DNA from: Nitrosomonas sp.
GTDB lineage: Bacteria > Pseudomonadota > Gammaproteobacteria > Burkholderiales > Nitrosomonadaceae
Assembly: GCA_019635215.1 (NCBI GenBank)
Contig: JAHBZZ010000002.1
Coordinates: 1-64,000 of the forward strand
Length of the DNA: 64,000 nt
Direction of reading: 5' to 3'
Below, in pieces: positions 1-64,000 of the stretch (position 1 is its first letter; each line of letters opens with the position of its first letter). Under the pieces are notes generated by a model that was not told the origin of the DNA, did no database searches, and was given only the letters and a program-made list of their open reading frames with translations. Made by a program: the position numbers and the translations under genes.

Positions 1-1456
1 GTATCCACCCATCGTAAGCTAAGGTCGATGAAAGGAACCGGTGACTGGTTACGAGCAAGAATTCGTAATCGGTCTCTCCCACGGAAGGGGGGCCGTAATC
101 CTTACCACTTACAATCACCTCGCGCTCTACCTCAGAAAGATTTGCAAAGCCAATGTTGCGGCGGTAGCTGCTCTCTCGAAACGCCACATTTTGATCTGAA
201 TCCAGTTCAACCAGCAGGCATTGATCACTACCATGGAATTCGTACTTGCCCCGCACATCCTGATCGATCCTCCAGTCCATCTGAAGCTGAGTAGTCCCGT
301 TGTTTTTGGATACTGTTACGCGATTGGTAGGGTTGCTATTGTCAGGACCTGGAGTTGCGGAAGCTACCGGATCGATCTTCCCCCAGCTTCCATTAGCGTT
401 GGGATTTGGTCCTATCCCGAAGTCCGCCAAACGGAATGTAGCGCGAACCCCTAATGCATCATCTGTTGTCGAGTCGTTCTTGAGTTTGGCCACAAGAGTA
501 TTGACTGTATTGGACGTCGCATCAATCGTGCCTGTTACCGCGCCCCCCGACAAGACTCCTATACTGTTCCAACCTCCATCAAAATAAACACCTGTTCCGA
601 CACCAAGGATGGCTTGGCCCATCCTGCTGGCTGGAATCATGATATCGTTAAGGGATGCGTAAGGGCCATTCGGGTCGCCATCGGAAATAATGTGACCTCG
701 CGGCCAACTGAACTCCGTGAGCCACTCAAAGGTCAAGATAGTAGGTTCGGTACTGAAGCGCAGAACATTGAAGTACAGGCCGAAACCAGTCGGTTCCAGA
801 TCAATCCAATCCGGATTCTCCTCAGTTTTTTTGGTAGGGAGTTTGATCTCCACGCTCCAGCAGCGATCCGTATCGCTCAACTCCCAGGAGCGCGCCTTGA
901 TCTTGACTCCCTGAATCGGGTGGATTACATCTTCCCATCTATCAGGGTTGTCATCATTGCCAGCAACGAACTTTGAAAAAGTCGTGACTGCCTTGCGATT
1001 CGTTCGAATCGGTATCGGAACCGTTCCACCGCCTTGTCCGGGAACTTCGACGTCATAGTCGGAATTCGAGTTCTGCGGATTGTCGCCAGCCCCTGCACCG
1101 TTTGGATCGATATTCGGACGAATCAAGATTCGCCGGGTACCGGCACCGTGTGCTGCGGTGTTAAAGCTCGGTTGAAGCACTAAAATGATTGCATCCTTAT
1201 CATTGAAATGCAGGTCGAACCGGACAACGAACGACAGATAAATGAAATCATTTGAGTTCTTATCTTTGAGCGCCTGAAAGCTCACCACAGGAATCCCGCT
1301 TGCACCAGCATAAGTCAGGCGTGTACAACCAACCCATCCAGATTCGATCAGCGAGTCGGGAACGCCTATCTCCCATTCGGCAAATCCGTCGATATTCGGT
1401 GCACGATAGTCGAAAGGCAAACCCCGATAGGGGGGAAAACCGAGTTTTTCAGCCAT
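1..1456 (-). CDS. eCIS cluster protein of unknown function (3' end outside window)
   Basis: The reading frame is open from an ATG at 1456 to the window edge (about 485 codons, no stop), so the C-terminus is missing. The start MAEKLGFPPYRG has an AGGAG-type ribosome site. I recognise no family with confidence. There is no signal peptide or membrane segment in the visible part. Residues around 195-225 read WELSDTDRCWSVEIKLP and then a GLYFNVLRF stretch, which resembles carbohydrate-binding (CBM9/DOMON-like) beta-sandwich domains; a second, more diverged beta-rich part follows. It is the last visible gene of the minus-strand injection-system operon and is separated from the preceding gene by about 110 bases with a hairpin. 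A fibre, surface or cargo role is possible but is inference from position and beta-rich composition only. Confidence 0.75.
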   Translation of the reverse strand, partial: MAEKLGFPPYRGLPFDYRAPNIDGFAEWEIGVPDSLIESGWVGCTRLTYAGASGIPVVSFQALKDKNSNDFIYLSFVVRFDLHFNDKDAIILVLQPSFNTAAHGAGTRRILIRPNIDPNGAGAGDNPQNSNSDYDVEVPGQGGGTVPIPIRTNRKAVTTFSKFVAGNDDNPDRWEDVIHPIQGVKIKARSWELSDTDRCWSVEIKLPTKKTEENPDWIDLEPTGFGLYFNVLRFSTEPTILTFEWLTEFSWPRGHIISDGDPNGPYASLNDIMIPASRMGQAILGVGTGVYFDGGWNSIGVLSGGAVTGTIDATSNTVNTLVAKLKNDSTTDDALGVRATFRLADFGIGPNPNANGSWGKIDPVASATPGPDNSNPTNRVTVSKNNGTTQLQMDWRIDQDVRGKYEFHGSDQCLLVELDSDQNVAFRESSYRRNIGFANLSEVEREVIVSGKDYGPPSVGETDYEFLLVTSHRFLSSTLAYDGWI

Positions 1457-1538
1457 AATATTCTCCTGATTAAAATAGGCAATTTTTGCCGAGTTGTGTG
1501 TGGCAGGTATTCGGACCCCGAACCCCAAAATGCCGTTT

Positions 1539-1561
1539 AGCCGGGGGACTTGTTCCCGGCT
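1539..1561. terminator. Hairpin between the last two visible eCIS genes
   Basis: A 7-bp GC-rich perfect stem (AGCCGGG / CCCGGCT) with a 9-base loop lies in the 114-base gap after the gene ending at 1571. On the minus strand it is not followed by a clear T-run; on the plus strand it is followed by TATTCTGTTT. It may be an attenuator or partial terminator, so the distal gene (1-1456) may be transcribed at a different level from the structural genes. Confidence 0.4.
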
Positions 1562-1570
1562 TATTCTGTT

Positions 1571-2944
1571 TCACGGCGTATAGCCGCGGATGGAGATCGT
1601 GGTCCATGAGGTAAATGTTTCGGTATCCGTTGCTGGTGCCCCGGCTGGCGGTGTTCTGGTCGCCTTGATAGTCAATGTTCGTACCTCACTGTGCTGGACA
1701 TCCGCAGTCGCCAGTAGCTTGAGGATCACACCGATCAATTCGTTCTCACCGTTTTGCTTGCCGGTACTCGATAGCGGGCTAGGTCTCATGGGTGCCCAGG
1801 CCCCAGCGCTGGCTGGATCCATAGTCACTTCATAGCTGAAGTTTCCGGCAATCTTGAATGTTGTGCGGAGCGTCATCAATCCCACGCCGCCAAATGGAAT
1901 CTCAACGAATTCCTGACCAGTGACAGCGTCAATAGTACGTCTTGCCTTGTTAGTGGCTGTTGGTTGGGTCGGAACCTCGTTAACCCAATCCACACGCGGA
2001 TCACTGAACGGCAGCTTCTGACCCACGGTAATGATCAAAGGATCTGAATTCTTGCTGAGCCCGGCGTCATTATTGACAGACTTCGCTCTAAGAGACAGCT
2101 TGGCGACAGTGGTATTGGCAGTCGCGCCCGCTGGTAGCACGATACGCACGACGATCTTTACAGGTGAGAATGCTGGTAGCTTTAACGGTGTTTCCGCAAT
2201 TGTGTCACCGGTAGCCGTCTTAAGAGTCGTTGCATCTTTCCATTGTTGTGCCGTAAAACTTCCAGCGACATCGATATAACCAGCCGTGATTACATAGGAT
2301 TCATCAACACTGGTCTGAGAATTAACCATAAACCCAATGTCATAGGTGCCTGGTGAAGTAATGACAGGAAGAGAACTGTTAGCTGGATCTTCCGTGAATG
2401 AAACAAAACCCTCTGGGGTGATCAGCCTAGGTAGTAAAGTAATTGTCTTGGACGCTGATCCTCTTTCAGTTTGTACTGAGACCTTGGTGTCCAGTTTTTC
2501 TCCTATGATATCAATACGCGGAATGCCGAATACTAGTTCACCGTCCGGGCTGGATTGAAAGCGTTCGATAGGAAACCCAGCAATCTCAACAGTATTCCTT
2601 TCCGGCGGCGTATTGAAATTTCTACCGATTACCGCGAGAGTCCCACCAACCCGCTGCACAGCAGGGATAATCTGGTCAATGATAGGAGCTAGTCCAGTAG
2701 ACACACCGCCTTCTAATTGCGCTACACGAAGGTTCAAATCTGCCAGGTCATTTAGGATCTGATTCATCAGTTCGACGGTGATCAAATCACCAGGTCGTAC
2801 TTCAGTCTTCTTTTGGGAAAGTATCGCGGACAACAATACTTCTATCTCAGTATTGTTTAGCTTACCTTTGAGTTGGTCAATGATCGCCGAAAGCGGAACA
2901 ACCATATTCCCCGCATTGGCCGTGGTTATCGTCGAGTTAGCCAT
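1571..2944 (-). CDS. eCIS cluster protein with IPT/TIG-like domain, unknown role
   Basis: The protein has 457 residues and no signal peptide or membrane segment. The N-terminus (about 10-85) is helical and polar, with heptad-like leucines in the LNDLADLNLRVAQLEG stretch, a probable short coiled coil that could trimerise. About 90-170 resembles an IPT/TIG immunoglobulin-like fold (GGTLAVIGRNF, then NTVEIAGFP). The rest is beta-rich and threonine/serine/alanine-rich, as in fibres or decoration proteins. It lies 30 bases downstream of the 463-residue eCIS protein on the same strand. A fibre or surface decoration of the injection particle is plausible (inference). A secreted payload is an alternative, but I see no catalytic motif. 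Confidence 0.8.
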   Translation of the reverse strand: MANSTITTANAGNMVVPLSAIIDQLKGKLNNTEIEVLLSAILSQKKTEVRPGDLITVELMNQILNDLADLNLRVAQLEGGVSTGLAPIIDQIIPAVQRVGGTLAVIGRNFNTPPERNTVEIAGFPIERFQSSPDGELVFGIPRIDIIGEKLDTKVSVQTERGSASKTITLLPRLITPEGFVSFTEDPANSSLPVITSPGTYDIGFMVNSQTSVDESYVITAGYIDVAGSFTAQQWKDATTLKTATGDTIAETPLKLPAFSPVKIVVRIVLPAGATANTTVAKLSLRAKSVNNDAGLSKNSDPLIITVGQKLPFSDPRVDWVNEVPTQPTATNKARRTIDAVTGQEFVEIPFGGVGLMTLRTTFKIAGNFSYEVTMDPASAGAWAPMRPSPLSSTGKQNGENELIGVILKLLATADVQHSEVRTLTIKATRTPPAGAPATDTETFTSWTTISIRGYTP

Positions 2945-2974
2945 AATACCCCCTTCTTAATGTTTGTGAATTCG

Positions 2975-4258
2975 TCATCGCGTTTGCGCATAGTTGGCGT
3001 AGTCGTAGCGCCCCAGATCAAACTGCGCGTCACCGCTATACGGCAGATGCCCGCTGGCAAAAACCAGATAGGATCGCGGTTTCTGTCTTCCGCTGGCGAA
3101 GTCGATCGCCATACGGTTTTCCCGCACCCGGTACAGCCACAGCATTTCCCCGCTTTGCGTATCGACCGGCGGATAGCACAGGCTATCGCGTATCAGTGCT
3201 TCCACGCGTGCCGCGTTGATGAAGACCGGCGATCGGTAGGTGAGGCCGGTAAAAAACTTTGTTGCCTGAGCATCAGTTGCATTGGTTTCTTCAGCCACCG
3301 GGATGATCCCAACCGGCGGCAGGTAGCGGAAGTGGCTTTGCGCGGTGACAGCGCCCAGATCCCCGTTGGGTTGCGGCAGGCCGGCGATCTGCGTCTGGAA
3401 CTGCAGAAACATCGCCTGACCCACGGCCGGACGGCGCCCGTCCACGAGGCCGGGCATAGCATCGCTCATGCGTGACAGCGGCCTGCGCACGGCCCACAGA
3501 TCGATGAATTGCAGGTCGGCTTCACCTGTGAAAAACAATAATCCCAGCGGCACTTCCCTGCCGCTCAGCCCGGTTTTCCGCAGGGCCGCCAGCAGATCGT
3601 CCTGGCGCGGGGCGGCGTCCAGCAGATTTTCGAACCACGCAGGCTGGACGCCCGCCCCAAAGCAGCGGTAGGCCAGTGCGTTACGGAATGAGGCGGCGGC
3701 AACATCCAAACCCGCATATAACGCGCGATTGATCCGCAGCAACCGGAATTGCACAGCTTCGACCAGGGTATCGGTATTGCAACGAACCTGGCTTGGGTCG
3801 AAGCCGTTGCTCGCCGCCTTGCCTTCGGATTTTTCCGCCGGGGCGATCGTTAACAGGTAGACACCCGCGCCGGCCACATAGGTACCCCCGATAATCTCCT
3901 TGCAGTTTCCGAACAGGCAGTCGACGCTGGCCGTCGCCTCAAAACTACGCGCCAAAGCGAGTTGCACATCATTACTCAGTCGCAATGCCTGGCCGTGACC
4001 GTTGAAAGCCAGGCCCGCCTTGACCGTCACCACCGGTCTGTCGGTCTGGCTGAGCGGTCTGTTGTGTTCGACTTGCAGGCCGAATGCCACGCCTTCGCCC
4101 AGCGCCAGTCCAAGCCGCCCATCCGCTTCGCGGCGGGCATCCTGCTCGCGGGAAAAATCCCTGCCCGTCAGCAGGCGGCCGTTAAAGAAATGGATCGAGC
4201 GGATGCTCCCGTCGTCGGTCAGCGGTTCCAGCAGCTGCAATATATCGTTGCCATTCAT
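2975..4258 (-). CDS. eCIS cluster protein, unknown role (shares N-terminal motif with upstream neighbour)
   Basis: I chose the ATG at 4258 (MNGNDILQLL) because GGAGAG lies 5 bases upstream; longer starts run into the preceding gene, which ends at 4275. The product is 427 residues. Residues 20-65 (IHFFNGRLLTGRDFSREQ, later GEGVAFGLQV) match the pattern seen near the start of the preceding protein: a phrase G-x-L-x4-DF-x2-E, then a GL.V strand. The two may share a homologous N-terminal domain. The remainder is soluble, with no signal peptide. It sits in the cluster right after the baseplate-wedge genes. I cannot assign a function; an accessory baseplate or fibre-adaptor role is inference from position. 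Confidence 0.8.
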   Translation of the reverse strand: MNGNDILQLLEPLTDDGSIRSIHFFNGRLLTGRDFSREQDARREADGRLGLALGEGVAFGLQVEHNRPLSQTDRPVVTVKAGLAFNGHGQALRLSNDVQLALARSFEATASVDCLFGNCKEIIGGTYVAGAGVYLLTIAPAEKSEGKAASNGFDPSQVRCNTDTLVEAVQFRLLRINRALYAGLDVAAASFRNALAYRCFGAGVQPAWFENLLDAAPRQDDLLAALRKTGLSGREVPLGLLFFTGEADLQFIDLWAVRRPLSRMSDAMPGLVDGRRPAVGQAMFLQFQTQIAGLPQPNGDLGAVTAQSHFRYLPPVGIIPVAEETNATDAQATKFFTGLTYRSPVFINAARVEALIRDSLCYPPVDTQSGEMLWLYRVRENRMAIDFASGRQKPRSYLVFASGHLPYSGDAQFDLGRYDYANYAQTR

Positions 4259-4274
4259 GATCCTCTCCTTGTCA

Positions 4275-5696
4275 TCAGGCAACCGCGATGATGTGCCAGC
4301 CCTGTTCGCCGTCGGATACCAGCGTGAGCGCTTTTCCCGCCCCGACCGATTTGCTCTGCTTGTCATCGATTTTGTCGGCAGGGTCGCATTGGAGCGTGGC
4401 AGGTTTTTTGCCGATACTCTTGACGATATAGATCCGTCCCCGATTGTCGGGGCTGCATTTGGGCAGCGTCAGCGTCGGGCCGTCATGGCAGATGACGCAG
4501 TGGTGACTGGCATCGAGCGTTGAATCGGTATGAATACGGGTAATAGCGATGGCATCCGGACTGGAACCGGGTATGGCCAATCCTGTAAAACCCGGCCTGT
4601 CTGCGGGTGTGAGTACGCGCGGCTGGGGTACCGGTGCGCCTGCTTGCGCTGGTGCTGTATTCCACAACAACCATTCCTGCAACAAGCGCATGGACACCCG
4701 ATACGGGCGGCTGTTTTCATCGACCGTGATACTTTTAGCCTGGCCGTCGACCACCCGGCCATCGAACTGCCATACCGATGGAGATGAAGATGATTCTTCG
4801 CTTACCTTGACCACCGGCACGATCAGGCGAGCCAGCAACACGCAATTATCGGTACTCTCGGATGTAGTAGCTCCGCACAGGCTTGCCATCCACAAAGGCC
4901 GCAGTTCGGTGACCCAGAAACGAAAAGCTACATACAGGAACTCATCGAACGATTCAGACGTAACCGACAGATTAGCCGTTAGCGAATCCCTCAGCGTTGC
5001 ATACAATTCGGCGGGCGACTTAGTGGGATTTTCCGCCATGGCGTCAAACCAGGGCTTGACAGCGGCCTTCAGGGCATTGATCCAGTCTTCTTCAACAGGT
5101 ACTGGTGAGATGTTTTCAGTCACCGTCACATGCTGTTTGAGCCAGGCCACAAAGTCACGCAAGGCATCTTCTTCCGTCTGCGGCGGCGCTTCGGTGCGCA
5201 ATTCCAGATAGTAATCATCGGCAATGCGCGAATCTACCATCAACTGGTCTTCGGAGCGGCACGGATCGCCTGGAATCGGGACCGGAACGGTAGTGCAGTC
5301 TCTATAGCACAGCGTGAGGTAGAGAGTGATTTGTCTATCATCCACCCGTTCATGGACCTTAGCCGCATGCTCAGGCTTGGCCAGCCATTGGTTGATAAGT
5401 GCGCATTGGTCATTGGGCACACAGACCAGTTGGCCGCTCGGTACGACAGCCGCGCCCCGCTTCACATGCACGCGCGGCCCATCCTCCCCGGTATCTTCGA
5501 TGAAAACAGCCAGGCCGCTGGTTGTACCGTAACCAAGCAATTCCCGCACGGCCCATTGATCGCGGTTCGAGAGATAAGCGAATTCCTGCGTGAAGTCGTC
5601 GACGCCCAGCACCATGCCTTTGGTATAGTTGACGTGCAGTGTCGGATTCTGCCCGGATGGCGTCAGCGCGGCCGAAAGATCATTACAGCATCCCAT
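4275..5696 (-). CDS. eCIS cluster protein, unknown role
   Basis: The product has 473 residues and is soluble. It starts MGCCNDLSAALTPSG and has the motif KGMVLGVDDFTQE followed by GYGTTSGLAV at about 26-65, which parallels the start of the next protein. The C-terminal 80 residues contain HHCVICHDGPTLTLP and a final short beta-rich domain (IYIVKSIGKKPATL), resembling the stabilising modules found at the tips of phage fibre proteins. Cysteines are unusually frequent for this cluster (CC at 3-4, CYRDC, CVIC, LPKC). It follows the gpI-like gene, where fibre or accessory baseplate proteins occur in related clusters. The function is unassigned. Confidence 0.8.
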   Translation of the reverse strand: MGCCNDLSAALTPSGQNPTLHVNYTKGMVLGVDDFTQEFAYLSNRDQWAVRELLGYGTTSGLAVFIEDTGEDGPRVHVKRGAAVVPSGQLVCVPNDQCALINQWLAKPEHAAKVHERVDDRQITLYLTLCYRDCTTVPVPIPGDPCRSEDQLMVDSRIADDYYLELRTEAPPQTEEDALRDFVAWLKQHVTVTENISPVPVEEDWINALKAAVKPWFDAMAENPTKSPAELYATLRDSLTANLSVTSESFDEFLYVAFRFWVTELRPLWMASLCGATTSESTDNCVLLARLIVPVVKVSEESSSSPSVWQFDGRVVDGQAKSITVDENSRPYRVSMRLLQEWLLWNTAPAQAGAPVPQPRVLTPADRPGFTGLAIPGSSPDAIAITRIHTDSTLDASHHCVICHDGPTLTLPKCSPDNRGRIYIVKSIGKKPATLQCDPADKIDDKQSKSVGAGKALTLVSDGEQGWHIIAVA

Positions 5697-5738
5697 GATA
5701 GGCTCCCGGAAAATTTTTGCATTCAGTCATCATTCACC

Positions 5739-8687
5739 TCAATGTTTGAGCACATATTGATCGGTATTCGCCGGTGGCCTGGAAGCACCGGCAAAACTTG
5801 CGCCCAGATAAACCCGGCCCAGTACGGCATCCGGCAATAACTGCGGCGCGCGGCTGCCCACATCCAGCACAGTGTCGAGCCCCAGGCGCGCCTCGCCGAT
5901 GCGGTTGAGCGCCCAGTAAAAGCGTATGTCGAACACGGTATGCGCCGGTTTTTCCAATTCGACGATGCGGTGCGCCAGTTGCACTTGCCGTTCCATTTCG
6001 GCAGGATCCGCCGTGACGGTGGTCACCGGCAATAGCACCGAGAAGCGGTACGCAGTGCGCACAATCGCCAGCAAGTGCTTTTCAAACTGCAGCCAGTCGG
6101 CCTGGGCTGCCTGCGTTTCCGGCAGAACATCCGGCAGGGCAACGACATCGAATGCCGGCCAGACAGTCTGGTAGGCTGTATTCAGTTTTGTAATGTGGCG
6201 GTAGCGGCGCGCCAGGAAATCCTGCCAGCGCAGGCGGGTCGCATTCGGCAGCGCGGAAAAAGCCCGCCATTTTTCCGCGTGCAGCGGATCAGCCGGCCAA
6301 TCGGTGGGATATTGATACGCCGGGACCGGGACTGAAGGAGTCTGTTCGTCATCATCCGGCATCTGCATTGCCAGGTAGCGCTGCCAGCTCTGGCGGTCCG
6401 TTGCACCAACATCGGGGACAAAGCCAAGATGCTGTTCACAGAATTGCCGCCAGCGTTGCGGCAAATCGGGATCCGATAATGATGGCGGTGGCGGTACCAG
6501 TTCGAAGGGACCGAGCTGTTCAGTGAGCGTCAACGGTTTGGACATAAACCCGGCATAGCGTCTGAGCAGGCCTTCGTTGCCCTCCTGCGGTGACCACAAT
6601 CCTGCCACCTTGACTGTGCGTAATTCCCCTTCCGTGTCATCCCTGCCCGCATCCCCCGCAGCGACAGCGCCAACCTTGCGCGTCAGGTAGGTTTCGACAA
6701 TGCGGATCGACTGCGAATACAGCGTATCCGGATTCGGCTCGGCAAACGTTTCCTCCGTCAGGCAATCCTCGAAAGCGACCGATAAGGCCAGCCGTAATCC
6801 GTGCGCCGTGCCGCGCCAGCGGAAAAAGTGCATGATATGCCGGATGAACAGGCGGCGGCGCCATTCTTCCCATTTCGGATCGAGCGCGACATCGAACCAT
6901 GCCGCGAGCCATTCCAATGCTTCCGCCGGTGCGCTGCGCGGATCGAACAAAGCCTGTATCTGCACGATCCGGTCTTCGATCTGGGTATTGATGCCTTCCA
7001 TGTTGGCCAGAAAGCGTTCGAGAAAATCGCCCGCTGCCGGGTCTTCGCGATACACGGCAGGCAAAAAGCGCTGCGGATAGGAAAAACGCGGATACCAGGC
7101 ACGTAAGGCACGCAGCCTTGGCGTCATCATGCCATTGCCGCTGAAACGCAGTTTGACCTGCAGATAGCGTCCGCGCATATTCTGCAGCAGTAATTCCCAG
7201 GTACCGGTGCCGGTTTCCCGGTGCGTGGCACGAACTGCTTCCGCGCGCAGCCAGGGCAATTCAGCACCAGTAGCACGCAGGTAAGGTGCGGGTTGTGCGG
7301 CCCAGGGGCCGATAATTTCACACCATGCCATTTTTTCCGCAGGCGGTTCCAGTAGCGGTACGACACAGGGCACAGCTTCATCGGCCGCCCGGCAAAATAC
7401 TTCGATGGACGAATCAGCCGGAATACTGGCATCAAACATCAGCCGATCCCATATACATTGCTGCTCCAGTCCGTCGAATGGCGGCGTAACCAGTTCGGCG
7501 GCTGCGTGATAGCGTGCACGCGGCTGCTGGACGACCGGTACCCAGCGGAATGCTTCCAGCCCGCTGTCATACCAGGCAGTATCTTTGACCTTGAGCACCG
7601 CTCTGCCGCCAAAAAGCCGCAACGGAAACAGTTCGGTTGCCGGATGCAGCGCAAAAGTATCGGCATCCGTCCCGACATTAAATGCCAGCGCCTGATTCCC
7701 GGACGCGGTCACCACGAGTAATTGGTGTGAAGACGCGGCTGCAGTACGCGTATACGTTTTGGCCAGCACGAAATCATGGGCCAGTTGATCCAGTTCGCAG
7801 ACTATTTTCAGACTGTCCGGGTGTTGCAGATGGAAGATGCGTGAATGACCCGCAGCGGGGTTACGGTCGAGAATCAGGATGTTCTCTTGATCCAACACTT
7901 CAATCGCGATGGGATCGATTGGTTCACCGGCCATCGCGGTCAAATCGATTCCTGCCGGAAAAGCGGTTGCTGAGTGCACGCGCGGCGCACCATGCACCGG
8001 TTGGAAAATAGCATTCTCCGGGGAAGCAGACGTTTCCGGGCTCGGTGCCCGATCGACGATGGTGAAGCGGCGGTCGAGTTCCCACAGCCGTGAATGGTCG
8101 CGGTCGAGCACCCAGACACCGCCACCCTGGCGTTGCGCCATATCGAACGGCGCAAACGGCAGGGATGCCGGCCAGCGTATTTCGGTTGGCGGCCCGCCCG
8201 CCATCAAATCGAACGCGAGCAGCCCCTTATTTTCTTTATCCGATATTCCGGTAAACGCCACGACCAGATAGTGATCTTCAGTGACTGCCAATGCAGTAAA
8301 AATCGATGCCTCCTGCACTTCCGGCTCAACCGGTTCGAATTCACCTTGACCGGGGGATGTAACATGACAATCCAGCAGATCCGGCCAGAATGCACTTGCA
8401 CGATCACCGCCAGCCGACCGCACACGCAATCGGGTCCGGTCGCTGTCGATCCAGTAGATATTACCGTGGCGATCCGCTGCTGCGGACCGGCGCGCGTTCA
8501 GCATGAACGGGATTTCCCCCGGCGTGGCATCGAGCTTTATCAGTTCATTTTGCAGGTGAACCTCATTGCGGACTGTATCCCAGGCCAGCGCAGACGGTTT
8601 ATCCATTTCACCTTCTTTACGCGCAAGGCAACGATTCCAGTCGTCCTGCCCGAGCAACAGATGAAAACGGCTGCCATTGACGTTCAT
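5739..8687 (-). CDS. eCIS baseplate wedge protein, phage tail gpI-like, with N-terminal propeller-like half
   Basis: The start is the ATG at 8687, overlapping the TGA of the preceding gene (TGATG), giving 982 residues. The C-terminal half (from about 565) carries the P2 gpI-type tail signature: LPAVYREDPAAGDFLERFL, then EALEWLAAWFDVALDPKW and RRLFIRHIMHFFRWRGT. In contractile tails this family (Pvc12/Afp12 equivalent) joins gp25 and the J protein to form the baseplate wedge. The first 400 residues are different: repeated strands such as AADRHGNIYWIDSD and GGGVWVLDRDHSRLWELD look like blades of an NHL/beta-propeller. The fusion makes it about twice the length of a minimal gpI protein. The propeller could bind a partner or a surface ligand (inference). 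Confidence 0.88.
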   Translation of the reverse strand: MNVNGSRFHLLLGQDDWNRCLARKEGEMDKPSALAWDTVRNEVHLQNELIKLDATPGEIPFMLNARRSAAADRHGNIYWIDSDRTRLRVRSAGGDRASAFWPDLLDCHVTSPGQGEFEPVEPEVQEASIFTALAVTEDHYLVVAFTGISDKENKGLLAFDLMAGGPPTEIRWPASLPFAPFDMAQRQGGGVWVLDRDHSRLWELDRRFTIVDRAPSPETSASPENAIFQPVHGAPRVHSATAFPAGIDLTAMAGEPIDPIAIEVLDQENILILDRNPAAGHSRIFHLQHPDSLKIVCELDQLAHDFVLAKTYTRTAAASSHQLLVVTASGNQALAFNVGTDADTFALHPATELFPLRLFGGRAVLKVKDTAWYDSGLEAFRWVPVVQQPRARYHAAAELVTPPFDGLEQQCIWDRLMFDASIPADSSIEVFCRAADEAVPCVVPLLEPPAEKMAWCEIIGPWAAQPAPYLRATGAELPWLRAEAVRATHRETGTGTWELLLQNMRGRYLQVKLRFSGNGMMTPRLRALRAWYPRFSYPQRFLPAVYREDPAAGDFLERFLANMEGINTQIEDRIVQIQALFDPRSAPAEALEWLAAWFDVALDPKWEEWRRRLFIRHIMHFFRWRGTAHGLRLALSVAFEDCLTEETFAEPNPDTLYSQSIRIVETYLTRKVGAVAAGDAGRDDTEGELRTVKVAGLWSPQEGNEGLLRRYAGFMSKPLTLTEQLGPFELVPPPPSLSDPDLPQRWRQFCEQHLGFVPDVGATDRQSWQRYLAMQMPDDDEQTPSVPVPAYQYPTDWPADPLHAEKWRAFSALPNATRLRWQDFLARRYRHITKLNTAYQTVWPAFDVVALPDVLPETQAAQADWLQFEKHLLAIVRTAYRFSVLLPVTTVTADPAEMERQVQLAHRIVELEKPAHTVFDIRFYWALNRIGEARLGLDTVLDVGSRAPQLLPDAVLGRVYLGASFAGASRPPANTDQYVLKH

Positions 8688-10219
8688 CAGCAATTCTCCG
8701 GCAGGATCGGAACCGGCAGCAATGCCGGTGACGTTCCTGCGGTATCGGAAACCAAAGAATCGCCGCGCACGCTGTCGATCGGCAACGGTTCACCGGCGAC
8801 GACCGAAATGCCGAGAATACGCGGCAACTCCAACCCGACCATCTCGATCACGGCCTTGCCGGCACCCGTTTCACCGGCCAGCAGCACATCCTCGAATACC
8901 GAGGTCACACCCGGTACCCGTGCCGCTTCCGCCAGCAACTCCCGTGCACTGACCGCCCTGCGCAGGGGCCAGCCACGCGTGGCAGTCTCAGCCGGAGCAC
9001 CGAACAACAAGCCATTCTGCGCGGCGTAGCCGATACCGTCAGGACTTGCAGCGATAGGTGCGAGGAATTGCCGCAGGCGCTGCTTGACGGCCTCAGCCAC
9101 TTCCGCTACCGCAAATTTTGCAGCGACATCAACACCGATCGAAATCCAGATCGGCTTATAAACGGGACCACATACGATCAGTTCCGTGGTCACCAGCCGC
9201 CGCGGCTCGAGATAACGGCAGATACTGTTGAGAAACAGCGTATCGGCACGGGGTGCATCCGGCTGGCCGGGATCGAAACGCGGAATGGCCATCACGGTGA
9301 CGACGCCGGGCACCGCACCCGGCTCATTGGGCACGAAATCCGGATGAAAAGCGGGCAGAACCTCGATGCGGCCGATATCGATTCCCGGCGTACGCCAGGC
9401 AATCGCTGCGAAATCCTCCGCGCTGACCAATCGGTCCCGGTGCTGCAGAAACCGCTTGATCTGCTTTTCACCGTCTCTCACCGTTTCCGCGTCCGCACCC
9501 CCCCAGGTACGCACCGGATTGGTGACGGTAAAACCCGAAGGCAACTGGGGTGCGTTAGTGATGGTCCGAGGGGCGACATTGCCGGCGGCACCCTGACAGA
9601 ATTCATAACCGGCAAATACGCTGACGCCAGCAGGCAGGCGCCGGCCGCGCAGGCCGTCACCAAAAGTCAATACGCCGGCTTCGTGATCCACCTGAAAGAC
9701 GTTAATCTGCCAGTCGTTTCGCTGCATCTCCACAGGCAAGGCTTTGGCGGCGGGGGCTGCACGCGTATCGACGACCGGCACTTCAGGCTGCGCCGCCAGT
9801 AAGTCATCGATTTCATACCAGTCAACGTGTTCCGTAGCGGACCGGGTATGGACCTTGATCGTTCCTTTGAGGACCGGTGCCCGCGACAGCCGCCGTGTTT
9901 GATCCGGCGTTCCGTCGCCATCCGCCAGCCGTTCGAATGTCACGCGTTCACGCTGACTGACCGGAACAGCATTGATCCCCGCCCACAATATGCGAGCCCG
10001 TGCCGCACCTGTCGCCCGTATCCGCAACCAGGTCACCACCCGGTTCGCCAGGGCGGAATCTTCCAACATGGGCGGCAGATCACCCACACCGGCCTCGAGT
10101 GGGTCGAGGTCGCGCCATATGCCCAGAACCTGCGCATCGGGCAAGGTCAATTGCACGATATCCGGTTTGGACAGCAGGCCGGTTCCGGTGCGAGGCTCCA
10201 GTGGCCTGTAAGTCGGCAT
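8687..10219 (-). CDS. eCIS baseplate J-like protein, C-terminal part (frame-separated)
   Basis: This 510-codon frame holds the body of a baseplate J/gp6-like wedge protein: FGDGLRGRRLPAGVSVFAGY, then EDFAAIAWRTPGIDIGRIEVLP and a C-terminal ERELL-like region ending with PGVTSVFEDV. Its apparent ATG at 10219 has no ribosome site and sits inside the out-of-frame tail of the 10147-11001 frame. The opening residues (TYRPLEPRTGTGLL) look like mid-protein sequence. One extra C in the CCCC run just before 10219 would fuse the two frames into one protein of about 770 residues, the size expected for single-gene J proteins of eCIS. It is therefore either a disrupted gene, a sequencing error, or translated by frameshifting. 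Confidence 0.8.
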   Translation of the reverse strand: MPTYRPLEPRTGTGLLSKPDIVQLTLPDAQVLGIWRDLDPLEAGVGDLPPMLEDSALANRVVTWLRIRATGAARARILWAGINAVPVSQRERVTFERLADGDGTPDQTRRLSRAPVLKGTIKVHTRSATEHVDWYEIDDLLAAQPEVPVVDTRAAPAAKALPVEMQRNDWQINVFQVDHEAGVLTFGDGLRGRRLPAGVSVFAGYEFCQGAAGNVAPRTITNAPQLPSGFTVTNPVRTWGGADAETVRDGEKQIKRFLQHRDRLVSAEDFAAIAWRTPGIDIGRIEVLPAFHPDFVPNEPGAVPGVVTVMAIPRFDPGQPDAPRADTLFLNSICRYLEPRRLVTTELIVCGPVYKPIWISIGVDVAAKFAVAEVAEAVKQRLRQFLAPIAASPDGIGYAAQNGLLFGAPAETATRGWPLRRAVSARELLAEAARVPGVTSVFEDVLLAGETGAGKAVIEMVGLELPRILGISVVAGEPLPIDSVRGDSLVSDTAGTSPALLPVPILPENC

Positions 10220-11001
10220 GGGGCGCCGCTGCTGTCCCGCGCTATCTTGTCATTGCGATTTTTCAGGTTAGGCAATTCAAAGGCCAGCAGATCATTAGGA
10301 CGTGCCTGGCCACCGGGAACGACCCGCGCCGTGGCGATATCCAGCGCCGGTACCAGGCCGAGTGACAATGTACGGCCGCCGATGCTGTCGCAGACCGATT
10401 TCGGTTCGTCATCTTTGCGCGCCAGAATCGCGATCCAGAGTGAACGATCGACAGTATCGCTGTGGAGATCCACCTGGTCGACCACGGCGGGGTCGAACGC
10501 GATGGTCTCGTACAGATTGAGTTCGAGCGGCATCTGCTTCTGATAAGAGGCGTACAACAGCTGGTAGTATTCAACCAGGCTGGGCGGCACCGGTTTCAAT
10601 GGGCGCTTGAAAAATACGCGGGTTTCCACCGGCAATACATCAAGACCGAGATCCGTGCGGAACGGGATATTGCCCGCGCGCACTTCCAGATCCGCCGGCA
10701 GAGTTTCAGTGCTCAGCGGTCCTCTTTCGTTATGAACCGTGATCAGCCCGCGCGCCGCGGTGGCTGTGGCCAGTGGCAGCTGTAACAGCTGCAGAAATTT
10801 GATGCGGTTACGTTCGGGAATCAGGTTCGCGCGGTACAGCAGATTTTCCGCAAGAAAGGCATACAGTTGCACCAGTGTAACGCCCGGATCGCTGTGACTG
10901 AAATTTGTCCATTCGGGCGTATGCACCGGAATCCGCGCGAGCAGTTCATCCACCAGTTGCTGGTAGCGGCGGTCGTCGATGCTGGGCGGTATGAGCGGCA
11001 T
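10147..11001 (-). CDS. eCIS baseplate J-like protein, N-terminal part (frame-separated)
   Basis: The ATG at 11001 (MPLIPPSIDDRRYQ) is preceded by GAGGA at 8-base spacing. The N-terminus is typical for eCIS baseplate J proteins: YQQLVDELLARIPVHTPEWTN, then FSHSDPGVTLVQLYAFLAENL and LYRANLIPERN. Homology-like sequence continues to LAFELPNLKNRND near 10250. The remaining 29 or so residues to the TGA at 10147 are the wrong-frame translation of the start of the next frame (cysteine- and proline-rich, unlike a tail protein). The two frames overlap by 73 bases. It follows gp25 by 18 bases, the standard order of wedge genes. Confidence 0.82.
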   Translation of the reverse strand: MPLIPPSIDDRRYQQLVDELLARIPVHTPEWTNFSHSDPGVTLVQLYAFLAENLLYRANLIPERNRIKFLQLLQLPLATATAARGLITVHNERGPLSTETLPADLEVRAGNIPFRTDLGLDVLPVETRVFFKRPLKPVPPSLVEYYQLLYASYQKQMPLELNLYETIAFDPAVVDQVDLHSDTVDRSLWIAILARKDDEPKSVCDSIGGRTLSLGLVPALDIATARVVPGGQARPNDLLAFELPNLKNRNDKIARDSSGAPCRLTGHWSLAPEPACCPNRISCN

Positions 11002-11019
11002 GATGGGCGTCCTCAATAG

Positions 11020-11415
11020 TTAAAGCGCCAGCGGAACGGTGACATTGATCCGTTCACGGCTGCCGGTTGCCACCAGGCGATACGTAATCGTCGCAAGTGC
11101 AGCGGATAAATCGGCGGCATCGGCAATGACGTCAACCGATTCGACCTGGACGCGCCGTTCCCAGCGTGTCAATGCATGCGTAATGGCCTGTTTGATACGG
11201 GCATGCGTTGCTGTATTGTTCGATTCGCACAGAAACCGGCCGAGCCCTGCACCGAAATCCGGCAGCGCAATACGTTCCCCCGGCTCGGTTTTGAGAATCA
11301 CGATCAGCGATTCGCGGATATTGTTTTCCCCTTCCGACCATATCAGGCGGCCATCCACCCCGATGCGTGGCGGAAATGACAGACTGCGGCCGAATATATT
11401 GCCTGCGCTGCTCAT
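11020..11415 (-). CDS. gp25-like baseplate wedge protein of the eCIS
   Basis: The ATG at 11415 overlaps the preceding stop (ATGA) and has GGGAGGA upstream, giving 131 residues, the usual size for gp25/Afp9/Pvc9. An in-frame upstream extension exists but lacks a ribosome site. Family features are RIGVDGRLIWSEGENNIRESL, then the highly characteristic ILKTEPGERIALPDFGAGL-type phrase, and HARIKQAITHALTRWERRV. In contractile systems gp25 links the inner baseplate and initiates sheath polymerisation. Its place between the membrane-segment protein and the J protein fits the conserved wedge module. Confidence 0.93.
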   Translation of the reverse strand: MSSAGNIFGRSLSFPPRIGVDGRLIWSEGENNIRESLIVILKTEPGERIALPDFGAGLGRFLCESNNTATHARIKQAITHALTRWERRVQVESVDVIADAADLSAALATITYRLVATGSRERINVTVPLAL

Positions 11416-13556
11416 TCGTTTCCTCCCCGCTTGCCTTTCAATCCGGGAACCGGAAAGCACATGATGAAAGACGGAATCCAGCGGAAAATAAAATCCAGCA
11501 ACGAGACGATGATCATCAGGAGAATGAGGGCGCAGATGGTAATGATGGGAATCGACAGAGAGCAGATCATGCCAATGCTCCCAACTGATCCGTTATTGCA
11601 CGGCCCGCCGTCGCCGACATTAAGATCTTTATGGAACGGCCAGGGTAAAACAGACCGTACCAGATCGCCCAGGCCGAGGCCTTTGGCGCGTTGTATCTGC
11701 CCGCAAAGCACATCCGAGATGACGAATGCCGTATTCTTCTTATATTTGCGCAATCCCGCCGGTGTCGTATCCATCGGCAACGCTATCCGGATGGGCCGGG
11801 CTGGCGCATCGTAATCGAAAAAACTGGCCAGCTGAAAGCGCTGCGTCGGCTCGGACAATGTTGGCGGATGCAGCGGGCCGCAATCCCGGTTGATATGAAC
11901 GTAGCGTATGACGAACCAACCGGCATCGCCCTGGGTACTTTTCAGCGCTTCGCTCAGTTGCAGCGCAAACGGCGGTGCCGGTGCATCGGGTTCAGGTCTG
12001 CGTTCCAGTGCACGCACCACGAGCGCGGTCAGCCGATCCAGTTCTTCCGCTTCGACCATACCTCTGGCCATATCGGCATCCATCCCGACCACAGGATTTT
12101 TAGGCACTTCATTTTCCACTTCGCTTGAAGTGGGTTCAGCCAGACTGCCCAGCGCCTTGAATGCGCCATCCGCCTGTATCATGAATTCATCTCTGGCTTG
12201 CGTGAACCAGCCGATCCCGGCGAGCAGGAAATGGAAACCGGGCCATTCCGGATCCATGAGATTTCCGGCGCCATACAATTTTTCGGTCCCTTCGAGCCCG
12301 GCGCGCACTGAAGGTGTCCGGACCGCTTTCAATGCTTCCCGCAAGCTACCCGATGGTGCCTTACCCGGGATAGCTCGAATCAGATCCTGGCTCATCCTGC
12401 TGTTGCCGAGCCAGTTGTATAACACCCGGCTCTGCACCTTGAGCGCATCAATGCCCGTACCTGTCTCGATGGCTGCCCAGACATCGGGCAGATAATCGGC
12501 CAGGTAATCGGCAAAATCCAGCAGAATCAACCAGGACTGCATCTGCCATTGCAGATTGAGGGTACGGATACGTTTTTGCAGAAGCGCTCGCAGGTCAGCA
12601 TCCGGCGAACCTGAATCCTCCGGTTCCCGCAACGTGGCTTCCGCTTTATAAGCCGCCCGGATCAGATTCTTCCAGGGCTCGGCCACTTCCAACTTGAACT
12701 GCGTCATGCGGGCGGTAATGCTGCTTGCCATACCGGAAGCTGCCGACGGTTGCAGCGACTGCCGTTGCGCCTGCGCCATTGACAGCGCAACCGCGCTCCG
12801 ATCGATAGCGGCACCCATATATTCTTCACGGCGGCCCACCGGGACCAGGCCGGTCCAAAGCGTGCGCGTATGCTCGATCGCATCACGGTAATTAAGTGGA
12901 AACAACGGCAGTAACTCTTCGCCAGCCACCAATCCCGCCTTGTCTTCACCGGCGGATACCCGCTGCCAGCGGATACCCTGGGCGTCTTTCACAAAGGCGA
13001 ATTCGGTCAGATCCGCTTCGTTTTTGCTGTTCGCTTCCACAGGCAGTAATCTTCGCAGAACAAAACCTGTCTGCTCCGAACCGCCCCGGACAACAGTCCG
13101 TTCAGGTAATCCTGCCATACGGCAGACCAGGCTCGCGCTGACCAGGTAATAGCGCTGATGCGCCGGTTGATACAGTTTCAGCGGCAAGCTGCGTTCCTGC
13201 TTTTTTTCCTCGACCGATGCCGTGGCTTCCACAGCCTGGAGGGGTATTTTCGCACGCTTCAGTTTCAGGCTTCGGGCCAGCACCTGAACGATACGCGGCA
13301 TGGCAACACGCCCGACCCTGTCCGGTTCATCGGCAACCGGCGGCGTGCGCCAGGTCTCGGGCCTCGCCAGAAAACTGCCGATCTGCCCCGGATCATGCGT
13401 GAGCGTGTCCATCATGTGTTCCATGAAATCGTCGGTGGCAAAGCGCAGAATCGCCGGGCGGAACTGGTCCGGCGCGGTTACCGCAGCATCGGTCGTTGCG
13501 CCAAAACGGGCCCACAAGGGTTCTGGAGACTGCCATTGGATAGGATGCATTGTCAT
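11412..13556 (-). CDS. Large eCIS protein with C-terminal membrane segment, candidate membrane anchor
   Basis: The product is 714 residues, start MTMHPIQWQ (an internal ATG two codons later is equally possible). Most of the chain is soluble and charged, with motifs such as LLDFADYLADYLPDVW and GWFVIRYVHINRDCGPLHPP, which I cannot place in a named family. Near the end (about 662-692, GMICSLSIPIITICALILLM, then IIVSLLDFIF) there is one long or two short membrane segments, followed by a basic tail KGKRGG. Every other structural protein here looks soluble. Some contractile injection systems (thylakoid-anchored and Streptomyces types) are membrane-attached, so an anchoring role is an attractive inference. 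It overlaps gp25 by 4 bases (ATGA), implying coupled expression with the baseplate. Confidence 0.82.
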   Translation of the reverse strand: MTMHPIQWQSPEPLWARFGATTDAAVTAPDQFRPAILRFATDDFMEHMMDTLTHDPGQIGSFLARPETWRTPPVADEPDRVGRVAMPRIVQVLARSLKLKRAKIPLQAVEATASVEEKKQERSLPLKLYQPAHQRYYLVSASLVCRMAGLPERTVVRGGSEQTGFVLRRLLPVEANSKNEADLTEFAFVKDAQGIRWQRVSAGEDKAGLVAGEELLPLFPLNYRDAIEHTRTLWTGLVPVGRREEYMGAAIDRSAVALSMAQAQRQSLQPSAASGMASSITARMTQFKLEVAEPWKNLIRAAYKAEATLREPEDSGSPDADLRALLQKRIRTLNLQWQMQSWLILLDFADYLADYLPDVWAAIETGTGIDALKVQSRVLYNWLGNSRMSQDLIRAIPGKAPSGSLREALKAVRTPSVRAGLEGTEKLYGAGNLMDPEWPGFHFLLAGIGWFTQARDEFMIQADGAFKALGSLAEPTSSEVENEVPKNPVVGMDADMARGMVEAEELDRLTALVVRALERRPEPDAPAPPFALQLSEALKSTQGDAGWFVIRYVHINRDCGPLHPPTLSEPTQRFQLASFFDYDAPARPIRIALPMDTTPAGLRKYKKNTAFVISDVLCGQIQRAKGLGLGDLVRSVLPWPFHKDLNVGDGGPCNNGSVGSIGMICSLSIPIITICALILLMIIVSLLDFIFRWIPSFIMCFPVPGLKGKRGGNE

Positions 13557-13560
13557 AAAT

Positions 13561-14283
13561 TCACCAGATATTCCCCGCGCCCGGCGTGTAGGATGCCGAT
13601 ATGACGCTGTTGCTGATTACGGTGTCCGCCTGCACGACACCGGAAAACCTCGACATGCCCGCATCCACAGTCACCATCCCTGCTGAAATGGCAACCTGGC
13701 TCGCGTTCACAGTTACTTTGGCCGAGGCGTTGATCGTAATGCCGCTCGTTTCCAGTTTGACGGAGTTACCGTTACTGTCGGTAATTTCGACGGCGCCCGG
13801 CCCGTCTTTAAGCGTCAGTTTCTGACCACCCGGCGTTTCCAGTAACAATTTTTCCTGGCCATCCTGGTCATCGAGCGTGACTTTGACACCGTTACGCGAA
13901 CGCAGCACTTTCCTGTCATTGTTACCGGCGCTGTCCATGGATTCGGGCGCCTGATCACGGCCGTTCCAGAGACCGCCAAGCACATAGGGCCGCCGCGCAT
14001 CGCCATGTTCGAAAGCCACCAGGACTTCATCATCGACATCCGGGATAAACCAGCTTCCCCGATTGTTACCCCCGAACAGCGTCGCCAGACGCGCCCAGGC
14101 TTCGTAGCGCCCACCTTGGGCATCCGGCGACCAGGGCAGCGTAATCTTCACACGCCCCTGGTTGTCCGGATCCTTGATGTCCAGCACGATGGCCGGAAAT
14201 ACCCCGTACCAGCGTCCTCCCCAGCCGTCCGGAACCCGCTCGTGCAGTTGCTGCTCGAATGCTGAAAGATCGATCATTTTCAT
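13561..14283 (-). CDS. eCIS spike protein, gpV/VgrG OB-fold type
   Basis: The product has 240 residues. The first 110 hold the gp5/VgrG OB-fold: FPAIVLDIKDPDNQGRVKI, LPWSPD, then GSWFIPDVDDEVLVAFEHGD and PYVLGGLWNG. The second half is a repetitive beta-strand region (KLTLKDGPGAVEITDSNGN, GITINASAKVTVNASQVAIS) expected to form the triangular beta-helix of the puncturing spike. It overlaps the hub gene by 4 bases. Together with the gpD-like protein it makes the equivalent of Pvc8/Afp8, here as two genes rather than a fusion. No toxin extension or PAAR domain is attached; a separate PAAR tip is not in the visible window. Confidence 0.93.
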   Translation of the reverse strand: MKMIDLSAFEQQLHERVPDGWGGRWYGVFPAIVLDIKDPDNQGRVKITLPWSPDAQGGRYEAWARLATLFGGNNRGSWFIPDVDDEVLVAFEHGDARRPYVLGGLWNGRDQAPESMDSAGNNDRKVLRSRNGVKVTLDDQDGQEKLLLETPGGQKLTLKDGPGAVEITDSNGNSVKLETSGITINASAKVTVNASQVAISAGMVTVDAGMSRFSGVVQADTVISNSVISASYTPGAGNIW

Positions 14284-15353
14284 GACGCACTTCCTTTGCC
14301 CAGTGAAGGGCGGTCACAGCGGAACTCGGTGCGTATTCCCGAATTATCGAAGCGGTGGTGAATGTATACCAAGGTGTATTCCCCTTCGAACAATGGCCCC
14401 AGGCCACGCAATTCAAGCTTGGCGCCTACGCGCAGATCCGCCCGTGTTTCGGCTACGCCGTACCCGACGACAAAACGCCTTGCCAGATGGCGCAGGCTGG
14501 TCTCGGCCAGGGTGCGGGCCTCTCCCGAATCGCAGGGCAACCCGTGCGCGAATGTATCCGGACGCTGCCCGAATGCATTACGCAACGTCGCCATGCCGCT
14601 GTCGCCTTCGCCGAGTTCTGCGCGTACCGCAGCCTCATCGGCTTCGTGATGTGCAACCTGTTTGCCGGCGACATCCCATCCGCTCGCCACCAGGCTGGTT
14701 CTCTGATGCGCCAGATCGGCGCTGACCCGGAATTCACGCAGCGTACCGGCCCAGGCGAGGTCGACTATTCCGCCGTTGCGCCGTACCCGCGGTAATGCCC
14801 GCAAGCGCGTCCCTTCAACCCAGATCTGGGCATCCTCGCTTCGGGCCCTGTCCCGCAGGAAAGCGAGGTCGCTCTGGTTCATCTGCGCCATGACTTTGTA
14901 GCGCGGGCCGTCCAGATCGACCTGTGCCTGCAAGCCATGATCGTTAGCGATGCGTTCCACGACATTTCCCAGGGTAGCGTCGGCAAAACAACGCGTACGC
15001 CGCACCATGCGCAAATCCTGTAAACGGTCTTCGGCACACACGCCGATCTGCGGAGGGCCGCCTGCCGGGAACCGGGCATTGATGGCACTGATACGCCCTT
15101 CGAACAAGCTGTCATTGTCCAGTTTCACCTGGATTGCCTTGCCGAATTCGATGCGGGAACGGTCAAAATGCTGAAAACCGGGCCGCTCCGGCCCGCCCCA
15201 GTTACCGAACAACAGCTCGCAGCGTGCAAAACCTTCTTCCGAATCGACGATGTCGAGACAGAGCATCGAGGCTGTGAGCGTCGCATCACGCTGGCCTTCG
15301 ATTTCTATCGAAGGTCTGGCGCTTCTGACGGGCATGTTTGTATCAGCGGGCAT
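14280..15353 (-). CDS. eCIS hub protein, phage late control gene D-like
   Basis: The product has 357 residues and matches the gpD/VgrG N-terminal family that builds the trimeric hub connecting tube and spike. Recognisable stretches are ATLGNVVERIANDHGLQAQV, then MNQSDLAFLRDRARSEDAQI and VEGTRLRALPRV, the classic gpD core phrase. The C-terminus includes LRVGAKLELRGLGPLFEGEY and YIHHRFDNSGIRTEFRCDR. It starts about 30 bases after the 58-residue gene and overlaps the spike gene (ATGA), so hub and spike are probably made in step. Confidence 0.92.
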   Translation of the reverse strand: MPADTNMPVRSARPSIEIEGQRDATLTASMLCLDIVDSEEGFARCELLFGNWGGPERPGFQHFDRSRIEFGKAIQVKLDNDSLFEGRISAINARFPAGGPPQIGVCAEDRLQDLRMVRRTRCFADATLGNVVERIANDHGLQAQVDLDGPRYKVMAQMNQSDLAFLRDRARSEDAQIWVEGTRLRALPRVRRNGGIVDLAWAGTLREFRVSADLAHQRTSLVASGWDVAGKQVAHHEADEAAVRAELGEGDSGMATLRNAFGQRPDTFAHGLPCDSGEARTLAETSLRHLARRFVVGYGVAETRADLRVGAKLELRGLGPLFEGEYTLVYIHHRFDNSGIRTEFRCDRPSLGKGSAS

Positions 15354-15383
15354 CCTGCGCTCCTGGTATGTTGGAATATCCGT

Positions 15384-15560
15384 CTAATGCGCCCACGACC
15401 GCAGCGACTGCTCCGCCAGGGTGTGGAGCACCAATGCCAGATCCTGTGGCTGGAGAACAGCGGGCCTGTTACCGCCTTCACCTGCGTCGTTTTCCGGATT
15501 TTGCATGCGCTGCACCGATTCTTCGGCTATCGCTTCAAAGCTGTTAATCACAATCGCCAC
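15384..15560 (-). CDS. 58-residue eCIS small protein, possible DUF5908-like, GTG start
   Basis: A GTG at 15560 with AGGAGA seven bases upstream opens a 58-codon frame ending in TAG at 15384. The protein begins MAIVINSFEAIAEESV and ends ALVLHTLAEQSLRSWAH; it is acidic in the middle (NPENDAGEGGN). It fills what would otherwise be a 230-base gap between the LysM gene and the hub gene. A small protein in this slot is typical of eCIS clusters (Afp6 and DUF5908 proteins are of this size with a beta-strand start like VEIRELVI). The resemblance is in size, place and first strand only. The strong ribosome site and tight packing support it as a real gene. Confidence 0.68.
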   Translation of the reverse strand: MAIVINSFEAIAEESVQRMQNPENDAGEGGNRPAVLQPQDLALVLHTLAEQSLRSWAH

Positions 15561-15584
15561 GATATTTCTCCTGTCAAATCACAT

Positions 15585-16307
15585 TTACGAATTTTCAAGC
15601 GGGATTCTCCCAATGCTCCCCGCCCTTACGTTCAAGTCGACCAGTTTGCCCGACGACAAGCGCAGCGGATCTTCGACCGCATTCATGGCGGCAATGGATT
15701 GCCAGTCTGTTTTACCCGTCCTGGCGGCCATATTCTGTAGCGAATCACCGGCTTTTGCGCTCGTCAGCGGCCTGTGGCCGGGTTGTTGCGGAACTCTGCC
15801 GTCTTCTTCGCCATAATTGGTTTTAAGTATCTTCTGTTGCGATAAAGCCAGTGTGATACTGGCGCGTAACGGTTTGCCGTCCGGCGAGAAAAACTCAATC
15901 GTTTCTTCCAGTCCTTCCACCATTCCGTCGAATACAAAAGAGCCCCATGAAAAGCGTACCCCCGGTGGAACCAGTTTTCCGGCATCGTCAGCCCCCTCTA
16001 ATTCTTGTGGAACCATGAAATGCGTCACTTTCTGCGTCAGGCGGCGCACGTCGTCAACAGGGTCCTCCTGCATGGCTGTCACATCGAACCACAGCTGCAA
16101 ACTGAGCTTAGTAGTACCCACGCCGACGAATTGGCGGCCGGCCGTGCCGCTGGCCTGGTCGCCACCGTCGGGCTGCACCAGTTGGTTAGCATAGGTCAGT
16201 TTCAGCGACTCGGGATTGAACTGAACATCGACTTTTTTCACCCCCTCTTTTTCACTGATGAAATCCTGATTCAACTCGATCAATTGTGCTTTGGCTAACT
16301 CCGGCAT
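15585..16307 (-). CDS. eCIS LysM-domain baseplate/tube-initiator protein (Afp7/Pvc7-like)
   Basis: The product has 240 residues. The N-terminal region has the family phrase VQFNPESLKLTYANQL, preceded by KAQLIELNQ. The middle has TTKLSLQLWFDVTA and KLVPPGVRFSWGSFVFDGMV. The C-terminal 55 residues form a LysM module (AKAGDSLQNMAARTGKTDWQ, then IAAMNAVEDPLRLSSGKLVD). In contractile tails this protein (like T4 gp53 plus a tail-tube adaptor) joins the tube to the hub, and LysM may contact peptidoglycan or only serve as an interface. It is separated by 2 bases from the second tube gene. Confidence 0.9.
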   Translation of the reverse strand: MPELAKAQLIELNQDFISEKEGVKKVDVQFNPESLKLTYANQLVQPDGGDQASGTAGRQFVGVGTTKLSLQLWFDVTAMQEDPVDDVRRLTQKVTHFMVPQELEGADDAGKLVPPGVRFSWGSFVFDGMVEGLEETIEFFSPDGKPLRASITLALSQQKILKTNYGEEDGRVPQQPGHRPLTSAKAGDSLQNMAARTGKTDWQSIAAMNAVEDPLRLSSGKLVDLNVRAGSIGRIPLENS

Positions 16308-16309
16308 CG

Positions 16310-16774
16310 TTATTCCCTCCCTGGTGATACGAACTGCATCGTTTCGTAGGCGATCTGCAACTCTTCGATAGCCACCTGCCCATCCTTGGCGTTCAGCGCC
16401 GGAGCCTTCAGCTTGATCGGCACACAGCGTTCCAACCGGAAACGTGCCTGCTCGGTGGCGCCATCAACGGCCAGCAGTACCACCTCCGCATCGGCCCGCA
16501 GCCGTGGATCGCCGATACTGTCGTAAAACCAGCTCCATAAATCAAAATTCCCGGTCATTCCGCGCTTGAGCGTAAGCTGGCTATAGCTGACGGGTCCGTT
16601 CAGCCGAATCTGCCGGTCATTGGCGCCACCCTCGCGAATCGTTTTCACTTCCATCGACATCTCCAATCCGTCACACTCGGAAAATTCGGCGTTCACCAGC
16701 GGTTTACCATCCGTACCCCGGTTGATTTCCACCGAGAAATTGAATGCTGTAAATGGATAAACAGAAAGTGCCAT
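16310..16774 (-). CDS. eCIS tail tube protein 2 (gp19/Hcp-like, tube initiator)
   Basis: The product has 154 residues. It belongs to the T4 gp19-like tube family: YPFTAFNFSVEINRGTDGK at the start, FSECDGLEMSMEVKTIREGG in the middle, then TLKRGMTGNFDLWSWFYDSI and the C-terminal IEELQIAYETMQF. eCIS clusters usually carry two tube paralogues, the second (Afp5/Pvc5 type) sitting next to the LysM gene and acting as the first ring on the hub. Position next to LysM and the longer GLEMSMEVK loop fit that role. It pairs with the large sheath-like gene just upstream. Confidence 0.92.
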   Translation of the reverse strand: MALSVYPFTAFNFSVEINRGTDGKPLVNAEFSECDGLEMSMEVKTIREGGANDRQIRLNGPVSYSQLTLKRGMTGNFDLWSWFYDSIGDPRLRADAEVVLLAVDGATEQARFRLERCVPIKLKAPALNAKDGQVAIEELQIAYETMQFVSPGRE

Positions 16775-16776
16775 CG

Positions 16777-19710
16777 TTATCCTTCCATCACGGTGAATCG
16801 TTCGCCACGCTGAGACAGGCGGATTGTCAGAAATTGAAGCGGTATCGACGGGGCGATCCGCAGCTCGACAAAAAAGCAGCCGGAATCGCGATCGATGCCA
16901 TTACGGGCCGCTCTCCCCGTGACAACGCTGAACGATTTGGCCGGTGTCTCACCGGCAAAGGCGCCGCGTCTGAAAAGATCCGTTAGCAAAAAGGTGAACC
17001 CGCGTTCCACCGCCCGCCGCAATACATCATTATCAGGCTCGAATACATAACGCGCGCCCCGGCGCAATGCCATGCGCCTGAGTAGAATAAGCAGCCTGCG
17101 CACATTGACCGGCCTTAATTCGGATTCATCCGACAAGGTATCGGAAGTCAGTGTGAGAAAACCGCGCGCATCCGCGCGGATCAGGTTGATCTGCGCATCT
17201 TGCAGTGACTGCCATGCACTGGATTCGATAGATGGCATTAGCGCGACCATTTCTCTGAAGGGTGCATTGGATGGCGCAATCCAGGCACCCCGCTGGGTGG
17301 CACGGGCCGCCATCAATCCGGTGACAATGCCATCCGGTGGATAGACCCGCTGCGTTTCGACGTTCGCCCGCGGTGAAGTTGGCAAACGCGGTGCGGTAGA
17401 GACGATCCAGGGGTGGTAAAGCGCGCCATAGGACAAAGCACGGCGCTCGTTGAAATCGAGACCATTCGGATCACCTCCCGCCCCCCCGCTCGGCGCACGC
17501 AATAAAGTCCCGTAGCGGATCGCTTCAGTTGCACGGTAATGGCGCGGCAAGCCCAGCACGGCAAACCATTCGCCACTGGCAGCGGCCAGCCGCAGGAGTG
17601 CGCGATGAATATGCAGTAACTCAGCCACACCGCTTTCGTCATAGTCCACTGCCGGCTGCATGACCCAGGCATCGTCGCGCACCCTCACTGCCAATGTATC
17701 AGAGGGCGTACTCCATTCATCACCGGCGATAGCTATCACGCGGTAATAATAAATACCCGCAAAGTCAGCAGACACATCATGCTCACGGGCACTACCCCGA
17801 TAGATTTCGCGCGCATCTTTAAAATCAGTACGCGTGGCTTCTTCCAACAAGAAAACAGCGTGTGACTCATTACTTTCCCATTCCAGATGAAGCATACCGC
17901 GTGGTACCACATCCGTTCCCTTCTTCCAGGTGGGCGCGCTCAGTTGACGCGTTCCACAGTCCAGAAACCGGCTGAAATCCGGTTTATCGAGCTTCATTCC
18001 GTCAGGAATCGCAGTACAGGCGCCACGGTGGGCATACCAATGCACCGGAAATTCCGCTGCTACGGTTGGCAAGGGGGGTAATAGCGTTGAGGGGTGCTTC
18101 ATCCAGCCGATGTGCAATGCATCGGGTACGGCAATGAGGCTGGCCTCGTTATCCATTCCACCCGTACCGATGGACAATGCGGCATGGATACCGAACAGCG
18201 TTCTCGGCGTGTCGGACAGGTAGCGGATCGCTTCGGCCTGTTCAATCAGCGTGTGACTCCTTAACGAAGCCAGATCGGGATCCAGAAACAATTCGGCATC
18301 GAAACGGGACAGGCCATCCCGTTCCAGCGGTGCAGCCGCCTGGGGCAGCGGCGCAAGCGCTTCTCCATATAAAGTTGTAACCCCGAGGGGAATCCAGGCC
18401 AATGGTATGCCGCCGCCCAATTCCTCATCTCTAGCGGCCAACGGAAAACGGGGAGACGTTTCAGTGAACCCGGGTGTGGCTACCGATACAGACCGATCAT
18501 CGGAATGCTTGTAGTAAACCGTATCGCTGACCTGCCGCCACCAGGCATTGCGGTGCGAAGCAGTCAACCCCACACCGGCCAGACGCGCGATATGCGTCTG
18601 TTCGGACAATACCTGCATATCCATGGTCAGCGACTGAGCGCGTGTCCATGCCGGAACAGGAGACACCCATTTGCCAAATGCGTCTCCCGGTATCTCCCGC
18701 CATGCCGTCCCTATCGCTTCAACATTCACCCGATTCGGGGTGATCTTATCAGGCGTAAAAGCTAGCCGGTCGATCCTGAGCCATACGACTGTCTGCATAT
18801 GGCCCGCCCAGCGGATCCATTGACCGGCCATCAGGCCAGCCGAGCCAGTTATGGTGAATTCGATCTTTGCCTGCGGCACCGCTGCGGAATCACTTTCTAC
18901 CACCTGAAGAATCGCGTGTATCCGCGCTTCGGCAATACCGGAGATATCGATTTCACCGATTACCGGTAAAGGCAGGGATTCCAGGCTTTTGGATACCGGT
19001 TCGAACACTGCACGAAGCGTGGCTTCAACACGTCTGGGAAAAATCCCAATTATGGAATCCACGGTAGCGTAATATTTGATTCCACCCATCCCAGATGCTG
19101 CGGGATCGTGCAGTTCGATCAGATCTCCAGCTTGCAGGCTGGCAGCAGTGTGAAAGCTGATGCGTGTGTCCGGTTGGGAAACCATCAACCGGCAATCCCG
19201 TAATTCAAAGCCTGTCACGATCAGCGCCGTTTGCAGCCGCAAACCATCCGACCAGGAACCTACGCTGCGGGCCTGAACTTCCGCCGATGCAAGCCTCGAC
19301 CCATCCGCCGGGAATGCCAGGACACCGGGAACGGCATAGCGGTTCACCACAGCAAGTTCATGCGGCCGAATGGTTCCGCCCGTCGTCTGACACCAACGGG
19401 TTTCGAGTTCCCGCGTCCGCGCCACCCGGATCACCCAGCAGCGCTGCCCGCCGTTGGAGAAGAATCCGCGTACCGCCGCCCCCAGGTAGGCGAAAACCCG
19501 TTCACCCCGTTCGACATCCCACGCCAGCGGCGCATCCGGACCGAAGACTTCGGCATACTGTGCCACGCTTTCAATCGCCACCGGAATATGTACCGGTCCC
19601 ATCGCCGCAAAACCGGCGAACACGGCCACATCCATGCGCGGCAGGATCTCCACCGGAGAAAGCGGCACCGTGTCGAAACGGATGCCGGGAAGCGAACGTG
19701 ATGTCAACAT
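16777..19710 (-). CDS. Giant second sheath-like protein of the eCIS, with internal FN3-like insert
   Basis: The product has 977 residues, far above the usual 350-650 of sheath subunits. The N-terminus (about 5-90) has sheath features (PRMDVAVFAGFAAMGPVHIP, VRGFFSNGGQRCWVIRVA). The C-terminus (about 770-970) has the sheath fold: YGALYHPWIVSTAPRLPTSP, PPDGIVTGLMAARATQRGAW, NVRRLLILLRRMALRRGARY, VFEPDND. In between are long insertions, including an FN3-like unit around 610-690 (LHLEWESNESHAVFLLEE, then GIYYYRVIAIAGDEWSTPSD). It lies between tube 1 and tube 2 with spacings of 2-5 bases. It may form a special ring at the baseplate or the outer face of the particle (inference). Confidence 0.85.
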   Translation of the reverse strand: MLTSRSLPGIRFDTVPLSPVEILPRMDVAVFAGFAAMGPVHIPVAIESVAQYAEVFGPDAPLAWDVERGERVFAYLGAAVRGFFSNGGQRCWVIRVARTRELETRWCQTTGGTIRPHELAVVNRYAVPGVLAFPADGSRLASAEVQARSVGSWSDGLRLQTALIVTGFELRDCRLMVSQPDTRISFHTAASLQAGDLIELHDPAASGMGGIKYYATVDSIIGIFPRRVEATLRAVFEPVSKSLESLPLPVIGEIDISGIAEARIHAILQVVESDSAAVPQAKIEFTITGSAGLMAGQWIRWAGHMQTVVWLRIDRLAFTPDKITPNRVNVEAIGTAWREIPGDAFGKWVSPVPAWTRAQSLTMDMQVLSEQTHIARLAGVGLTASHRNAWWRQVSDTVYYKHSDDRSVSVATPGFTETSPRFPLAARDEELGGGIPLAWIPLGVTTLYGEALAPLPQAAAPLERDGLSRFDAELFLDPDLASLRSHTLIEQAEAIRYLSDTPRTLFGIHAALSIGTGGMDNEASLIAVPDALHIGWMKHPSTLLPPLPTVAAEFPVHWYAHRGACTAIPDGMKLDKPDFSRFLDCGTRQLSAPTWKKGTDVVPRGMLHLEWESNESHAVFLLEEATRTDFKDAREIYRGSAREHDVSADFAGIYYYRVIAIAGDEWSTPSDTLAVRVRDDAWVMQPAVDYDESGVAELLHIHRALLRLAAASGEWFAVLGLPRHYRATEAIRYGTLLRAPSGGAGGDPNGLDFNERRALSYGALYHPWIVSTAPRLPTSPRANVETQRVYPPDGIVTGLMAARATQRGAWIAPSNAPFREMVALMPSIESSAWQSLQDAQINLIRADARGFLTLTSDTLSDESELRPVNVRRLLILLRRMALRRGARYVFEPDNDVLRRAVERGFTFLLTDLFRRGAFAGETPAKSFSVVTGRAARNGIDRDSGCFFVELRIAPSIPLQFLTIRLSQRGERFTVMEG

Positions 19711-19715
19711 GAACT

Positions 19716-20168
19716 TTATTCCATCTCCAGCCGTTCGTAGGCCAGCACCAGTTCTTCTATAGCTACGTCAGTACCTTTGGCATTGAATGGCCCGCCCGTG
19801 TACTTGATAATACGCGCACGCAAGAGCTTCCAAGTTTGTACTTCACTGGAATGATCCTCACTTTGAAGTTTAATCGTTACTGTCCGAAATGCATTCTGGT
19901 CTCCATTTCGAATCTGATCCAACCATTTATAGAGGTTGAGGGAACCTATAACTCCCCTTTTTAAGGTGACGTCGGTAGATTTATTCATACCCGTAATTTT
20001 CATTACGCTGTTTTCCTTGGAATTACCATTCCGGTACTCGGACACGGTAACCTCCATGCCGATACCACTTAATTCCTGGAATCCCCCTTCCGGTTTATCC
20101 GCATTACCCTCGTTCAAATCGACGAGAAAATTAAATTGCACATAGGGACGATCTCTGAGTATTGCCAT
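19716..20168 (-). CDS. eCIS tail tube protein 1 (gp19/Hcp-like)
   Basis: I chose the ATG at 20168 (MAILRDRPYVQFN), which has GAGGAAA about 8 bases upstream; an upstream in-frame start overlaps the sheath gene. The product is 150 residues. Tube signatures are FLVDLNEGNADKPEGGFQEL, then GIGMEVTVSEYRNGN, VTLKRGVIGSLNLYKWLDQI and VAIEELVLAYERLEME. It should polymerise into the inner tube ejected on contraction. It directly follows the main sheath gene, the order seen in eCIS and many contractile phages. Confidence 0.94.
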   Translation of the reverse strand: MAILRDRPYVQFNFLVDLNEGNADKPEGGFQELSGIGMEVTVSEYRNGNSKENSVMKITGMNKSTDVTLKRGVIGSLNLYKWLDQIRNGDQNAFRTVTIKLQSEDHSSEVQTWKLLRARIIKYTGGPFNAKGTDVAIEELVLAYERLEME

Positions 20169-20179
20169 GATAAATTTCC

Positions 20180-22042
20180 TCAAACTTTGCGATCAGCAGT
20201 CCACTGACCGATACGAAAAATAACAAATTCAGCGGGACGTAACGGCACTACGCCGATAAGGCAAACCAGGCGGCCATTATCGATATCATTCTGCGACATG
20301 GTGGAACGATCACATTTGACAAAATATGCCCTTTCAGGCTTGTCACCGAGCAGTGCCCCGCTTTGCCATTCATTCAACAGAAAATCCCCGATCGTACTGC
20401 GGATATTGGCCCACAAAGCCTCGCCATTAGGTTCGAACACGGCCCATTGGGTACCTTTATCGATGGAGCGTTCCAGATACGCGAAATAACGCCGGAGGTT
20501 GACGTATCTCCATTCCGGATCAGAACTGATGGTACGTGCGCCCCACAGGCGCATCCCGCGTCCTTCGAAGAAACGGAAGCAGTTGACGCCTTCGGGATTG
20601 AGTACCTCCTGCTGGGATTTATTCAGAAATTTTTCGAAACCAATGGCCAAATTGACGACTTCGTTGGCGGGTGCTTTGTAAACCGCGCGATTAACGTCGT
20701 TGCGGGCATAGATCCCGGCCACGAAACCGGACGGAGGCACATGGATTTCCCGTTGTGTCAGGGGATCGACAATTTTTATCCAGGGGTAATACAGCGCGGC
20801 ATGCGATGAATCAAAACGAGCCCGCATTGCGCGCACCTCAGAAATCGTTTGTCCGTCTCCACTGTCGATGACCGCGATACGGTAACGCATCCGCCGGGCA
20901 TGGCTGATGAGCGACCCGATGATCGCCTGCACTTCACCCGGATTATCCTTATAGCCGAAGGTTGATCCCGGAGCGGCTACGATGGAAATATCTTCCAGGT
21001 CCTCGAATTGCTTGAGACCGGTCTTGGAGCCGTCACTCTCACCGCCACCCTGGCCCTCGTATTTTGCCGAGGTTGGCTGTATCCCGTCATTTCCATTTGT
21101 CAACGATACGAGTACGCTGCGTTTCTCGGCGCTGCTTACCGGATTCTCAATATCTACCCGTAAATCAGGATAAGCATCAAAGAAACTCTGTAATACGGTA
21201 ACGCCATTAGCCTCTGTCACGTCACCATGAATCACTATAGGAATAGTCCGTGCCTGGGCAAGGCTTGCCGACCGTTCCGCGAAATAAGCGAACAATGAAT
21301 CGGGTGAGCCCGCTCGCTGATGCTTCGGATCGAGCGGTAAATCGGCCACCACAAACGGCTCGGCACCCGCTGCAAAGGGCTCAATGGTAACCGTGACCGT
21401 AACGATGCGAACTTCGTGTCCAGATGTGGGATCAAGATCCTTCTGCAACTCGAGAGAAACAACATCTTCGGAACCATCCTTAAGACCTTCGAACATCCAG
21501 GTACGTTGATCAATATCCCACAGTGCAAGATAGTATTTGCCAGCATTATTATCACGGATCCATACAACATCCCGATTTGACACGGCGTTGAGCCTGTTCA
21601 GGATGCCATCGTTAACCAGAACGTTTTGCCCGACCTTGAATGTAAAAACAACCCGGGCATTGCCTGATTTTCCTGGAAACCGCGCACGAATGAGAAAGGA
21701 TGGCTCTGCGTTCAGCACCCCATCATCGGCATAGCCGGAACTATTTTGGGATTCGAAAACGCGGCTGATATAAAGCCGTTTGCCACCCTCCTCGAAGAAC
21801 GCTCGCACGGCATGCCACATGTAATTATCAATCTCTCCAGTATCTGAAAATTCCAGCTTGGACTTACCACCGTAAATGCGTTCGTATTCGACGAGGCTCG
21901 TTATGATTTCGGGCTCGATGTCGATCGGCCCGAAACAGGTCGGGCCGATGAAACCGGCTGTTGTGGTACTGACACCTTCGATGGATTTGGCGCGAAACGA
22001 TGTTTCTTCGACATAAACGCCAGGCGCTAGGTATTCGGGCAT
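20180..22042 (-). CDS. eCIS contractile sheath protein (main)
   Basis: The product has 620 residues; the start MPEYLAPGVYVEE is a hallmark of phage tail sheath proteins and has GGAGAA upstream. The N-terminal arm (GVYVEETSFRAKSIEGVSTT) and C-terminal domain (YYPWIKIVDPLTQREIHVPP, AGIYARNDVNRAVYKAPANE, VNLRRYFAYLERSIDKGTQW, FEPNGEALW) provide the handshake strands that link subunits. The middle (about 80-400) is the variable outward-facing part, here with a glycine/serine-rich linker (GQGGGESDGS). It is the first structural gene after the cap and unknown genes, and is followed by tube 1. Confidence 0.95.
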   Translation of the reverse strand: MPEYLAPGVYVEETSFRAKSIEGVSTTTAGFIGPTCFGPIDIEPEIITSLVEYERIYGGKSKLEFSDTGEIDNYMWHAVRAFFEEGGKRLYISRVFESQNSSGYADDGVLNAEPSFLIRARFPGKSGNARVVFTFKVGQNVLVNDGILNRLNAVSNRDVVWIRDNNAGKYYLALWDIDQRTWMFEGLKDGSEDVVSLELQKDLDPTSGHEVRIVTVTVTIEPFAAGAEPFVVADLPLDPKHQRAGSPDSLFAYFAERSASLAQARTIPIVIHGDVTEANGVTVLQSFFDAYPDLRVDIENPVSSAEKRSVLVSLTNGNDGIQPTSAKYEGQGGGESDGSKTGLKQFEDLEDISIVAAPGSTFGYKDNPGEVQAIIGSLISHARRMRYRIAVIDSGDGQTISEVRAMRARFDSSHAALYYPWIKIVDPLTQREIHVPPSGFVAGIYARNDVNRAVYKAPANEVVNLAIGFEKFLNKSQQEVLNPEGVNCFRFFEGRGMRLWGARTISSDPEWRYVNLRRYFAYLERSIDKGTQWAVFEPNGEALWANIRSTIGDFLLNEWQSGALLGDKPERAYFVKCDRSTMSQNDIDNGRLVCLIGVVPLRPAEFVIFRIGQWTADRKV

Positions 22043-22073
22043 AGTGGTTCTCCTCGTTTCATTTCAATGCATA

Positions 22074-22952
22074 TCAAGTTGTACTGACAAATAAAAAAGA
22101 TGAATCCGCGCTGCGGACTGTCAATGGCTTCCCGTATTCAAGCTGCAGCAATGACACCTCGGGAAACAGGGTGCGCGGTGCATTCAATTGTTCGAATACC
22201 GTCGACAGATCCGGAATATCCGGTGCGGGTGTATCAACCGAGTCGGATACATAAGGCACATAATATGCGGTCAGAACCAGATCCCATCGGATACTGTTGG
22301 TAACCGATGGCGGTGAAGTCAATTCAGGCCGCGGCCGTTTTGGATAGGGGAACAGGATCGCTACGCGACCTTCCCTGTCGGCTAGGCCGATACCATGCAC
22401 GGTTGCATCGATGCTTACCGTGAGCAGGCACCATGCTGCTGGCCGATCTGTGCCATCTTCCCGTAGCTGCGCCCGTATCACGGCCAATGGCCCGGCTACC
22501 TGCCGGCCCGGGGACGAAAACAATGGCATATATTCAATCGCCCGAGCGGGTGGTGCATTGCCCTCAGTCAGTGGCACGAATGACTGCAGCAGCGATGCCC
22601 ATGATGTTGGCCAATTGATCAGACCGCGAACCGGCAGATCGATATCAAACGAGAATGGCAGGAAACGATCAGCAGGGTCGCGCACTTCAACCCGATAGCG
22701 ATGTAATGCCTTCCAGGTATCCGCATTATCCGTATCACCCAGCTCAAATTCATGTAACCCCGGTAGATTAGCAGCACAATAGATACCACTGCGATTTACA
22801 AAAGCACGTACACGTGATTGCGGATGTTTTTGCATCACTACGTCAATTTCCAATCCAGCGATCGAATGAGTCGCGGTCGCGATATCCCATACGCACAAAC
22901 CCAATGGAGCACGGCGTACCGTCCTTTCCAAAACCTGTACCTCCGGCATCAT
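22074..22952 (-). CDS. eCIS cluster protein of unknown function
   Basis: The product has 292 residues and starts by overlapping the stop of the DUF4255 gene (ATGA), so the two are co-translated. It is soluble, with no signal peptide or membrane helix. The N-terminal 100 residues read like a beta-sandwich (APLGLCVWDIATATHSIAGL, later YRVEVRDPADRFLPFSFDID). The middle contains SIDATVHGIGLADREGRVAI, a phrase typical of carboxypeptidase-regulatory-like or Ig-like folds in structural proteins. I do not recognise the family. Position between cap and sheath suggests a particle-end component. Confidence 0.8.
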   Translation of the reverse strand: MMPEVQVLERTVRRAPLGLCVWDIATATHSIAGLEIDVVMQKHPQSRVRAFVNRSGIYCAANLPGLHEFELGDTDNADTWKALHRYRVEVRDPADRFLPFSFDIDLPVRGLINWPTSWASLLQSFVPLTEGNAPPARAIEYMPLFSSPGRQVAGPLAVIRAQLREDGTDRPAAWCLLTVSIDATVHGIGLADREGRVAILFPYPKRPRPELTSPPSVTNSIRWDLVLTAYYVPYVSDSVDTPAPDIPDLSTVFEQLNAPRTLFPEVSLLQLEYGKPLTVRSADSSFLFVSTT

Positions 22953-23539
22953 GAAATGACCTCACCGATATCGAAACTGCGCGTCTGAACCAATGGGCCA
23001 TCCGTGATATTCACCTCGGAATCTATCATTACCATGCGCAGTACATAGGTTATTGACAGCGGTAAAGTCCGAAGCCGGTCCCAGATGGTCAAATAATCAT
23101 TCAGTGCCAGCGGATCGCAGATAACGTCGACACTCTCGGTATCCATAAAGACGTTGCCGGTTGCGGCGGCATAGTCATTCAAATAAACCGAGTTCAAGGT
23201 GCCGATATCTTCGAACATCCGCATCACCCAGCCAAGCATGCGGTGCTGACGTTCGGTGTCTTCCGCCCATGGCGTGATCATGTAGTGCAGATCGAGCGGC
23301 AGAGAAGGTTTGAAACGTCGGCCATCAGGCATACGCCGATAGTTAGTGTTGCGTACGCTGCCATTGATAGCTACGCGATACAGGTAGATTGAGAAGCCCT
23401 CTTCCATCGGGCTTTCAAAATTACGTGTCTGATAGAGTTGAACGTGAAGCGCTGTACCAAAGTCATCACGCGGATAGTTATCTTTAATGAGGCCGGCAAG
23501 CGCGGCGCTGATTGCTCCTATTGCATTGAAATTAGCCAT
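22949..23539 (-). CDS. DUF4255 family eCIS tail cap/terminator protein (Pvc16/Afp16-like N domain)
   Basis: I chose the ATG at 23539 (MANFNAIGAISAAL), with GGAG 7 bases upstream, giving 196 residues. The DUF4255/Pvc16_N pattern is clear: IGAISAALAGLIKDNYP, FSIYLYRVAINGSVRNTNYR, then LPLDLHYMITPWAEDTERQH and LGWVMRMFEDIGTLNSVYLN. In Afp and PVC particles this family caps the end of tube and sheath and sets particle length together with the tape measure. It is the first gene of the visible operon, with about 670 bases of non-coding sequence upstream. Confidence 0.9.
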   Translation of the reverse strand: MANFNAIGAISAALAGLIKDNYPRDDFGTALHVQLYQTRNFESPMEEGFSIYLYRVAINGSVRNTNYRRMPDGRRFKPSLPLDLHYMITPWAEDTERQHRMLGWVMRMFEDIGTLNSVYLNDYAAATGNVFMDTESVDVICDPLALNDYLTIWDRLRTLPLSITYVLRMVMIDSEVNITDGPLVQTRSFDIGEVIS

Positions 23540-24211
23540 TGCACGCTCCAATGATCACGATACGTACTGCCTGTGATGGAGAAAAAACAGTACCGGTGCA
23601 GACAGCATCCTAGCCCAATTACCGCTGGCAAGCATTGCTTCGCATACTTTCTGACAGCAGGATGAATTGACACTGATTGCGAGAAACTCATCACTGTGCT
23701 TGAGCCTTGTTTCCATTATTCTTTCTCGTTTCCACTGTGCATGAATTAAATTTCATTTTTTAGTCTGCAATAAGATCGCACACACACAAAAATGAATCTA
23801 TAGTCAATTCCACATAGGCGCCGTTCGGTGCAGAACAAACCCTATTGAATTGATTACATTCCTGTTTTCTATATCCAGCCTGGACTTCAGCACTGTCACT
23901 GAATGGTAATAAAGCAATTGTACGAAATGGGACATTACAGATCAGTTACAGATTGAAAAATAAATAGGAAAAAATATCATTATTTCCCAAATTGAAAAAA
24001 TATCCGGGAAATGACTCTATCGAAAATCCGCTCAAGCCATAAATTGAGGAATTTAACGCGATGAGCATAAATAGATAGGGAGAAGGCTGAAACGATGACC
24101 ATACCTTGCGCAGCCGCTACCACATGAGATTGCCAAGTCTTATGTAGACAGGCTATCTACACCAGAAACAGGTCAAGTCTTTATGCGTGATTCTGAGCCA
24201 TATAGGTGTGG
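23540..24211. other. Upstream region of the eCIS operon, no gene seen
   Basis: This 670-base stretch has no credible coding frame. It is AT-rich in its middle (23700-24000), with short A/T tracts. On the minus strand a TTGCAG hexamer near 23770 followed by A/T-rich sequence could form part of a promoter for the injection-system operon, but spacing is poor and I cannot assign it. The right end adjoins the transposase remnant. Confidence 0.5.
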
Positions 24212-24615
24212 TCACGAGATATTTACCCAAAGAGCGATACATCGGATTTGAACAGCAGCGAGGAAGGAAGCAGTATTTTTAGCATACCTTGTGGCAATGC
24301 CACGCCATCTTTTCAGGTGGAGGAAGGCATTTTCGACCAGGTGTCGCGCCTTATACAGCTCTTTATCATACGACCTTTGAACCTTACGGTTTTTCTTTGG
24401 AGGAATTACGGCATCCATACCCTGGATTTTTGCTTGATCAACAATAGCATCGCTGTCATAACCTTTGTCTGCAATCAGTTGATCAGCAGGAAGCCCTTCA
24501 ATCAAGCGGCCAGCCGGCGCACAATCCGCTGTGGTACCCTCTGTAATAATAATTCTGGGCAGCATACCATGAGCATCCATGATCAAATGTATCTTGCTGA
24601 TAAGATTGGAGAATC
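24212..24615 (-). pseudogene. IS5-family transposase, C-terminal remnant
   Basis: The reading frame carries the catalytic C-terminal part of an IS5-type DDE transposase: KIHLIMDAHGMLPRIIITEG, TAGRLIEGLPADQLIADKGYD (second catalytic Asp), then VIPPKKNRK, and ARHLVENAFLHLKRWRGIATRY with the catalytic Glu. The N-terminal half is missing: upstream of about 24615 the frame meets a stop and no longer resembles a transposase. The in-frame ATG near 24586 would give only 124 residues, so this is not functional. It is a relic of an insertion next to the promoter end of the injection-system operon. Confidence 0.82.
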
Positions 24616-24868
24616 AGGTCATGGCATATTAAAATACAATCCTTTCTCAGATTCTAAAATTTGTTTCAAGGCATGAATTTGAATCTCTGGCAAACCATCA
24701 TCATGCAGGGTGGGTTTTTCGCACGACTACCCGATGGTCGCAGTTTGTAACCATGGCATTGGACTGGGAAATCAACCCGCTTCATCGCATGAAAGATGCG
24801 TGGCAATCCCCCGCATACGCCACGGGAATAGGTTCAGCAATCAACATGCACTGTCACACAATGAAATT
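24616..24868. other. Non-coding stretch with possible insertion-sequence debris
   Basis: No convincing gene. The sequence adjoins the transposase remnant on its broken side and contains short GC-rich palindromic words (for example CATCATGCAGGGTGGG near 24698) that may be debris of the insertion, but no terminal repeat could be identified. Confidence 0.4.
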
Positions 24869-24900
24869 AAGGGTGCCGGCATACCGCTTCCGGCACCCTT
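24869..24900 (-). terminator. Stem-loop terminator downstream of aquaporin
   Basis: An 11-bp perfect stem (AAGGGTGCCGG / CCGGCACCCTT) with a 10-base loop lies 46 bases after the aquaporin stop. On the minus strand it is followed by TTAATTTCATT, a T-rich tail consistent with intrinsic termination. Confidence 0.75.
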
Positions 24901-24945
24901 CTTAATCCGCTTGAAACTCGCTTCAATTCACTTAACAATCCCGAT

Positions 24946-26056
<1,111 letters not shown>

Positions 26057-26551
26057 ATGGACGTATTCAAATCTAAAATCGACAAGTGGCTGTTATTCTG
26101 CCTGATTCTTTCCATCATCGCATGCCTGCTGGGCGCTTCCGTTGCGCTGAGAATCGGCGGAAGCACCAATTATGTTTTTGCTGTTTTCATCCTGGTGGCG
26201 GGTGCGGGATTTCCGCTATGGATTATGGTTTCCACCCGATACATTGTGAATGGTGAAAATCTTGAAATAATGAGCGGTCCATTTACCTGGAATATCCCGC
26301 TCGAATCGATTACCGCGCTGCGAGACAGCCAAAGCGCATCAGCAAGCCCCGCCCTGTCACTGGACCGGCTGGAAATCATCTACAATGAAGACAAAATCAT
26401 TCTCGTCTCACCTGCGGATAAAATGAAATTCATAGAGAGGCTAGGTATTGAGAAATACACCGGAATGCGCAAAAAAGACAGGCGACGGATATCGAAAGAC
26501 AAAACTTCGGGTGACCCTAGGAAGAGACAAAAAAACCGCAAAAGTCTATAA
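26057..26551 (+). CDS. Small membrane protein with PH-like domain
   Basis: I chose the ATG at 26057 (MDVFKSKIDKWLLF), giving 164 residues; an upstream start at 25937 would add 40 residues of poor composition. Two membrane helices follow at about 13-33 and 38-58. They lead into a short PH-like beta domain: STRYIVNGENLEIMSGPFTW, IPLESITALRDSQSA, RLEIIYNEDKIILVSPADKM. This is the layout of small bacterial PH-domain proteins. The tail is strongly basic (KKDRRRISKDK, RKRQKNRK), which may bind phospholipid or nucleic acid. Function unknown. Confidence 0.75.
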   Translation: MDVFKSKIDKWLLFCLILSIIACLLGASVALRIGGSTNYVFAVFILVAGAGFPLWIMVSTRYIVNGENLEIMSGPFTWNIPLESITALRDSQSASASPALSLDRLEIIYNEDKIILVSPADKMKFIERLGIEKYTGMRKKDRRRISKDKTSGDPRKRQKNRKSL

Positions 26552-26615
26552 AAACGCCTACAGCGCAATGAACAACACACCCTTCACCAGTCCGGCACAA
26601 CCGCTGTCCTCATTT

Positions 26616-27674
26616 TCAAATCGTTAGTGCGCCCTGCGACACCCATTGCCTTACTCGGCCGTGTTGAAAATCCTTGCCGGTAAAAACACCACAATCCAGT
26701 ATCCAGCGCGACACCAATTTCGCAGGTGTGACATCAAAGGCCGGGTTATAGGCCGGAGATTGCGGCGCAGCCCATTCTACCCGACCAAAGACACCTTCCA
26801 CACCGGAGACTTCGCTGGCGCTGCGCTGTTCGATGGGTATCCGGTCACCATCGGCACATGCCCAGTCCATCGTTGTGTAGGGACCCGCCACATAAAACGG
26901 TATCCCGTGATAGCGTGCCAGCACGGCCAATCCGTAGGTGCCGATTTTATTGGCGAAATCGCCGTTGGCGGCTATCCGGTCGCAACCGACAATAATTTTC
27001 TGCACTTTTTTCAACTGCATTAAGTGTCCGGCCATATTGTCAGTAATCAGCGTATAGGGAATATCCAGCTTCTTCAGTTCCCATGCGGTCAGCCGGGCAC
27101 CCTGGAGCAGCGGGCGCGTTTCATCGACATACACATGAATCGCTTTATCCTGCTGACAGGCCTTTCTGATCACGCCAAGCGCAGTGCCGACACCCGCCGT
27201 CGCCAGCCCGCCGGTATTGCAATGCGTGAGAATATGATCCCCATTGCGGATCAATTTCGCGCCATTACCGGCTATATTTTCGCAGAGCGAAACATCCTCG
27301 TTGAATAAACGGATCGCAATATCGAGCAGTTCTTCCGGTGTTTTCTTTGACGCAATTCCAACCGTCATCCGATCCATGCATAACATCAGGTTTACCGCTG
27401 TCGGGCGCGCCGCATATAATGCCTGCGCTTCATCGGTCAATTGCTGATAGCTTGCGCCTTTCATCGCGGACTGTGCCAGACTTAACGCCGCTGTCACGCC
27501 GATCAAAGGTGCGCCGCGGACCTTAAGGGTTTTAATAGCGTTAACCGTTTCGGCTACCGTCCGCAAAAGTACCCACTCTTCCTTCAATGGCAGCAAGGTC
27601 TGATCGATAATCCATAGCGCGGTGTTTCCCGGCGTAGATGTGAAACGAAGCGCCAGTGCATCCAGATGAATCAT
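26616..27674 (-). CDS. mtnA: S-methyl-5-thioribose-1-phosphate isomerase
   Basis: The product has 352 residues, normal for the family. It isomerises 5-methylthioribose 1-phosphate to the ribulose form in methylthioadenosine (MTA) salvage. Signatures are VRGAPLIGVTAALSLA near the start, the catalytic cysteine in THCNTGGLATAGVGTALGVI, and the catalytic aspartate in IIVGCDRIAANGDFANKIGT, then IPFYVAGPYTTMD. It is followed upstream (same strand, about 100 bases) by a class II aldolase. No mtnC, mtnD or mtnE is in view, so the pair may operate a shortened route that cleaves the ribulose intermediate. Confidence 0.95.
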   Translation of the reverse strand: MIHLDALALRFTSTPGNTALWIIDQTLLPLKEEWVLLRTVAETVNAIKTLKVRGAPLIGVTAALSLAQSAMKGASYQQLTDEAQALYAARPTAVNLMLCMDRMTVGIASKKTPEELLDIAIRLFNEDVSLCENIAGNGAKLIRNGDHILTHCNTGGLATAGVGTALGVIRKACQQDKAIHVYVDETRPLLQGARLTAWELKKLDIPYTLITDNMAGHLMQLKKVQKIIVGCDRIAANGDFANKIGTYGLAVLARYHGIPFYVAGPYTTMDWACADGDRIPIEQRSASEVSGVEGVFGRVEWAAPQSPAYNPAFDVTPAKLVSRWILDCGVFTGKDFQHGRVRQWVSQGALTI

Positions 27675-27771
27675 GACATCCCTACTCCCGCTTTATATAT
27701 GGAAGCACTGAAAAACACCGGGTGAAATCATGCGCCATAACCGCAACCGTCCTTTTTCAGCATAATAAAGT

Positions 27772-28479
27772 TCACAACAACTGATCGCCAATACGCTGCC
27801 GCATTGCTCTGAGCGCCGTAACTTCTTCATCCGGAAGCAATGTCAACCCGCCCAGGGTAACGGCTTTCCAGAGAATTTCCGCGGAATGTTCAATACGCTC
27901 CACCCCTTTCCAGGCTTCTTCCAGATTCTCCCCCCAGGCCAGCGCACCATGCCGTGATAGAATCAGCGCTCGATAGCGCGGCAGAAAGTTGAGTAAATTT
28001 TCACCCATGGCTTGCGTCCCCGGGCGCGCATAAGGCACAAAAGGAATGTCACCGCAACTCAGAATGACTTCACTCAACGCATGCGAAGGCAGACACGGCA
28101 GATCAGGCCGTGCAACAGACCAGGCGATGGCTGTCGGCGGGTGCGCGTGAACCACCGCTTTCGCCTGGGGACATTGCCGGTAAACTGCCAGATGCATCAA
28201 CCGTTCCGAAGAAGGCTTGCCCAACAGGATATGATTATCCAGACTCACTAGCGCCATGTCTTCCGGCTGCATAAAGGCTTTTGAAACGCCAGCAGGGGTG
28301 ATCAGCACTGCATTGTCATTCACGCGCCAGGAAATGTTGCCATCGGCCGCCGCCAGCATGTTTTTTTGATGCAGACGCCGCGCGATAGCAATGATATCCT
28401 CGCATATCTGCCGGTATCTTTTCAGGGTCGAAGACGCACCCGTGGTCATCATGCTCACTTCATCGCGTGCAAAAAACAC
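27772..28479 (-). CDS. Class II aldolase/adducin family protein, probably acting on a methylthioribulose phosphate
   Basis: The product has up to 235 residues (a start at MTTGASSTLKRY, ten codons in, is equally possible). The zinc-binding class II aldolase fold is clear: NMLAAADGNISWRV, LITPAGVSKAFMQPEDM, the metal pair in KAVVHAHPPTAIAW and the third histidine in LILSRHGALAWGENLEEAWK. Members are MtnB dehydratases, fuculose-phosphate aldolases and Ald2-type aldolases. Next to mtnA, two reactions are possible: dehydration of methylthioribulose 1-phosphate (MtnB) or its cleavage to DHAP and methylthioacetaldehyde (Ald2, the DHAP shunt). Absence of other late salvage genes favours the second, but only weakly. 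Confidence 0.9.
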   Translation of the reverse strand: MFFARDEVSMMTTGASSTLKRYRQICEDIIAIARRLHQKNMLAAADGNISWRVNDNAVLITPAGVSKAFMQPEDMALVSLDNHILLGKPSSERLMHLAVYRQCPQAKAVVHAHPPTAIAWSVARPDLPCLPSHALSEVILSCGDIPFVPYARPGTQAMGENLLNFLPRYRALILSRHGALAWGENLEEAWKGVERIEHSAEILWKAVTLGGLTLLPDEEVTALRAMRQRIGDQLL

Positions 28480-28544
28480 GCATGTTTTTTAACCCTGACC
28501 CGGTGAATAACATTGACAATATCTGTTCAATTCGACTGGCTAAC

Positions 28545-28670
28545 ATGTCCGCTGATCAAAAAAACGCACTGCTTTTCTTACTCATCTTCTTCCTGATGTT
28601 TCTGAATTTTTCCGGCGATCCCTGCAGCGACTGGAATTACGAAGACATCTGGATCGTCGAATGCGAATAA
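28545..28670 (+). CDS. Possible 41-residue single-pass membrane peptide
   Basis: A short frame beginning MSADQKNALLFLLIFFLM has one hydrophobic helix followed by an acidic, tryptophan-containing tail (DPCSDWNYEDIW). No ribosome site is evident and no family is recognised. It sits between the aldolase start and the convergent TIGR04073-like gene. It is kept because composition is protein-like, but it may be spurious. Confidence 0.3.
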   Translation: MSADQKNALLFLLIFFLMFLNFSGDPCSDWNYEDIWIVECE

Positions 28671-28721
28671 CCCATCCATTGCACCAGCTGTAACATTCCA
28701 CCGGCCATGCATGAATGCTGA

Positions 28722-29099
28722 TTAATCCGTCCTGAATGCATAATATTCCGACTCACGCGAGAAATCCTCCCAGATAAACGGCGGATTCGGCGTCGGAAAA
28801 GTCGGCAACCAGAAAGTAGCCAAATCCAACGCACCGCTCGCCATACGGCTCGCTGTATGCACGAATCCCCGTAAAACACCTTCCGTCACGCCCACCGGCT
28901 CATTATCAGTCCTACGCTGCCACAAACTGATATTTTTAGGCAATTCCATCCAGCCGGTAGCCACATTAGCAACACCACTGATCAGCTTCAAACCTGCGCG
29001 TTCAAAATAAACGCCCGCTGTCGTCCCTTCATCCGTCCGGGCCTGGAACGACAATAGAAGCAACAACAGCAACACGATCCACCTTGTTTTCGATTTCAT
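28722..29099 (-). CDS. TIGR04073-like exosortase-associated small secreted protein
   Basis: The ATG at 29099 (MKSKTRWIVLLLLL) gives about 125 residues with a signal peptide ending near FQARTDEG. The body contains the phrase ISGVANVATGWMELPKNISL, then GVLRGFVHTASRMASGALDL and FWLPTFPTPNPPF, which match the TIGR04073 family found in exosortase-containing and related proteobacteria. The likely location is the periplasm or envelope. The biochemical role is unknown. It stands alone, downstream of pilR on the same strand. Confidence 0.75.
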   Translation of the reverse strand: MKSKTRWIVLLLLLLLSFQARTDEGTTAGVYFERAGLKLISGVANVATGWMELPKNISLWQRRTDNEPVGVTEGVLRGFVHTASRMASGALDLATFWLPTFPTPNPPFIWEDFSRESEYYAFRTD

Positions 29100-29263
29100 A
29101 GTCAACATCCCCGCAATCCGCTTCAAAATGATGGCCTATTATAAGGAGAAATACCGGTCAAACCCATGTTTTCCGTTTTGTTCCGGGATAATACTTTGAA
29201 TCATTACATTACCGGGAATGGATGGTTTAACTCTATAACAGAGCTCAACTAAATTGATTTTAG

Positions 29264-29286
29264 TCCATAATTCGAACAATTATGGA
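29264..29286. repeat. Perfect 9-bp inverted repeat between pilR and the TIGR04073-like gene
   Basis: TCCATAATT, a 5-base spacer (CGAAC), then AATTATGGA. The AT-rich dyad lies about 130 bases after the pilR stop and 165 bases before the next same-strand gene. It could be an operator or a weak hairpin; there is no T-run, so it is not a standard terminator. Confidence 0.5.
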
Positions 29287-29416
29287 ACAGGGGCTTTTTC
29301 TTGCCGGGTTCACGTTTACTTGCGTTGTTGTTTTTACTTTGGAGCCTCGTATCTTATCCCTTGCTTTTACTTTGGTTTGCAATTCTCAACACCATTAGCT
29401 TTGTCAGATGGTTCAG

Positions 29417-30802
29417 TTACTGTGTTTGTTTAAGATGCAATCCCAACCGTTCCATGCGGTAGCGCATCGAGCGCACTGTAATGCCTAAAATTTTTGCGGC
29501 TGCTGTTCTGTTATAGCGGGTTTGCTCCAGCGCATGAATGATGGAGTCTCTTTCCAACCGGTCCAGATAATCCTGCAATGGCAGATTCCGGTTTGCATTG
29601 GTTACGCCAACCGCAGTGTTTTTTGGATTACCCTTGGATTTAAGCTGTAATTCGTTTTTGCCGATCATGTTTTCGCTGCACAACGCCAATGTGCGTTCCA
29701 GAATGTTCTCCAGTTCGCGCACGTTACCGGGGAAATCATAGCTTGTAAGTACTGAAAGCGCTTCTTTGTTCAAACGACAGGCCGGTCTCGCCGTGTCGCG
29801 GCAGATTCTTTCCAGAACATTGTCAGCAATCAACGGTATGTCGTCACGCATGTTGCGCAAGGGCGGCATATCCAGTTCTATGACGTTGAGCCGGTAATAG
29901 AGATCCTGCCGAAACAGACCGTTTTCAATGCATTCGTTGAGCTTCTTGTGCGTTGCGCTGATGATGCGTACATCAATATTTTTTTCCTGCGTTTCACCCA
30001 GTTTGCGGACTTGTTTTTCCTGGATGACCCGGAGCAGTTTGACCTGCATCGCAAGCGGCAGATCGGCAACTTCGTCGAGAAATAATGTGCCGCCATCGGC
30101 AGCCAGAAAAAAACCATCGTGATCTTTGTCCGCGCCAGTAAATGCGCCTTTTTTGTAGCCGAAAAACTCGCTTTCCATGAGATTTTCCGGAATTGCGCCG
30201 CAGTTGACGGGTATAAACGGTTGATCACGACGCGCGCTGCGCTCATGAATCATGCGGGCGGCGAGTTCCTTGCCACTGCCGGATTCACCGCTGATGTAAA
30301 CAGCGGCCTGACTGCGAGACAGTTTTTCGATTGTGGTGCGCAGTTGACACATAGGTTGTGATTCACCTAATAAAGCGCGCTGATTGACCGTTTTTTTTGC
30401 AGCAATTTCTTCGCTCCGTATGGGCGGCAGGTTTAACGCGGATTTGACCAGCGCCCGTAATTGTTTGAGCGATACGGGCTTGGCCAGGTAATCGAAAGCA
30501 CCTGCTTTGAGTGCTGCTACCGCATTTTCAGTCGTGCCAAAAGCGGTAATGACAGCTACGGGCAGCGCGGCGCAATGCTGCGTAATGTATTGCAGCAGAT
30601 CCAGTCCACTGCCATCCTGTAACCGCATGTCGGTAAGGCATAGCTGATAGGATTGCGACTGAAGCATCGCTTTGGCGCCTGATATATTTAACGCGCTGGT
30701 GACATGCATGCCCATGCGCGCCAGCGTCAGTTCAAGCAGCTCTATGATATCCGGCTCATCATCCACGATAAGCACATGGGGTGTTGAATCTGGGTTAACC
30801 AT
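29417..30802 (-). CDS. pilR: PilR-like sigma-54-dependent response regulator
   Basis: The ATG at 30802 overlaps the end of pilS by 8 bases, giving 461 residues. Domains in order: receiver (1-120; phosphoacceptor Asp58 in CLTDMRLQDG, Lys in YLAKPV), AAA+ sigma-54 activator (about 140-380; Walker A GESGSGKE, GAFTGA loop in YKKGAFTGADKDH, Walker B GTLFLDEVADL), and Fis-type helix-turn-helix (ALEQTRYNRTAAAKILGITV, RSMRYRMERLGL). The HTH matches PilR rather than NtrC. It should activate sigma-54 promoters such as pilA for type IV pili in response to PilS. No pilin gene is in the window. Confidence 0.93.
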   Translation of the reverse strand: MVNPDSTPHVLIVDDEPDIIELLELTLARMGMHVTSALNISGAKAMLQSQSYQLCLTDMRLQDGSGLDLLQYITQHCAALPVAVITAFGTTENAVAALKAGAFDYLAKPVSLKQLRALVKSALNLPPIRSEEIAAKKTVNQRALLGESQPMCQLRTTIEKLSRSQAAVYISGESGSGKELAARMIHERSARRDQPFIPVNCGAIPENLMESEFFGYKKGAFTGADKDHDGFFLAADGGTLFLDEVADLPLAMQVKLLRVIQEKQVRKLGETQEKNIDVRIISATHKKLNECIENGLFRQDLYYRLNVIELDMPPLRNMRDDIPLIADNVLERICRDTARPACRLNKEALSVLTSYDFPGNVRELENILERTLALCSENMIGKNELQLKSKGNPKNTAVGVTNANRNLPLQDYLDRLERDSIIHALEQTRYNRTAAAKILGITVRSMRYRMERLGLHLKQTQ

Positions 30803-32498
30803 TGTTTGATTGACTGATGTGTATTTCTTGGGGTTTGCAATTGTTATTTCTGAAACGCACTCTGAATTGGGCGCCATCGGCGGGATTCATATATTCAAGC
30901 GACGCATTGTTCGCTTCGCAAAGTTCACGCGCAATGTAGAGCCCCAATCCGGTGCCGTTCTGTGCTGTTGTAAAAAAGGGCTCGAAAAGTTGTTTTTGCT
31001 GTTGCGCCGCTATACCTGCACCGTCATCGCAGATGTCCAGATATAAGCTATTCTCGTCGTGCGCCCGGATGATTCTGATGGTAATGCTGCCTTTCTGTTG
31101 GAGGCAATGCCGCCAAGCGTTACAACATAAATTCCACAATATCCGATGAAAATGATTCCGGTCGAAATAGATGAAATCGCCGGCGGTAAAACACAATGTA
31201 AATACAGCCGTGTCAATTTTTTCAATCAAACAAAAATCGTCGATAAATGTCCGAAGGAAGGCAGGCAGATCAAGGTATTCGGTTCTGGTGGTATCGCGCC
31301 GGTTCAGTTGCAAGACATCTTGTACGATTTTATTAAGCCGTTGGGTATTGTCAGTGATGATGCGTACCAGACGGTTGCTGGTGCTGTCACTGAATCGTTC
31401 TTCATGAAGCAGTTCGGCAGCATGGCTAATGGACGATAATGGATTGCGGATTTCATGGGCAATATTGGCGGTCAGCCGCCCAAGCGCGGCGAGTTTCAGT
31501 TGTTGCACCTGAGCCTGCACATGGCTGAGGTCTTCCAGATAAATGATGGCATCGGCATTGCGGCCATCGGGAATCGGCACCAGGCGGACACGGACCGGAT
31601 GACTGCGGATGCATAAATATTGTGGTTCGGCGTCAGTATTGAAGTCAATGCGGTGCTTCGACAGAAGCACCGCAAGATCCGGTGCATAATCGGAAAGCTT
31701 CGCGGGGTGAAGATAATCGGGTTGCGATTCAAGATTGATTAATCTGCCGGCATGGGCATTGCATTGGCGAATATTGCCATCTCTATCGACAACCAGAATA
31801 CCTTGTTTGATATCCTTGATAATCAGCTGGTTGACCTGTGCCATGTTGGCCAGATCGATACTGCGTTCACGGGCTAGTTTTTCACTGGCGACTGCGCGGG
31901 TCGCGAGCCGCTGTGCCAACCAGGCGACCGCGAAATAGCCCAGGCTCATGAACGCGGCATGTGTGAACTGGGCATGGGTCGATCCGGAAGAAAACAGCGT
32001 ATAGACCTCCTGCAACAGAATGCCGATGGATGCAATGGCCGCATAAAATAACGTTAACCGTCCCTGGCTGATGAGTCCCGCACCGGCCAGCGATATCATG
32101 AGCAGTATCCCGAGTCCGTTTGTCAGTCCACCGCTGGCGTGGATCATAACGCAAATCAGGATGACGTCGACGCAGACCTGTTGCGTCAGTTGCCAGTTAA
32201 AGCCGGGCTTGCGCCGGTAAATCAGCACCAGGGACAAGACGCTGACGGTCAAATGTAACCCGGCGGCATAGAAAAATAAATCTTCATCATACGAACCCAG
32301 ACTCGTGAATGACAGTGACCATGCCAAAATGATGAGTCCGCCGGTAATGGTGATACGGGTGATGTTGAATAGTGACAATGAATGCCAGAACGATTCCGGA
32401 AAACCGGAGTGTCCGGTATCGGTGTATACCGTACTATTGAGCCCGATAAATTGTTCTGCTGGATGGGGTCTGAATGTTTCCGCGGTATCTGTGCTCAC
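30795..32498 (-). CDS. pilS: PilS-like membrane sensor histidine kinase
   Basis: The product has 567 residues. Six or so membrane helices lie at about 35-200. Then come a PAS-like segment (VNQLIIKDIKQGILVVDRDG), a DHp region with the H-box LAALGRLTANIAHEIRNPLS, and a HATPase domain with N-box (FHRILWNLCCNAWRHC), DICDDGAGI and GTGLGLYIARELCE. It autophosphorylates and passes phosphate to PilR. In Pseudomonas PilS senses pilin in the membrane. The order PP0621-like gene, pilS, pilR is common in beta- and gammaproteobacteria. Confidence 0.93.
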   Translation of the reverse strand: MSTDTAETFRPHPAEQFIGLNSTVYTDTGHSGFPESFWHSLSLFNITRITITGGLIILAWSLSFTSLGSYDEDLFFYAAGLHLTVSVLSLVLIYRRKPGFNWQLTQQVCVDVILICVMIHASGGLTNGLGILLMISLAGAGLISQGRLTLFYAAIASIGILLQEVYTLFSSGSTHAQFTHAAFMSLGYFAVAWLAQRLATRAVASEKLARERSIDLANMAQVNQLIIKDIKQGILVVDRDGNIRQCNAHAGRLINLESQPDYLHPAKLSDYAPDLAVLLSKHRIDFNTDAEPQYLCIRSHPVRVRLVPIPDGRNADAIIYLEDLSHVQAQVQQLKLAALGRLTANIAHEIRNPLSSISHAAELLHEERFSDSTSNRLVRIITDNTQRLNKIVQDVLQLNRRDTTRTEYLDLPAFLRTFIDDFCLIEKIDTAVFTLCFTAGDFIYFDRNHFHRILWNLCCNAWRHCLQQKGSITIRIIRAHDENSLYLDICDDGAGIAAQQQKQLFEPFFTTAQNGTGLGLYIARELCEANNASLEYMNPADGAQFRVRFRNNNCKPQEIHISQSNNG

Positions 32499-32505
32499 AA
32501 TGCGC

Positions 32506-32775
32506 TTATGATGATGTATCCGAATCTTTATGTTCTAGGCGATGCTCGTTGCAGCAGAAAAATTCGCCCTGGCTGGTGACACTTTCGCCTCTGGGCAGAT
32601 GAACGCCGCAATGCACGCAGCGCACCATTTCCTCAAGCGCTTTGGGTGAAACGTTATTTTCCGTGTTCTCTCCAGTTTCTTCATCGGTGTTTTCGGTTTC
32701 TTCCAGCGCACGGGCTTTAATCAGCCAATAAACCAGTGCAGCAATGATCAGAAAAAAAACTAATTTGCCAAGCAT
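32506..32775 (-). CDS. PP0621 family protein (membrane-anchored zinc-finger-like)
   Basis: The product has 89 residues: an N-terminal membrane helix (LGKLVFFLIIAALVYWLIKA), an acidic linker (ETENTDEETGENTE) and a C-terminal metal-binding module (MVRCVHCGVHLPRGES, then FFCCNEHR) with Cys-x2-Cys pairs. This is the layout of the PP0621 family, which is often encoded just before pilS. Its role is unknown. It ends 7 bases before the pilS start, consistent with one transcript. Confidence 0.85.
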   Translation of the reverse strand: MLGKLVFFLIIAALVYWLIKARALEETENTDEETGENTENNVSPKALEEMVRCVHCGVHLPRGESVTSQGEFFCCNEHRLEHKDSDTSS

Positions 32776-33105
32776 GATGCTTCTCCTTTAAGACAATCGC
32801 GATAGCGATAAAAACAAAACCGGCTTTCGGCGGCTGTAGATTTGTATTGCTTCATGGGCTGATTGTACTTACCAGAGGAATACTGGCAAGCATAATCGCA
32901 AAGACGGGCGTTTCATCGCCGGATTAATCGGGAAAACGCCCTGTTAATAGAAAATCTTGTCGTTGTGTTGCTCAACAGCTTGTTCATGGCAAAGGCAGAG
33001 CAGTCTGATTTACCGTTGCATTCAGGCCATCAAAGTGGAACGGTTGATCCCGCGCAGTCATCACATTTTTTTGAGCATTGTAGTGATACATTTTCATCTG
33101 TGTAA
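32776..33105. other. Divergent promoter region, no gene seen
   Basis: This 330-base gap separates the PP0621-like gene (minus) from the TDT transporter (plus). No coding frame is credible. Promoters of both units should lie here; no operator could be assigned by eye. Confidence 0.45.
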
Positions 33106-34257
33106 ATGCTTGCAATAACAGACTCAAACAATAATCATGCCGGTACCATCATGATGTGGCGCAGTGTATTACGCAATGGCGTAAAAAATTTTCATCCGGT
33201 TTATTTTGCTTTGGTGATGGCTACCGGCATAGTATCGATCGCATTTGAAGCGATGGACTTCCCTGTCATAGCCAGGGCGCTTTTTGCCCTGAATCTGGTT
33301 TTTTATCCGGTACTGTGCGTGTTTCTGCTTGCGCGCATCCTATTTTTTCTGCCAGATTTAATGGCGGATCTTAAGGTTTTCAAGCGCACGCTGCTTTTTC
33401 TGACGTTCGTGGTTGGCACCAATACGATCGGAATGCAGTTTATCCTTTTCCATCAGGCCATATCACTGGCAATCTGCCTGTGGTTTATCGCGCTGACCGG
33501 TTGGTTTGTCTGCGGTTATTTCATCCTGTCCAGTTTTATCGCCATGCGGGAGAAGTCTTTACCTGAAACAGTCAACGGTCCGACACTGTTGATCGTGGTC
33601 AGCGCTGTTTCAATCTCGCTGCTAGGCATCAACCTTCTGAGTGCGCTGAATCTGTCCGACAGTTTTGCTTATCTTATTGCCGGCGGATTCTGGTTGCTGG
33701 GTTTTGTCGTGTATGTACTGCTCATAACCTTGCTGATCTGCCGTCTGTTTTTCAGGCGATTTGAATGGATGGACTGGGATGCGCCTTACTGGATCAGCAT
33801 GGGCACAGCTGCCATTCTTACTCTGGCGGGTTCGGAGTTTGTCATGCGCACGCATCTTCCGCCGGAGTGGGCAGGTTTGCGGGAGATTGTTTTGTGGATG
33901 ACTGTGTTGATATGGATGATAGGAACAATGTGGATTCCCTATCTGTTGCTCATGGATACACGAAAATTTACACGTACAGGCATTTCAGCGCCAATACCGC
34001 TTTGGATAAAAATCTGTCCATGGCTGAGACTGGGATTCGGCAAGGAACATCATGTCTATGATCCTGCGGCGTGGAGCAGAGTCTTTCCGATGGGCATGTA
34101 TACCGCCGGTCTGTTGGCGCTGACGAACGCGTCAGGCTACGCGTTTCTGGCGCAGATTGCCTCGTATTGGGGATGGTTTGTCTTGTTTGTCTGGCTGTTG
34201 ACGGTGATCGGCATGTTGCGTTCGGTGATTTCCCTGATTCAGCGCTTCCCGCCATGA
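33106..34257 (+). CDS. TDT/SLAC1-TehA family transporter
   Basis: The product has 383 residues with about ten hydrophobic helices. The TDT/SLAC1 fold is indicated by FHPVYFALVMATGIVSIAFE near the start, FVVGTNTIGMQFILF, and the C-terminal YDPAAWSRVFPMGMYTAGLL. Members export or conduct anions (tellurite-resistance TehA, sulfite efflux Ssu1, malate). Substrate here is unknown; sulfite is attractive given the sulfur cluster 17 kb away, but that is inference. Start alternatives exist at MMWRSVLRNGV. The TGA stop at 34255-34257 coincides with the first base of a MITE, so the insertion happened exactly at the gene end. Confidence 0.85.
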   Translation: MLAITDSNNNHAGTIMMWRSVLRNGVKNFHPVYFALVMATGIVSIAFEAMDFPVIARALFALNLVFYPVLCVFLLARILFFLPDLMADLKVFKRTLLFLTFVVGTNTIGMQFILFHQAISLAICLWFIALTGWFVCGYFILSSFIAMREKSLPETVNGPTLLIVVSAVSISLLGINLLSALNLSDSFAYLIAGGFWLLGFVVYVLLITLLICRLFFRRFEWMDWDAPYWISMGTAAILTLAGSEFVMRTHLPPEWAGLREIVLWMTVLIWMIGTMWIPYLLLMDTRKFTRTGISAPIPLWIKICPWLRLGFGKEHHVYDPAAWSRVFPMGMYTAGLLALTNASGYAFLAQIASYWGWFVLFVWLLTVIGMLRSVISLIQRFPP

Positions 34258-34401
34258 TGAGACCTTTGCACGGCGTCATGAGCGGTACGAGAATAAGGCA
34301 AAATTTTGCGAAAAAGCGGAGTTTACACAGGGTAAATGAGCATTTTTCGCAAAATTTTAACGCAATTATCGTGCCGCGTAGTAGCCGTGCAAAGGTCTCA
34401 T
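34257..34401. mobile_element. 145-bp MITE with perfect 18-bp terminal inverted repeats
   Basis: Left end ATGAGACCTTTGCACGGC (34257-34274); right end is its exact complement (34384-34401). Inside is a second long imperfect palindrome around AATTTTGCGAAAAA, so the RNA would fold into one extended hairpin. It carries no gene. A truncated relative with the same left half lies at about 48541-48628. A hairpin here may terminate or stabilise the transporter mRNA. Confidence 0.85.
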
Positions 34402-34558
34402 GATGATTGCGCAATCGAGTCTGTGTCATTAATATTTTTCCGGAGCGGTAGTTACGCCGATCTCAACCCGAGATTCCCGAAAAATGACAAACACTTTGTT
34501 TTTTACCGGCAATAAAATTTAAAATGCAACATCGACGGATGATTCACTACAAAAACCT

Positions 34559-34942
34559 ATGTTCAACGCCCTATTAGCCATCAGTATAGGCGCTTCGCTG
34601 GGAGCAGTGCTGAGATGGCTGCTGGGCGTGTCGCTTAACGCGCTGTTTCCGGCTATTCCACTGGGCACATTGGCGGCAAATCTCATTGGCGGCTATCTGA
34701 TCGGTATCGCGCTTGCCGTGTTTGCGCATCATCCCGGTTTTTCGCCTGAGTGGCGCCTGTTTATAGTGACCGGCTTTCTCGGCGGGTTGACGACATTTTC
34801 CACTTTTTCTGCCGAGGTCACAGTACTGATCCAGGAAGGCAGGATGCTTTGGGCCGTCGGTGCAATCAGTGCGCATGTGCTGGGTTCGCTGGCAATGACG
34901 ATGCTGGGGCTGGCGACCGTTTCTGTTTTTAAGGCCGTTTAA
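34559..34942 (+). CDS. crcB: CrcB/Fluc fluoride channel
   Basis: The product has 127 residues and four membrane helices, the normal size. Fluc motifs are visible: [34 protein letters not shown] and [16 protein letters not shown] (the phenylalanine/threonine track). As a dual-topology dimer it exports fluoride from the cytoplasm. The upstream 150 bases do not show the conserved pseudoknot core of a fluoride riboswitch. Its original downstream partner, DUF190, has been separated by a 1.3-kb scar. Confidence 0.94.
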
Positions 34943-35033
34943 TACAGGATAAAACCATGCAGGGTTTTCAATTGACTTTCTATACGCAGCAAGACCGCAG
35001 GCATCATTACAGGCTGATCGGGGAATAGCTGGT
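34857..35033 (+). repeat. Direct repeat (left copy): crcB 3' end plus DUF190 5' end
   Basis: This segment reappears at about 36243-36402: the shared words GCGCATGTGCTGGGTTCGCT, TTTCTGTTTTTAAGG and GGGTTTTCAATTGACTTTCT are in the same order and spacing. The right copy lacks about 18 bases of crcB. The repeat brackets a 1.2-kb insert that contains transposase relics. Confidence 0.85.
34957..35033 (+). pseudogene. Truncated first copy of the DUF190 gene
   Basis: The first 20 or so codons are identical in protein to the intact DUF190 gene at 36328 (MQGFQLTFYTQQDRRHH), then the copy diverges, meets a TAG and stops matching after GGGGAATAGCTGGT. It is the broken left copy of a duplication and cannot make a working protein. 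Confidence 0.85.
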
Positions 35034-35178
35034 GCGCGGTAATCTTAAGTATATCGCGCGGCGATTGCTCCGCAATGCGTCGTACGGCGTCTGACCCAAA
35101 GTATGTTCGGCTATCCCGCGACGGGGGAGTCAAAATGCAGATTTCCCGGTTTCTTTGGAGCGCGCTACGTCAGATAAC

Positions 35179-35252
35179 CGTCAACAATAACCCCCGTGTA
35201 CCCATCAGAATAGAGTGCTTACGGCCATTGATTTTAAATCCCACGGGGAAAT
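35179..35252 (-). pseudogene. IS5-type transposase fragment A
   Basis: On the minus strand the frame reads GFKINGRKHSILMGTRGLLL then TVI and a stop. This matches the well-known KKINGRKRHILVDTLGLLL block of IS5-family transposases. Only this core is left; flanking sequence is unrecognisable. Confidence 0.65.
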
Positions 35253-35343
35253 CCTGATTGACCTGGTTTGCCGAAGAAAACTTGATTTGCTTCAGCGTTT
35301 CCAAACAGCTTCTCAAGGTGAGTTATTAGTCCATTTAAAGAAC

Positions 35344-35769
35344 CTATTGAAATATTTTCCTGATTATAAAATGAGCACCGTCGACTATTGGAGAATCGAA
35401 GACAGCAGTCACACTTGCTTCTGTATCAGAAGTGAAAGACACATTCAGATTGTGCTTGCCCCCGGTATGTGGAATGAGTGGGTCAAAATCGAGCCCTTCA
35501 AGTGAGAAATCTCTGGTAAATCCTGTCCCAGCGAATGTGGACATCAAAGTGTTACGTGTATATTCCAAGAATGCCAGACTAATCAGGATTAATGTTTCAC
35601 CATCATAATGAAGTGAGTAATATTCGTTCCTTGCCTCTGGCTGCTCAGGCGAACCGTAGCTTTGCCAAATACCATTAATGAATCCCAATTCGCCGCTCTC
35701 TTGCGCAAGTGTTTCAAGCGGTAAAATAAATAAGGCTAAAAATACTATTTTTCTAATATATTTGAGCAT
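35344..35769 (-). CDS. Secreted protein of unknown function
   Basis: The product has 141 residues, with a clear signal peptide (MLKYIRKIVFLALFILPLET, cleavage near LAQ/ES). The mature part is beta-rich (NEYYSLHYDGETLILISLAF, then HNLNVSFTSDTEASVTAVFD). No family is recognised. It lies inside the scar between the crcB copies, reads opposite to the surrounding operon and is more AT-rich than it, so it was probably brought in with the insertion. Confidence 0.7.
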   Translation of the reverse strand: MLKYIRKIVFLALFILPLETLAQESGELGFINGIWQSYGSPEQPEARNEYYSLHYDGETLILISLAFLEYTRNTLMSTFAGTGFTRDFSLEGLDFDPLIPHTGGKHNLNVSFTSDTEASVTAVFDSPIVDGAHFIIRKIFQ

Positions 35770-35877
35770 AAATGACTATCTCTCTTTGTTATGTCAAACT
35801 GTGTGCTATATGTTTTCAGCACACAATCCGGTTAACTAACTAACCGCAACCACTATCCTGTAGCCGGTTGCAGCAAT

Positions 35878-36021
35878 TTAATGCTTTACATGACTTCTGA
35901 TTGATTCTATAAATTCAAGCTCTGCCAGTTGCTGCTGATTCACTTGGCACGTTTTCCATACCATACCTTCAAATAGCTGTGATTGGGTCGCATCATAAAT
36001 GATACATTTTCCGTATAGCAT
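35878..36021 (-). CDS. Possible 47-residue hypothetical protein
   Basis: A short frame starting MLYGKCIIYDATQSQLFE and ending SHVKH has protein-like composition and lies about 100 bases upstream of the secreted protein on the same strand. There is no clear ribosome site. It may be a leftover N- or C-terminal piece of a larger gene or a real small protein. Confidence 0.3.
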   Translation of the reverse strand: MLYGKCIIYDATQSQLFEGMVWKTCQVNQQQLAELEFIESIRSHVKH

Positions 36022-36132
36022 TTTAGAAACGTTACTGTCAACAAGGTATATTCATTTATTAATCACTTACATAATGCGGTTAATTATTTATACTCAAATA
36101 TAACCATATCTCATATTAGCAAACGAGCGTTG

Positions 36133-36240
36133 TCACGATCCTGTACACTGGCAACGGTCACGATAACTGTCGACAGTAACTCCAGTGTATCCAAGAATAG
36201 GGTGCTGACGGCCATTGATCTTCTTGCCAGCATCAAAAAT
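36133..36240 (-). pseudogene. IS5-type transposase fragment B (frameshifted)
   Basis: On the minus strand the frame reads DAGKKINGRQHPIL; after a frame change it continues as LDTLELLSTVIVTVASVQDRD, then NARLL. Together this is the IS5-family GKKINGRKRH...LLLxVIVTxAxVQDRD block around a catalytic aspartate region. The frameshift and missing ends show that it is dead. It is a second, better-preserved relic of the same kind as fragment A. Confidence 0.75.
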
Positions 36241-36242
36241 TT

Positions 36243-36402
36243 GGGTTGCCAGCGCAATCGGCGCGCATGTGCTGGGTTCGCTGGCGATTGTTTCTGTTTT
36301 TAAGGCTGTTTGATACAGGACGAAATCATGCAGGGTTTTCAATTGACTTTCTATACGCAGCAAGACCGCAGGCATCATCATATATCGCTCGGGGAATGGC
36401 TG
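36243..36402 (+). repeat. Direct repeat (right copy): crcB 3' remnant plus intact DUF190 start
   Basis: The first about 70 bases repeat the end of crcB (AHVLGSLA then VSVFKAV) with an internal deletion; the rest is the start of the functional DUF190 gene. See the left copy at 34857-35033. Confidence 0.85.
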
Positions 36403-36645
36403 GTACAGGCAGCTATAGAACTGGGTATCAGCGGTGCAACGTTAACTATCGCCGTCGAGGGTTTCGGGCGTGATCGCAAGCTGCATTCCGCGCATTTCTT
36501 CGATTTGACCGATCAACCCGTCGAAGTGACGATGGCTGTTAACGAACAGCAGGCTAAACGCATATTCGAATATCTGAAGGCAGAGAATGTGAAGGTGTTT
36601 TACGTCAAAACGCCAATCGAGTTCGGTATGACTGGGGAATCCTGA
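36328..36645 (+). CDS. DUF190 family protein (GlnB-like fold), crcB partner
   Basis: The ATG at 36328 starts MQGFQLTFYTQQDRRHH, giving 105 residues. DUF190 proteins have a ferredoxin-like PII fold: LGEWLVQAAIELGISGATLT, then EGFGRDRKLHSAHFFDL (the invariant G-x-G/H core) and VEVTMAVNEQQAKRIFEYL. They are commonly fused or adjacent to CrcB and are thought to modulate it, possibly through a nucleotide ligand. The stop overlaps the next gene's ATG (TGATG). Confidence 0.9.
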   Translation: MQGFQLTFYTQQDRRHHHISLGEWLVQAAIELGISGATLTIAVEGFGRDRKLHSAHFFDLTDQPVEVTMAVNEQQAKRIFEYLKAENVKVFYVKTPIEFGMTGES

Positions 36646-37883
36646 TGTCCGCGCCTGACCGTCAAACACCTGATGCAAAGGGCTGGTTTAATCGTACTGT
36701 AGCAGGCGCGGGCATTACCAGTGCATTGGGCGATTTCTGCTACGAGACAACTACGGTGATTTTGCCGGGTTTTCTCGCGGTGCTTGGTATTCCGGCCGCA
36801 GTGCTGGGCCTGATCGAAGGCATCGCCGATGCGGTAGCGAGTTTTACCAAAATGATCTCGGGTTATATTGCCGACAAGCTCGGGCACCGCAAGCTGTTGG
36901 TGTTAATCGGTTACGGATTGACGCCGCTTGGCCAGATATTGATTGCATTATCCGCAGGCTGGGTGCTGATCCTGCTCGGGCGAGTGGTATCCTGGTTCGG
37001 CAAGGGATTACGCGGTCCCTTGCGCGACGCCATCGTGATTCAGGCGGTAAGTCCGACCACGCGCGGACGCGCTTTCGGTTTTCACCGCGCGGCGGACACG
37101 GTGGGCGCGGTGCTCGGCCCTTTGCTGGGGGTAGCATTACTGGGGATGGCGCAGGGCTGGCACTGGGAAGATGCTGCCGGGCCGTTCCGTTTCGTATTAT
37201 GGCTGTCGGTCATTCCCGGTGTGCTGGCGGTGCTGGCGTTTCTGTGGCTGGTTAAGGATCCACGGCATTCACCGAATCCGGCGCTGAAGTTTTTCGGTAC
37301 GCTGCGTGGATTGCCGGCGCGCTTCAAACGGTATCTGGGCGCGGTGGGTCTCTTTGGCATCGGTGATTTTTCCCATGCGTTGCTGATCCTGGCGGCCACC
37401 ACGTTGCTCACTCCGTCGATGGGGATCGTGCAGGCGGCGCAGGTGGCGGGATTGCTGTATGTATGGCGCAACATCGTGCAAGTTGCTGTTTCCTGGCCGA
37501 TGGGATGGCTGGCCGATCGTGTCGGCCATTTGCCGGTTCTCGTGGCTGGCTATATCCTGGGGGCCGCCACAGCGGTGTCGGCCGCATTGGCATTCTGGTT
37601 CGCGGTCGACAATGTCATATTGCTGGCCTGCATTTTCTTCATCGCCGGTTTGTATGTTGCTGTGCAGGAGGCGCTGGAATCCACTGTAACCGCGGACATG
37701 GTGCAGGTGGAAACCATGACGATGAGTATTGGCGCGCTGGGCACGGTCAACGGGGTGGCCAAGTTTCTTTCCAGCGCGACTGTCGGCGTGGTCTGGACGG
37801 CTGTTTCGCCGGAGGTTGCTTTTACTCTGGCCGCCGGGTTCATGCTGGCCGGTACACTCGCGATTCTGCGGGTGTGCGACTGA
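36645..37883 (+). CDS. Major facilitator superfamily transporter
   Basis: The product has 412 residues with twelve hydrophobic helices. The MFS loop signature is ISGYIADKLGHRKLLVLIGY, and the second half has MGWLADRVGHLPVLVAGYIL. Other marks are GDFCYETTTVILPGFLAVLG and GRVVSWFGKGLRGPLRDAIV, typical of a family annotated as MFS transporters in metal- or arsenic-linked operons. The substrate is not evident. It is translationally coupled to both neighbours (TGATG on each side), so DUF190, MFS and the ACR3-like transporter are one operon. Confidence 0.88.
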   Translation: MSAPDRQTPDAKGWFNRTVAGAGITSALGDFCYETTTVILPGFLAVLGIPAAVLGLIEGIADAVASFTKMISGYIADKLGHRKLLVLIGYGLTPLGQILIALSAGWVLILLGRVVSWFGKGLRGPLRDAIVIQAVSPTTRGRAFGFHRAADTVGAVLGPLLGVALLGMAQGWHWEDAAGPFRFVLWLSVIPGVLAVLAFLWLVKDPRHSPNPALKFFGTLRGLPARFKRYLGAVGLFGIGDFSHALLILAATTLLTPSMGIVQAAQVAGLLYVWRNIVQVAVSWPMGWLADRVGHLPVLVAGYILGAATAVSAALAFWFAVDNVILLACIFFIAGLYVAVQEALESTVTADMVQVETMTMSIGALGTVNGVAKFLSSATVGVVWTAVSPEVAFTLAAGFMLAGTLAILRVCD

Positions 37884-38872
37884 TGGATCGACTGATTCTC
37901 GAACGGCGCCAGGTCTGGATCTATCTCGCCGCTATCGTTGGCGGGTTGACGCTGGGCAGTACCTGGCCGGATATCGGGCCGCATCTGGAAACTTTGCTGT
38001 GGCCGGTGCTGGCCGTGCTGCTTTACGCCACTTTCGTGCAGGTACCTCTGCTGCATGTCCGCGACGCCTTCCGTGACCGGCGCTTCGTACTTGCCATTAT
38101 GATTGGCAACTTCGTGCTGATTCCATTGGCGGTCTGGTTGATGCTGCACTGGTTGCCCGACGACCCGGTCCTGCATCTTGGCGTGCTGCTGGTGTTGCTG
38201 GTGCCTTGTACCGACTGGTTTATCACTTTCGCGCAACTCGGACGCGGCAACACGGCTCAGGCGGTTGCTGTCACGCCGCTGAACCTGTTGGCGCAGTTGC
38301 TGTTGCTGCCGGTTTATCTGTGGCTGATGCTGCCCGCAGCGGATTTCAGCGCTGCACTGCAGGCGGAGGATATGCTGCCCGCAGCGCTCACCCTGGTCGG
38401 TTTGCCGCTGCTGGCCGCGGTATTCACGGAACAGTGGATTGAAACAAAACCTGGGCGTTCAGTCTGGCGCGATCGCCTGGGCTGGTGGCCCGTGCCTTTG
38501 CTGGCGGTGGTGGTGTTTCTGATTGCCGGTGCGCAGGTTGGCGCGGTACGTAACGCCGGGCCGGTGTTGCTGACGGTGCTGCCGGTTTTTACAGGTTTTC
38601 TGCTGGCAGCAGCGCTGATTGCGCGCTTGCTGACTCGGGTGCTGCGGTTGCCGGTGGATTCCGGACGCACGCTGGCTTTCAGCCTCGGCACGCGTAATTC
38701 TTTTGTCGTGTTGCCGTTCGCGTTAGCGCTGCCAGCCGGTTGGGAGGCGGCTGCGGTGATTATTGTGTTCCAGTCGCTGGTTGAGTTATTCGGCATGGTG
38801 TTCTATCTGTGGTGGTTGCCGGATCGTTTGTTTAATGAAGCATCTGTTGTTATCGGTAGGAATTCTTCATGA
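37883..38872 (+). CDS. ACR3/BASS-type transporter, probable arsenite or organic anion efflux
   Basis: The ATG at 37883 overlaps the MFS stop, giving 329 residues and about ten helices. The BASS/ACR3 fold is suggested by LVPCTDWFITFAQLGRGNTA (compare the PCTD-W motif and G-N/D of ACR3 arsenite carriers) and ALIARLLTRVLRLPVDSGRT, LAFSLGTRNSFVVLPFALAL. The cysteine in VPCTDW aligns with the essential cysteine of ACR3. No arsR or arsC is next to it, so arsenite as substrate is an inference. Confidence 0.82.
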   Translation: MDRLILERRQVWIYLAAIVGGLTLGSTWPDIGPHLETLLWPVLAVLLYATFVQVPLLHVRDAFRDRRFVLAIMIGNFVLIPLAVWLMLHWLPDDPVLHLGVLLVLLVPCTDWFITFAQLGRGNTAQAVAVTPLNLLAQLLLLPVYLWLMLPAADFSAALQAEDMLPAALTLVGLPLLAAVFTEQWIETKPGRSVWRDRLGWWPVPLLAVVVFLIAGAQVGAVRNAGPVLLTVLPVFTGFLLAAALIARLLTRVLRLPVDSGRTLAFSLGTRNSFVVLPFALALPAGWEAAAVIIVFQSLVELFGMVFYLWWLPDRLFNEASVVIGRNSS

Positions 38873-39090
38873 GTGCTGTCATTCTTGAATCCACGTTGAC
38901 TTGTCCGGTGTGCGGCTACGTCAGGACGGAAACCATGCCCACGGACGCTTGCCAGTGGTTTTACGAATGCGGGCGATGCCACATTGTGCTTAAGCCGAAG
39001 TCGGGTGACTGTTGTGTTTATTGTTCCTGGGGCACGGTGCCGTGTCCACCTATCCAGATGCAGGGTAAAAAAAGTGGTGATCGCCGATAA
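38869..39090 (+). CDS. Small zinc-ribbon GDCC-motif protein
   Basis: The product has 73 residues and overlaps the transporter end (ATGA). Cysteine pairs are arranged as CPVCGY, CGRCH and then GDCCVYCSWGTVPCPPIQ, the signature of the GDCCVYCS small protein family often found in metal-handling operons. It probably binds zinc or another soft metal in the cytoplasm. Function unknown. Confidence 0.85.
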   Translation: MSAVILESTLTCPVCGYVRTETMPTDACQWFYECGRCHIVLKPKSGDCCVYCSWGTVPCPPIQMQGKKSGDRR

Positions 39091-39277
39091 AATTTAAAAA
39101 ATAATTAAGCTTTGTATAAGCACGATCGGATCTGGTGCATTGTCCTGAGGAAGGCGTATGATGGATAAAAAGTAGCAAGGCAGTTGTTGATCTGCGTTGC
39201 CTGCGACTGCTAATGATATTCAAATCTTCATCGAGGGTTCATTCAAGATTCAATGACTGACTATATGGAGGTGGCCA

Positions 39278-39976
39278 ATGAGCAAGAAAGAAGTTTCGCG
39301 TCGTAAAATCATCCAGGATGCTGAGCGGCTTGCCGCGGAAATCCGGCGCCATGGTTCGGCGCACGGTCTACCTGGCTTCACCGCATCACGGTGCTCCAAA
39401 AGCTTACTTTGCGCTGCATCCCAAAGCACCTTCACCGCTGGCCAGTATATGGTGGGAAAAATTATTAATTAACGAATGCCTATGCAGCCGAGGTTCAGCC
39501 TCATGAAGGGGATCTGGGTGCGTTTTGAGTTACTTCCGGATGAATATTATTTTCAGACCAACAGCTATTTCGCCACATTGTGGTATTGGACTTCGGCGAC
39601 CCACATCATTGGACTTGATGCCACATATTACGATACGGCGGACATCAATTTTCCTGCGAAAGACGGGATACGCCGCAAAGTAATGGATGCAATGCGTTTC
39701 AAATCCTGGCTGGGACGTATTCCTCCGGGTGAACATCTCTCGATTTATTCGAATACGGAGAAAACAAACGATAGCATCGTTTTCAGTTATAGAGGTGCAA
39801 ATGGTTTCCGTGATCCCGAAGACTCGGGTCAGGATGGTGACGGCACGGTGCCTACCAGCAGCGCGAACGTTGGCGCCAAAATATTATTCAACCGGGGAAG
39901 CCACGTAGCAATTCCTAACCGGCAAGACACCTACGATAAAATTCGGATCTATTTAAAGCTTGGTAATGGTCAGTAA
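39278..39976 (+). pseudogene. Broken lipase/acyltransferase-like alpha/beta hydrolase
   Basis: Three frames carry pieces of one protein. Frame 39318-39472 holds RTVYLASPHHGAPKAYFALH, typical of the post-serine loop of PGAP1/LCAT-like lipases. Frame 39476-39976 holds YDTADINFPAKDGIRRKVMD, the catalytic-aspartate-type GQDGDGTVPTSSA and the histidine motif GSHVAIPNRQDTYDKIRIYL. The N-terminal part with the GHSMGG serine is absent; instead 39278 opens with MSKKEVSRRKIIQDAERLAA, which does not look like lipase. A deletion and a frameshift explain this best. Confidence 0.7.
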
Positions 39977-40403
39977 CGCGTCGGGTAAAAAGGTATCGAA
40001 AGCCTGCCAGGGGCTCGCCCTACAATGCCTATCCGACGTGCCTGGCGGCTTTCCGCAACTCGCGTAGGTCAATGGAATGGATCCTCCTGTAAAGAAGAAT
40101 GGATCTTATCAAATATACGCTCAATTGCCGGATAAAAATGAGAACAATTCTCATTACAAATGGTAAAATTGAGAGTGCAAATATTCGCTGGATCAGACAA
40201 GAAAGTAGGTTTTAGTCAAGTTGCTGATATTTCCAGGTAAGGTCGATGCTATGTGTTGAATTTACCCTCAGTCAGGCTGGTTAACAGGCTATGGAGTAAT
40301 ACAGTTTTGCCTACAGATGCGGCTGATTAGCGTTTAACGCCTATGTTTACAAATGAAGATCGAATTATTTCAGTTGGATTGTTAATTTACAAAAGGAATG
40401 AAT
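39977..40403. other. Intergenic region with Fur-box-like palindrome, no gene seen
   Basis: About 430 bases without a convincing gene. It holds the palindrome at 40137-40155 (separate entry). The 240 bases between the palindrome and the next start are long for a leader and could hide a small regulatory RNA, but no terminator-like hairpin was found by eye. Confidence 0.45.
40137..40155. promoter_or_regulatory. Fur-box-like operator
   Basis: AATGAGAACAATTCTCATT: two perfect 8-bp arms (AATGAGAA / TTCTCATT) around a 3-base centre. This closely matches the classical 19-bp Fur consensus of beta- and gammaproteobacteria (AATGAKAATNATTMTCATT). It lies upstream of the secreted protein at 40404 and 1.05 kb before the ECF sigma gene. 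Iron repression of at least one of these genes is expected. Confidence 0.75.
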
Positions 40404-40778
40404 ATGAAAAAATCGTTGACACTGTTCGTAATGGTAATACTTTTCGGCTATTCAGTTTTTGCAGCAGCAGAAGAGAAATCGGGTCATTTTAAAGGTAAGC
40501 CTTCAGAAACATTGGAAGAAGCATTGGGCAATTTCTCGGAATACAATCAAAAACTCTCACAAATCATAAGCCAGAAAACGCTGAGTCCCGTGGATATGCA
40601 ACACGTGCACGAACTGACCTACACACTTGAAAATGCCTTGGAAAAAATCAATGCGACCATGACCGAACTGGCAGTCCTGCTTGAGGCTGTTCATGTAGGC
40701 TCTGAATCAGGCGATACGGCAGCCACCCAGAAAGAGGGTTTGCGTTATCTCGACATCGCGCGTCAGATTATCAAATAG
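40404..40778 (+). CDS. Small periplasmic protein, DUF6746-like
   Basis: The second ATG (40404) is preferred because AAAGGA lies six bases before it; the first ATG touches the ribosome site. The product is 124 residues with a signal peptide (MKKSLTLFVMVILFGYSVFA, cleavage before AEEK). The mature part is helical: GKPSETLEEALGNFSEYNQK, LSPVDMQHVHELTYTLENAL, EKINATMTELAVLLEAVHVG. This looks like the DUF6746 family of small periplasmic proteins common in Nitrosomonas-type and other proteobacteria. It follows the Fur-box-like site and may be iron-regulated. Confidence 0.75.
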   Translation: MKKSLTLFVMVILFGYSVFAAAEEKSGHFKGKPSETLEEALGNFSEYNQKLSQIISQKTLSPVDMQHVHELTYTLENALEKINATMTELAVLLEAVHVGSESGDTAATQKEGLRYLDIARQIIK

Positions 40779-41209
40779 ATTCTTCCGGAAATGACCATCT
40801 TCAAGGAGGTTTGCTGATCTTTTTAAAAACGATGAAAAACTATCATCATGGATCAGTTAAGCTGCCCGATCGTTAATATTTCTTGCTGCAATCCGATTTT
40901 ACCCGTCTTCATCGTCCGATTGGATTTGTTGAGGGCGGGTCTTTATCGTATTCAAAACGCAACGGTCCGTACAATACCGCCGTACCGTGAAGGAAATGGT
41001 AATCAATGCAATGCGTATAGATTTTTGCGCAATCACTTCCAGCCAGCCAACGAAGCATAAAATACTTCCCAGCCAGCTATCACTGAATACAGGAGATAGC
41101 ATTTCATGGTTGAAAAAAATGAATTAATACAATTACAAGGCGTTCAGTTACTCTCTTTCCGGATACCGGCGGTTTTTGATGAGCGAACGGCAAAACCCGC
41201 GTCTTTATC
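40779..41209. other. Intergenic region, no gene seen
   Basis: About 430 bases. The AAGGAGG near 40803 is not followed by a coding frame of protein-like composition. Short frames on both strands look random. Confidence 0.45.
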
Positions 41210-41749
41210 ATGACGAAATCTGTGGATAATTGGGTGCTGCAAATGGATACTTTGCTGATTGCGAATCGTGCGCAATTACGGCGTGCAGCGTACAAAATTT
41301 TAAGCGACTGGGATCGTGCAGACGATGTGATTCAGGATGCGTATCTTAAGATTCGAGACTATTCCAGCAATAAATCGGAGATCAGACAGCCATTAGCTTA
41401 TTTATTTCAAATGGTAAGGAATATGGCGATTGATCAATACCGGCGCATTGCGCTTGAGATGGAACTATTTGGAGGCGACAAAGCAGGGTTGCTGGTGCCG
41501 GATACAGTTAGAACGCCGGAAGCATGTGTGATGTATGCTCAGCATCTGGAGCTTGTTGTCACGGCGCTCAACAAACTGCCTGAACGAACACAAAGAGTAT
41601 TTGAACGCTACCGAATCGATGGCTACACACATCGTATGATTGCCGAAGAACTCAATATTTCGGTTTCTCTGGTTAATATTCTTATTCATGAAGCGATACG
41701 TCAGTGCAGAAAGAGCTTGTCGAACAGATCTGTGCATGATACACATTGA
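41210..41749 (+). CDS. FecI-like ECF RNA polymerase sigma factor
   Basis: The product has 179 residues. Region 2 is clear: LRRAAYKILSDWDRADDVIQ, DAYLKIRDYS, then YLFQMVRNMAIDQYRR (region 2.4). Region 4 has VVTALNKLPERTQRVFERYR and YTHRMIAEELNISVSLVNIL, a helix-turn-helix. FecI-type factors are switched on by a FecR anti-sigma factor and a TonB-dependent receptor that senses a ferric siderophore. Neither is next to it, so the partner is elsewhere or lost. A type II thioesterase follows after 87 bases. Confidence 0.9.
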   Translation: MTKSVDNWVLQMDTLLIANRAQLRRAAYKILSDWDRADDVIQDAYLKIRDYSSNKSEIRQPLAYLFQMVRNMAIDQYRRIALEMELFGGDKAGLLVPDTVRTPEACVMYAQHLELVVTALNKLPERTQRVFERYRIDGYTHRMIAEELNISVSLVNILIHEAIRQCRKSLSNRSVHDTH

Positions 41750-41836
41750 TAAAAGTCTCATTTTTTTGTAATTGACATCGACCAATGAGCTTGCGGTATT
41801 TCATGGATAACTGTTCTTAAGGCGCTATCGATTCAC

Positions 41837-42550
41837 ATGTCCGTCCAGCTAACACTCTACTGTCTGCCTTGCGCAGGCGCCAGCGCGATAATGTACCTGC
41901 GCTGGAAAAAATTGCTGCCTTCCTGGGTTGAAGTCGTTCCAGTTGAATTGCCGGGTCGCGGTATGCGTCTGAGTGAAAATCCGAAGGATAATTATCTGGC
42001 GTTGACGGAATTGTTGAGCGACGAAATCGCACTGGCGGCACCCAAAAGGTATGCCTTGTTTGGACACAGCATGGGTGCTTTGCTGGCATATGGTGTCACA
42101 CAAAAGTTACAGCGCTTGCACAAGGAGCCACCAGCGGCATTGCTGGTTTCCGGATGTGCCGCGCCGGCGCGGCAGGATAGTGAGTACTATCACAAAATCC
42201 GTACTGAGGCTGCTCTGATCGACGATTTGAATCAACAAGGCGGCACGCCCAAGGAAGTATTCAACAGTCCGGAGCTGCTTGCGATGACGCTGGATATATT
42301 GCGCGTGGATTACCAGGTATGCGAGAGCTTTCAATATACGCCACAAACACCGCTGCCTATCCCCATTCATTGTTTCGGTGGAAAAGCGGATGCGATCAGT
42401 GCGGAAAGCTTAAGTATATGGTGGCAGGAAAGTAGCCGGACGTTTACGCTCGATTGGTTCGACGGCGGGCATTTTTTTCTGCGTCAGGAATCGGAAGCAT
42501 TGTTTCTTCAAGTGTTAGCAAAACGATTACTGGAGAGTCATAGCAGGTAA
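41837..42550 (+). CDS. Type II thioesterase (alpha/beta hydrolase) of NRPS/PKS type
   Basis: The product has 237 residues, the usual size. Motifs are LYCLPCAGASAIMYLRWKKL (oxyanion-side loop), VEVVPVELPGRGMRLSE, the nucleophile elbow YALFGHSMGALLAYGV with Ser, the acid region CFGGKADAISAESL and the histidine in DGGHFFLRQESEAL. Such enzymes clear mis-loaded carrier proteins in siderophore and other nonribosomal pathways. No synthetase is in the window. Linked to a FecI-like sigma factor, it is probably a leftover or satellite of siderophore biosynthesis. Confidence 0.9.
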   Translation: MSVQLTLYCLPCAGASAIMYLRWKKLLPSWVEVVPVELPGRGMRLSENPKDNYLALTELLSDEIALAAPKRYALFGHSMGALLAYGVTQKLQRLHKEPPAALLVSGCAAPARQDSEYYHKIRTEAALIDDLNQQGGTPKEVFNSPELLAMTLDILRVDYQVCESFQYTPQTPLPIPIHCFGGKADAISAESLSIWWQESSRTFTLDWFDGGHFFLRQESEALFLQVLAKRLLESHSR

Positions 42551-42609
42551 CACGTGACATCTTTGTGCCGTCTTGAACTGACGCCAGTGGTGAATTTGAA
42601 AAGATGTTC

Positions 42610-42990
42610 TTAGGGAAGATTATCAGGCGCTTCAGACACGACCTCGGCGACCAGTTTGTCCTGCTCATCATAAAGTTTGAGATTGATTCGGTAGTGATCT
42701 TCCGCTTTTAAATTTAAAGATACTGTCGATATTGCCTTCGGTTGATCGGATTGAAGAAATAACTTGCCGCCTTGCCGGGTTCTGGAGCGCCCGGATTCTC
42801 CCTGTTTATCGACTTCGAGCAGATAGCGTAAATTGGAAAAATGTAGCGTTTTAACATACGGAATGAAAGTAACCTGATTTTCCGCTACAGCATTTTTTTC
42901 AATCCATAGCTCAATTTCCGCTGACTCAGCATGCGTGATCACGGTAGCTATGATTGGCGTCATCAATAGCGTCAGGATATTTTTCATCAT
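42610..42990 (-). CDS. csgH: Curli fibre-formation chaperone, CsgH/CsgC-like
   Basis: The product has 126 residues with a signal peptide (MMKNILTLLMTPIIATVITH, cleavage near AESA). The mature part matches the Ig-like CsgC/CsgH fold: LEVDKQGESGRSRTRQGGKL, LFLQSDQPKAISTVSLNLKA, EDHYRINLKLYDEQDKLVAE. It lacks the CxC motif of E. coli CsgC (here KTLHFSNLRY), which places it closer to CsgH of alphaproteobacteria and relatives. These proteins prevent premature curlin aggregation in the periplasm. It is the last gene of the curli block. Confidence 0.82.
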   Translation of the reverse strand: MMKNILTLLMTPIIATVITHAESAEIELWIEKNAVAENQVTFIPYVKTLHFSNLRYLLEVDKQGESGRSRTRQGGKLFLQSDQPKAISTVSLNLKAEDHYRINLKLYDEQDKLVAEVVSEAPDNLP

Positions 42991-43077
42991 TCAACTCAGA
43001 AAAATAAGTAAGCTTGAAAAAGCGGAGATTATTGCCACGTGGATATTATTCAACTTTAACAAGCCTGTTAAAACCAA

Positions 43078-43125
43078 CACTCCACCACTCTAATACGTTC
43101 AATACGTCATTATAGTGGTGGAGTG
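43078..43125. terminator. Strong 12-bp stem-loop between the curlin gene and csgH
   Basis: CACTCCACCACT pairs perfectly with AGTGGTGGAGTG, and the inner sequence adds further near-complementary bases. It lies 130 bases after the curlin stop. On the minus strand it is followed by TTGGTTTTAAC, only partly T-rich. It may end or stabilise the abundant curlin mRNA and reduce read-through to csgH. Confidence 0.65.
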
Positions 43126-43258
43126 ACAAGGGAGTGCCGACTAACAAGCCGGGTGAGCAAGCTTTTGCACTGCATGCGAACAGCAGATTCTCGCAATATT
43201 CATGGTTATTGAAACTGCTGCCATTCTGTTCACGCCGCGCATCAACTTCCTAAATCCA

Positions 43259-44185
43259 TTAAGGTCCTTGGAAAATGCTTGCGTAGTTGCCAGCGCCACC
43301 GGTTTGATTAATGGTAGCGATATCACCCACGCCTTGTTGAGTAATGAATGCTTCATTTGCATTTCCGCTGATACCCAGTCCGGATTGGTTAATCGTAGCA
43401 ACATTGAATTCATTCGATTGATCAATGAGTGCATTGTTGTAGCCGTTGGTTTGATAAATATTCGCGGTCAGATCATTACCATCCTGGTATATATCCGCAT
43501 TGCTGGAAACCGCTCTATCTTGAGATATCGCTGCGGCCAGATTAGTACCACCGGTTTGGAAAATAAATGCTGTACTGTTATCACTGCCATTGGTTTGGCT
43601 GATTGTGGCAGAAGCGCTCGCAACCGAAATTTGCTGAATTTCAGCATCGGAACCATACGAGTTATCCTGTGCAATGCTGGCTGTGGAATCATCGGCATCA
43701 TCTTGTTCGATAATGGCGACATTACCAGTCGTGTTTGATTGCGATATAGTTGCTGTGGAATTGTCGGATGTGTTCACCTGTGTAATCGAAGCATCGCTGC
43801 TAAAAACATTTGACTGCCATATGGTGGCTACCGCATTAAATGAATCATCCTGCGTAATGGTGTTGATGTTGTCATCACCCGTGGTATTAATTGTCGCAGT
43901 CATTGCGGTGACACTATTCGATTGATTGATCGTTGAGATATTGTCATCGCCTGTTTGAGTGATATTGGCTGAAGCATCGGTAACGTTGCTTTGCGTCGCA
44001 TTGGCTTCGTTATTAGTGCCTGTTTGATTGATAAGCACTGTGGAATCGATGGTGCTGAATTGCTGGGCGTCCGCGGTATTATCGTCGCCATCCTGATTGA
44101 TGGTGACATTATTCGCAGCTAATGCAACGCTGCTCATACTGAAAATTGTCGCGATTAACAGTGCGCTCGTTCGTTTGTTGTACAT
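43259..44185 (-). CDS. csgA: Major curlin subunit, CsgA-like
   Basis: The product has 308 residues, about twice E. coli CsgA. A signal peptide (MYNKRTSALLIATIFSMSSV, cleavage after ALA) precedes roughly a dozen curlin repeats, each built of NxATIxQS/T plus a glycine/asparagine turn (examples: ANITQTGDDNISTINQS, ATISQTNGSDNSTAFIFQTG, ATINQSGLGISGNANEAFIT). The repeats are rich in Asp, Asn, Thr and Gln and almost free of Lys/Arg, so the fibre would be very acidic. A strong AAAGGAG precedes the ATG. It is expected to be exported through CsgG and polymerise on the cell surface. Confidence 0.92.
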   Translation of the reverse strand: MYNKRTSALLIATIFSMSSVALAANNVTINQDGDDNTADAQQFSTIDSTVLINQTGTNNEANATQSNVTDASANITQTGDDNISTINQSNSVTAMTATINTTGDDNINTITQDDSFNAVATIWQSNVFSSDASITQVNTSDNSTATISQSNTTGNVAIIEQDDADDSTASIAQDNSYGSDAEIQQISVASASATISQTNGSDNSTAFIFQTGGTNLAAAISQDRAVSSNADIYQDGNDLTANIYQTNGYNNALIDQSNEFNVATINQSGLGISGNANEAFITQQGVGDIATINQTGGAGNYASIFQGP

Positions 44186-44386
44186 TTTTTAAAACTCCTT
44201 TGGGTTGTGTTTGATAATCATTGAAACATATATGCATGTATACCAGGCTCATCCTATTACTCTTTCTTGAACCGTAACATGCTGTATTAATTGGTTTGAT
44301 GAAATTTTATTTATTCGTGTCAAGCTTCCTTCTGTTATAGTTAAATCAAAATGTTATTACCGCATCAAAAAAGTAAGATACTTCCG

Positions 44387-44887
44387 TCATTGCCATATCT
44401 CGGTAGAAATATGGCTGCCGATCTGGTGAATGGATATGAACTGACCGGAATTAAGCTGCTCCACCATCACTTGATTCCCGGTTCCTATCTGAGTGATCTC
44501 GGCGATACCGAAGTCACCCGACTGGTGTATGTCAACAAGATTGGAATTGCCCCATTGATTGATATAGGCTTGATTACCATAACCTGATTGCACGATATCA
44601 ATCGTGTTGTCCATGCCTTCCTGTTGCGTAATGACCAGTTGCGCTTGGCCCGATTGATGACTCTGAAGGCTGTTATGATGACCAATTTGGGTTATTTCTG
44701 CGGTATGATCCAATCCATTCTGCACGGACACTGCATAGTTATATTCACCATGCTGACTTATCCTGGCTTCCAGATCCGAATAAGGGGCAAGATCATAACT
44801 TGTCTGTGCACGAACCCCGGAACAGGTAAACTGCAAGGCGACCAATAGTATGAGCAGTCGGTTTATCTGGTTCGTCAGGCTTAGCAT
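44387..44887 (-). CDS. csgB: Minor curlin/nucleator, CsgB-like
   Basis: The ATG at 44887 (MLSLTNQINRLLILLV) is preferred for its AAGGA site. The product is 166 residues with a signal peptide ending near VRA. Five or so curlin repeats follow: AEITQIGHHNSLQSHQSGQA, IDIVQSGYGNQAYINQWG, VDIHQSGDFGIAEITQIGTG. They have more Gly, His and hydrophobics than the neighbour's, as in nucleator subunits. It precedes the CsgA-like gene by 201 bases on the same strand, the CsgB-CsgA order. Confidence 0.87.
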   Translation of the reverse strand: MLSLTNQINRLLILLVALQFTCSGVRAQTSYDLAPYSDLEARISQHGEYNYAVSVQNGLDHTAEITQIGHHNSLQSHQSGQAQLVITQQEGMDNTIDIVQSGYGNQAYINQWGNSNLVDIHQSGDFGIAEITQIGTGNQVMVEQLNSGQFISIHQIGSHISTEIWQ

Positions 44888-45172
44888 GATTCCTTGGCTC
44901 ATTATTCAATTTTGAAAAGCATCATGTTTGCATGTAATCACCGCAAAGAAAATTCGCAGAAAGCATGAAATTTGTAATGATGATCTTCAAAAAATCATAC
45001 TAAAGTATGAGAAATAATTTATCAGGCGAAAGAACGATATAAGTATATGAATTAAAATTGGTATTCTAGACTTTATCAGTTGAACTGAATACAAGGAATA
45101 TTGCTGCGATAATCAGCTGTTGCTTAGAGGGTATAGTCGGACGCGGGTAGAGCAAATCAACCAGAAATGTGC
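44888..45172. other. Intergenic region upstream of csgB, no gene seen
   Basis: AT-rich around 44950-45060. It should contain the promoter of csgB/csgA, presumably controlled by the CsgD-like regulator at 47542. No operator could be assigned by eye. Confidence 0.4.
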
Positions 45173-45385
45173 CTAGCAGACTGTTGAAAAATGTGTCCGA
45201 GGCAACCGATGCAAGGCGAGAACAGGCAACGCAAGCAAAGCGCAGCGAACAACCATGAGGCTGGCCCGCAGGGCGAGGCGCTGGAGCGCCGAGTAAAAAG
45301 CAGCGGAATTTATACCCGATAAATGAACAGAGCCTGTTTCTAACGCTGCTGCAGCAACGCAGATCGTTTTTCAACAGCCAGCTAG
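45173..45385. repeat. 213-bp dispersed modular repeat with imperfect 19-bp terminal inverted repeats (copy 1)
   Basis: Left end CTAGCAGACTGTTGAAAAA; right end is the complement of CTAGCTGGCTGTTGAAAAA (3 mismatches in 19). Internal features are GTCCGAGGCAACCGATGCAA and GCCTGTTTCTAACGCTGC. A second copy of the same overall length is at 48464-48676. There is no coding capacity; a computed frame of 102 codons across it is not protein-like. Confidence 0.8.
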
Positions 45386-45651
45386 AGTGACATCCGTTTC
45401 CGGTCGAAATGACACTGCGATACGCACATCCTGTACTGCATAGGAAATTTTGAGCAGTGTAAGTGGGTGTGCCGCGGCAGAAACGTGATCCCTGCCGCCA
45501 GGCTTTTTACGGCATGAAAGTTCCGTCCGTTTTGTTTGATCCTTCCTTGGATTTCATATCAAAACCGGACAGTTCTGCGACAAACCGGGAAATGATTTGC
45601 GCGTGCAATAACTGCCAGTGATGTCTGTTTGATTATCTTTACGGCTATCAT
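45386..45651. other. Region with possible gene remnant before csgG
   Basis: On the minus strand, bases about 45530-45640 read as a short open segment (QLLHAQIISRFVAELSGFD, then MKSKEGSNKTDG) ending in a stop. It has protein-like composition but no start or known family. It may be the tail of a gene cut by the repeat insertion, and is listed only as a possibility. Confidence 0.25.
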
Positions 45652-46569
45652 TTACCAGGCGCTGCTGGATGTGCCTCGCAATACTGAATCGGGTTTTATT
45701 GATTCTGATAAAAGGAGTTCATTGCGCTCCTGGATATATGCCTGAATAATAGGAGACTGATAGTCTTCAGGATTTTTCAGAAACCACTTTCCATTTTCAA
45801 TGCCGTCAATGATCAAATGGATGACCGCCGCTACAATGGCCTCGTTTACGCAAAGTTGCGCAGGCTCATTTCTGGTAAATCCACCTTCGGCTTCCAGTAA
45901 GCGATTGAACGTCAGAAATTTAAATACGCCGGCTTCAAGCGCATAAGAAAATACGGTTTTTGTCGTCGATACACTGCTGAAGATATTACCCGTTCTGACA
46001 TCTACAGCCCTTAGGGCAACCGTAACCTGGTCCGTCCGGTACTCACCGGAGCCGCCTATTCCGAAATAGCGTGCACCTAAACCGCCTGTTCTTACATTCG
46101 TATCGTAACTGACAATACCGCCTTCCAAAATAACATTGGATGGAAACAAGGTAGGCAATTCTGCGTCAATGTCTGTCCGTTGTTGTTCCACGGCGCGAAT
46201 GATTTTTCGTTCTGTCAGCAGATTTTGTAAGCCTTCACGTTCGACCGGCACAAACCATTGCGAATCCAGTAGTGCTTTGACAAGCATGCTTGCGCCGCCT
46301 TGCGTTACCGATGTCGAAAAAGCGCTTGCGGGTGTTGGTTTGAATTGACCGGTTTGATCACGGAATCCATAAACGGAAATACGTATTTTTCCTCTTGATT
46401 CCGGTAGGTTGACGAGATCTTTATAAGTTGCGGATGCCGGCGTCAGACGCGCAGGCGTCTGTGTAGTCACGATATTGGTAGCGCAGCCGTTGATCAATAT
46501 CACACTTAAAATAATCAGCACCCAGCGGCTGCAAGGACGAAGTAGCCTGAATGAAAAAGAGAGAAACAT
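45652..46569 (-). CDS. csgG: Curli secretion channel lipoprotein CsgG
   Basis: The ATG at 46569 gives 305 residues; a longer TTG start overlaps csgF. The signal has lipobox VILINGC, so Cys becomes lipidated and the protein inserts in the outer membrane as a nonameric pore. CsgG marks are KIRISVYGFRDQTGQFKPTP, FSTSVTQGGASMLVKALLDS, WFVPVEREGLQNLLTERKII, GGLGARYFGIGGSGEYRTDQ and VFKFLTFNRLLEAEGG. It exports curlin subunits. Gene order csgD-csgE-csgF-csgG is as in enterobacteria. Confidence 0.95.
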   Translation of the reverse strand: MFLSFSFRLLRPCSRWVLIILSVILINGCATNIVTTQTPARLTPASATYKDLVNLPESRGKIRISVYGFRDQTGQFKPTPASAFSTSVTQGGASMLVKALLDSQWFVPVEREGLQNLLTERKIIRAVEQQRTDIDAELPTLFPSNVILEGGIVSYDTNVRTGGLGARYFGIGGSGEYRTDQVTVALRAVDVRTGNIFSSVSTTKTVFSYALEAGVFKFLTFNRLLEAEGGFTRNEPAQLCVNEAIVAAVIHLIIDGIENGKWFLKNPEDYQSPIIQAYIQERNELLLSESIKPDSVLRGTSSSAW

Positions 46570-46570
46570 T

Positions 46571-46978
46571 TTAAAAACTATTGTCAATTGAAAAGGATGT
46601 ACTATTACCTGTAGCCTTATCCGTGGTTGTGATCGTTAACAGGCCGCCACCCACATCGACAATATCGATAATAAAATCATTTGTTTCTATAGTGCCTGGA
46701 ATTATTTCTCCATGATTTCCGATGATCTGACCGGCAACTGTTGAGCTTAATCGATTTAAAATTGACCTTTGCAAAGTTTCATTAAATTTTTCCAGTGGCG
46801 TCTGATTGGACAGTGAATCCTCTTTATCATTTTGTGCCTGCGCATTATTCAATAGTGGAGCGCCATATAAAGGATTGCCTCCAAATGACGGATTCTCAAA
46901 GGTATACACCAGTTCGGTCGCATAGGCCGAGGGAAAATTCATCATATAAAGCAACAGCAGGAAACGTGTTTTTCTCAT
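46571..46978 (-). CDS. csgF: Curli assembly factor CsgF
   Basis: The product has 135 residues with a signal peptide (MRKTRFLLLLYMMNFPSAYA). The mature N-terminus TELVYTFENPSFGGNPLYGA is the diagnostic CsgF motif that inserts into the CsgG pore from outside. The C-terminal part (DFIIDIVDVGGGLLTITTTD) is the family beta domain. It connects the nucleator CsgB with the channel. It ends one base before the csgG ATG. Confidence 0.94.
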   Translation of the reverse strand: MRKTRFLLLLYMMNFPSAYATELVYTFENPSFGGNPLYGAPLLNNAQAQNDKEDSLSNQTPLEKFNETLQRSILNRLSSTVAGQIIGNHGEIIPGTIETNDFIIDIVDVGGGLLTITTTDKATGNSTSFSIDNSF

Positions 46979-46996
46979 TTATACTTATCCTTCATC

Positions 46997-47527
46997 TTAA
47001 TAACCTTCTTTAGTCAGATCGGGGTCATCAAACAGCAAATGCTGTAAACTGATTTGTTCCAATTGTTGATTGATCGTATTTGCCGCCATTTCAGCGATAG
47101 ATTCCGTTTTAGATCGCGCGCTGAACAGATTGGCCCGGAAAATCACTTTATTCTCGTGCTCAATCCATATAATACTGCCCCAGCGTGCTGTCGGCCGTTC
47201 ATAAATCGTTAAATTATGTGTTGCGGATGACGGCTGATCGCGCCAGAATCTCATGAAGTGCTGATAAAACTCATGCGCGATCATTGTAATGGTGTGGTCG
47301 ACGACAATGCCACCGTCGATGTCCTGAAGTAATTGATCTTGCTGATCCGGCATATTGTTCTCTATGACACCGTCATCTAAAGCAAATGCAGGGGCATTGA
47401 TAAAAAAAACAAAGAGTGCAAATATTAGAAAAAAACCGGCAATCCGCTCATAATCTGCGATGTCACTTCTCACCTTATTAATTTTATTTGAATTTCCGGT
47501 TGCATATTCTACATAAAAGACTACCAA
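46997..47527 (-). CDS. csgE: Curli specificity factor CsgE
   Basis: The frame starts with TTG at 47527 (176 residues). A GTG at 47473 would give a more standard signal peptide (MRSDIADYERIAGFFLIFAL, cleavage near AFA), so the true start is uncertain. The mature part matches CsgE: DGGIVVDHTITMIAHEFYQH, FMRFWRDQ, ERPTARWGSIIWIEHENKVI, and AEMAANTINQQLEQI. CsgE is periplasmic, caps CsgG and selects curlin substrates. Confidence 0.9.
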   Translation of the reverse strand: MVVFYVEYATGNSNKINKVRSDIADYERIAGFFLIFALFVFFINAPAFALDDGVIENNMPDQQDQLLQDIDGGIVVDHTITMIAHEFYQHFMRFWRDQPSSATHNLTIYERPTARWGSIIWIEHENKVIFRANLFSARSKTESIAEMAANTINQQLEQISLQHLLFDDPDLTKEGY

Positions 47528-47541
47528 TTACGATTCAATAA

Positions 47542-48231
47542 TTACTGAAAACCCTGATTAATCTTTTCCCGTTGATTATAGTCAATGGAATTTAACCACT
47601 GCACAGCCTGTACCCGGTTATTCACATTGATTTTCTTGAAAATATTATATATATGCCGCTTTACGGTATGAACCGTCACAAACAGGCTATTCGCTATTCT
47701 CGTATTGGAATAGCCTTCTGAAATTAAGTTAAGAATCACTTTTTCTTTTTTAGTCAAACTTGTTGACTGCAGCTTGGGCGCAGCATCATTTGAATGATGG
47801 GATTTTTTCAGGACCGCATTCAGTAATTCGCGCGGCAACCAGTAATCACCTTGAGCAACTGCCGAAATACCCGTTAACAATTGTTCTTCAGATATATTGT
47901 TCAGAAAACAAAATCTGAAATTTTTCCAGCTGGTCAGTCTGATCAAATTCTCAGCGCTGTATTTTTGATCAAGATTAAATAGACCGAAGATGGGTGGAAA
48001 CGGTAAATTCTTATTCAACGTGTTCATATGTTCATCGATCAATTCCGGATTGATGGCCTGAAAATCGATCATTAATATTACCGAAGCATAAAGGCTGGAT
48101 TCATCAATATCCAAAGTTTCAGTTTGCGCACATACGATCATTCTTGAACTGAAGAATTTGATCAGAAAATCCACCTGAACACTTTTTTTAGTGATCAGAA
48201 AAACTTTGTGCTGAAGTGTTCTAGTATTCAT
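47542..48231 (-). CDS. csgD: CsgD-like LuxR-family regulator
   Basis: The product has 229 residues. The C-terminal LuxR helix-turn-helix is clear (LTKKEKVILNLISEGYSNTR, IANSLFVTVHTVKRHIYNIF, KKINVNNRVQAVQWL). The N-terminal 130 residues are a receiver-like fold without the standard acidic phospho-site pattern, as in CsgD. It should activate the curlin genes downstream. It heads the csgDEFG run with only 14 bases to csgE, so its own promoter region (48232-48400) controls the whole block. Confidence 0.9.
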   Translation of the reverse strand: MNTRTLQHKVFLITKKSVQVDFLIKFFSSRMIVCAQTETLDIDESSLYASVILMIDFQAINPELIDEHMNTLNKNLPFPPIFGLFNLDQKYSAENLIRLTSWKNFRFCFLNNISEEQLLTGISAVAQGDYWLPRELLNAVLKKSHHSNDAAPKLQSTSLTKKEKVILNLISEGYSNTRIANSLFVTVHTVKRHIYNIFKKINVNNRVQAVQWLNSIDYNQREKINQGFQ

Positions 48232-48463
48232 TCCAGATTCAACTCAGTTGATCAGCCTGTTAGAGCCAGTCAGAAAACAAAAAATATAAATACCGAAGTT
48301 CCGTGATGGGTAAATTCACGTCAATAACTATTATGTGATACATGCACAAACAATGATCTGATCTTTAATGCCGATATTGTTATAATAGTTAACATTATAC
48401 ACAAATGAGAATAGTTCGTATTATTATTAACATTAGCATTTGTGCGCAAGATATGCAAGTCCC

Positions 48464-48676
48464 CGAGCAGGCTATTGAAAAATGTGTTCGAGGCAGTCGA
48501 TGCAAAGCAAAAACAAGCGAGAAAGCAGCGTTTATATTATGTGATGAGACCTTTACACGGTGTCATGAGCGGTACGAGAATAAGGCAAAAATTTGCGAAA
48601 AAGCGGAGTTTGCACGGGGTAAATGAGCATTCTGGGCCTGTTTCTAACACCGCAGCGGCAACGCAAATCGTTTTTC
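48464..48676. repeat. 213-bp dispersed modular repeat, copy 2, with internal MITE-like segment
   Basis: It starts AGCAGGCTATTGAAAAATG and ends around GCAAATCGTTTTTC, matching the ends of copy 1 at 45173. The middle (48541-48628) instead matches the left half of the MITE at 34257 (GATGAGACCTTTACACGGTG, then GCGAAAAAGCGGAG). So modules are shuffled among family members. The right terminal repeat is eroded. The repeat lies in the promoter/leader region of the following efflux gene. Confidence 0.75.
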
Positions 48677-48733
48677 TTATATCGCGCGGACACCAGGATT
48701 TTTTATTTACATTCAATTGGATTACGGTTCACA

Positions 48734-50140
48734 GTGTTGTATTGGACGATCAGAATCAGGCGCTATATTGCGTATTTACAAATTTATTGCAGTATTTTGT
48801 TATTCGTCGTTTTGACGGGATGCAATCTTTTACCTCAACGTGATACCCGTGATGCGGGTGATGCGGTTCCGATGTATTGGCGCAGCACCGGACAGCAAGA
48901 CGGACCGGTTCCATCCAAATGGACAGAGATATTTAACGATAGCAAATTAGTCGCGCTTGTCGATACAGCTTTAGCGAACAATTATGAATTGAAAGCGGCT
49001 GCGGCACGGGTTGACGCCGCTATCGCACAGGCCCGTATCGATGGCTCGCCACGCTGGCCGCAATTCTTTTTTACGGCGGATCATCAGCAAGTGCAAGTTC
49101 GCGAGGCCGGTTTCGGTTCCTCCCGATTCAGTGCATTTGAGACGATATTCGGCGTCAGCTGGGAAGTGGATGTCTGGGGGCGAATCCGTGACCTGCATCA
49201 GGCGTCGCTAACGGAAGCGGAAGCAAGTCAAAGCGATTTCTACGGCGCGCGACTGTCTTTGGCAGCGCGAGTCGCGCAAAGTTATTTTGAATTGACCGAA
49301 GCGAAGCTTCAAGTTGCCATTACCGAGCAATCGATCAAGGATCGGACAATCATCGCGAAACTGGTGCGCGGCCGCTTCCAGCGTGGCCTGGTACGCGGGC
49401 TGGATCTACGTCTGGCGATGAATGATTTGGCGAATGCCGAAGCGCAACTGCAGGCGGCGCGCAATAGAATGCAGTCGCTGGCGCGCCAACTGGAGATTTT
49501 GCTGGGTCGATATCCGTCCGGCGAAGACCTGGCTGCTGAAGCATTGCCGTCATTAACGACTACTGTTCCTGCGGGCTTACCTTCAGAATTGCTGGAACGC
49601 AGACCGGATCTGGTGGCGGCATTCAGTCGTTTGCAGGCCGCGGATCTCCGTACTGTCAGTGCGCAGAAATTGCGCTTACCGCGTATTACCCTGACCGCAT
49701 CCGGCGGTAGCCGCAGTGTGGATTTAACCGAACTGGTCGATCCCCGGGCCGCAGCCTGGAATGTATTTGCAGGATTGATGCAGCCCGTGTTCACCGGTTG
49801 GCGCATCGAGGGTGAAATCATCCGCAACCAGGCTCAGGCGGAGGAAGCATTGAATCACTATAAAAATACGGCTTTAAATGCCTTCCGCGAAGTTGAACAA
49901 GCACTCGCCGCGGAAGAATGGTTGCGGCAGCAGGAAGCTGCGTTGAAGAAAGCCGTCGAGCACACCGAATCCAGTCAGAAACTGGCGGTATATTCTTACC
50001 GTAATGGCGTTATCGAAATTCTTACATTGCTCGACAGCTATCGCAGCACATTGAATGCGCAGACGGCGCACATCTCCGTTATCCGGCAGTTGCTGAGCAA
50101 TCGCATCAATCTTTACTTGGCGTTAGGTGGGGATGCTTAA
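48734..50140 (+). CDS. NodT-family RND outer-membrane efflux lipoprotein
   Basis: The preferred start is GTG at 48734, giving a lipoprotein signal with basic residues (TIRIRRYIAYLQIYCSILLF) and lipobox VVLTGC; an ATG at 48623 lies inside a repeat and adds unlikely residues. The mature protein is about 445 residues with two OEP repeats: LVDTALANNYELKAAAARVD, SWEVDVWGRIRDLHQASLTE, LSLAARVAQSYFELTEAKLQ, and ERRPDLVAAFSRLQAADLRT, EVEQALAAEEWLRQQEAALK. As a trimer it forms the outer-membrane tunnel of an RND or similar pump. No inner-membrane pump or periplasmic adaptor is beside it. Confidence 0.92.
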   Translation: MLYWTIRIRRYIAYLQIYCSILLFVVLTGCNLLPQRDTRDAGDAVPMYWRSTGQQDGPVPSKWTEIFNDSKLVALVDTALANNYELKAAAARVDAAIAQARIDGSPRWPQFFFTADHQQVQVREAGFGSSRFSAFETIFGVSWEVDVWGRIRDLHQASLTEAEASQSDFYGARLSLAARVAQSYFELTEAKLQVAITEQSIKDRTIIAKLVRGRFQRGLVRGLDLRLAMNDLANAEAQLQAARNRMQSLARQLEILLGRYPSGEDLAAEALPSLTTTVPAGLPSELLERRPDLVAAFSRLQAADLRTVSAQKLRLPRITLTASGGSRSVDLTELVDPRAAAWNVFAGLMQPVFTGWRIEGEIIRNQAQAEEALNHYKNTALNAFREVEQALAAEEWLRQQEAALKKAVEHTESSQKLAVYSYRNGVIEILTLLDSYRSTLNAQTAHISVIRQLLSNRINLYLALGGDA

Positions 50141-50763
50141 TTGGTATTCCGCCGTTGTGCCGGTATATATCGCCTAACTGTTTAGTCCCACGCTCTGCAA
50201 GATAGGTACGCACGCGACCTTCCAGCACAGCAGATAATTCTCCCGACGGGCGAAAAAACGACTGACTCAGCGTAGGACGGTCAGCGCCATTCAAATAGTC
50301 TGCGCCGAAAGTAAACGAAGAAGGACACGAATTAAGGCACCCTCTCACGGGGAATCAGCATGAATGCCTAATCGAGCACGCGTGCGAACCCTTGAAGCTT
50401 ACAATGAATATGTCTTGATCCACCGTACGACACTCGCAACACCCACATCAAATCAATCTGCCACTTCGACTATCGCGAGCCCTTCCCTCTTTCGCACAGA
50501 TCAAACTTTACGCCGATAAGCTAATAAATAAGCCATCTTTTTATGATAGCCATAATTATATGGTTATATGGGTCGTGCCATATCTTATGACTACACTATC
50601 CGGAAACCACCTCACACGCCCATCATAGACGTTCTCTTTCCGTATTGCGCCCGGAAGCACTCTCATATTCAAAAAAGTGATAAACAAATGAAAATTTATT
50701 GGTTCCTCTTATAAGGGTGAACTGATACATTCTCGCTCCACAAAACATCGATTGCTCAACATC
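50141..50763. other. Intergenic region upstream of the sulfur cluster, no gene seen
   Basis: About 620 bases. No coding frame is convincing. Near 50545-50580 an AT-rich partial dyad (AGCCATAATTATATGGTTAT) could be a regulator site; CysB sites are degenerate, so I cannot assign it. The promoter of the YezD-porin-sbp series should be in the right half. Confidence 0.4.
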
Positions 50764-50955
50764 ATGAAATACAGTACGACGCCACAAGATCATCATCCTG
50801 TCTCCCGCAATATCGACCAGGAAGTTCTGCGCGCCATTGCCAGCATTCAATACGGCTCGGTCGAGATCATTATCCATGAGGGGCAGGTTGTACAGATCGA
50901 ATGCCGGGAAAAAATCCGCATCCATTCCGCGAACAATATTCGCAGGATCGAATAA
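50764..50955 (+). CDS. YezD-like DUF2292 small protein
   Basis: The ATG at 50764 (MKYSTTPQDHHPVS) gives 63 residues. The DUF2292/YezD signature is intact: LRAIASIQYGSVEIIIHEGQ followed by VVQIECREKIRI. Members are small, soluble and repeatedly found in sulfate-assimilation or cysteine-regulated operons; biochemical role unknown. Its position at the head of the sulfur cluster matches that pattern. Confidence 0.87.
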   Translation: MKYSTTPQDHHPVSRNIDQEVLRAIASIQYGSVEIIIHEGQVVQIECREKIRIHSANNIRRIE

Positions 50956-51085
50956 TGTACCGCCTTATCGATTTGATCATGATGCAGCAACGATCTCGTA
51001 TTACTTCGACCAGACCACTGGAGAATACAATAAACACGCGACAATGGACTGACCGGAATACCGGAAGAACATTCTGGAGAACGCT

Positions 51086-52687
51086 ATGAAACCTGTCTGG
51101 CGAATCGTTTTGCCTTTGTTGGCGGCAGCACATCTATTGCCTATTGCCGCAGCACAGGCAAATGAACACGCTATATCTTATAACGACAACCCGACATCCG
51201 GGCAATCCACCCTGCTCATCGCTCAAGCCGGCGCAGCAGGCCAGGATACGGACAAATGGGCGACAAAACCTAAGGACCAACCGGCCGCGCAACCCGCACA
51301 ACCGCAAGCGCCGGGGAAAACCACCTATTTTCAACGTGCGCGCAGCTATTCCACACACCCTGAATCCGATCCGCCGCGTTATGTGCGCAATCTGGCCAAG
51401 ACCGACATCGAGGCTTTCAAAAATCTTGACTGGCTCGACGTCGGCCTTGATTACCGCATGCGGTATGAACTGCGCGATGGCGACATACGGCGCAACAGAC
51501 TCATCACTGACAACAACTTCCTGTTACGCACACGCGCTTATATCGGCGTCAGAAACATTGTCGATCCGTTCCGCTTTGCAGTCGAATTCGAGGACGCGCG
51601 CGCCTATAACAGCAGATTCCCCAAAGACAATCGCGACTGGAATGAATTTGAACTGATTCAGACTTATGGCGAACTGTACTTCAAGGATGCTTTGGGAAAA
51701 GACGATCTGGGCAATAACCGCCCGATCCGGATCCGCGGCGGGCGTATGGCTTGGGAAGCCGTGGACAGACGGCTGCTCGGCAACAACCAGTGGCGCAACA
51801 CCACGAATAATTTCGAAGGTTTCAGGGTCACATTCGGGCAGGACGCCAACGACTGGGAACTGGATACCTGGGGAATGCAACCGGTTATCCGCGAGATCGA
51901 TAAATTTGATGAGCGCAACAAAAGCCAATGGTTTTATGGTGCGGTGGGACACTGGCGGAAATGGTCCGATGTCATCACGATACAACCCTATTACATGGGA
52001 TTGATGCAGGATGACAAAGACGGGCAACAGGCCAGCCGGGAAATTCATTCACCCGGTATACGCGCTTACGGTGTATTGCCGAAAACCAATATCGATTTCG
52101 ATCTGGGCGCCATTTATCAATTCGGGCGCGACAACGGCCAGACGAAATCCGCCTGGTCGTACCTGGTCGAATTGGGTTATACCTTCAAGCACGACTGGAA
52201 GCCGCGGCTGAGTGCTTTTTATGGCTTCGTCAGCGGCGACCGCAATCCGAACGACAATGTAAACAATCGCTTCGAACGGTTCTTCGGCTTTGCGCGCCCC
52301 TGGTCGCCCGACGACAATCTGATTATGGAAAACGTCAAAGCGCCCAAAATCGTGTTTGAGTTCTCTCCGCACAAAGATGTTTCGATAGACGGCGGTTACA
52401 GCTGGTTCTGGCTGGCCAGCGACACCGACCGCTTCAATAATCTTATGAACGTTTCCACACCAACCACCCTCAACCGCGATCCGACCGGACAGAGCGGCGA
52501 CTTCCTGGGGCAGTCGATCAACGCCCGCATCAACTACAAGCTGGCGCCACTGGTTGACACCACCGTCGGATACTCGCACTGGATGAACGGTTCGTTTGTA
52601 AAAAACAGGCAGATAGCGGCGCTTGGAGAATCGAATGAAAGCAGTAATTTTTTCTATGTTGAAGTATCCATCAGAGCATTTAAATAA
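51086..52687 (+). CDS. Alginate-export-family outer-membrane porin
   Basis: The product has 533 residues with a signal peptide ([20 protein letters not shown], cleavage near AQA). A low-complexity Pro/Gln linker ([14 protein letters not shown]) follows, then a beta-barrel: [75 protein letters not shown]. The last residues end in an aromatic-type strand ([13 protein letters not shown]), as outer-membrane barrels do. Proximity to sulfate uptake suggests it admits sulfate or organosulfonates through the outer membrane (inference). Confidence 0.87.
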
Positions 52688-52715
52688 ACATTATTACTTG
52701 AGTAAAGGAAAAAAC

Positions 52716-53723
52716 ATGACCACCAAACTATGGCATATATGGCCAAAAATCATTCTGCTGGCAAGCGCATTAGTGATCGGGCCGGAAGCATTCGCTGGAA
52801 AAACATTGCTGAACGTCTCCTATGACCCGACGCGCGAACTCTACCAGGAATTCAATCCTGCCTTTATCAAACACTGGCAAGCGCAAACCGGTGAGAAAAT
52901 CAACATCAGCCAGTCGCATGGCGGTTCCGGAAAACAGGCGCGTTCGGTCATTGACGGGCTGGAAGCCGATGTCGTCACACTCGCCCTGGCTGTCGATATC
53001 GACGCCATCGCCGAACACAGCAGGCAATTGCCGGAGGACTGGCAGGCACGCCTGCCGCAAAACAGCTCGCCCTACACATCCACCATTATTTTTCTGGTGC
53101 GCAAAGGCAATCCGAAAGGCATTAAAGACTGGAACGACCTGGCCAAAGCCGGTGTTTCGGTCATCACGCCCAACCCCAAAACTTCGGGCGGCGCACGCTG
53201 GAATTATCTGGCTGCCTGGGAATTCGGCAAACAACAATTTGGCGAAGACCGGGTGAAAGATTTCATTAAGGATATCTTTAAGAACGTACCGGTACTGGAT
53301 TCCGGCGCGCGTGGCTCGGCTACAACATTCATCGAACGCGGTATCGGCGACGTATTGATTTCATGGGAAAACGAAGCGTTTCTGGCGCTCAAGGAATACG
53401 GTCAGGAAAAATTTGAAATCGTGATCCCCTCATTCAGCGTTCTGGCCGAACCCGCCGTCGCCCTGGTCGACAGGGTAGTGGACAAAAAAGGCACACGTAA
53501 GATTGCCGAAGCCTATCTCCAATATCTTTATTCGGATGAAGGACAGGAAATCGCCGCCCGGCATTTCTACCGGCCAACCAATGAAAAGATCGCCGCAAAA
53601 TTCACCCAGCAGTTTCCGGCCATCAAATTGTTCAAAGTCGATGACGCCTTCGGCAGCTGGAAAAATGCGCAAAAAGTGCATTTTGACGATGGCGGCACAT
53701 TCGACCAGATTTACCTGAAGTAA
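52716..53723 (+). CDS. sbp: Periplasmic sulfate-binding protein
   Basis: The ATG at 52716 with AAAGGAA gives 335 residues and a signal peptide ([17 protein letters not shown]). Family motifs are [40 protein letters not shown] (the sulfate-binding SHGGSG), [35 protein letters not shown], and [18 protein letters not shown]. It delivers sulfate or thiosulfate to CysTWA. A strong hairpin just after the stop probably protects the mRNA and raises the level of this protein over the permease. Confidence 0.95.
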
Positions 53724-53730
53724 CCATGAC

Positions 53731-53757
53731 GGGAGGTGCTGTTAGGCAGCGCCTCCC
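53731..53757 (+). terminator. Intercistronic stem-loop after sbp
   Basis: GGGAGGTGCTG pairs with CAGCGCCTCCC over 11 positions (one G-U) around a 5-base loop, 7 bases after the sbp stop. There is no T-run, so it is more likely an mRNA-stabilising or partial-termination hairpin, as is common behind binding-protein genes. Confidence 0.75.
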
Positions 53758-53788
53758 GCAAATCAAACAGCAATGTAAGGAAAAAAAC

Positions 53789-54100
53789 ATGCAGGCATTA
53801 ATTGTTGGCGGAGACCGGATCGAGTCCGTCAAACGTCAGATCCTTGCGCAGGGATACGACCATATCGAACACTGGAGCGGCCGTAAAAAAGGATTTCTCA
53901 ACCGTTCATTGTCCAGCCGCACACGGCTGATCGTCCTGATGTACGATTATGTCAATCACAGTCTAGCCATCACACTGAAAAGCAAGGCGCATCGCCAGGG
54001 TATCCCGGTGGTTTATTGCCGCCATTCGGCACATGAACTCAGGGACAAATTATCCAACCGGAAAGAAACCGATGCCTGTTGTTACTGCTACAGCTTTTAA
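53789..54100 (+). CDS. DUF2325 family protein
   Basis: The ATG at 53789 with AAGGA gives 103 residues. DUF2325 begins with a Rossmann-like strand and loop (MQALIVGGDRIESVKRQILA), continues with HIEHWSGRKKG and the family phrase LIVLMYDYVNHSLAITLKSK, then IPVVYCRHSAHELRDKL. A cysteine cluster ends it (DACCYCYSF). Members often sit near metal or sulfur genes; the double and single cysteines at the C-terminus could bind metal or be redox-active. Function unknown. Confidence 0.85.
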   Translation: MQALIVGGDRIESVKRQILAQGYDHIEHWSGRKKGFLNRSLSSRTRLIVLMYDYVNHSLAITLKSKAHRQGIPVVYCRHSAHELRDKLSNRKETDACCYCYSF

Positions 54101-54276
54101 GCAACGCCACACAGAAACGGCATACGGATAGCCGGATTCCGGCAAATGGTCAATGATTGAGCAACCATGATGAACAATTCAATGAACGGCTCAAATCCGG
54201 AAACCGCCCAATGTACGCTGATCAGGCAATAGCACGTATCACACATATTAATACTTTGGTTAACAGGAGTCTTTCC

Positions 54277-55152
54277 ATGAATTCAAGCGCGACCCAATCG
54301 TTTGTCATCAAAGATGAATTTGAACTGATCCGATCCGCCACCGATTTTTCACTGGAACGCGCCGAGGATGGCTGGATCAGCGGACACTATTTCCGTTGCA
54401 AACTGACCAGCGCTTTTCAGCCGGTTTTCAGTATTACCCGGAATACAACCATCGGGCATGCAGCCTATATCCGTTCCCAGATAAACGACGAGATCGCGCT
54501 TTGGCCCTGGCAGGTTTTTTCCCAAGCATCCACAGATGCGCAATTGGTGGAGCTGGATCGTTTATGCCGCGCAGTTCATGCATTGAATTATTTCAAGACC
54601 GTATCGGATTCGGAACAGCTTTTTCTGGTCGTGCATCCGCGACTTCTGGGAAGCGTCAAGACTGATCATGGACGCACATTCGAAAATTTTCTCGACTTGA
54701 TTGGCGTGCGCACATCCCGGGTAACCATCGAAATACCGCCTATCGTCAATCGGGATCCGGTTCTGTTGTATCAGGTTATCAACAATTACCGCGCGCGCAG
54801 TTATCAGGTGGCGGCAAATTACACACCCACCGGAACACCCGGTTCATTCAGTTCCGTTAATTGGCTGACCAGGGCCGAAAGCTTGACGCCGGACATCGTG
54901 CGCATCGACGCGGATGAATTATTCCGCGACAGTGGCGCTGACACCTTTGCCGAAAACGCCATACGCGCCGGTTTGCGGTTGCTGGTATGGAATATCGACA
55001 CCCCGCGCCAGCTTGCCGCCGCCAGAGACATCGGCGCGGACTATCTGCAGGGCAATTATCTCGGGTCGCCTGTACGCGCTGCTTCAGCCGTATCGCCGCA
55101 ACTGGTCCGGGAAACCCTGCAGGCGGAAACCGCAAGAAAAACAAGCCCATGA
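54277..55152 (+). CDS. Degenerate EAL-domain protein in the sulfur cluster
   Basis: The ATG at 54277 follows ACAGGAG at 7 bases; product 291 residues. The EAL fold is recognisable: LTSAFQPVFSITRNTTIGHA (start), LVEELDR-like LVELDRLCRAVHAL, RVTIEIPPIVNRDPVLLYQV and ADYLQGNYLGSPV (end). The catalytic E-x-L-x-R is replaced (GHAAYIRSQ), and the first metal ligands of active phosphodiesterases are missing. It therefore probably binds c-di-GMP or another ligand without hydrolysing it. Its stop overlaps the cysT start (ATGA), tying it to sulfate permease expression. Confidence 0.85.
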   Translation: MNSSATQSFVIKDEFELIRSATDFSLERAEDGWISGHYFRCKLTSAFQPVFSITRNTTIGHAAYIRSQINDEIALWPWQVFSQASTDAQLVELDRLCRAVHALNYFKTVSDSEQLFLVVHPRLLGSVKTDHGRTFENFLDLIGVRTSRVTIEIPPIVNRDPVLLYQVINNYRARSYQVAANYTPTGTPGSFSSVNWLTRAESLTPDIVRIDADELFRDSGADTFAENAIRAGLRLLVWNIDTPRQLAAARDIGADYLQGNYLGSPVRAASAVSPQLVRETLQAETARKTSP

Positions 55153-56015
55153 CAGAAACAAACGCAAAAGGAGCCTATAACTTGAGCCTATTCAAACAGC
55201 ACAGTGTATTACCGGGATTTAACCTGGCGCTGGGATTTACCCTATTTTATCTGAGCCTGATTGTTCTGATTCCTCTCTCGGCCGCATTTTTCCGCACCAC
55301 CGAACTGACCTGGGCGGAATTCTGGACAACAGTTACAACACCGCGCGTCATGGCTTCCTATCAACTGACGTTCGGCGCCTCGCTTGCAGCGGCATTAACC
55401 AACGCGGTATTCGGGTTACTGGTAGCCTGGGTGCTGGTACGCTATCAATTTACCGGCAAACGGATAGTCGATGCGCTGATCGATCTGCCATTCGCCCTGC
55501 CCACCGCTGTGGCGGGCATTGCCTTGACAGCGCTCTACGCCGGAAACGGCTGGATCGGGCAATTTCTCGAACCGTTCGGGATCAAGGTTGCCTTTACACC
55601 CATCGGCATCTATGTCGCATTGACTTTTATCGGTCTGCCGTTTGTCGTGCGCACAGTACAACCCGTGCTCGAAGATATCGAAACCGAACTGGAAGAAGCG
55701 GCCGCGATGCTGGGTGCCAACCGGTTGCAGACCTTCCTCAGGATTATTTTTCCGGCCATCTTTCCGGCACTGACAACGGGTTTTGCGCTCGCATTTGCAC
55801 GCGCTATCGGCGAATATGGTTCAGTCATCTTCATCGCCGGCAACATGCCGATGGTTTCGGAAATCACCCCACTGCTGATCATCACCAAGCTGGAGCAGTA
55901 TGATTACGCCGGAGCCACGGCCATCGCCGTCGTCATGCTGGTCATTTCGTTCGTGCTGTTATTGATTATCAATCTGCTGCAATGGTGGAGCCGCCACCGC
56001 AACGCACTCGCATAA
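55149..56015 (+). CDS. cysT: Sulfate ABC transporter permease CysT (CysU)
   Basis: The ATG at 55149 overlaps the EAL stop; a TTG at about 55182 with AGGAG upstream is an alternative start. The product has 288 residues and about six helices. The permease signature is [20 protein letters not shown] followed by [20 protein letters not shown] (EAA loop). Other marks are [20 protein letters not shown] and [20 protein letters not shown]. It pairs with CysW to form the sulfate/thiosulfate channel. Confidence 0.94.
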
Positions 56016-56025
56016 GGAATCTGTA

Positions 56026-56895
56026 ATGACAACGACAACGATCTCATATCCTGACAAGGTGCGGCGAACGTCCATTACCCAGGAACCGGCCTGGGTGCGC
56101 TGGACGCTGATTGGCCTGGCGCTCGCATTTCTGACACTGTTTCTGTTCGTTCCTTTGGTTTCCGTATTCTACGAAGGACTCAAAAAAGGAACCGATGTTT
56201 ATTTTGCCGCAATTACCGAACCCGACGCACGCGCAGCGATCCGGCTCACTTTGATCGCGGCAGCCATTGCGGTGCCGCTCAACCTGATATTCGGCGTTGC
56301 GGCGGCCTGGGCCATTGCGAAATTTGAATTCCGCGGCAAAAACATTCTGACCACGCTGATCGATCTGCCATTCTCGGTTTCCCCTGTCATTGCCGGATTG
56401 ATCTATGTACTCGTATTCGGATTGCAGGGCTGGCTGGGGCCGTGGCTTGCCGAACACGATATCAAAATCATCTTCGCGGTACCCGGCATCGTGCTGGCGA
56501 CGGTTTTTGTCACCGTGCCGTTTATCGCACGCGAACTCATTCCGCTGATGCAGGCACAGGGCACCGAGGAAGAAGAGGCGGCCGTGATACTCGGTGCAAA
56601 CGGCTGGCAGACCTTCTGGCGCGTCACGCTGCCCAATATCAAATGGGGCCTGCTATACGGCGTCATCCTCTGCAATGCGCGGGCCATGGGCGAATTCGGC
56701 GCGGTCAGCGTCGTCTCCGGCCACATCCGCGGGCAGACCAACACACTGCCGCTGCACGTCGAGATTCTTTATAACGAATACAGCTACGCCGCCTCTTTTG
56801 CGGTCGCATCGCTCCTGGCGCTGCTTGCGCTGATCACGCTCGCCATTAAAACGTTTGTAGAGTCCAAAGTCACACAACAAAAAGTAAAAGGATAA
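56026..56895 (+). CDS. cysW: Sulfate ABC transporter permease CysW
   Basis: The product has 289 residues. CysW features are [60 protein letters not shown] (EAA loop), and [20 protein letters not shown] followed by [14 protein letters not shown]. It is the second membrane subunit of the transporter and starts 10 bases after cysT. Confidence 0.95.
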
Positions 56896-56910
56896 ATAAG
56901 GAAAATTATC

Positions 56911-57993
56911 ATGAGCATAGAGATACGCCACCTTTCCAAGCAATTCGGCACATTTACGGCATTACACGACGTCAATCTGGAGGTTCAATCCGGCGAACTG
57001 CTCGCCCTGCTGGGCCCCTCCGGTTCCGGAAAAACCACGCTGCTACGCGTGATCGCAGGTCTCGAAACGGCCGATTCGGGGCAGGTACTGTTCAACAACG
57101 AAGACACCGCCAACCAGCATATCCGTGACCGGCAGGTCGGTTTTGTCTTCCAGCATTATGCGCTGTTCCGCAATATGACTATTTTCGAGAATGTCGCATT
57201 TGGTCTGCGCGTCCGTCCGAAACATAATCGCCTGCCAGACGCGGAAATCCGCGAGCGTGTCACCAGCCTGCTGAAACTCGTGCAGCTGGATTGGCTGGCA
57301 GACCGCTATCCGCACCAGCTATCCGGCGGACAGCGTCAGCGTATCGCACTGGCGCGCGCCCTCGCAGTGGAGCCCAAGGTATTACTGCTGGACGAACCGT
57401 TTGGCGCACTCGATGCCAAAGTGCGCAAGGAGTTACGCATCTGGCTGCGCAGACTGCATGATGACATGCATATCACCAGCGTTTTTGTCACGCACGATCA
57501 GGAGGAAGCACTGGAAGTTTCCGACCGGGTCGTTGTGATGAACGAAGGACGGATCGAACAAATCGGGACGCCCGATGAAGTCTATGAACGCCCCGCCAAT
57601 CCATTCGTATATGAATTTCTCGGCCATGTGAATCTGTTTCACGGGCGTATCCATCACGGACGCGCCATCATCAGCGATATCGAAATTGAAGCGCCTGAAC
57701 ATGCCGAGGCTGAAAATGTAGCTGCAATTGCTTATGTGAGGCCGCATGATATCGAAATTGACCGTGTGACGAATGGTGAATCGGCACTGACAGCGCACAT
57801 TGTGCATATTGTTTCCGTCGGCCCGGTCGTCAGACTGGAACTGTCGCACGACGACAGCATCAACAAAAATCTCGTCCAGGTCGAGATCAGCAAAGACCGT
57901 TTTCGTGAATTGCAGTTGATCAAGGGCGACCAGGTTTACATTAAGCCACGCAGGATGGAATTGTTTCCAAGTCATGGCAGTTCGATTCATTGA
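56911..57993 (+). CDS. cysA: Sulfate ABC transporter ATPase CysA
   Basis: The product has 360 residues. The nucleotide-binding domain has Walker [10 protein letters not shown] (about 33-41), the Q-loop [20 protein letters not shown], signature [15 protein letters not shown], Walker [13 protein letters not shown] and the H-loop [16 protein letters not shown]-terminal regulatory beta domain ([20 protein letters not shown]) follows. It drives sulfate or thiosulfate import with CysT and CysW. The gene order sbp...cysT-cysW-cysA is standard. Confidence 0.96.
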
Positions 57994-58010
57994 TAACGTT
58001 TTTTTAAGAC

Positions 58011-58931
58011 ATGACATTTCCCGATTTAAAAAAAACCGGCTCAACGATCAGTACCATCGTTGCCGAGTTACGTACATTGCGGTTGGCCTCTCTGGAGCAT
58101 CGCCAGCGGCTGAATAATCCGCCAAAACTGCCCGCACGCAAAACGCTGGCACATATCGTCGACCGTCTGAGTGCCGCATTATTTCCCAATCGCCTAGGTA
58201 TCCCCGATCTGACCGACGAGAGTATAGATTTTTTTGTGGGACACACGCTGGATACAGCGCTGCGGGATTTAACCATCGAAGTACAGCGGGAACTTCACTT
58301 TGTTTCAGGACTGGAAACAAGCAGCAGCACCGTTGGTGCACAGGCCGCCAGGATAATTGCCGCATTCGCCATACGACTTCCTGATATCCGGGTCATATTG
58401 GAAAGCGATATCCGTGCCGCCTATCAGGGCGATCCGGCCGCACGCAGTATTGATGAAGTGCTGGTCTGTTATCCTGGAATAACAGCGATTACCCATTATC
58501 GCCTGGCGCATGAATTGCATCGGCTGGAAGTACCTTTGATTGCGCGCATGATTTCTGAAATTGCCCATTCGCTGACCGGCATAGAAATTCATCCCGGTGC
58601 ACAGATTGGCGAAAGCTTTTTTATCGATCATGGCACCGGCGTTGTCATCGGCGAGACGGCCGTCATTGGCCGGAATGTACGGCTGTATCAGGCTGTAACC
58701 CTTGGCGCCAAAAGCTTCCCGGTCGACGAACAAGGGACATTGGTGAAAGGTAATTTACGCCATCCTGTTGTCGAAGATGATGTTGTGATCTACGCCGGCG
58801 CAACCATTCTCGGACGTATCACGATCGGACAGGGATCGACCATCGGGGGCAATGTCTGGCTAACACACAGCATTCCGCCGAACAGCCGCATTGCACAAGC
58901 ACAGACACATCATGAAAAAAACGGCACATAA
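58011..58931 (+). CDS. Serine O-acetyltransferase, EpsC/long form
   Basis: The product has 306 residues, longer than enterobacterial CysE. The helical N-terminal half includes RIIAAFAIRLPDIRVILESD, IRAAYQGDPAARSIDEV and ITHYRLAHELHRLEVPLIAR. The C-terminal half is a left-handed beta-helix: IEIHPGAQIGESFFIDHGTG, VVIGETAVIGRNVRLYQAVT, LGAKSFPVDEQG, VVEDDVVIYAGATILGRITI. The catalytic His and the serine-binding segment are present (FIDHGTGVVIGETA). It makes O-acetylserine, the carbon skeleton for cysteine. It follows cysA by 17 bases. Confidence 0.93.
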   Translation: MTFPDLKKTGSTISTIVAELRTLRLASLEHRQRLNNPPKLPARKTLAHIVDRLSAALFPNRLGIPDLTDESIDFFVGHTLDTALRDLTIEVQRELHFVSGLETSSSTVGAQAARIIAAFAIRLPDIRVILESDIRAAYQGDPAARSIDEVLVCYPGITAITHYRLAHELHRLEVPLIARMISEIAHSLTGIEIHPGAQIGESFFIDHGTGVVIGETAVIGRNVRLYQAVTLGAKSFPVDEQGTLVKGNLRHPVVEDDVVIYAGATILGRITIGQGSTIGGNVWLTHSIPPNSRIAQAQTHHEKNGT

Positions 58932-59038
58932 CACAGTTCTATATATTTTATTCATATATATATATAACTAAAAACTATATATAATTTTTTTGTCTCATTA
59001 GAGTACATTTATTATTGATTACTTCCAGGAGAGTTAAA
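58932..59038 (+). promoter_or_regulatory. AT-rich spacer with weak A/T hairpin before the encapsulin gene
   Basis: Two ATATATATA tracts (58952-58980 region) flank AACTAAAAAC and are followed by ATTTTTTT. They can pair as an all-A/U stem ahead of a T-run, which could act as a weak terminator of the upstream operon. The A/T richness could equally be a promoter for the shell and cargo genes. The AGGAGAG ribosome site follows at 59026-59032. Confidence 0.45.
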
Positions 59039-59956
59039 ATGACCGATATCCATCAAGCACACACCGCACTCGGCGATGTAGCAGCCCGCACGCTGTCCAA
59101 TGCAACAAAAACCATCCCGATGATGGGAACGATCACGCCGCGATGGCTGACCCATTTGTTACAGTGGGTGCCCGTCGAGGCCGGTATTTACCGTGTCAAT
59201 AAAGTGAAGGATCCGGATCGGGTGACCGTCGATTGCTCGGCCAAGGACGAGCGCGAACTGCCGGCGACCTATGTCGATTATGAAGAATGGGGACGGGAAT
59301 ACGTGCTCAGCGCTGTTAATACTGTGCTGGATGTACATGTGCGCGTGGCCGACCTTTACAGCAGTCCGCACGATCAGACACGCGAACAGCTCCGTTTAAC
59401 GATCGAAACAGTCAAAGAGCGTCAGGAAAGCGAACTGATCAACAACAAAGAATACGGTTTGCTGAATAATGCCGGCAAAAACATGAAAATAAAAACACGC
59501 GCAGGCGCGCCGACACCGGATGATCTGGACGAGTTGATCTCACTGGTCTGGAAGGAACCCGGCTTCTTTCTGGCGCATCCCAAGGCCATAGCGGCCTTTG
59601 GGCGTGAATGCACAAGACGCGGTGTACCGCCTCCAACCGTATCGCTGTTCGGTTCACAATTTCTCACCTGGCGTGGACTGCCACTCGTACCTTGTGACAA
59701 ATTGGGGATTAACGGCGGCAAAACGAATATTCTGCTGCTTCGCACCGGAGAAAACCGCCAGGGCGTGGTCGGTCTTTACCAACCCGGATTGCAGGGTGAA
59801 CAAGGTATGGGCTTGTCCGTACGCTTCATGGGCATCAATCATAAAGCGATTGCTTCCTACCTGGTTTCTCTCTACTGTTCGCTGGCCGTATTGACGGAAG
59901 ATGCGCTGGGCGTACTCGAGAATGTCGATGTAGGTAAATATCATGAATACAAATAA
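59039..59956 (+). CDS. srpI: Family 2A encapsulin shell protein (SrpI-like)
   Basis: The ATG at 59039 with AGGAGAG gives 305 residues, the SrpI size. The HK97-fold shell family is clear: RTLSNATKTIPMMGTITPRW, LTHLLQWVPVEAGIYRVNK, YVDYEEWGREYVLSAVNTVL, KERQESELINNKEYGLLNNA, and GQGMGLSVRF-like LQGEQGMGLSVRFMGINHKA. Family 2A encapsulins assemble into roughly 24-nm shells in the cytoplasm that package a cysteine desulfurase. The cargo gene follows with a 14-base overlap, a strong sign of coupled synthesis. Upstream is serine acetyltransferase and sulfate import. Confidence 0.95.
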   Translation: MTDIHQAHTALGDVAARTLSNATKTIPMMGTITPRWLTHLLQWVPVEAGIYRVNKVKDPDRVTVDCSAKDERELPATYVDYEEWGREYVLSAVNTVLDVHVRVADLYSSPHDQTREQLRLTIETVKERQESELINNKEYGLLNNAGKNMKIKTRAGAPTPDDLDELISLVWKEPGFFLAHPKAIAAFGRECTRRGVPPPTVSLFGSQFLTWRGLPLVPCDKLGINGGKTNILLLRTGENRQGVVGLYQPGLQGEQGMGLSVRFMGINHKAIASYLVSLYCSLAVLTEDALGVLENVDVGKYHEYK

Positions 59957-61598
59957 TTTCAATCGGCTGATGGCGGAGAGTATCGAGCAGATGGCCCGCT
60001 ATCCGCTGGATACCGGAACGCTGACACACCTGGAAAACGAACTGTTGAACACGGCACCACATGCAGCTGAAACAACTTCCGCACCGTCTCAGATGCTGCA
60101 ATCCACCGGTTCGACGGTTCCCCGACCCAATGCGGATTATCCATCTGATCCTGCACAGGGTATCTATTACGCATCGGCAGCGCCAATACCGCAAGTGGAA
60201 AACTTGGATCTATTTCTTGCGCCGGGCGTAAATACCATCCCTTCGGATTTTGGCGGAAAAGAATTCAATGCTTTAATTCAGCCGATCCGGGAGCCCTCAT
60301 TTTATTTTCTGGATGAAGTTGCCGCACCTGGCCGCAGTGATCAGATACCGCAAATCACTTCCCAGCATGCCGCCTTCGATGTGCATGCCATCCGGCGTGA
60401 TTTCCCGATTCTGCAGGAACAGGTCAATGGGCGCTCGCTGGTCTGGCTGGATAATGCAGCGACAACCCAGAAGCCCCAGGCTGTGATTGATCGCCTTGCC
60501 TATTTCTACCAGCACGAAAATTCCAATATCCATCGCGCAGCCCATGAATTAGCCGCACGCGCTACCGATGCTTATGAGGAATCACGTGAAATAGTCCGCC
60601 GCTTCATCAATGCGCCGTCAGTAGAAGAGATCGTTTTCGTCCGTGGTACAACCGAGGGTATTAATCTTGTCGCACAAAGCTGGGGGCGGCAAAACATCGG
60701 TGAAGGCGATGAAATCGTGATTACCTGGTTGGAACATCACGCCAATATCGTCCCCTGGCAGATGTTGTGCAGCGAGCGCGGCGCAACATTACGGATAGCT
60801 CCGGTAGACGATAACGGCCAGATTTTACTGGAAGAGTACCAGAAGCTGCTCAATTCAAATACCAAACTGGTTGCATTTTCACAAGTGTCCAACGCATTAG
60901 GCACAGTCACGCCTGCCCGGCAGATCGTGGAAATAGCGCACCGTGCCGGCGCACGCGTACTGGTCGATGGTGCGCAGTCCGTTTCGCATATGCACGTGGA
61001 TGTCCAGCAGTTGGGCTGTGACTGGTTTGTGTTCTCGGGTCATAAAATATTCGGCCCGACCGGCATCGGTGTTGTATTCGGCAAGGCTGACCTGCTCGAA
61101 ACCATGCCGCCCTGGCAAGGGGGAGGCAACATGATCCAGGATGTGACTTTCGAGAAAACGTCTTATCATGGTGCGCCTGCCCGCTTTGAAGCTGGAACGG
61201 GTAATATCGCGGATGCTGTGGGACTGGGTGCTGCGATTGATTATGTGGAACGTATCGGGATCGATAATATCAACCGCTACGAACATGATCTGATGGTTTA
61301 TGCGACGCACGGCCTGAATTCAATAAATGGTCTGCGGCTCATCGGCACGGCATCCGAGAAGGCCGGTGTGCTTTCTTTTGTTTTAAAGGGACTGGCCTCT
61401 GAAGAAGTCGGTGAAGCACTGAACCGGGAAGGGATTGCCGTCCGCTCCGGGCATCATTGCGCACAACCCATCCTGCGCCGCTTTGGCGTTGAAACGACAG
61501 TTCGTCCATCGCTCGCGTTTTACAACACCTATGCGGATGTTGACCGATTAATTGCGGTATTGAATCGTATCGAAGGCGGCCGTCGCCATCTCTTTTAA
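59943..61598 (+). CDS. Encapsulated cysteine desulfurase cargo (SufS-type, long N-terminal extension)
   Basis: The product has 551 residues. The first about 140 are disordered and Pro/Ala/Ser-rich, with short hydrophobic islands (VENLDLFLAPG at 86-96, SFYFLDE at 119-125) that are likely shell-targeting motifs. The SufS/group II desulfurase follows from about 145: VWLDNAATTQKPQAVIDRL, HENSNIHRAAHELAARATDA, LEHHANIVPWQML, the PLP lysine K368 in FSGHKIFGP, and the active cysteine C506 in VRSGHHCAQPILRRFG. It removes sulfur from cysteine to give alanine and a persulfide, inside the shell. ORF overlap with the encapsulin supports their pairing. Confidence 0.95.
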   Translation: MNTNNFNRLMAESIEQMARYPLDTGTLTHLENELLNTAPHAAETTSAPSQMLQSTGSTVPRPNADYPSDPAQGIYYASAAPIPQVENLDLFLAPGVNTIPSDFGGKEFNALIQPIREPSFYFLDEVAAPGRSDQIPQITSQHAAFDVHAIRRDFPILQEQVNGRSLVWLDNAATTQKPQAVIDRLAYFYQHENSNIHRAAHELAARATDAYEESREIVRRFINAPSVEEIVFVRGTTEGINLVAQSWGRQNIGEGDEIVITWLEHHANIVPWQMLCSERGATLRIAPVDDNGQILLEEYQKLLNSNTKLVAFSQVSNALGTVTPARQIVEIAHRAGARVLVDGAQSVSHMHVDVQQLGCDWFVFSGHKIFGPTGIGVVFGKADLLETMPPWQGGGNMIQDVTFEKTSYHGAPARFEAGTGNIADAVGLGAAIDYVERIGIDNINRYEHDLMVYATHGLNSINGLRLIGTASEKAGVLSFVLKGLASEEVGEALNREGIAVRSGHHCAQPILRRFGVETTVRPSLAFYNTYADVDRLIAVLNRIEGGRRHLF

Positions 61599-61605
61599 AA
61601 ATGAT

Positions 61606-61647
61606 TGCAGTGCAGCGGATAGATCTGAAGCGATCCGTTACACTGCA
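61606..61647 (+). terminator. Stem-loop after the desulfurase gene
   Basis: TGCAGTGCAGCGGAT pairs with ATCCGTTACACTGCA with two non-Watson-Crick positions, leaving a 12-base loop. It starts 8 bases after the stop. There is no long T-run, but the strong stem between the cargo gene and the regulator gene is consistent with termination or mRNA stabilisation. Confidence 0.6.
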
Positions 61648-61694
61648 CTTCAAATGAATCGATGTTTATTAATCCATAGAACACCATATAAAAA

Positions 61695-62615
61695 GTGAAT
61701 TTCCAGCAATTACGCATTATCAGTGAAACCGTTCGCCAACGTTATAACCTGACGAAAGTCGCCAATGCCTTGTTTACCTCGCAATCCGGTGTCAGCAAAC
61801 ACATCAAGGATCTGGAAGACGAACTGGGTATTGAGTTATTTATCCGCAAAGGCAAACGCTTTACCGGATTAACCGCGCCCGGCAAGCAACTGGTCAGAGT
61901 CGTCGAACGCGTTTTGCTGGACGCGAATAACCTCAAACGCATGGCGGAGGAATTCAGCCAGCACGATCAGGGTGAATTGACGATCGTCACGACCCACACA
62001 CAAGCGCAATATGCCTTGCCACCCGTTGTAGCACAGTTTAAAAAGGAATTTTCCAAAGTACATCTGGTACTGCATCAGTCCAGCCCCGGTGAAATTGTTT
62101 CAATGCTGCTTGATGATCAGGCCGATATCGGCATTGCAACAGAAGCGCTTGGCGATGTGGATAACCTGATCTCTTTTCCTTACTACTCGTGGCATCATTC
62201 GATCATCGTACCACCTGGTCACGCCTTGCTTTCCAAGCAGCCGCTGACGCTTGAAGAAATCGCGCAATTCCCAATCATTACTTATCACCAGGGGTTCACC
62301 GGCAGGTCGAAAATTGACCAGGTTTTTACCAGCGCCGGTCTCACACCCGACATCGCCATGTCGGCGCTGGATGCAGATGTAATTAAAACTTACGTCAAGC
62401 TCGGCCTGGGCATTGGCATTATCGCATCGGTAGCTTTTATCCCGGAGCAGGATTCTTCCCTGATCATGCTTTCCGGAGAACATTTATTCGAAAAAAACAC
62501 AACCATTATCGCCATCCGCCGCAACCATTTTCTGCGCAGCTATGCTTACCGGTTCATGGAGCTTTGTGTACCGTCACTCAGTGAGCAGGCTATCCGCTCC
62601 GCGGCGCATCTCTAG
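61695..62615 (+). CDS. cysB: CysB-like LysR-family regulator
   Basis: A GTG start at 61695 gives 306 residues. The CysB N-terminus is unmistakable: NFQQLRIISETVRQRYNLTK, VANALFTSQSGVSKHIKDLE, ELGIELFIRKGKRFTGLTAP. The effector domain has TTHTQAQYALPPVVAQFKKE, VLHQSSPGEIVSMLLDDQAD and FTGRSKIDQVFTSAGL. CysB senses N-acetylserine (made from O-acetylserine) and activates sulfate-uptake and cysteine genes. Located at the end of the sulfur cluster, it is the obvious candidate to control the permease, epsC and encapsulin units. Confidence 0.94.
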   Translation: MNFQQLRIISETVRQRYNLTKVANALFTSQSGVSKHIKDLEDELGIELFIRKGKRFTGLTAPGKQLVRVVERVLLDANNLKRMAEEFSQHDQGELTIVTTHTQAQYALPPVVAQFKKEFSKVHLVLHQSSPGEIVSMLLDDQADIGIATEALGDVDNLISFPYYSWHHSIIVPPGHALLSKQPLTLEEIAQFPIITYHQGFTGRSKIDQVFTSAGLTPDIAMSALDADVIKTYVKLGLGIGIIASVAFIPEQDSSLIMLSGEHLFEKNTTIIAIRRNHFLRSYAYRFMELCVPSLSEQAIRSAAHL

Positions 62616-62642
62616 GTGCAGCAAGACTTAACGACACCTATT

Positions 62643-62998
62643 TAGAACCTGTTCAAGATGTTACTGAAAGGCGCATTGCTGCGTTAAAATTGATCATTTA
62701 CGCCTGCCGCCGTCGAACAGGTTGGAAGCCTTAACACATGACCGCAAAGGACAATGGCGTATTCGCATCAACGATCAATGGCGCATATGTTTCCGTTTTG
62801 AAAATGGCGATGCATTTGACGTTGAAATCGTCGGACTAAACACCTAACAATGGACGTATTGCTTCAAATTGTTCCCATGTCCAATCACCCAGATAAACAC
62901 TATCTTTTTCCGGCATGATCCAATACCACAAATAAATCAGTCTAATCACAGGAACAGCAGATCTTTTTTATGATTTTTTTGATCTTGAACAGGTTCTA
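62643..62998. mobile_element. 356-bp element with perfect 17-bp terminal inverted repeats
   Basis: The left end TAGAACCTGTTCAAGAT (62643-62659) is the exact complement of the right end (62982-62998). On the minus strand, 62916-62836 is a 26-codon frame (starts MPEKDSVYLGDW, contains WEQFEAIRPLL) that resembles the opening of an IS transposase. The interior also carries a HigB fragment. It is probably a deletion derivative of an insertion sequence. Confidence 0.75.
62704..62847 (+). pseudogene. HigB-type toxin, C-terminal remnant
   Basis: The plus-strand frame reads LPPSNRLEALTHDRKGQWRI, then RINDQWRICFRFENGDAFDV and EIVGLNT, ending in TAA. This is the C-terminal half of the HigB/RelE-like killer family, including the catalytic-side phrase INDQWRICFRF. 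The N-terminal half and the HigA antitoxin are missing, so it is inactive. It lies inside the inverted-repeat-bounded element. Confidence 0.75.
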
Positions 62999-63140
62999 GC
63001 AAAGATTACTATAACGCCAGATAGATCGACACATTTCCATACTAATTGAAGGATATAGCATGCAATTTGCCGTGTTAGGTTTCATTTCTGACGTAATATA
63101 TTGCGTCATTTCGGACATATAATTCTAGTTAGGCCTCTCC

Positions 63141-63917
63141 ATGTCCTCTGACATTTGCATCTGGTGCCTTCAACATGCCAATGGAAAGGATGAGGAACAC
63201 ATCATTCCCGAAGCACTTGGTTGCCCGCCGGGTTTCGTTCTTCCTGGCACAGTCGTGTGTAGGAAGTGTAATAACGGGCTTGCAAACCTTGATAGTGCCG
63301 TGATTGATGAATTCGACTTTCGAGCGTTTATGGCTGGCGTGCCAAAAAAGAAGGGGCGCCCACCAGCCATTCGCAGTCGAGGAAACGTGGTAGGCACAAT
63401 CGAGAAAGATGGCTCAGCAATTTCCTTCAACATGGACCCGGTACCCGTCACGGCTCATGATGGTTCGTATCTAGCTCCTTACCGTGGATCAACGCGCGAC
63501 GTTCGTGCTAAGTTCACAAGGGACGGAGACACCGCAAGAATTAGTTTCGATATTCCATTCGGACAGAATCGAAAGTTCTTGCGCGGTATCACCAAGATCG
63601 CGTTTTCATCCTTAGCATACTTCTTAGGCGCACCGCTTGCTCGAAGCCCTGCATTCTCGTCGGTTCGCCGTTTCGTTAAACATGGCGCTGGCAATCGCCA
63701 CGTGTTGCTTACATCAAGCAACGATAATTGTTATTCCAATAGCGTATGGCCGCCATACATTTCTCCTTCTGGAGATTACGCTGTTACTTTCAGGCTAACG
63801 TCCGTTGAGTTCCTGGTCGACTTAAGCGAGGAAGAATCGTTCATTAGGATGCTCCAAGCGAAAGCCCCCAGATTTCTTGGAGATAAGAATTGGTGCACTT
63901 TACCCATCAAGGCCTAA
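63141..63917 (+). CDS. HNH-motif protein of unknown role
   Basis: The product has 258 residues. The N-terminal 55 hold an HNH-type zinc site: CIWCLQHA, then DEEHIIPEALGCPPGF, and VVCRKCNNGLANLDSAVIDE. This Cys-x2-Cys, EHIIP, Cys-x2-Cys-Asn arrangement is common to HNH_5-like nucleases and some defence proteins. The remaining 200 residues are beta-rich and unassigned (ARISFDIPFGQNRKFLRGIT). It stands alone between a mobile element and its own terminator, suggesting transfer. A defence or restriction role is possible, but unproven. Confidence 0.8.
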   Translation: MSSDICIWCLQHANGKDEEHIIPEALGCPPGFVLPGTVVCRKCNNGLANLDSAVIDEFDFRAFMAGVPKKKGRPPAIRSRGNVVGTIEKDGSAISFNMDPVPVTAHDGSYLAPYRGSTRDVRAKFTRDGDTARISFDIPFGQNRKFLRGITKIAFSSLAYFLGAPLARSPAFSSVRRFVKHGAGNRHVLLTSSNDNCYSNSVWPPYISPSGDYAVTFRLTSVEFLVDLSEEESFIRMLQAKAPRFLGDKNWCTLPIKA

Positions 63918-63932
63918 AGCAACGTTAACCCG

Positions 63933-63968
63933 CGAAGGCCCGATTAGCCTCGCGTAATCGGGCTTTCG
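63933..63968 (+). terminator. Intrinsic terminator after the HNH gene
   Basis: CGAAGGCCCGATTA pairs with TAATCGGGCTTTCG (13 of 14 positions) around an 8-base loop, and is followed by TGTTTTC. It starts 16 bases after the stop. Confidence 0.82.
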
Positions 63969-64000
63969 TGTTTTCATGGCTATGTTTTAATGCTTAATGC

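Follow-up and report, generated by a model that had tools for sequence, protein, structure and literature searches.

Introduction

What does a family 2A encapsulin with a cysteine desulfurase cargo do for a cell that encodes it amid genes for sulfate uptake? The question is raised by twelve genes, all on the + strand, at positions 50764-62615 of a stretch of Nitrosomonas sp. DNA (assembly GCA_019635215.1, contig JAHBZZ010000002.1, positions 1 to 64,000, forward strand), referred to below as the window, i.e., all 64,000 nucleotides. In this ammonia-oxidising organism the cellular role of such shells becomes testable as sulfur supply or storage. Because related Nitrosomonas differ in one operon by the presence of epsC, shell and cargo, they offer a natural comparison.

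An earlier note on this DNA listed sulfate-import, serine-acetyltransferase, encapsulin, desulfurase and CysB-like genes, and its genes and their order are borne out, all on the + strand, by the open reading frames of the window and by Pfam and curated models. The features are:

50670-50732, +, probable regulatory or promoter region ahead of YezD (aligned upstream regions, by eye)
50764-50955, +, YezD/DUF2292 small protein, OscA-like (PF10055, 1.9e-15)
51086-52687, +, Alginate_exp-type outer-membrane porin (PF13372, 6.5e-103)
about 52713-53723, +, sbp, sulfate-binding protein, start approximate (NF008022, 511.9 bits, cut-off 288)
about 53789-54100, +, DUF2325 small alpha/beta protein (PF10087, 1.2e-11)
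54157-55152, +, degenerate EAL-domain protein (PF00563, 6.4e-15)
about 55140-56015, +, cysT, sulfate permease, start approximate, overlaps the end of the EAL gene (PF00528, 1.7e-20; 84-93% identical counterparts)
56026-56895, +, cysW, sulfate permease (position and 81-95% identical counterparts)
56911-57993, +, cysA, sulfate ATPase (TIGR00968, 395.3 bits, cut-off 342.75)
58011-58931, +, epsC, EpsC-type serine O-acetyltransferase (NF041874, 171.8, cut-off 150)
58932-59038, +, AT-rich gap, candidate promoter of the shell gene itself (60-mer of 10% GC)
about 59039-59956, +, family 2A (SrpI-like) encapsulin shell (PF19307, 1.6e-105; NF041162; 6x8m)
59943-61598, +, cargo cysteine desulfurase with an N-terminal extension of ~140 residues (NF041166, 891.6, cut-off 800)
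61599-61694, +, cargo-lysR gap with a hairpin (by eye, arms TGCAGTG/CACTGCA)
61695-62615, +, CysB-family LysR regulator (NF009327, 440.6, cut-off 402)

Equivalog cut-offs are missed by cysA (CysA, 427.4 of 502), by EpsC (CysE, 173.5 of 210.65) and by the LysR protein (CysB, 367 of 436; Cbl, 411.3 of 491).

Shell and cargo

Shell and cargo both pass curated models and the shell matches SrpI, which agrees with the family 2A encapsulin and desulfurase cargo that had been proposed. The shell scores 523.1 bits against NF041162 (cut-off 380) and 352.2 against PF19307 (cut-off 22.8), and its best solved relative is SrpI (6x8m, 1.5e-147). It passes the 2B model too, more weakly (421.5, cut-off 400); the cyclic-nucleotide-binding domain that marks family 2B is absent, PF19307 being the sole Pfam match. 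The end of the shell gene runs 14 nt into the cargo gene. In the cargo extension, LTHLENELLNTAP and REPSFYFLDE resemble two published motifs of the targeting region (LTHLENELL beginning at residue 27 and PSFYFL at residue 118, cf. LARLANEFFS- and AASPYYFLDG-like motifs). Of 73 cargoes, the window's included, 56 and 58, respectively, fit loose patterns of our own for these motifs. The PLP lysine and the catalytic cysteine of the window cargo lie in SGHK and RSGHHC; the lysine pattern occurs in 73/73 cargoes and the cysteine pattern, which admits no other residues than R and then S or T, in 63/73. That the desulfurase is loaded as cargo, i.e., that it is "encapsulated" in a "compartment", we infer from homology.

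Loci and genomes compared

Fifteen loci with an encapsulin and importer genes were read, the window included; G029 (<90% complete), whose short locus (L084) holds sbp, EAL, shell and cargo genes, was left out. Twenty-six encapsulin-free loci, chosen for an EAL or DUF2325 gene, were drawn from 77 encapsulin-free genomes, and 21 were readable, i.e., extended at least 1.5 kb beyond cysA (5/26 were too short). Further counts refer to samples of 61 or 101 family genomes and to the best 80 encapsulin loci among the matches listed, 40 of which are not cut by a contig end and in which identity thresholds for gene presence were our own choice. Several records are common to these sets, so that the counts are not independent, and the Fisher p-values are uncorrected for relatedness.

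An importer operon and an added encapsulin set

The arrangement is not unique to the window: all twelve genes recur in G328 in identical order and orientation, with a shell 96% identical to that of the window, and 11 of the 12 recur likewise in G292, where the EAL gene is doubled and no YezD gene was detected in the locus. This recurrence indicates that the cluster is more than chance. The series cysA-epsC-shell-cargo is also found in a methanotroph bin (L082), with a cysA-epsC gap of 41 bp. Among the best 80 listed loci, the cargo gene is present in 75, epsC in 70 and at least one sulfate ABC gene in 65 (40, 36 and 34, respectively, of the 40 uncut loci). Of the twelve marker genes, EpsC is the nearest one before the shell in 63 of these 80; in 59 of the 63 the cargo gene comes next and in the other 4 the locus ends there. 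Gene content and strand support the proposal that shell, cargo and serine acetyltransferase genes belong to one sulfur cluster, read in a single direction. In trees, the window shell (with three loci, 0.735) and the cargo (with L011, 0.943) group within Nitrosomonadaceae at low to moderate support.

Judged by gene content across the family, the cluster is best described as two parts: an importer operon, YezD-porin-sbp-(DUF2325)-EAL-cysTWA, which is also found without an encapsulin, and an added set of EpsC, shell and cargo. The earlier note had grouped YezD, DUF2325 and EAL with the encapsulin; they prove to be genes of the importer operon that occur in encapsulin-free genomes too. An encapsulin is present in 24/101 family genomes and absent from 77/101, and must therefore be dispensable. 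In most of the family loci that were read, the porin gene, a cluster member unnamed in the earlier note, is flanked by YezD and sbp.

In all 15 loci shell and cargo share the strand of sbp and EAL. They are placed between EAL and cysT in 11/15, i.e., inside the importer operon, which makes co-transcription likely there; behind epsC in 3/15, the window among them; and in a locus without cysTWA in 1/15 (G009). In genus g3 (Nitrosospira) the encapsulin set lies apart from the importer, and in G034, G036 and G054 of this genus neither epsC nor shell is found in the importer operon. This variable position, together with the patchy occurrence across the family and a shell remnant containing a stop in G030, would suit a reading in which an often-rearranged encapsulin set simply neighbours sulfur genes, under generic sulfur control at most. 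Such a reading is very improbable in light of the sulfate ABC genes that flank 65 of the best 80 listed loci, where ~1% would be expected by our own estimate (20 kb in a 3-Mb genome).

Transcription signals

No + strand terminator-like match was found in any gap between YezD and cargo, and no described RNA element scored at gathering level. Sigma-70-like promoters numbered 5 (14.7 expected) and terminators 23 (14.5 expected), most of the latter within genes. Upstream of YezD, the most conserved stretch in 12 aligned regions (the window and 11 loci) is an AT-rich block just before a TGnTA-like -10 element. In several relatives this block holds a good inverted repeat, TTATATAGAAAT...ATTTCTATTTATATAA, which is weak in the window, as is the conserved block as a whole; no CysB site was identified.

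The shell gene is preceded by its own AT-rich gap and may be regulated separately: of the 63,940 other 60-mers in the window, just one has a GC content as low as, or lower than, the 10% of the 60-mer in this gap, and a similar gap is seen in G328, not in G292; no sigma-70-like match was found within 58932-59038. A terminator-like match at 61575-61587 overlaps the end of the cargo gene. The lysR gene, set off by the hairpin, may form a separate unit; G328 and G292 have hairpins of different sequence at the same place (by eye).

EpsC and the route to cysteine

EpsC is encoded in 13/15 encapsulin loci as compared to 0/21 readable encapsulin-free loci. In 9 of the 13, cysTWA separates epsC from shell and cargo, so that being neighbours does not by itself account for their occurring together. 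At E 1e-40 or better, two EpsC copies are found in 11/19 encapsulin-bearing genomes and in 0/42 of those without an encapsulin (61-genome sample), and in 11/11 two-copy genomes one copy lies within 5 kb of the shell. The link is weaker in Nitrosospira, where 3/9 encapsulin-bearing genomes have two copies. EpsC is part of the encapsulin cassette, and the cluster copy is an addition. A suggested correlation with a missing cysE is refuted in this genome, where a second EpsC, 72% identical to the cluster copy, is encoded on contig C44; a replacement for a missing cysE is ruled out by that copy. The addition of a second serine acetyltransferase speaks for a shell that is linked to an extra supply of O-acetylserine or cysteine.

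The cluster had also been said to describe a full route from external sulfate to released sulfur. Its import, EpsC and desulfurase steps are indeed encoded here, while the route is incomplete within the cluster because sulfate-reduction genes and cysK reside elsewhere. CysD/CysH-type genes (PF01507) are found ~240 kb off on the same contig, as is another CysB-like gene, together with open reading frames tentatively read as cysN and sulfite reductase. The cysK gene is located on contig C34.

N-Acetylserine is the inducer of CysB, and cysteine feedback-inhibits serine acetyltransferase. The extra EpsC and the shell might serve mainly in regulation, with O-acetylserine from the second EpsC driving a CysB-type regulator and the shell removing the inhibitory cysteine, such that the operon stays on. 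The co-occurrence of EpsC with shell and cargo fits this scheme, as does the CysB-family gene that follows the cargo in the window, G328 and G292. We consider it highly doubtful, however, given that the operon lacks EpsC in the two encapsulin-bearing genomes G035 and G027 and that in the encapsulin-free G045, G333 and G289 this LysR-type gene comes directly behind cysA with no EpsC present there.

The EAL and DUF2325 proteins

The EAL fold is predicted for the EAL protein (AlphaFold2, mean pLDDT 79; Foldseek matches to EAL domains in the PDB at E ~1e-12, TM at most 0.72 by target length). Of eight residues that we take to be the catalytic and metal-binding ones, placed here by alignment, it keeps two (E192 and Q298) and has lost six, so that its description as degenerate was correct. 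In alignment A1, the EAL glutamate and both aspartates are missing in 10/10 Nitrosomonadaceae rows; the second aspartate is missing in 23/23 other rows, most of which keep the rest except for the AEG glutamate. The gene is found in 37/61 family genomes, of which 19 have an encapsulin and 18 do not; it is missing from the remaining 24, none of which has an encapsulin. That YezD, DUF2325 or EAL is specific to the encapsulin is therefore rejected. Relatives occur in 25/229 genomes of the class (1e-30), and sbp or cysT lies beside the relative in 4/28 loci of ~3.7 kb (the window copy, L167, L168 and L172). By their distribution, the EAL protein and DUF2325 are assigned to the importer rather than to the shell, and the former probably acts without catalysis, as a sensor or adaptor.

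The DUF2325 protein (AlphaFold2 model, pLDDT 77) had no PDB match at E 0.001 in a fold search. It is encoded in 21/24 encapsulin-bearing and 21/77 other genomes (p 1.8e-7), an association that linkage and relatedness inflate. Among the 22 Nitrosospira genomes in the sample of 61, where the DUF2325 and encapsulin genes are unlinked, the numbers are 7/9 and 4/13 (p 0.04). A speculative and quite unlikely scenario is that in Nitrosomonadaceae and Methylophilaceae the dead EAL protein of the operon, with DUF2325 as a partner, couples sulfate import to a second messenger or metabolite and that the same signal sets the amount of sulfur parked in shells; if so, the DUF2325 excess with encapsulin, also where unlinked in Nitrosospira, would mark an accessory, i.e., an acceptor or secondary cargo. 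A conserved, catalytically dead EAL protein in a sulfate importer operon is a candidate link from signalling to sulfur uptake.

A probable sulfur-starvation operon that makes its own O-acetylserine

We favor, with a probability of roughly 0.6, a reading in which a sulfate-scavenging operon has gained an epsC-shell-cargo set, such that a single sulfur-starvation operon provides its own O-acetylserine to feed an encapsulated desulfurase. The regulator would probably be of the CysB type. When sulfur is scarce, sulfate uptake would be raised by the porin together with Sbp and CysTWA, and the extra EpsC would supply O-acetylserine, both as the carbon acceptor for sulfide and, via N-acetylserine, as the inducer of CysB-type regulators. 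Cysteine formed by CysK, encoded elsewhere, would enter the shell, where the N-terminally tethered desulfurase would desulfurate it, and the sulfur may stay there as persulfide, polysulfide or elemental sulfur, forming a buffer.

Against this reading, desulfuration of cysteine during sulfur starvation is paradoxical; the AT-rich gap and the hairpin may set the shell and lysR, respectively, under control of their own. The dispensability of the encapsulin, the weak block ahead of YezD, the failure to identify a CysB site, the operons without EpsC in G035 and G027, the weaker EpsC link in Nitrosospira and the lack of a growth defect in Synechococcus elongatus knockouts (see below) also stand against it.

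Alternatively, the set may deliver sulfur instead of storing it: in starvation, encapsulation would limit cysteine breakdown, and persulfide would pass across the shell to a particular acceptor for Fe-S or thio-cofactor synthesis. Delivery is proposed in the part of PMC8049743 drawn upon here, with a rhodanese acceptor in that of PMC8346489, and the cargo is SufS-like (TIGR01979, 573.5, cut-off 475.1). We nevertheless regard delivery as unlikely, since none of the 12 cluster genes encodes a rhodanese or SufE (Pfam and curated models).

Comparison with known systems

In Pseudomonas corrugata 28, a small protein gene, oscA, precedes sbp in a sulfate ABC cluster, and this unit is tied to the sulfur starvation response (Viti 2009, as excerpted via PMC2996968 and PMC3596284). 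The window likewise has a small protein gene ahead of sbp, but its product scores 46.1 bits against the OscA model NF033785 (cut-off 85) and is classed as a DUF2292/YezD relative rather than as OscA. The EAL protein has its fold in common with solved EAL domains such as YkuI (2bas, 2w27) and FimX (4f3h); it differs from YkuI and FimX in lacking 6/8 catalytic residues and in the fixed place of its gene next to sbp/cysT. In the open-licence literature, we found no report of a sulfate importer that regularly includes a degenerate EAL protein, nor of a shell inside a sulfate importer operon, although the supplementary neighbourhood table of Nichols may list sulfate transporter genes. A sulfur-storing compartment is reportedly, by its title, the subject of Benisch 2024.

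Among the closest described systems is SrpI with its desulfurase CyD in S. elongatus PCC 7942 (SrpI structures, 6x8m and 6x8t). Likenesses include a same-family shell (1.5e-147), a desulfurase cargo with both motif types in an N-terminal targeting region and a sulfur-metabolism neighbourhood; the S. elongatus genes are plasmid-borne, whereas the window shell is found in an importer operon with EAL, DUF2325 and YezD genes. The sulfate importer of S. elongatus presumably lies away from the SrpI plasmid. According to the accessible text of PMC8049743, that plasmid carries many sulfur-related genes and the encapsulin is induced by sulfur or sulfate starvation, so the starvation induction noted earlier for family 2A desulfurase encapsulins is in print for this homologue; the desulfurase is ~sevenfold more active once encapsulated, and shell and cargo knockouts have no growth defect, starved or not. 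In PMC8346489, as far as its excerpted text goes, 1281 family 2A operons with a desulfurase were counted, serine acetyltransferase and rhodanese being the most enriched accessory genes. The serine acetyltransferase link and the sulfur-starvation induction of family 2A are thus already published (parts of PMC8346489 and PMC8049743). The window operon shares the serine acetyltransferase with the operons described there (PMC8346489, same excerpt); its integration inside sbp...cysTWA, its presence/absence pattern and its EAL and DUF2325 neighbours do not figure in that excerpt.

Composition of the cluster

The Nitrosomonas host genome (3.39 Mb, 46 contigs; the window lies on contig C12) contains the cluster of sulfate-import, acetyltransferase and encapsulin genes described in an earlier note, which is borne out in that twelve genes were found on the + strand, in the order YezD/DUF2292, Alginate_exp porin, sbp, DUF2325, EAL-domain protein, cysT, cysW, cysA, EpsC serine acetyltransferase, family 2A encapsulin shell, desulfurase cargo and CysB-family LysR regulator.

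50764-62615, + strand: the twelve-gene cluster
53789-54100, + strand: DUF2325 protein
54157-55152, + strand: EAL-domain protein
61599-61694: gap between the cargo and lysR genes
62740-62844: just behind the cluster, a fragment similar to HigB-like toxins of toxin-antitoxin systems (PF05015, below cut-off at 8.9e-05)
63141-63917: beyond the cluster, an HNH-like protein (PF14279, marginally below cut-off)

Against the family 2A model the shell scored 523 bits, above the cut-off of 380, and its best solved relative is SrpI of S. elongatus; its gene overlaps that of the cargo by 14 nt. The cargo exceeds the threshold of the family 2A cargo model (892 against 800), retains both the PLP lysine and the catalytic cysteine, and displays at its N-terminus motifs of the two types that Nichols et al. 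described. EpsC passed its own family model, while YezD scored below the OscA cut-off. The LysR regulator falls within the CysB family, yet under the CysB and Cbl equivalog cut-offs alike.

The same note saw here a full route from external sulfate through O-acetylserine to sulfur released in a compartment. Import, the acceptor (O-acetylserine) and the exit by desulfuration are indeed encoded in the cluster, but two PF01507 genes (cysD- and cysH-like), accompanied by ORFs read as cysN and sulfite reductase, are found ~240 kb away and cysK on contig C34, so that "a full route" claims too much for the cluster. A second CysB-like gene (48% identical) is also located ~240 kb off.

The EAL-domain protein has the EAL fold and only 2 of the 8 catalytic residues. 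The gene is carried by 37/61 Nitrosomonadaceae genomes and neighbors sbp, DUF2325 or cysT in each of 30 fetched family loci (L102-L131), where a catalytically degenerate EAL protein belongs to the sulfate importer operon as a regular component. Relatives at ~30% identity, mostly from Methylophilaceae, keep most catalytic residues; the second aspartate is missing in 23/23 rows. In the window protein, 7 residues are inserted at the position of the former DDFG loop. Neighboring EAL pairs are seen in genomes G039, G292, G333 and G289, and Nitrosomonas sp. Nm84 encodes, after cysA, a second EAL-like protein that is more degenerate still (locus L015, 15528-16448; PF00563, 4.6e-06, below cut-off).

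Residues G7 G8 D9, H28 W29, G31 R32 and H57 are invariant in DUF2325, a small alpha/beta protein that a figure legend names as a possible secondary cargo of anammox encapsulin systems (PMC6934571). It is more frequent in encapsulin-bearing genomes, an excess for most of which linkage and relatedness can account. In the Nitrosospira/Nitrosovibrio group (assigned by upstream sequence identical to that of the named loci L018 and L036), where the encapsulin locus is unlinked, DUF2325 is present in 7/9 encapsulin-bearing vs 4/13 other genomes.

The importer operon with and without the encapsulin

The encapsulin is patchily distributed in Nitrosomonadaceae, being present in 24/101 genomes (completeness at least 90%). 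One of the 24, G030 of the Nitrosospira/Nitrosovibrio group, retains only a shell-gene remnant interrupted by a stop (L101, G030:C17:74481-74681), which suggests encapsulin loss. Among 26 genomes with encapsulin-free importer loci, selected for carrying the EAL or DUF2325 gene, the core is (YezD)-porin-sbp-(DUF2325)-EAL-cysT-cysW-cysA; some gave no match for YezD or DUF2325. In G290 the locus is cut short, no porin is seen and there is an internal duplication. This encapsulin-free Nitrosomonas locus (L236, G290:C43) contains a DUF2325-EAL tandem duplication with sbp and YezD.

Fifteen of the loci examined combine the encapsulin with importer genes: those of the window, G328, G292 and eleven further Nitrosomonas, i.e., the 14 encapsulin-bearing genomes of the same genus in the 101-genome set, and that of G009. 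The shell-cargo pair occupies the interval between the EAL gene and cysT in 11, follows epsC in 3 (window, G328, G292) and resides in a locus without cysTWA in G009. In the Nitrosospira/Nitrosovibrio group the importer operon lacks a shell in G034, G036 and G054, and the longer loci L018, L036 and L201 have the order shell, cargo, LysR gene.

The acetyltransferase gene epsC is present in 13 of these 15 loci (missing in G035 and G027) vs none of the 21 encapsulin-free loci in which 1.5 kb or more could be read past cysA, the remaining 5 of the 26 being too short. In encapsulin-free G045, G333 and G289 a LysR gene is next after cysA, at 218, 52 and 55 bp (alignment ends). In nine loci cysTWA separates epsC from the shell-cargo pair, yet both co-occur. 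Two EpsC copies are found in 11/19 encapsulin-bearing genomes and 0/42 others (61 genomes; Fisher 1.8e-7, uncorrected for relatedness); in each of the 11 one copy lies no more than 5 kb from the shell. The acetyltransferase thus accompanies the shell and comes on top of a housekeeping copy, contrary to the idea of a missing cysE. This link is weaker in the Nitrosospira/Nitrosovibrio group, with two copies in 3/9 encapsulin-bearing genomes.

A wider sample, the 80 top matches out of at least 578 encapsulin loci, covers close relatives, mostly from Nitrosomonas, Methylophilaceae and methanotrophs; here the fetched flanks contain cargo in 75, epsC in 70, sbp in 57, cysT in 53 and at least one sulfate ABC gene in 65. 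In 63 of these 80, epsC is the closest of the marker genes preceding the shell. In 24 loci cysA and epsC-shell are divergently oriented; in 11 cysA lies upstream of epsC-shell-cargo and runs in the same direction.

Candidate transcription signals

Twelve regions upstream of YezD share a conserved AT-rich block followed by a TGnTA-type -10. In several relatives the block forms an inverted repeat; in the window it is weak. The gap before the window shell contains a 60-mer at 10% GC, a value that among the window's 63,940 60-mers only one other matches or falls below; the gap in G328 is similar, that in G292 is not. By eye, such an element is absent ahead of the shells inside the importer operon (11 loci). 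Of eight distinct intact shells of the Nitrosospira/Nitrosovibrio group, it is clear in four (L090, L092, L093, L094), partial in three (L098-L100) and absent in one (L097). These observations suit a model in which some shells have a separate AT-rich promoter and inserted ones depend on read-through; no sigma-70 match supports a separate AT-rich shell promoter, and no CysB site is proved. Between cargo and lysR, the window, G328 and G292 each have a hairpin, recognized by eye and differing in sequence, and lysR may therefore be its own unit.

Comparison with known systems

The cluster is best explained as a sulfur-starvation operon with its own O-acetylserine supply and an encapsulated desulfurase. 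Sulfate import would be joined by dedicated O-acetylserine synthesis, and the encapsulated enzyme would park cysteine sulfur or hand it on; storage is tentatively preferred to delivery, given a published claim of storage. The association with serine acetyltransferase (PMC8346489) and both starvation induction and encapsulation (PMC8049743) are already in print, such that the kind of system is known. As far as literature searches reach, the additions are the integration into the importer operon, the presence or absence of the encapsulin set and the apparently dead EAL protein within the importer.
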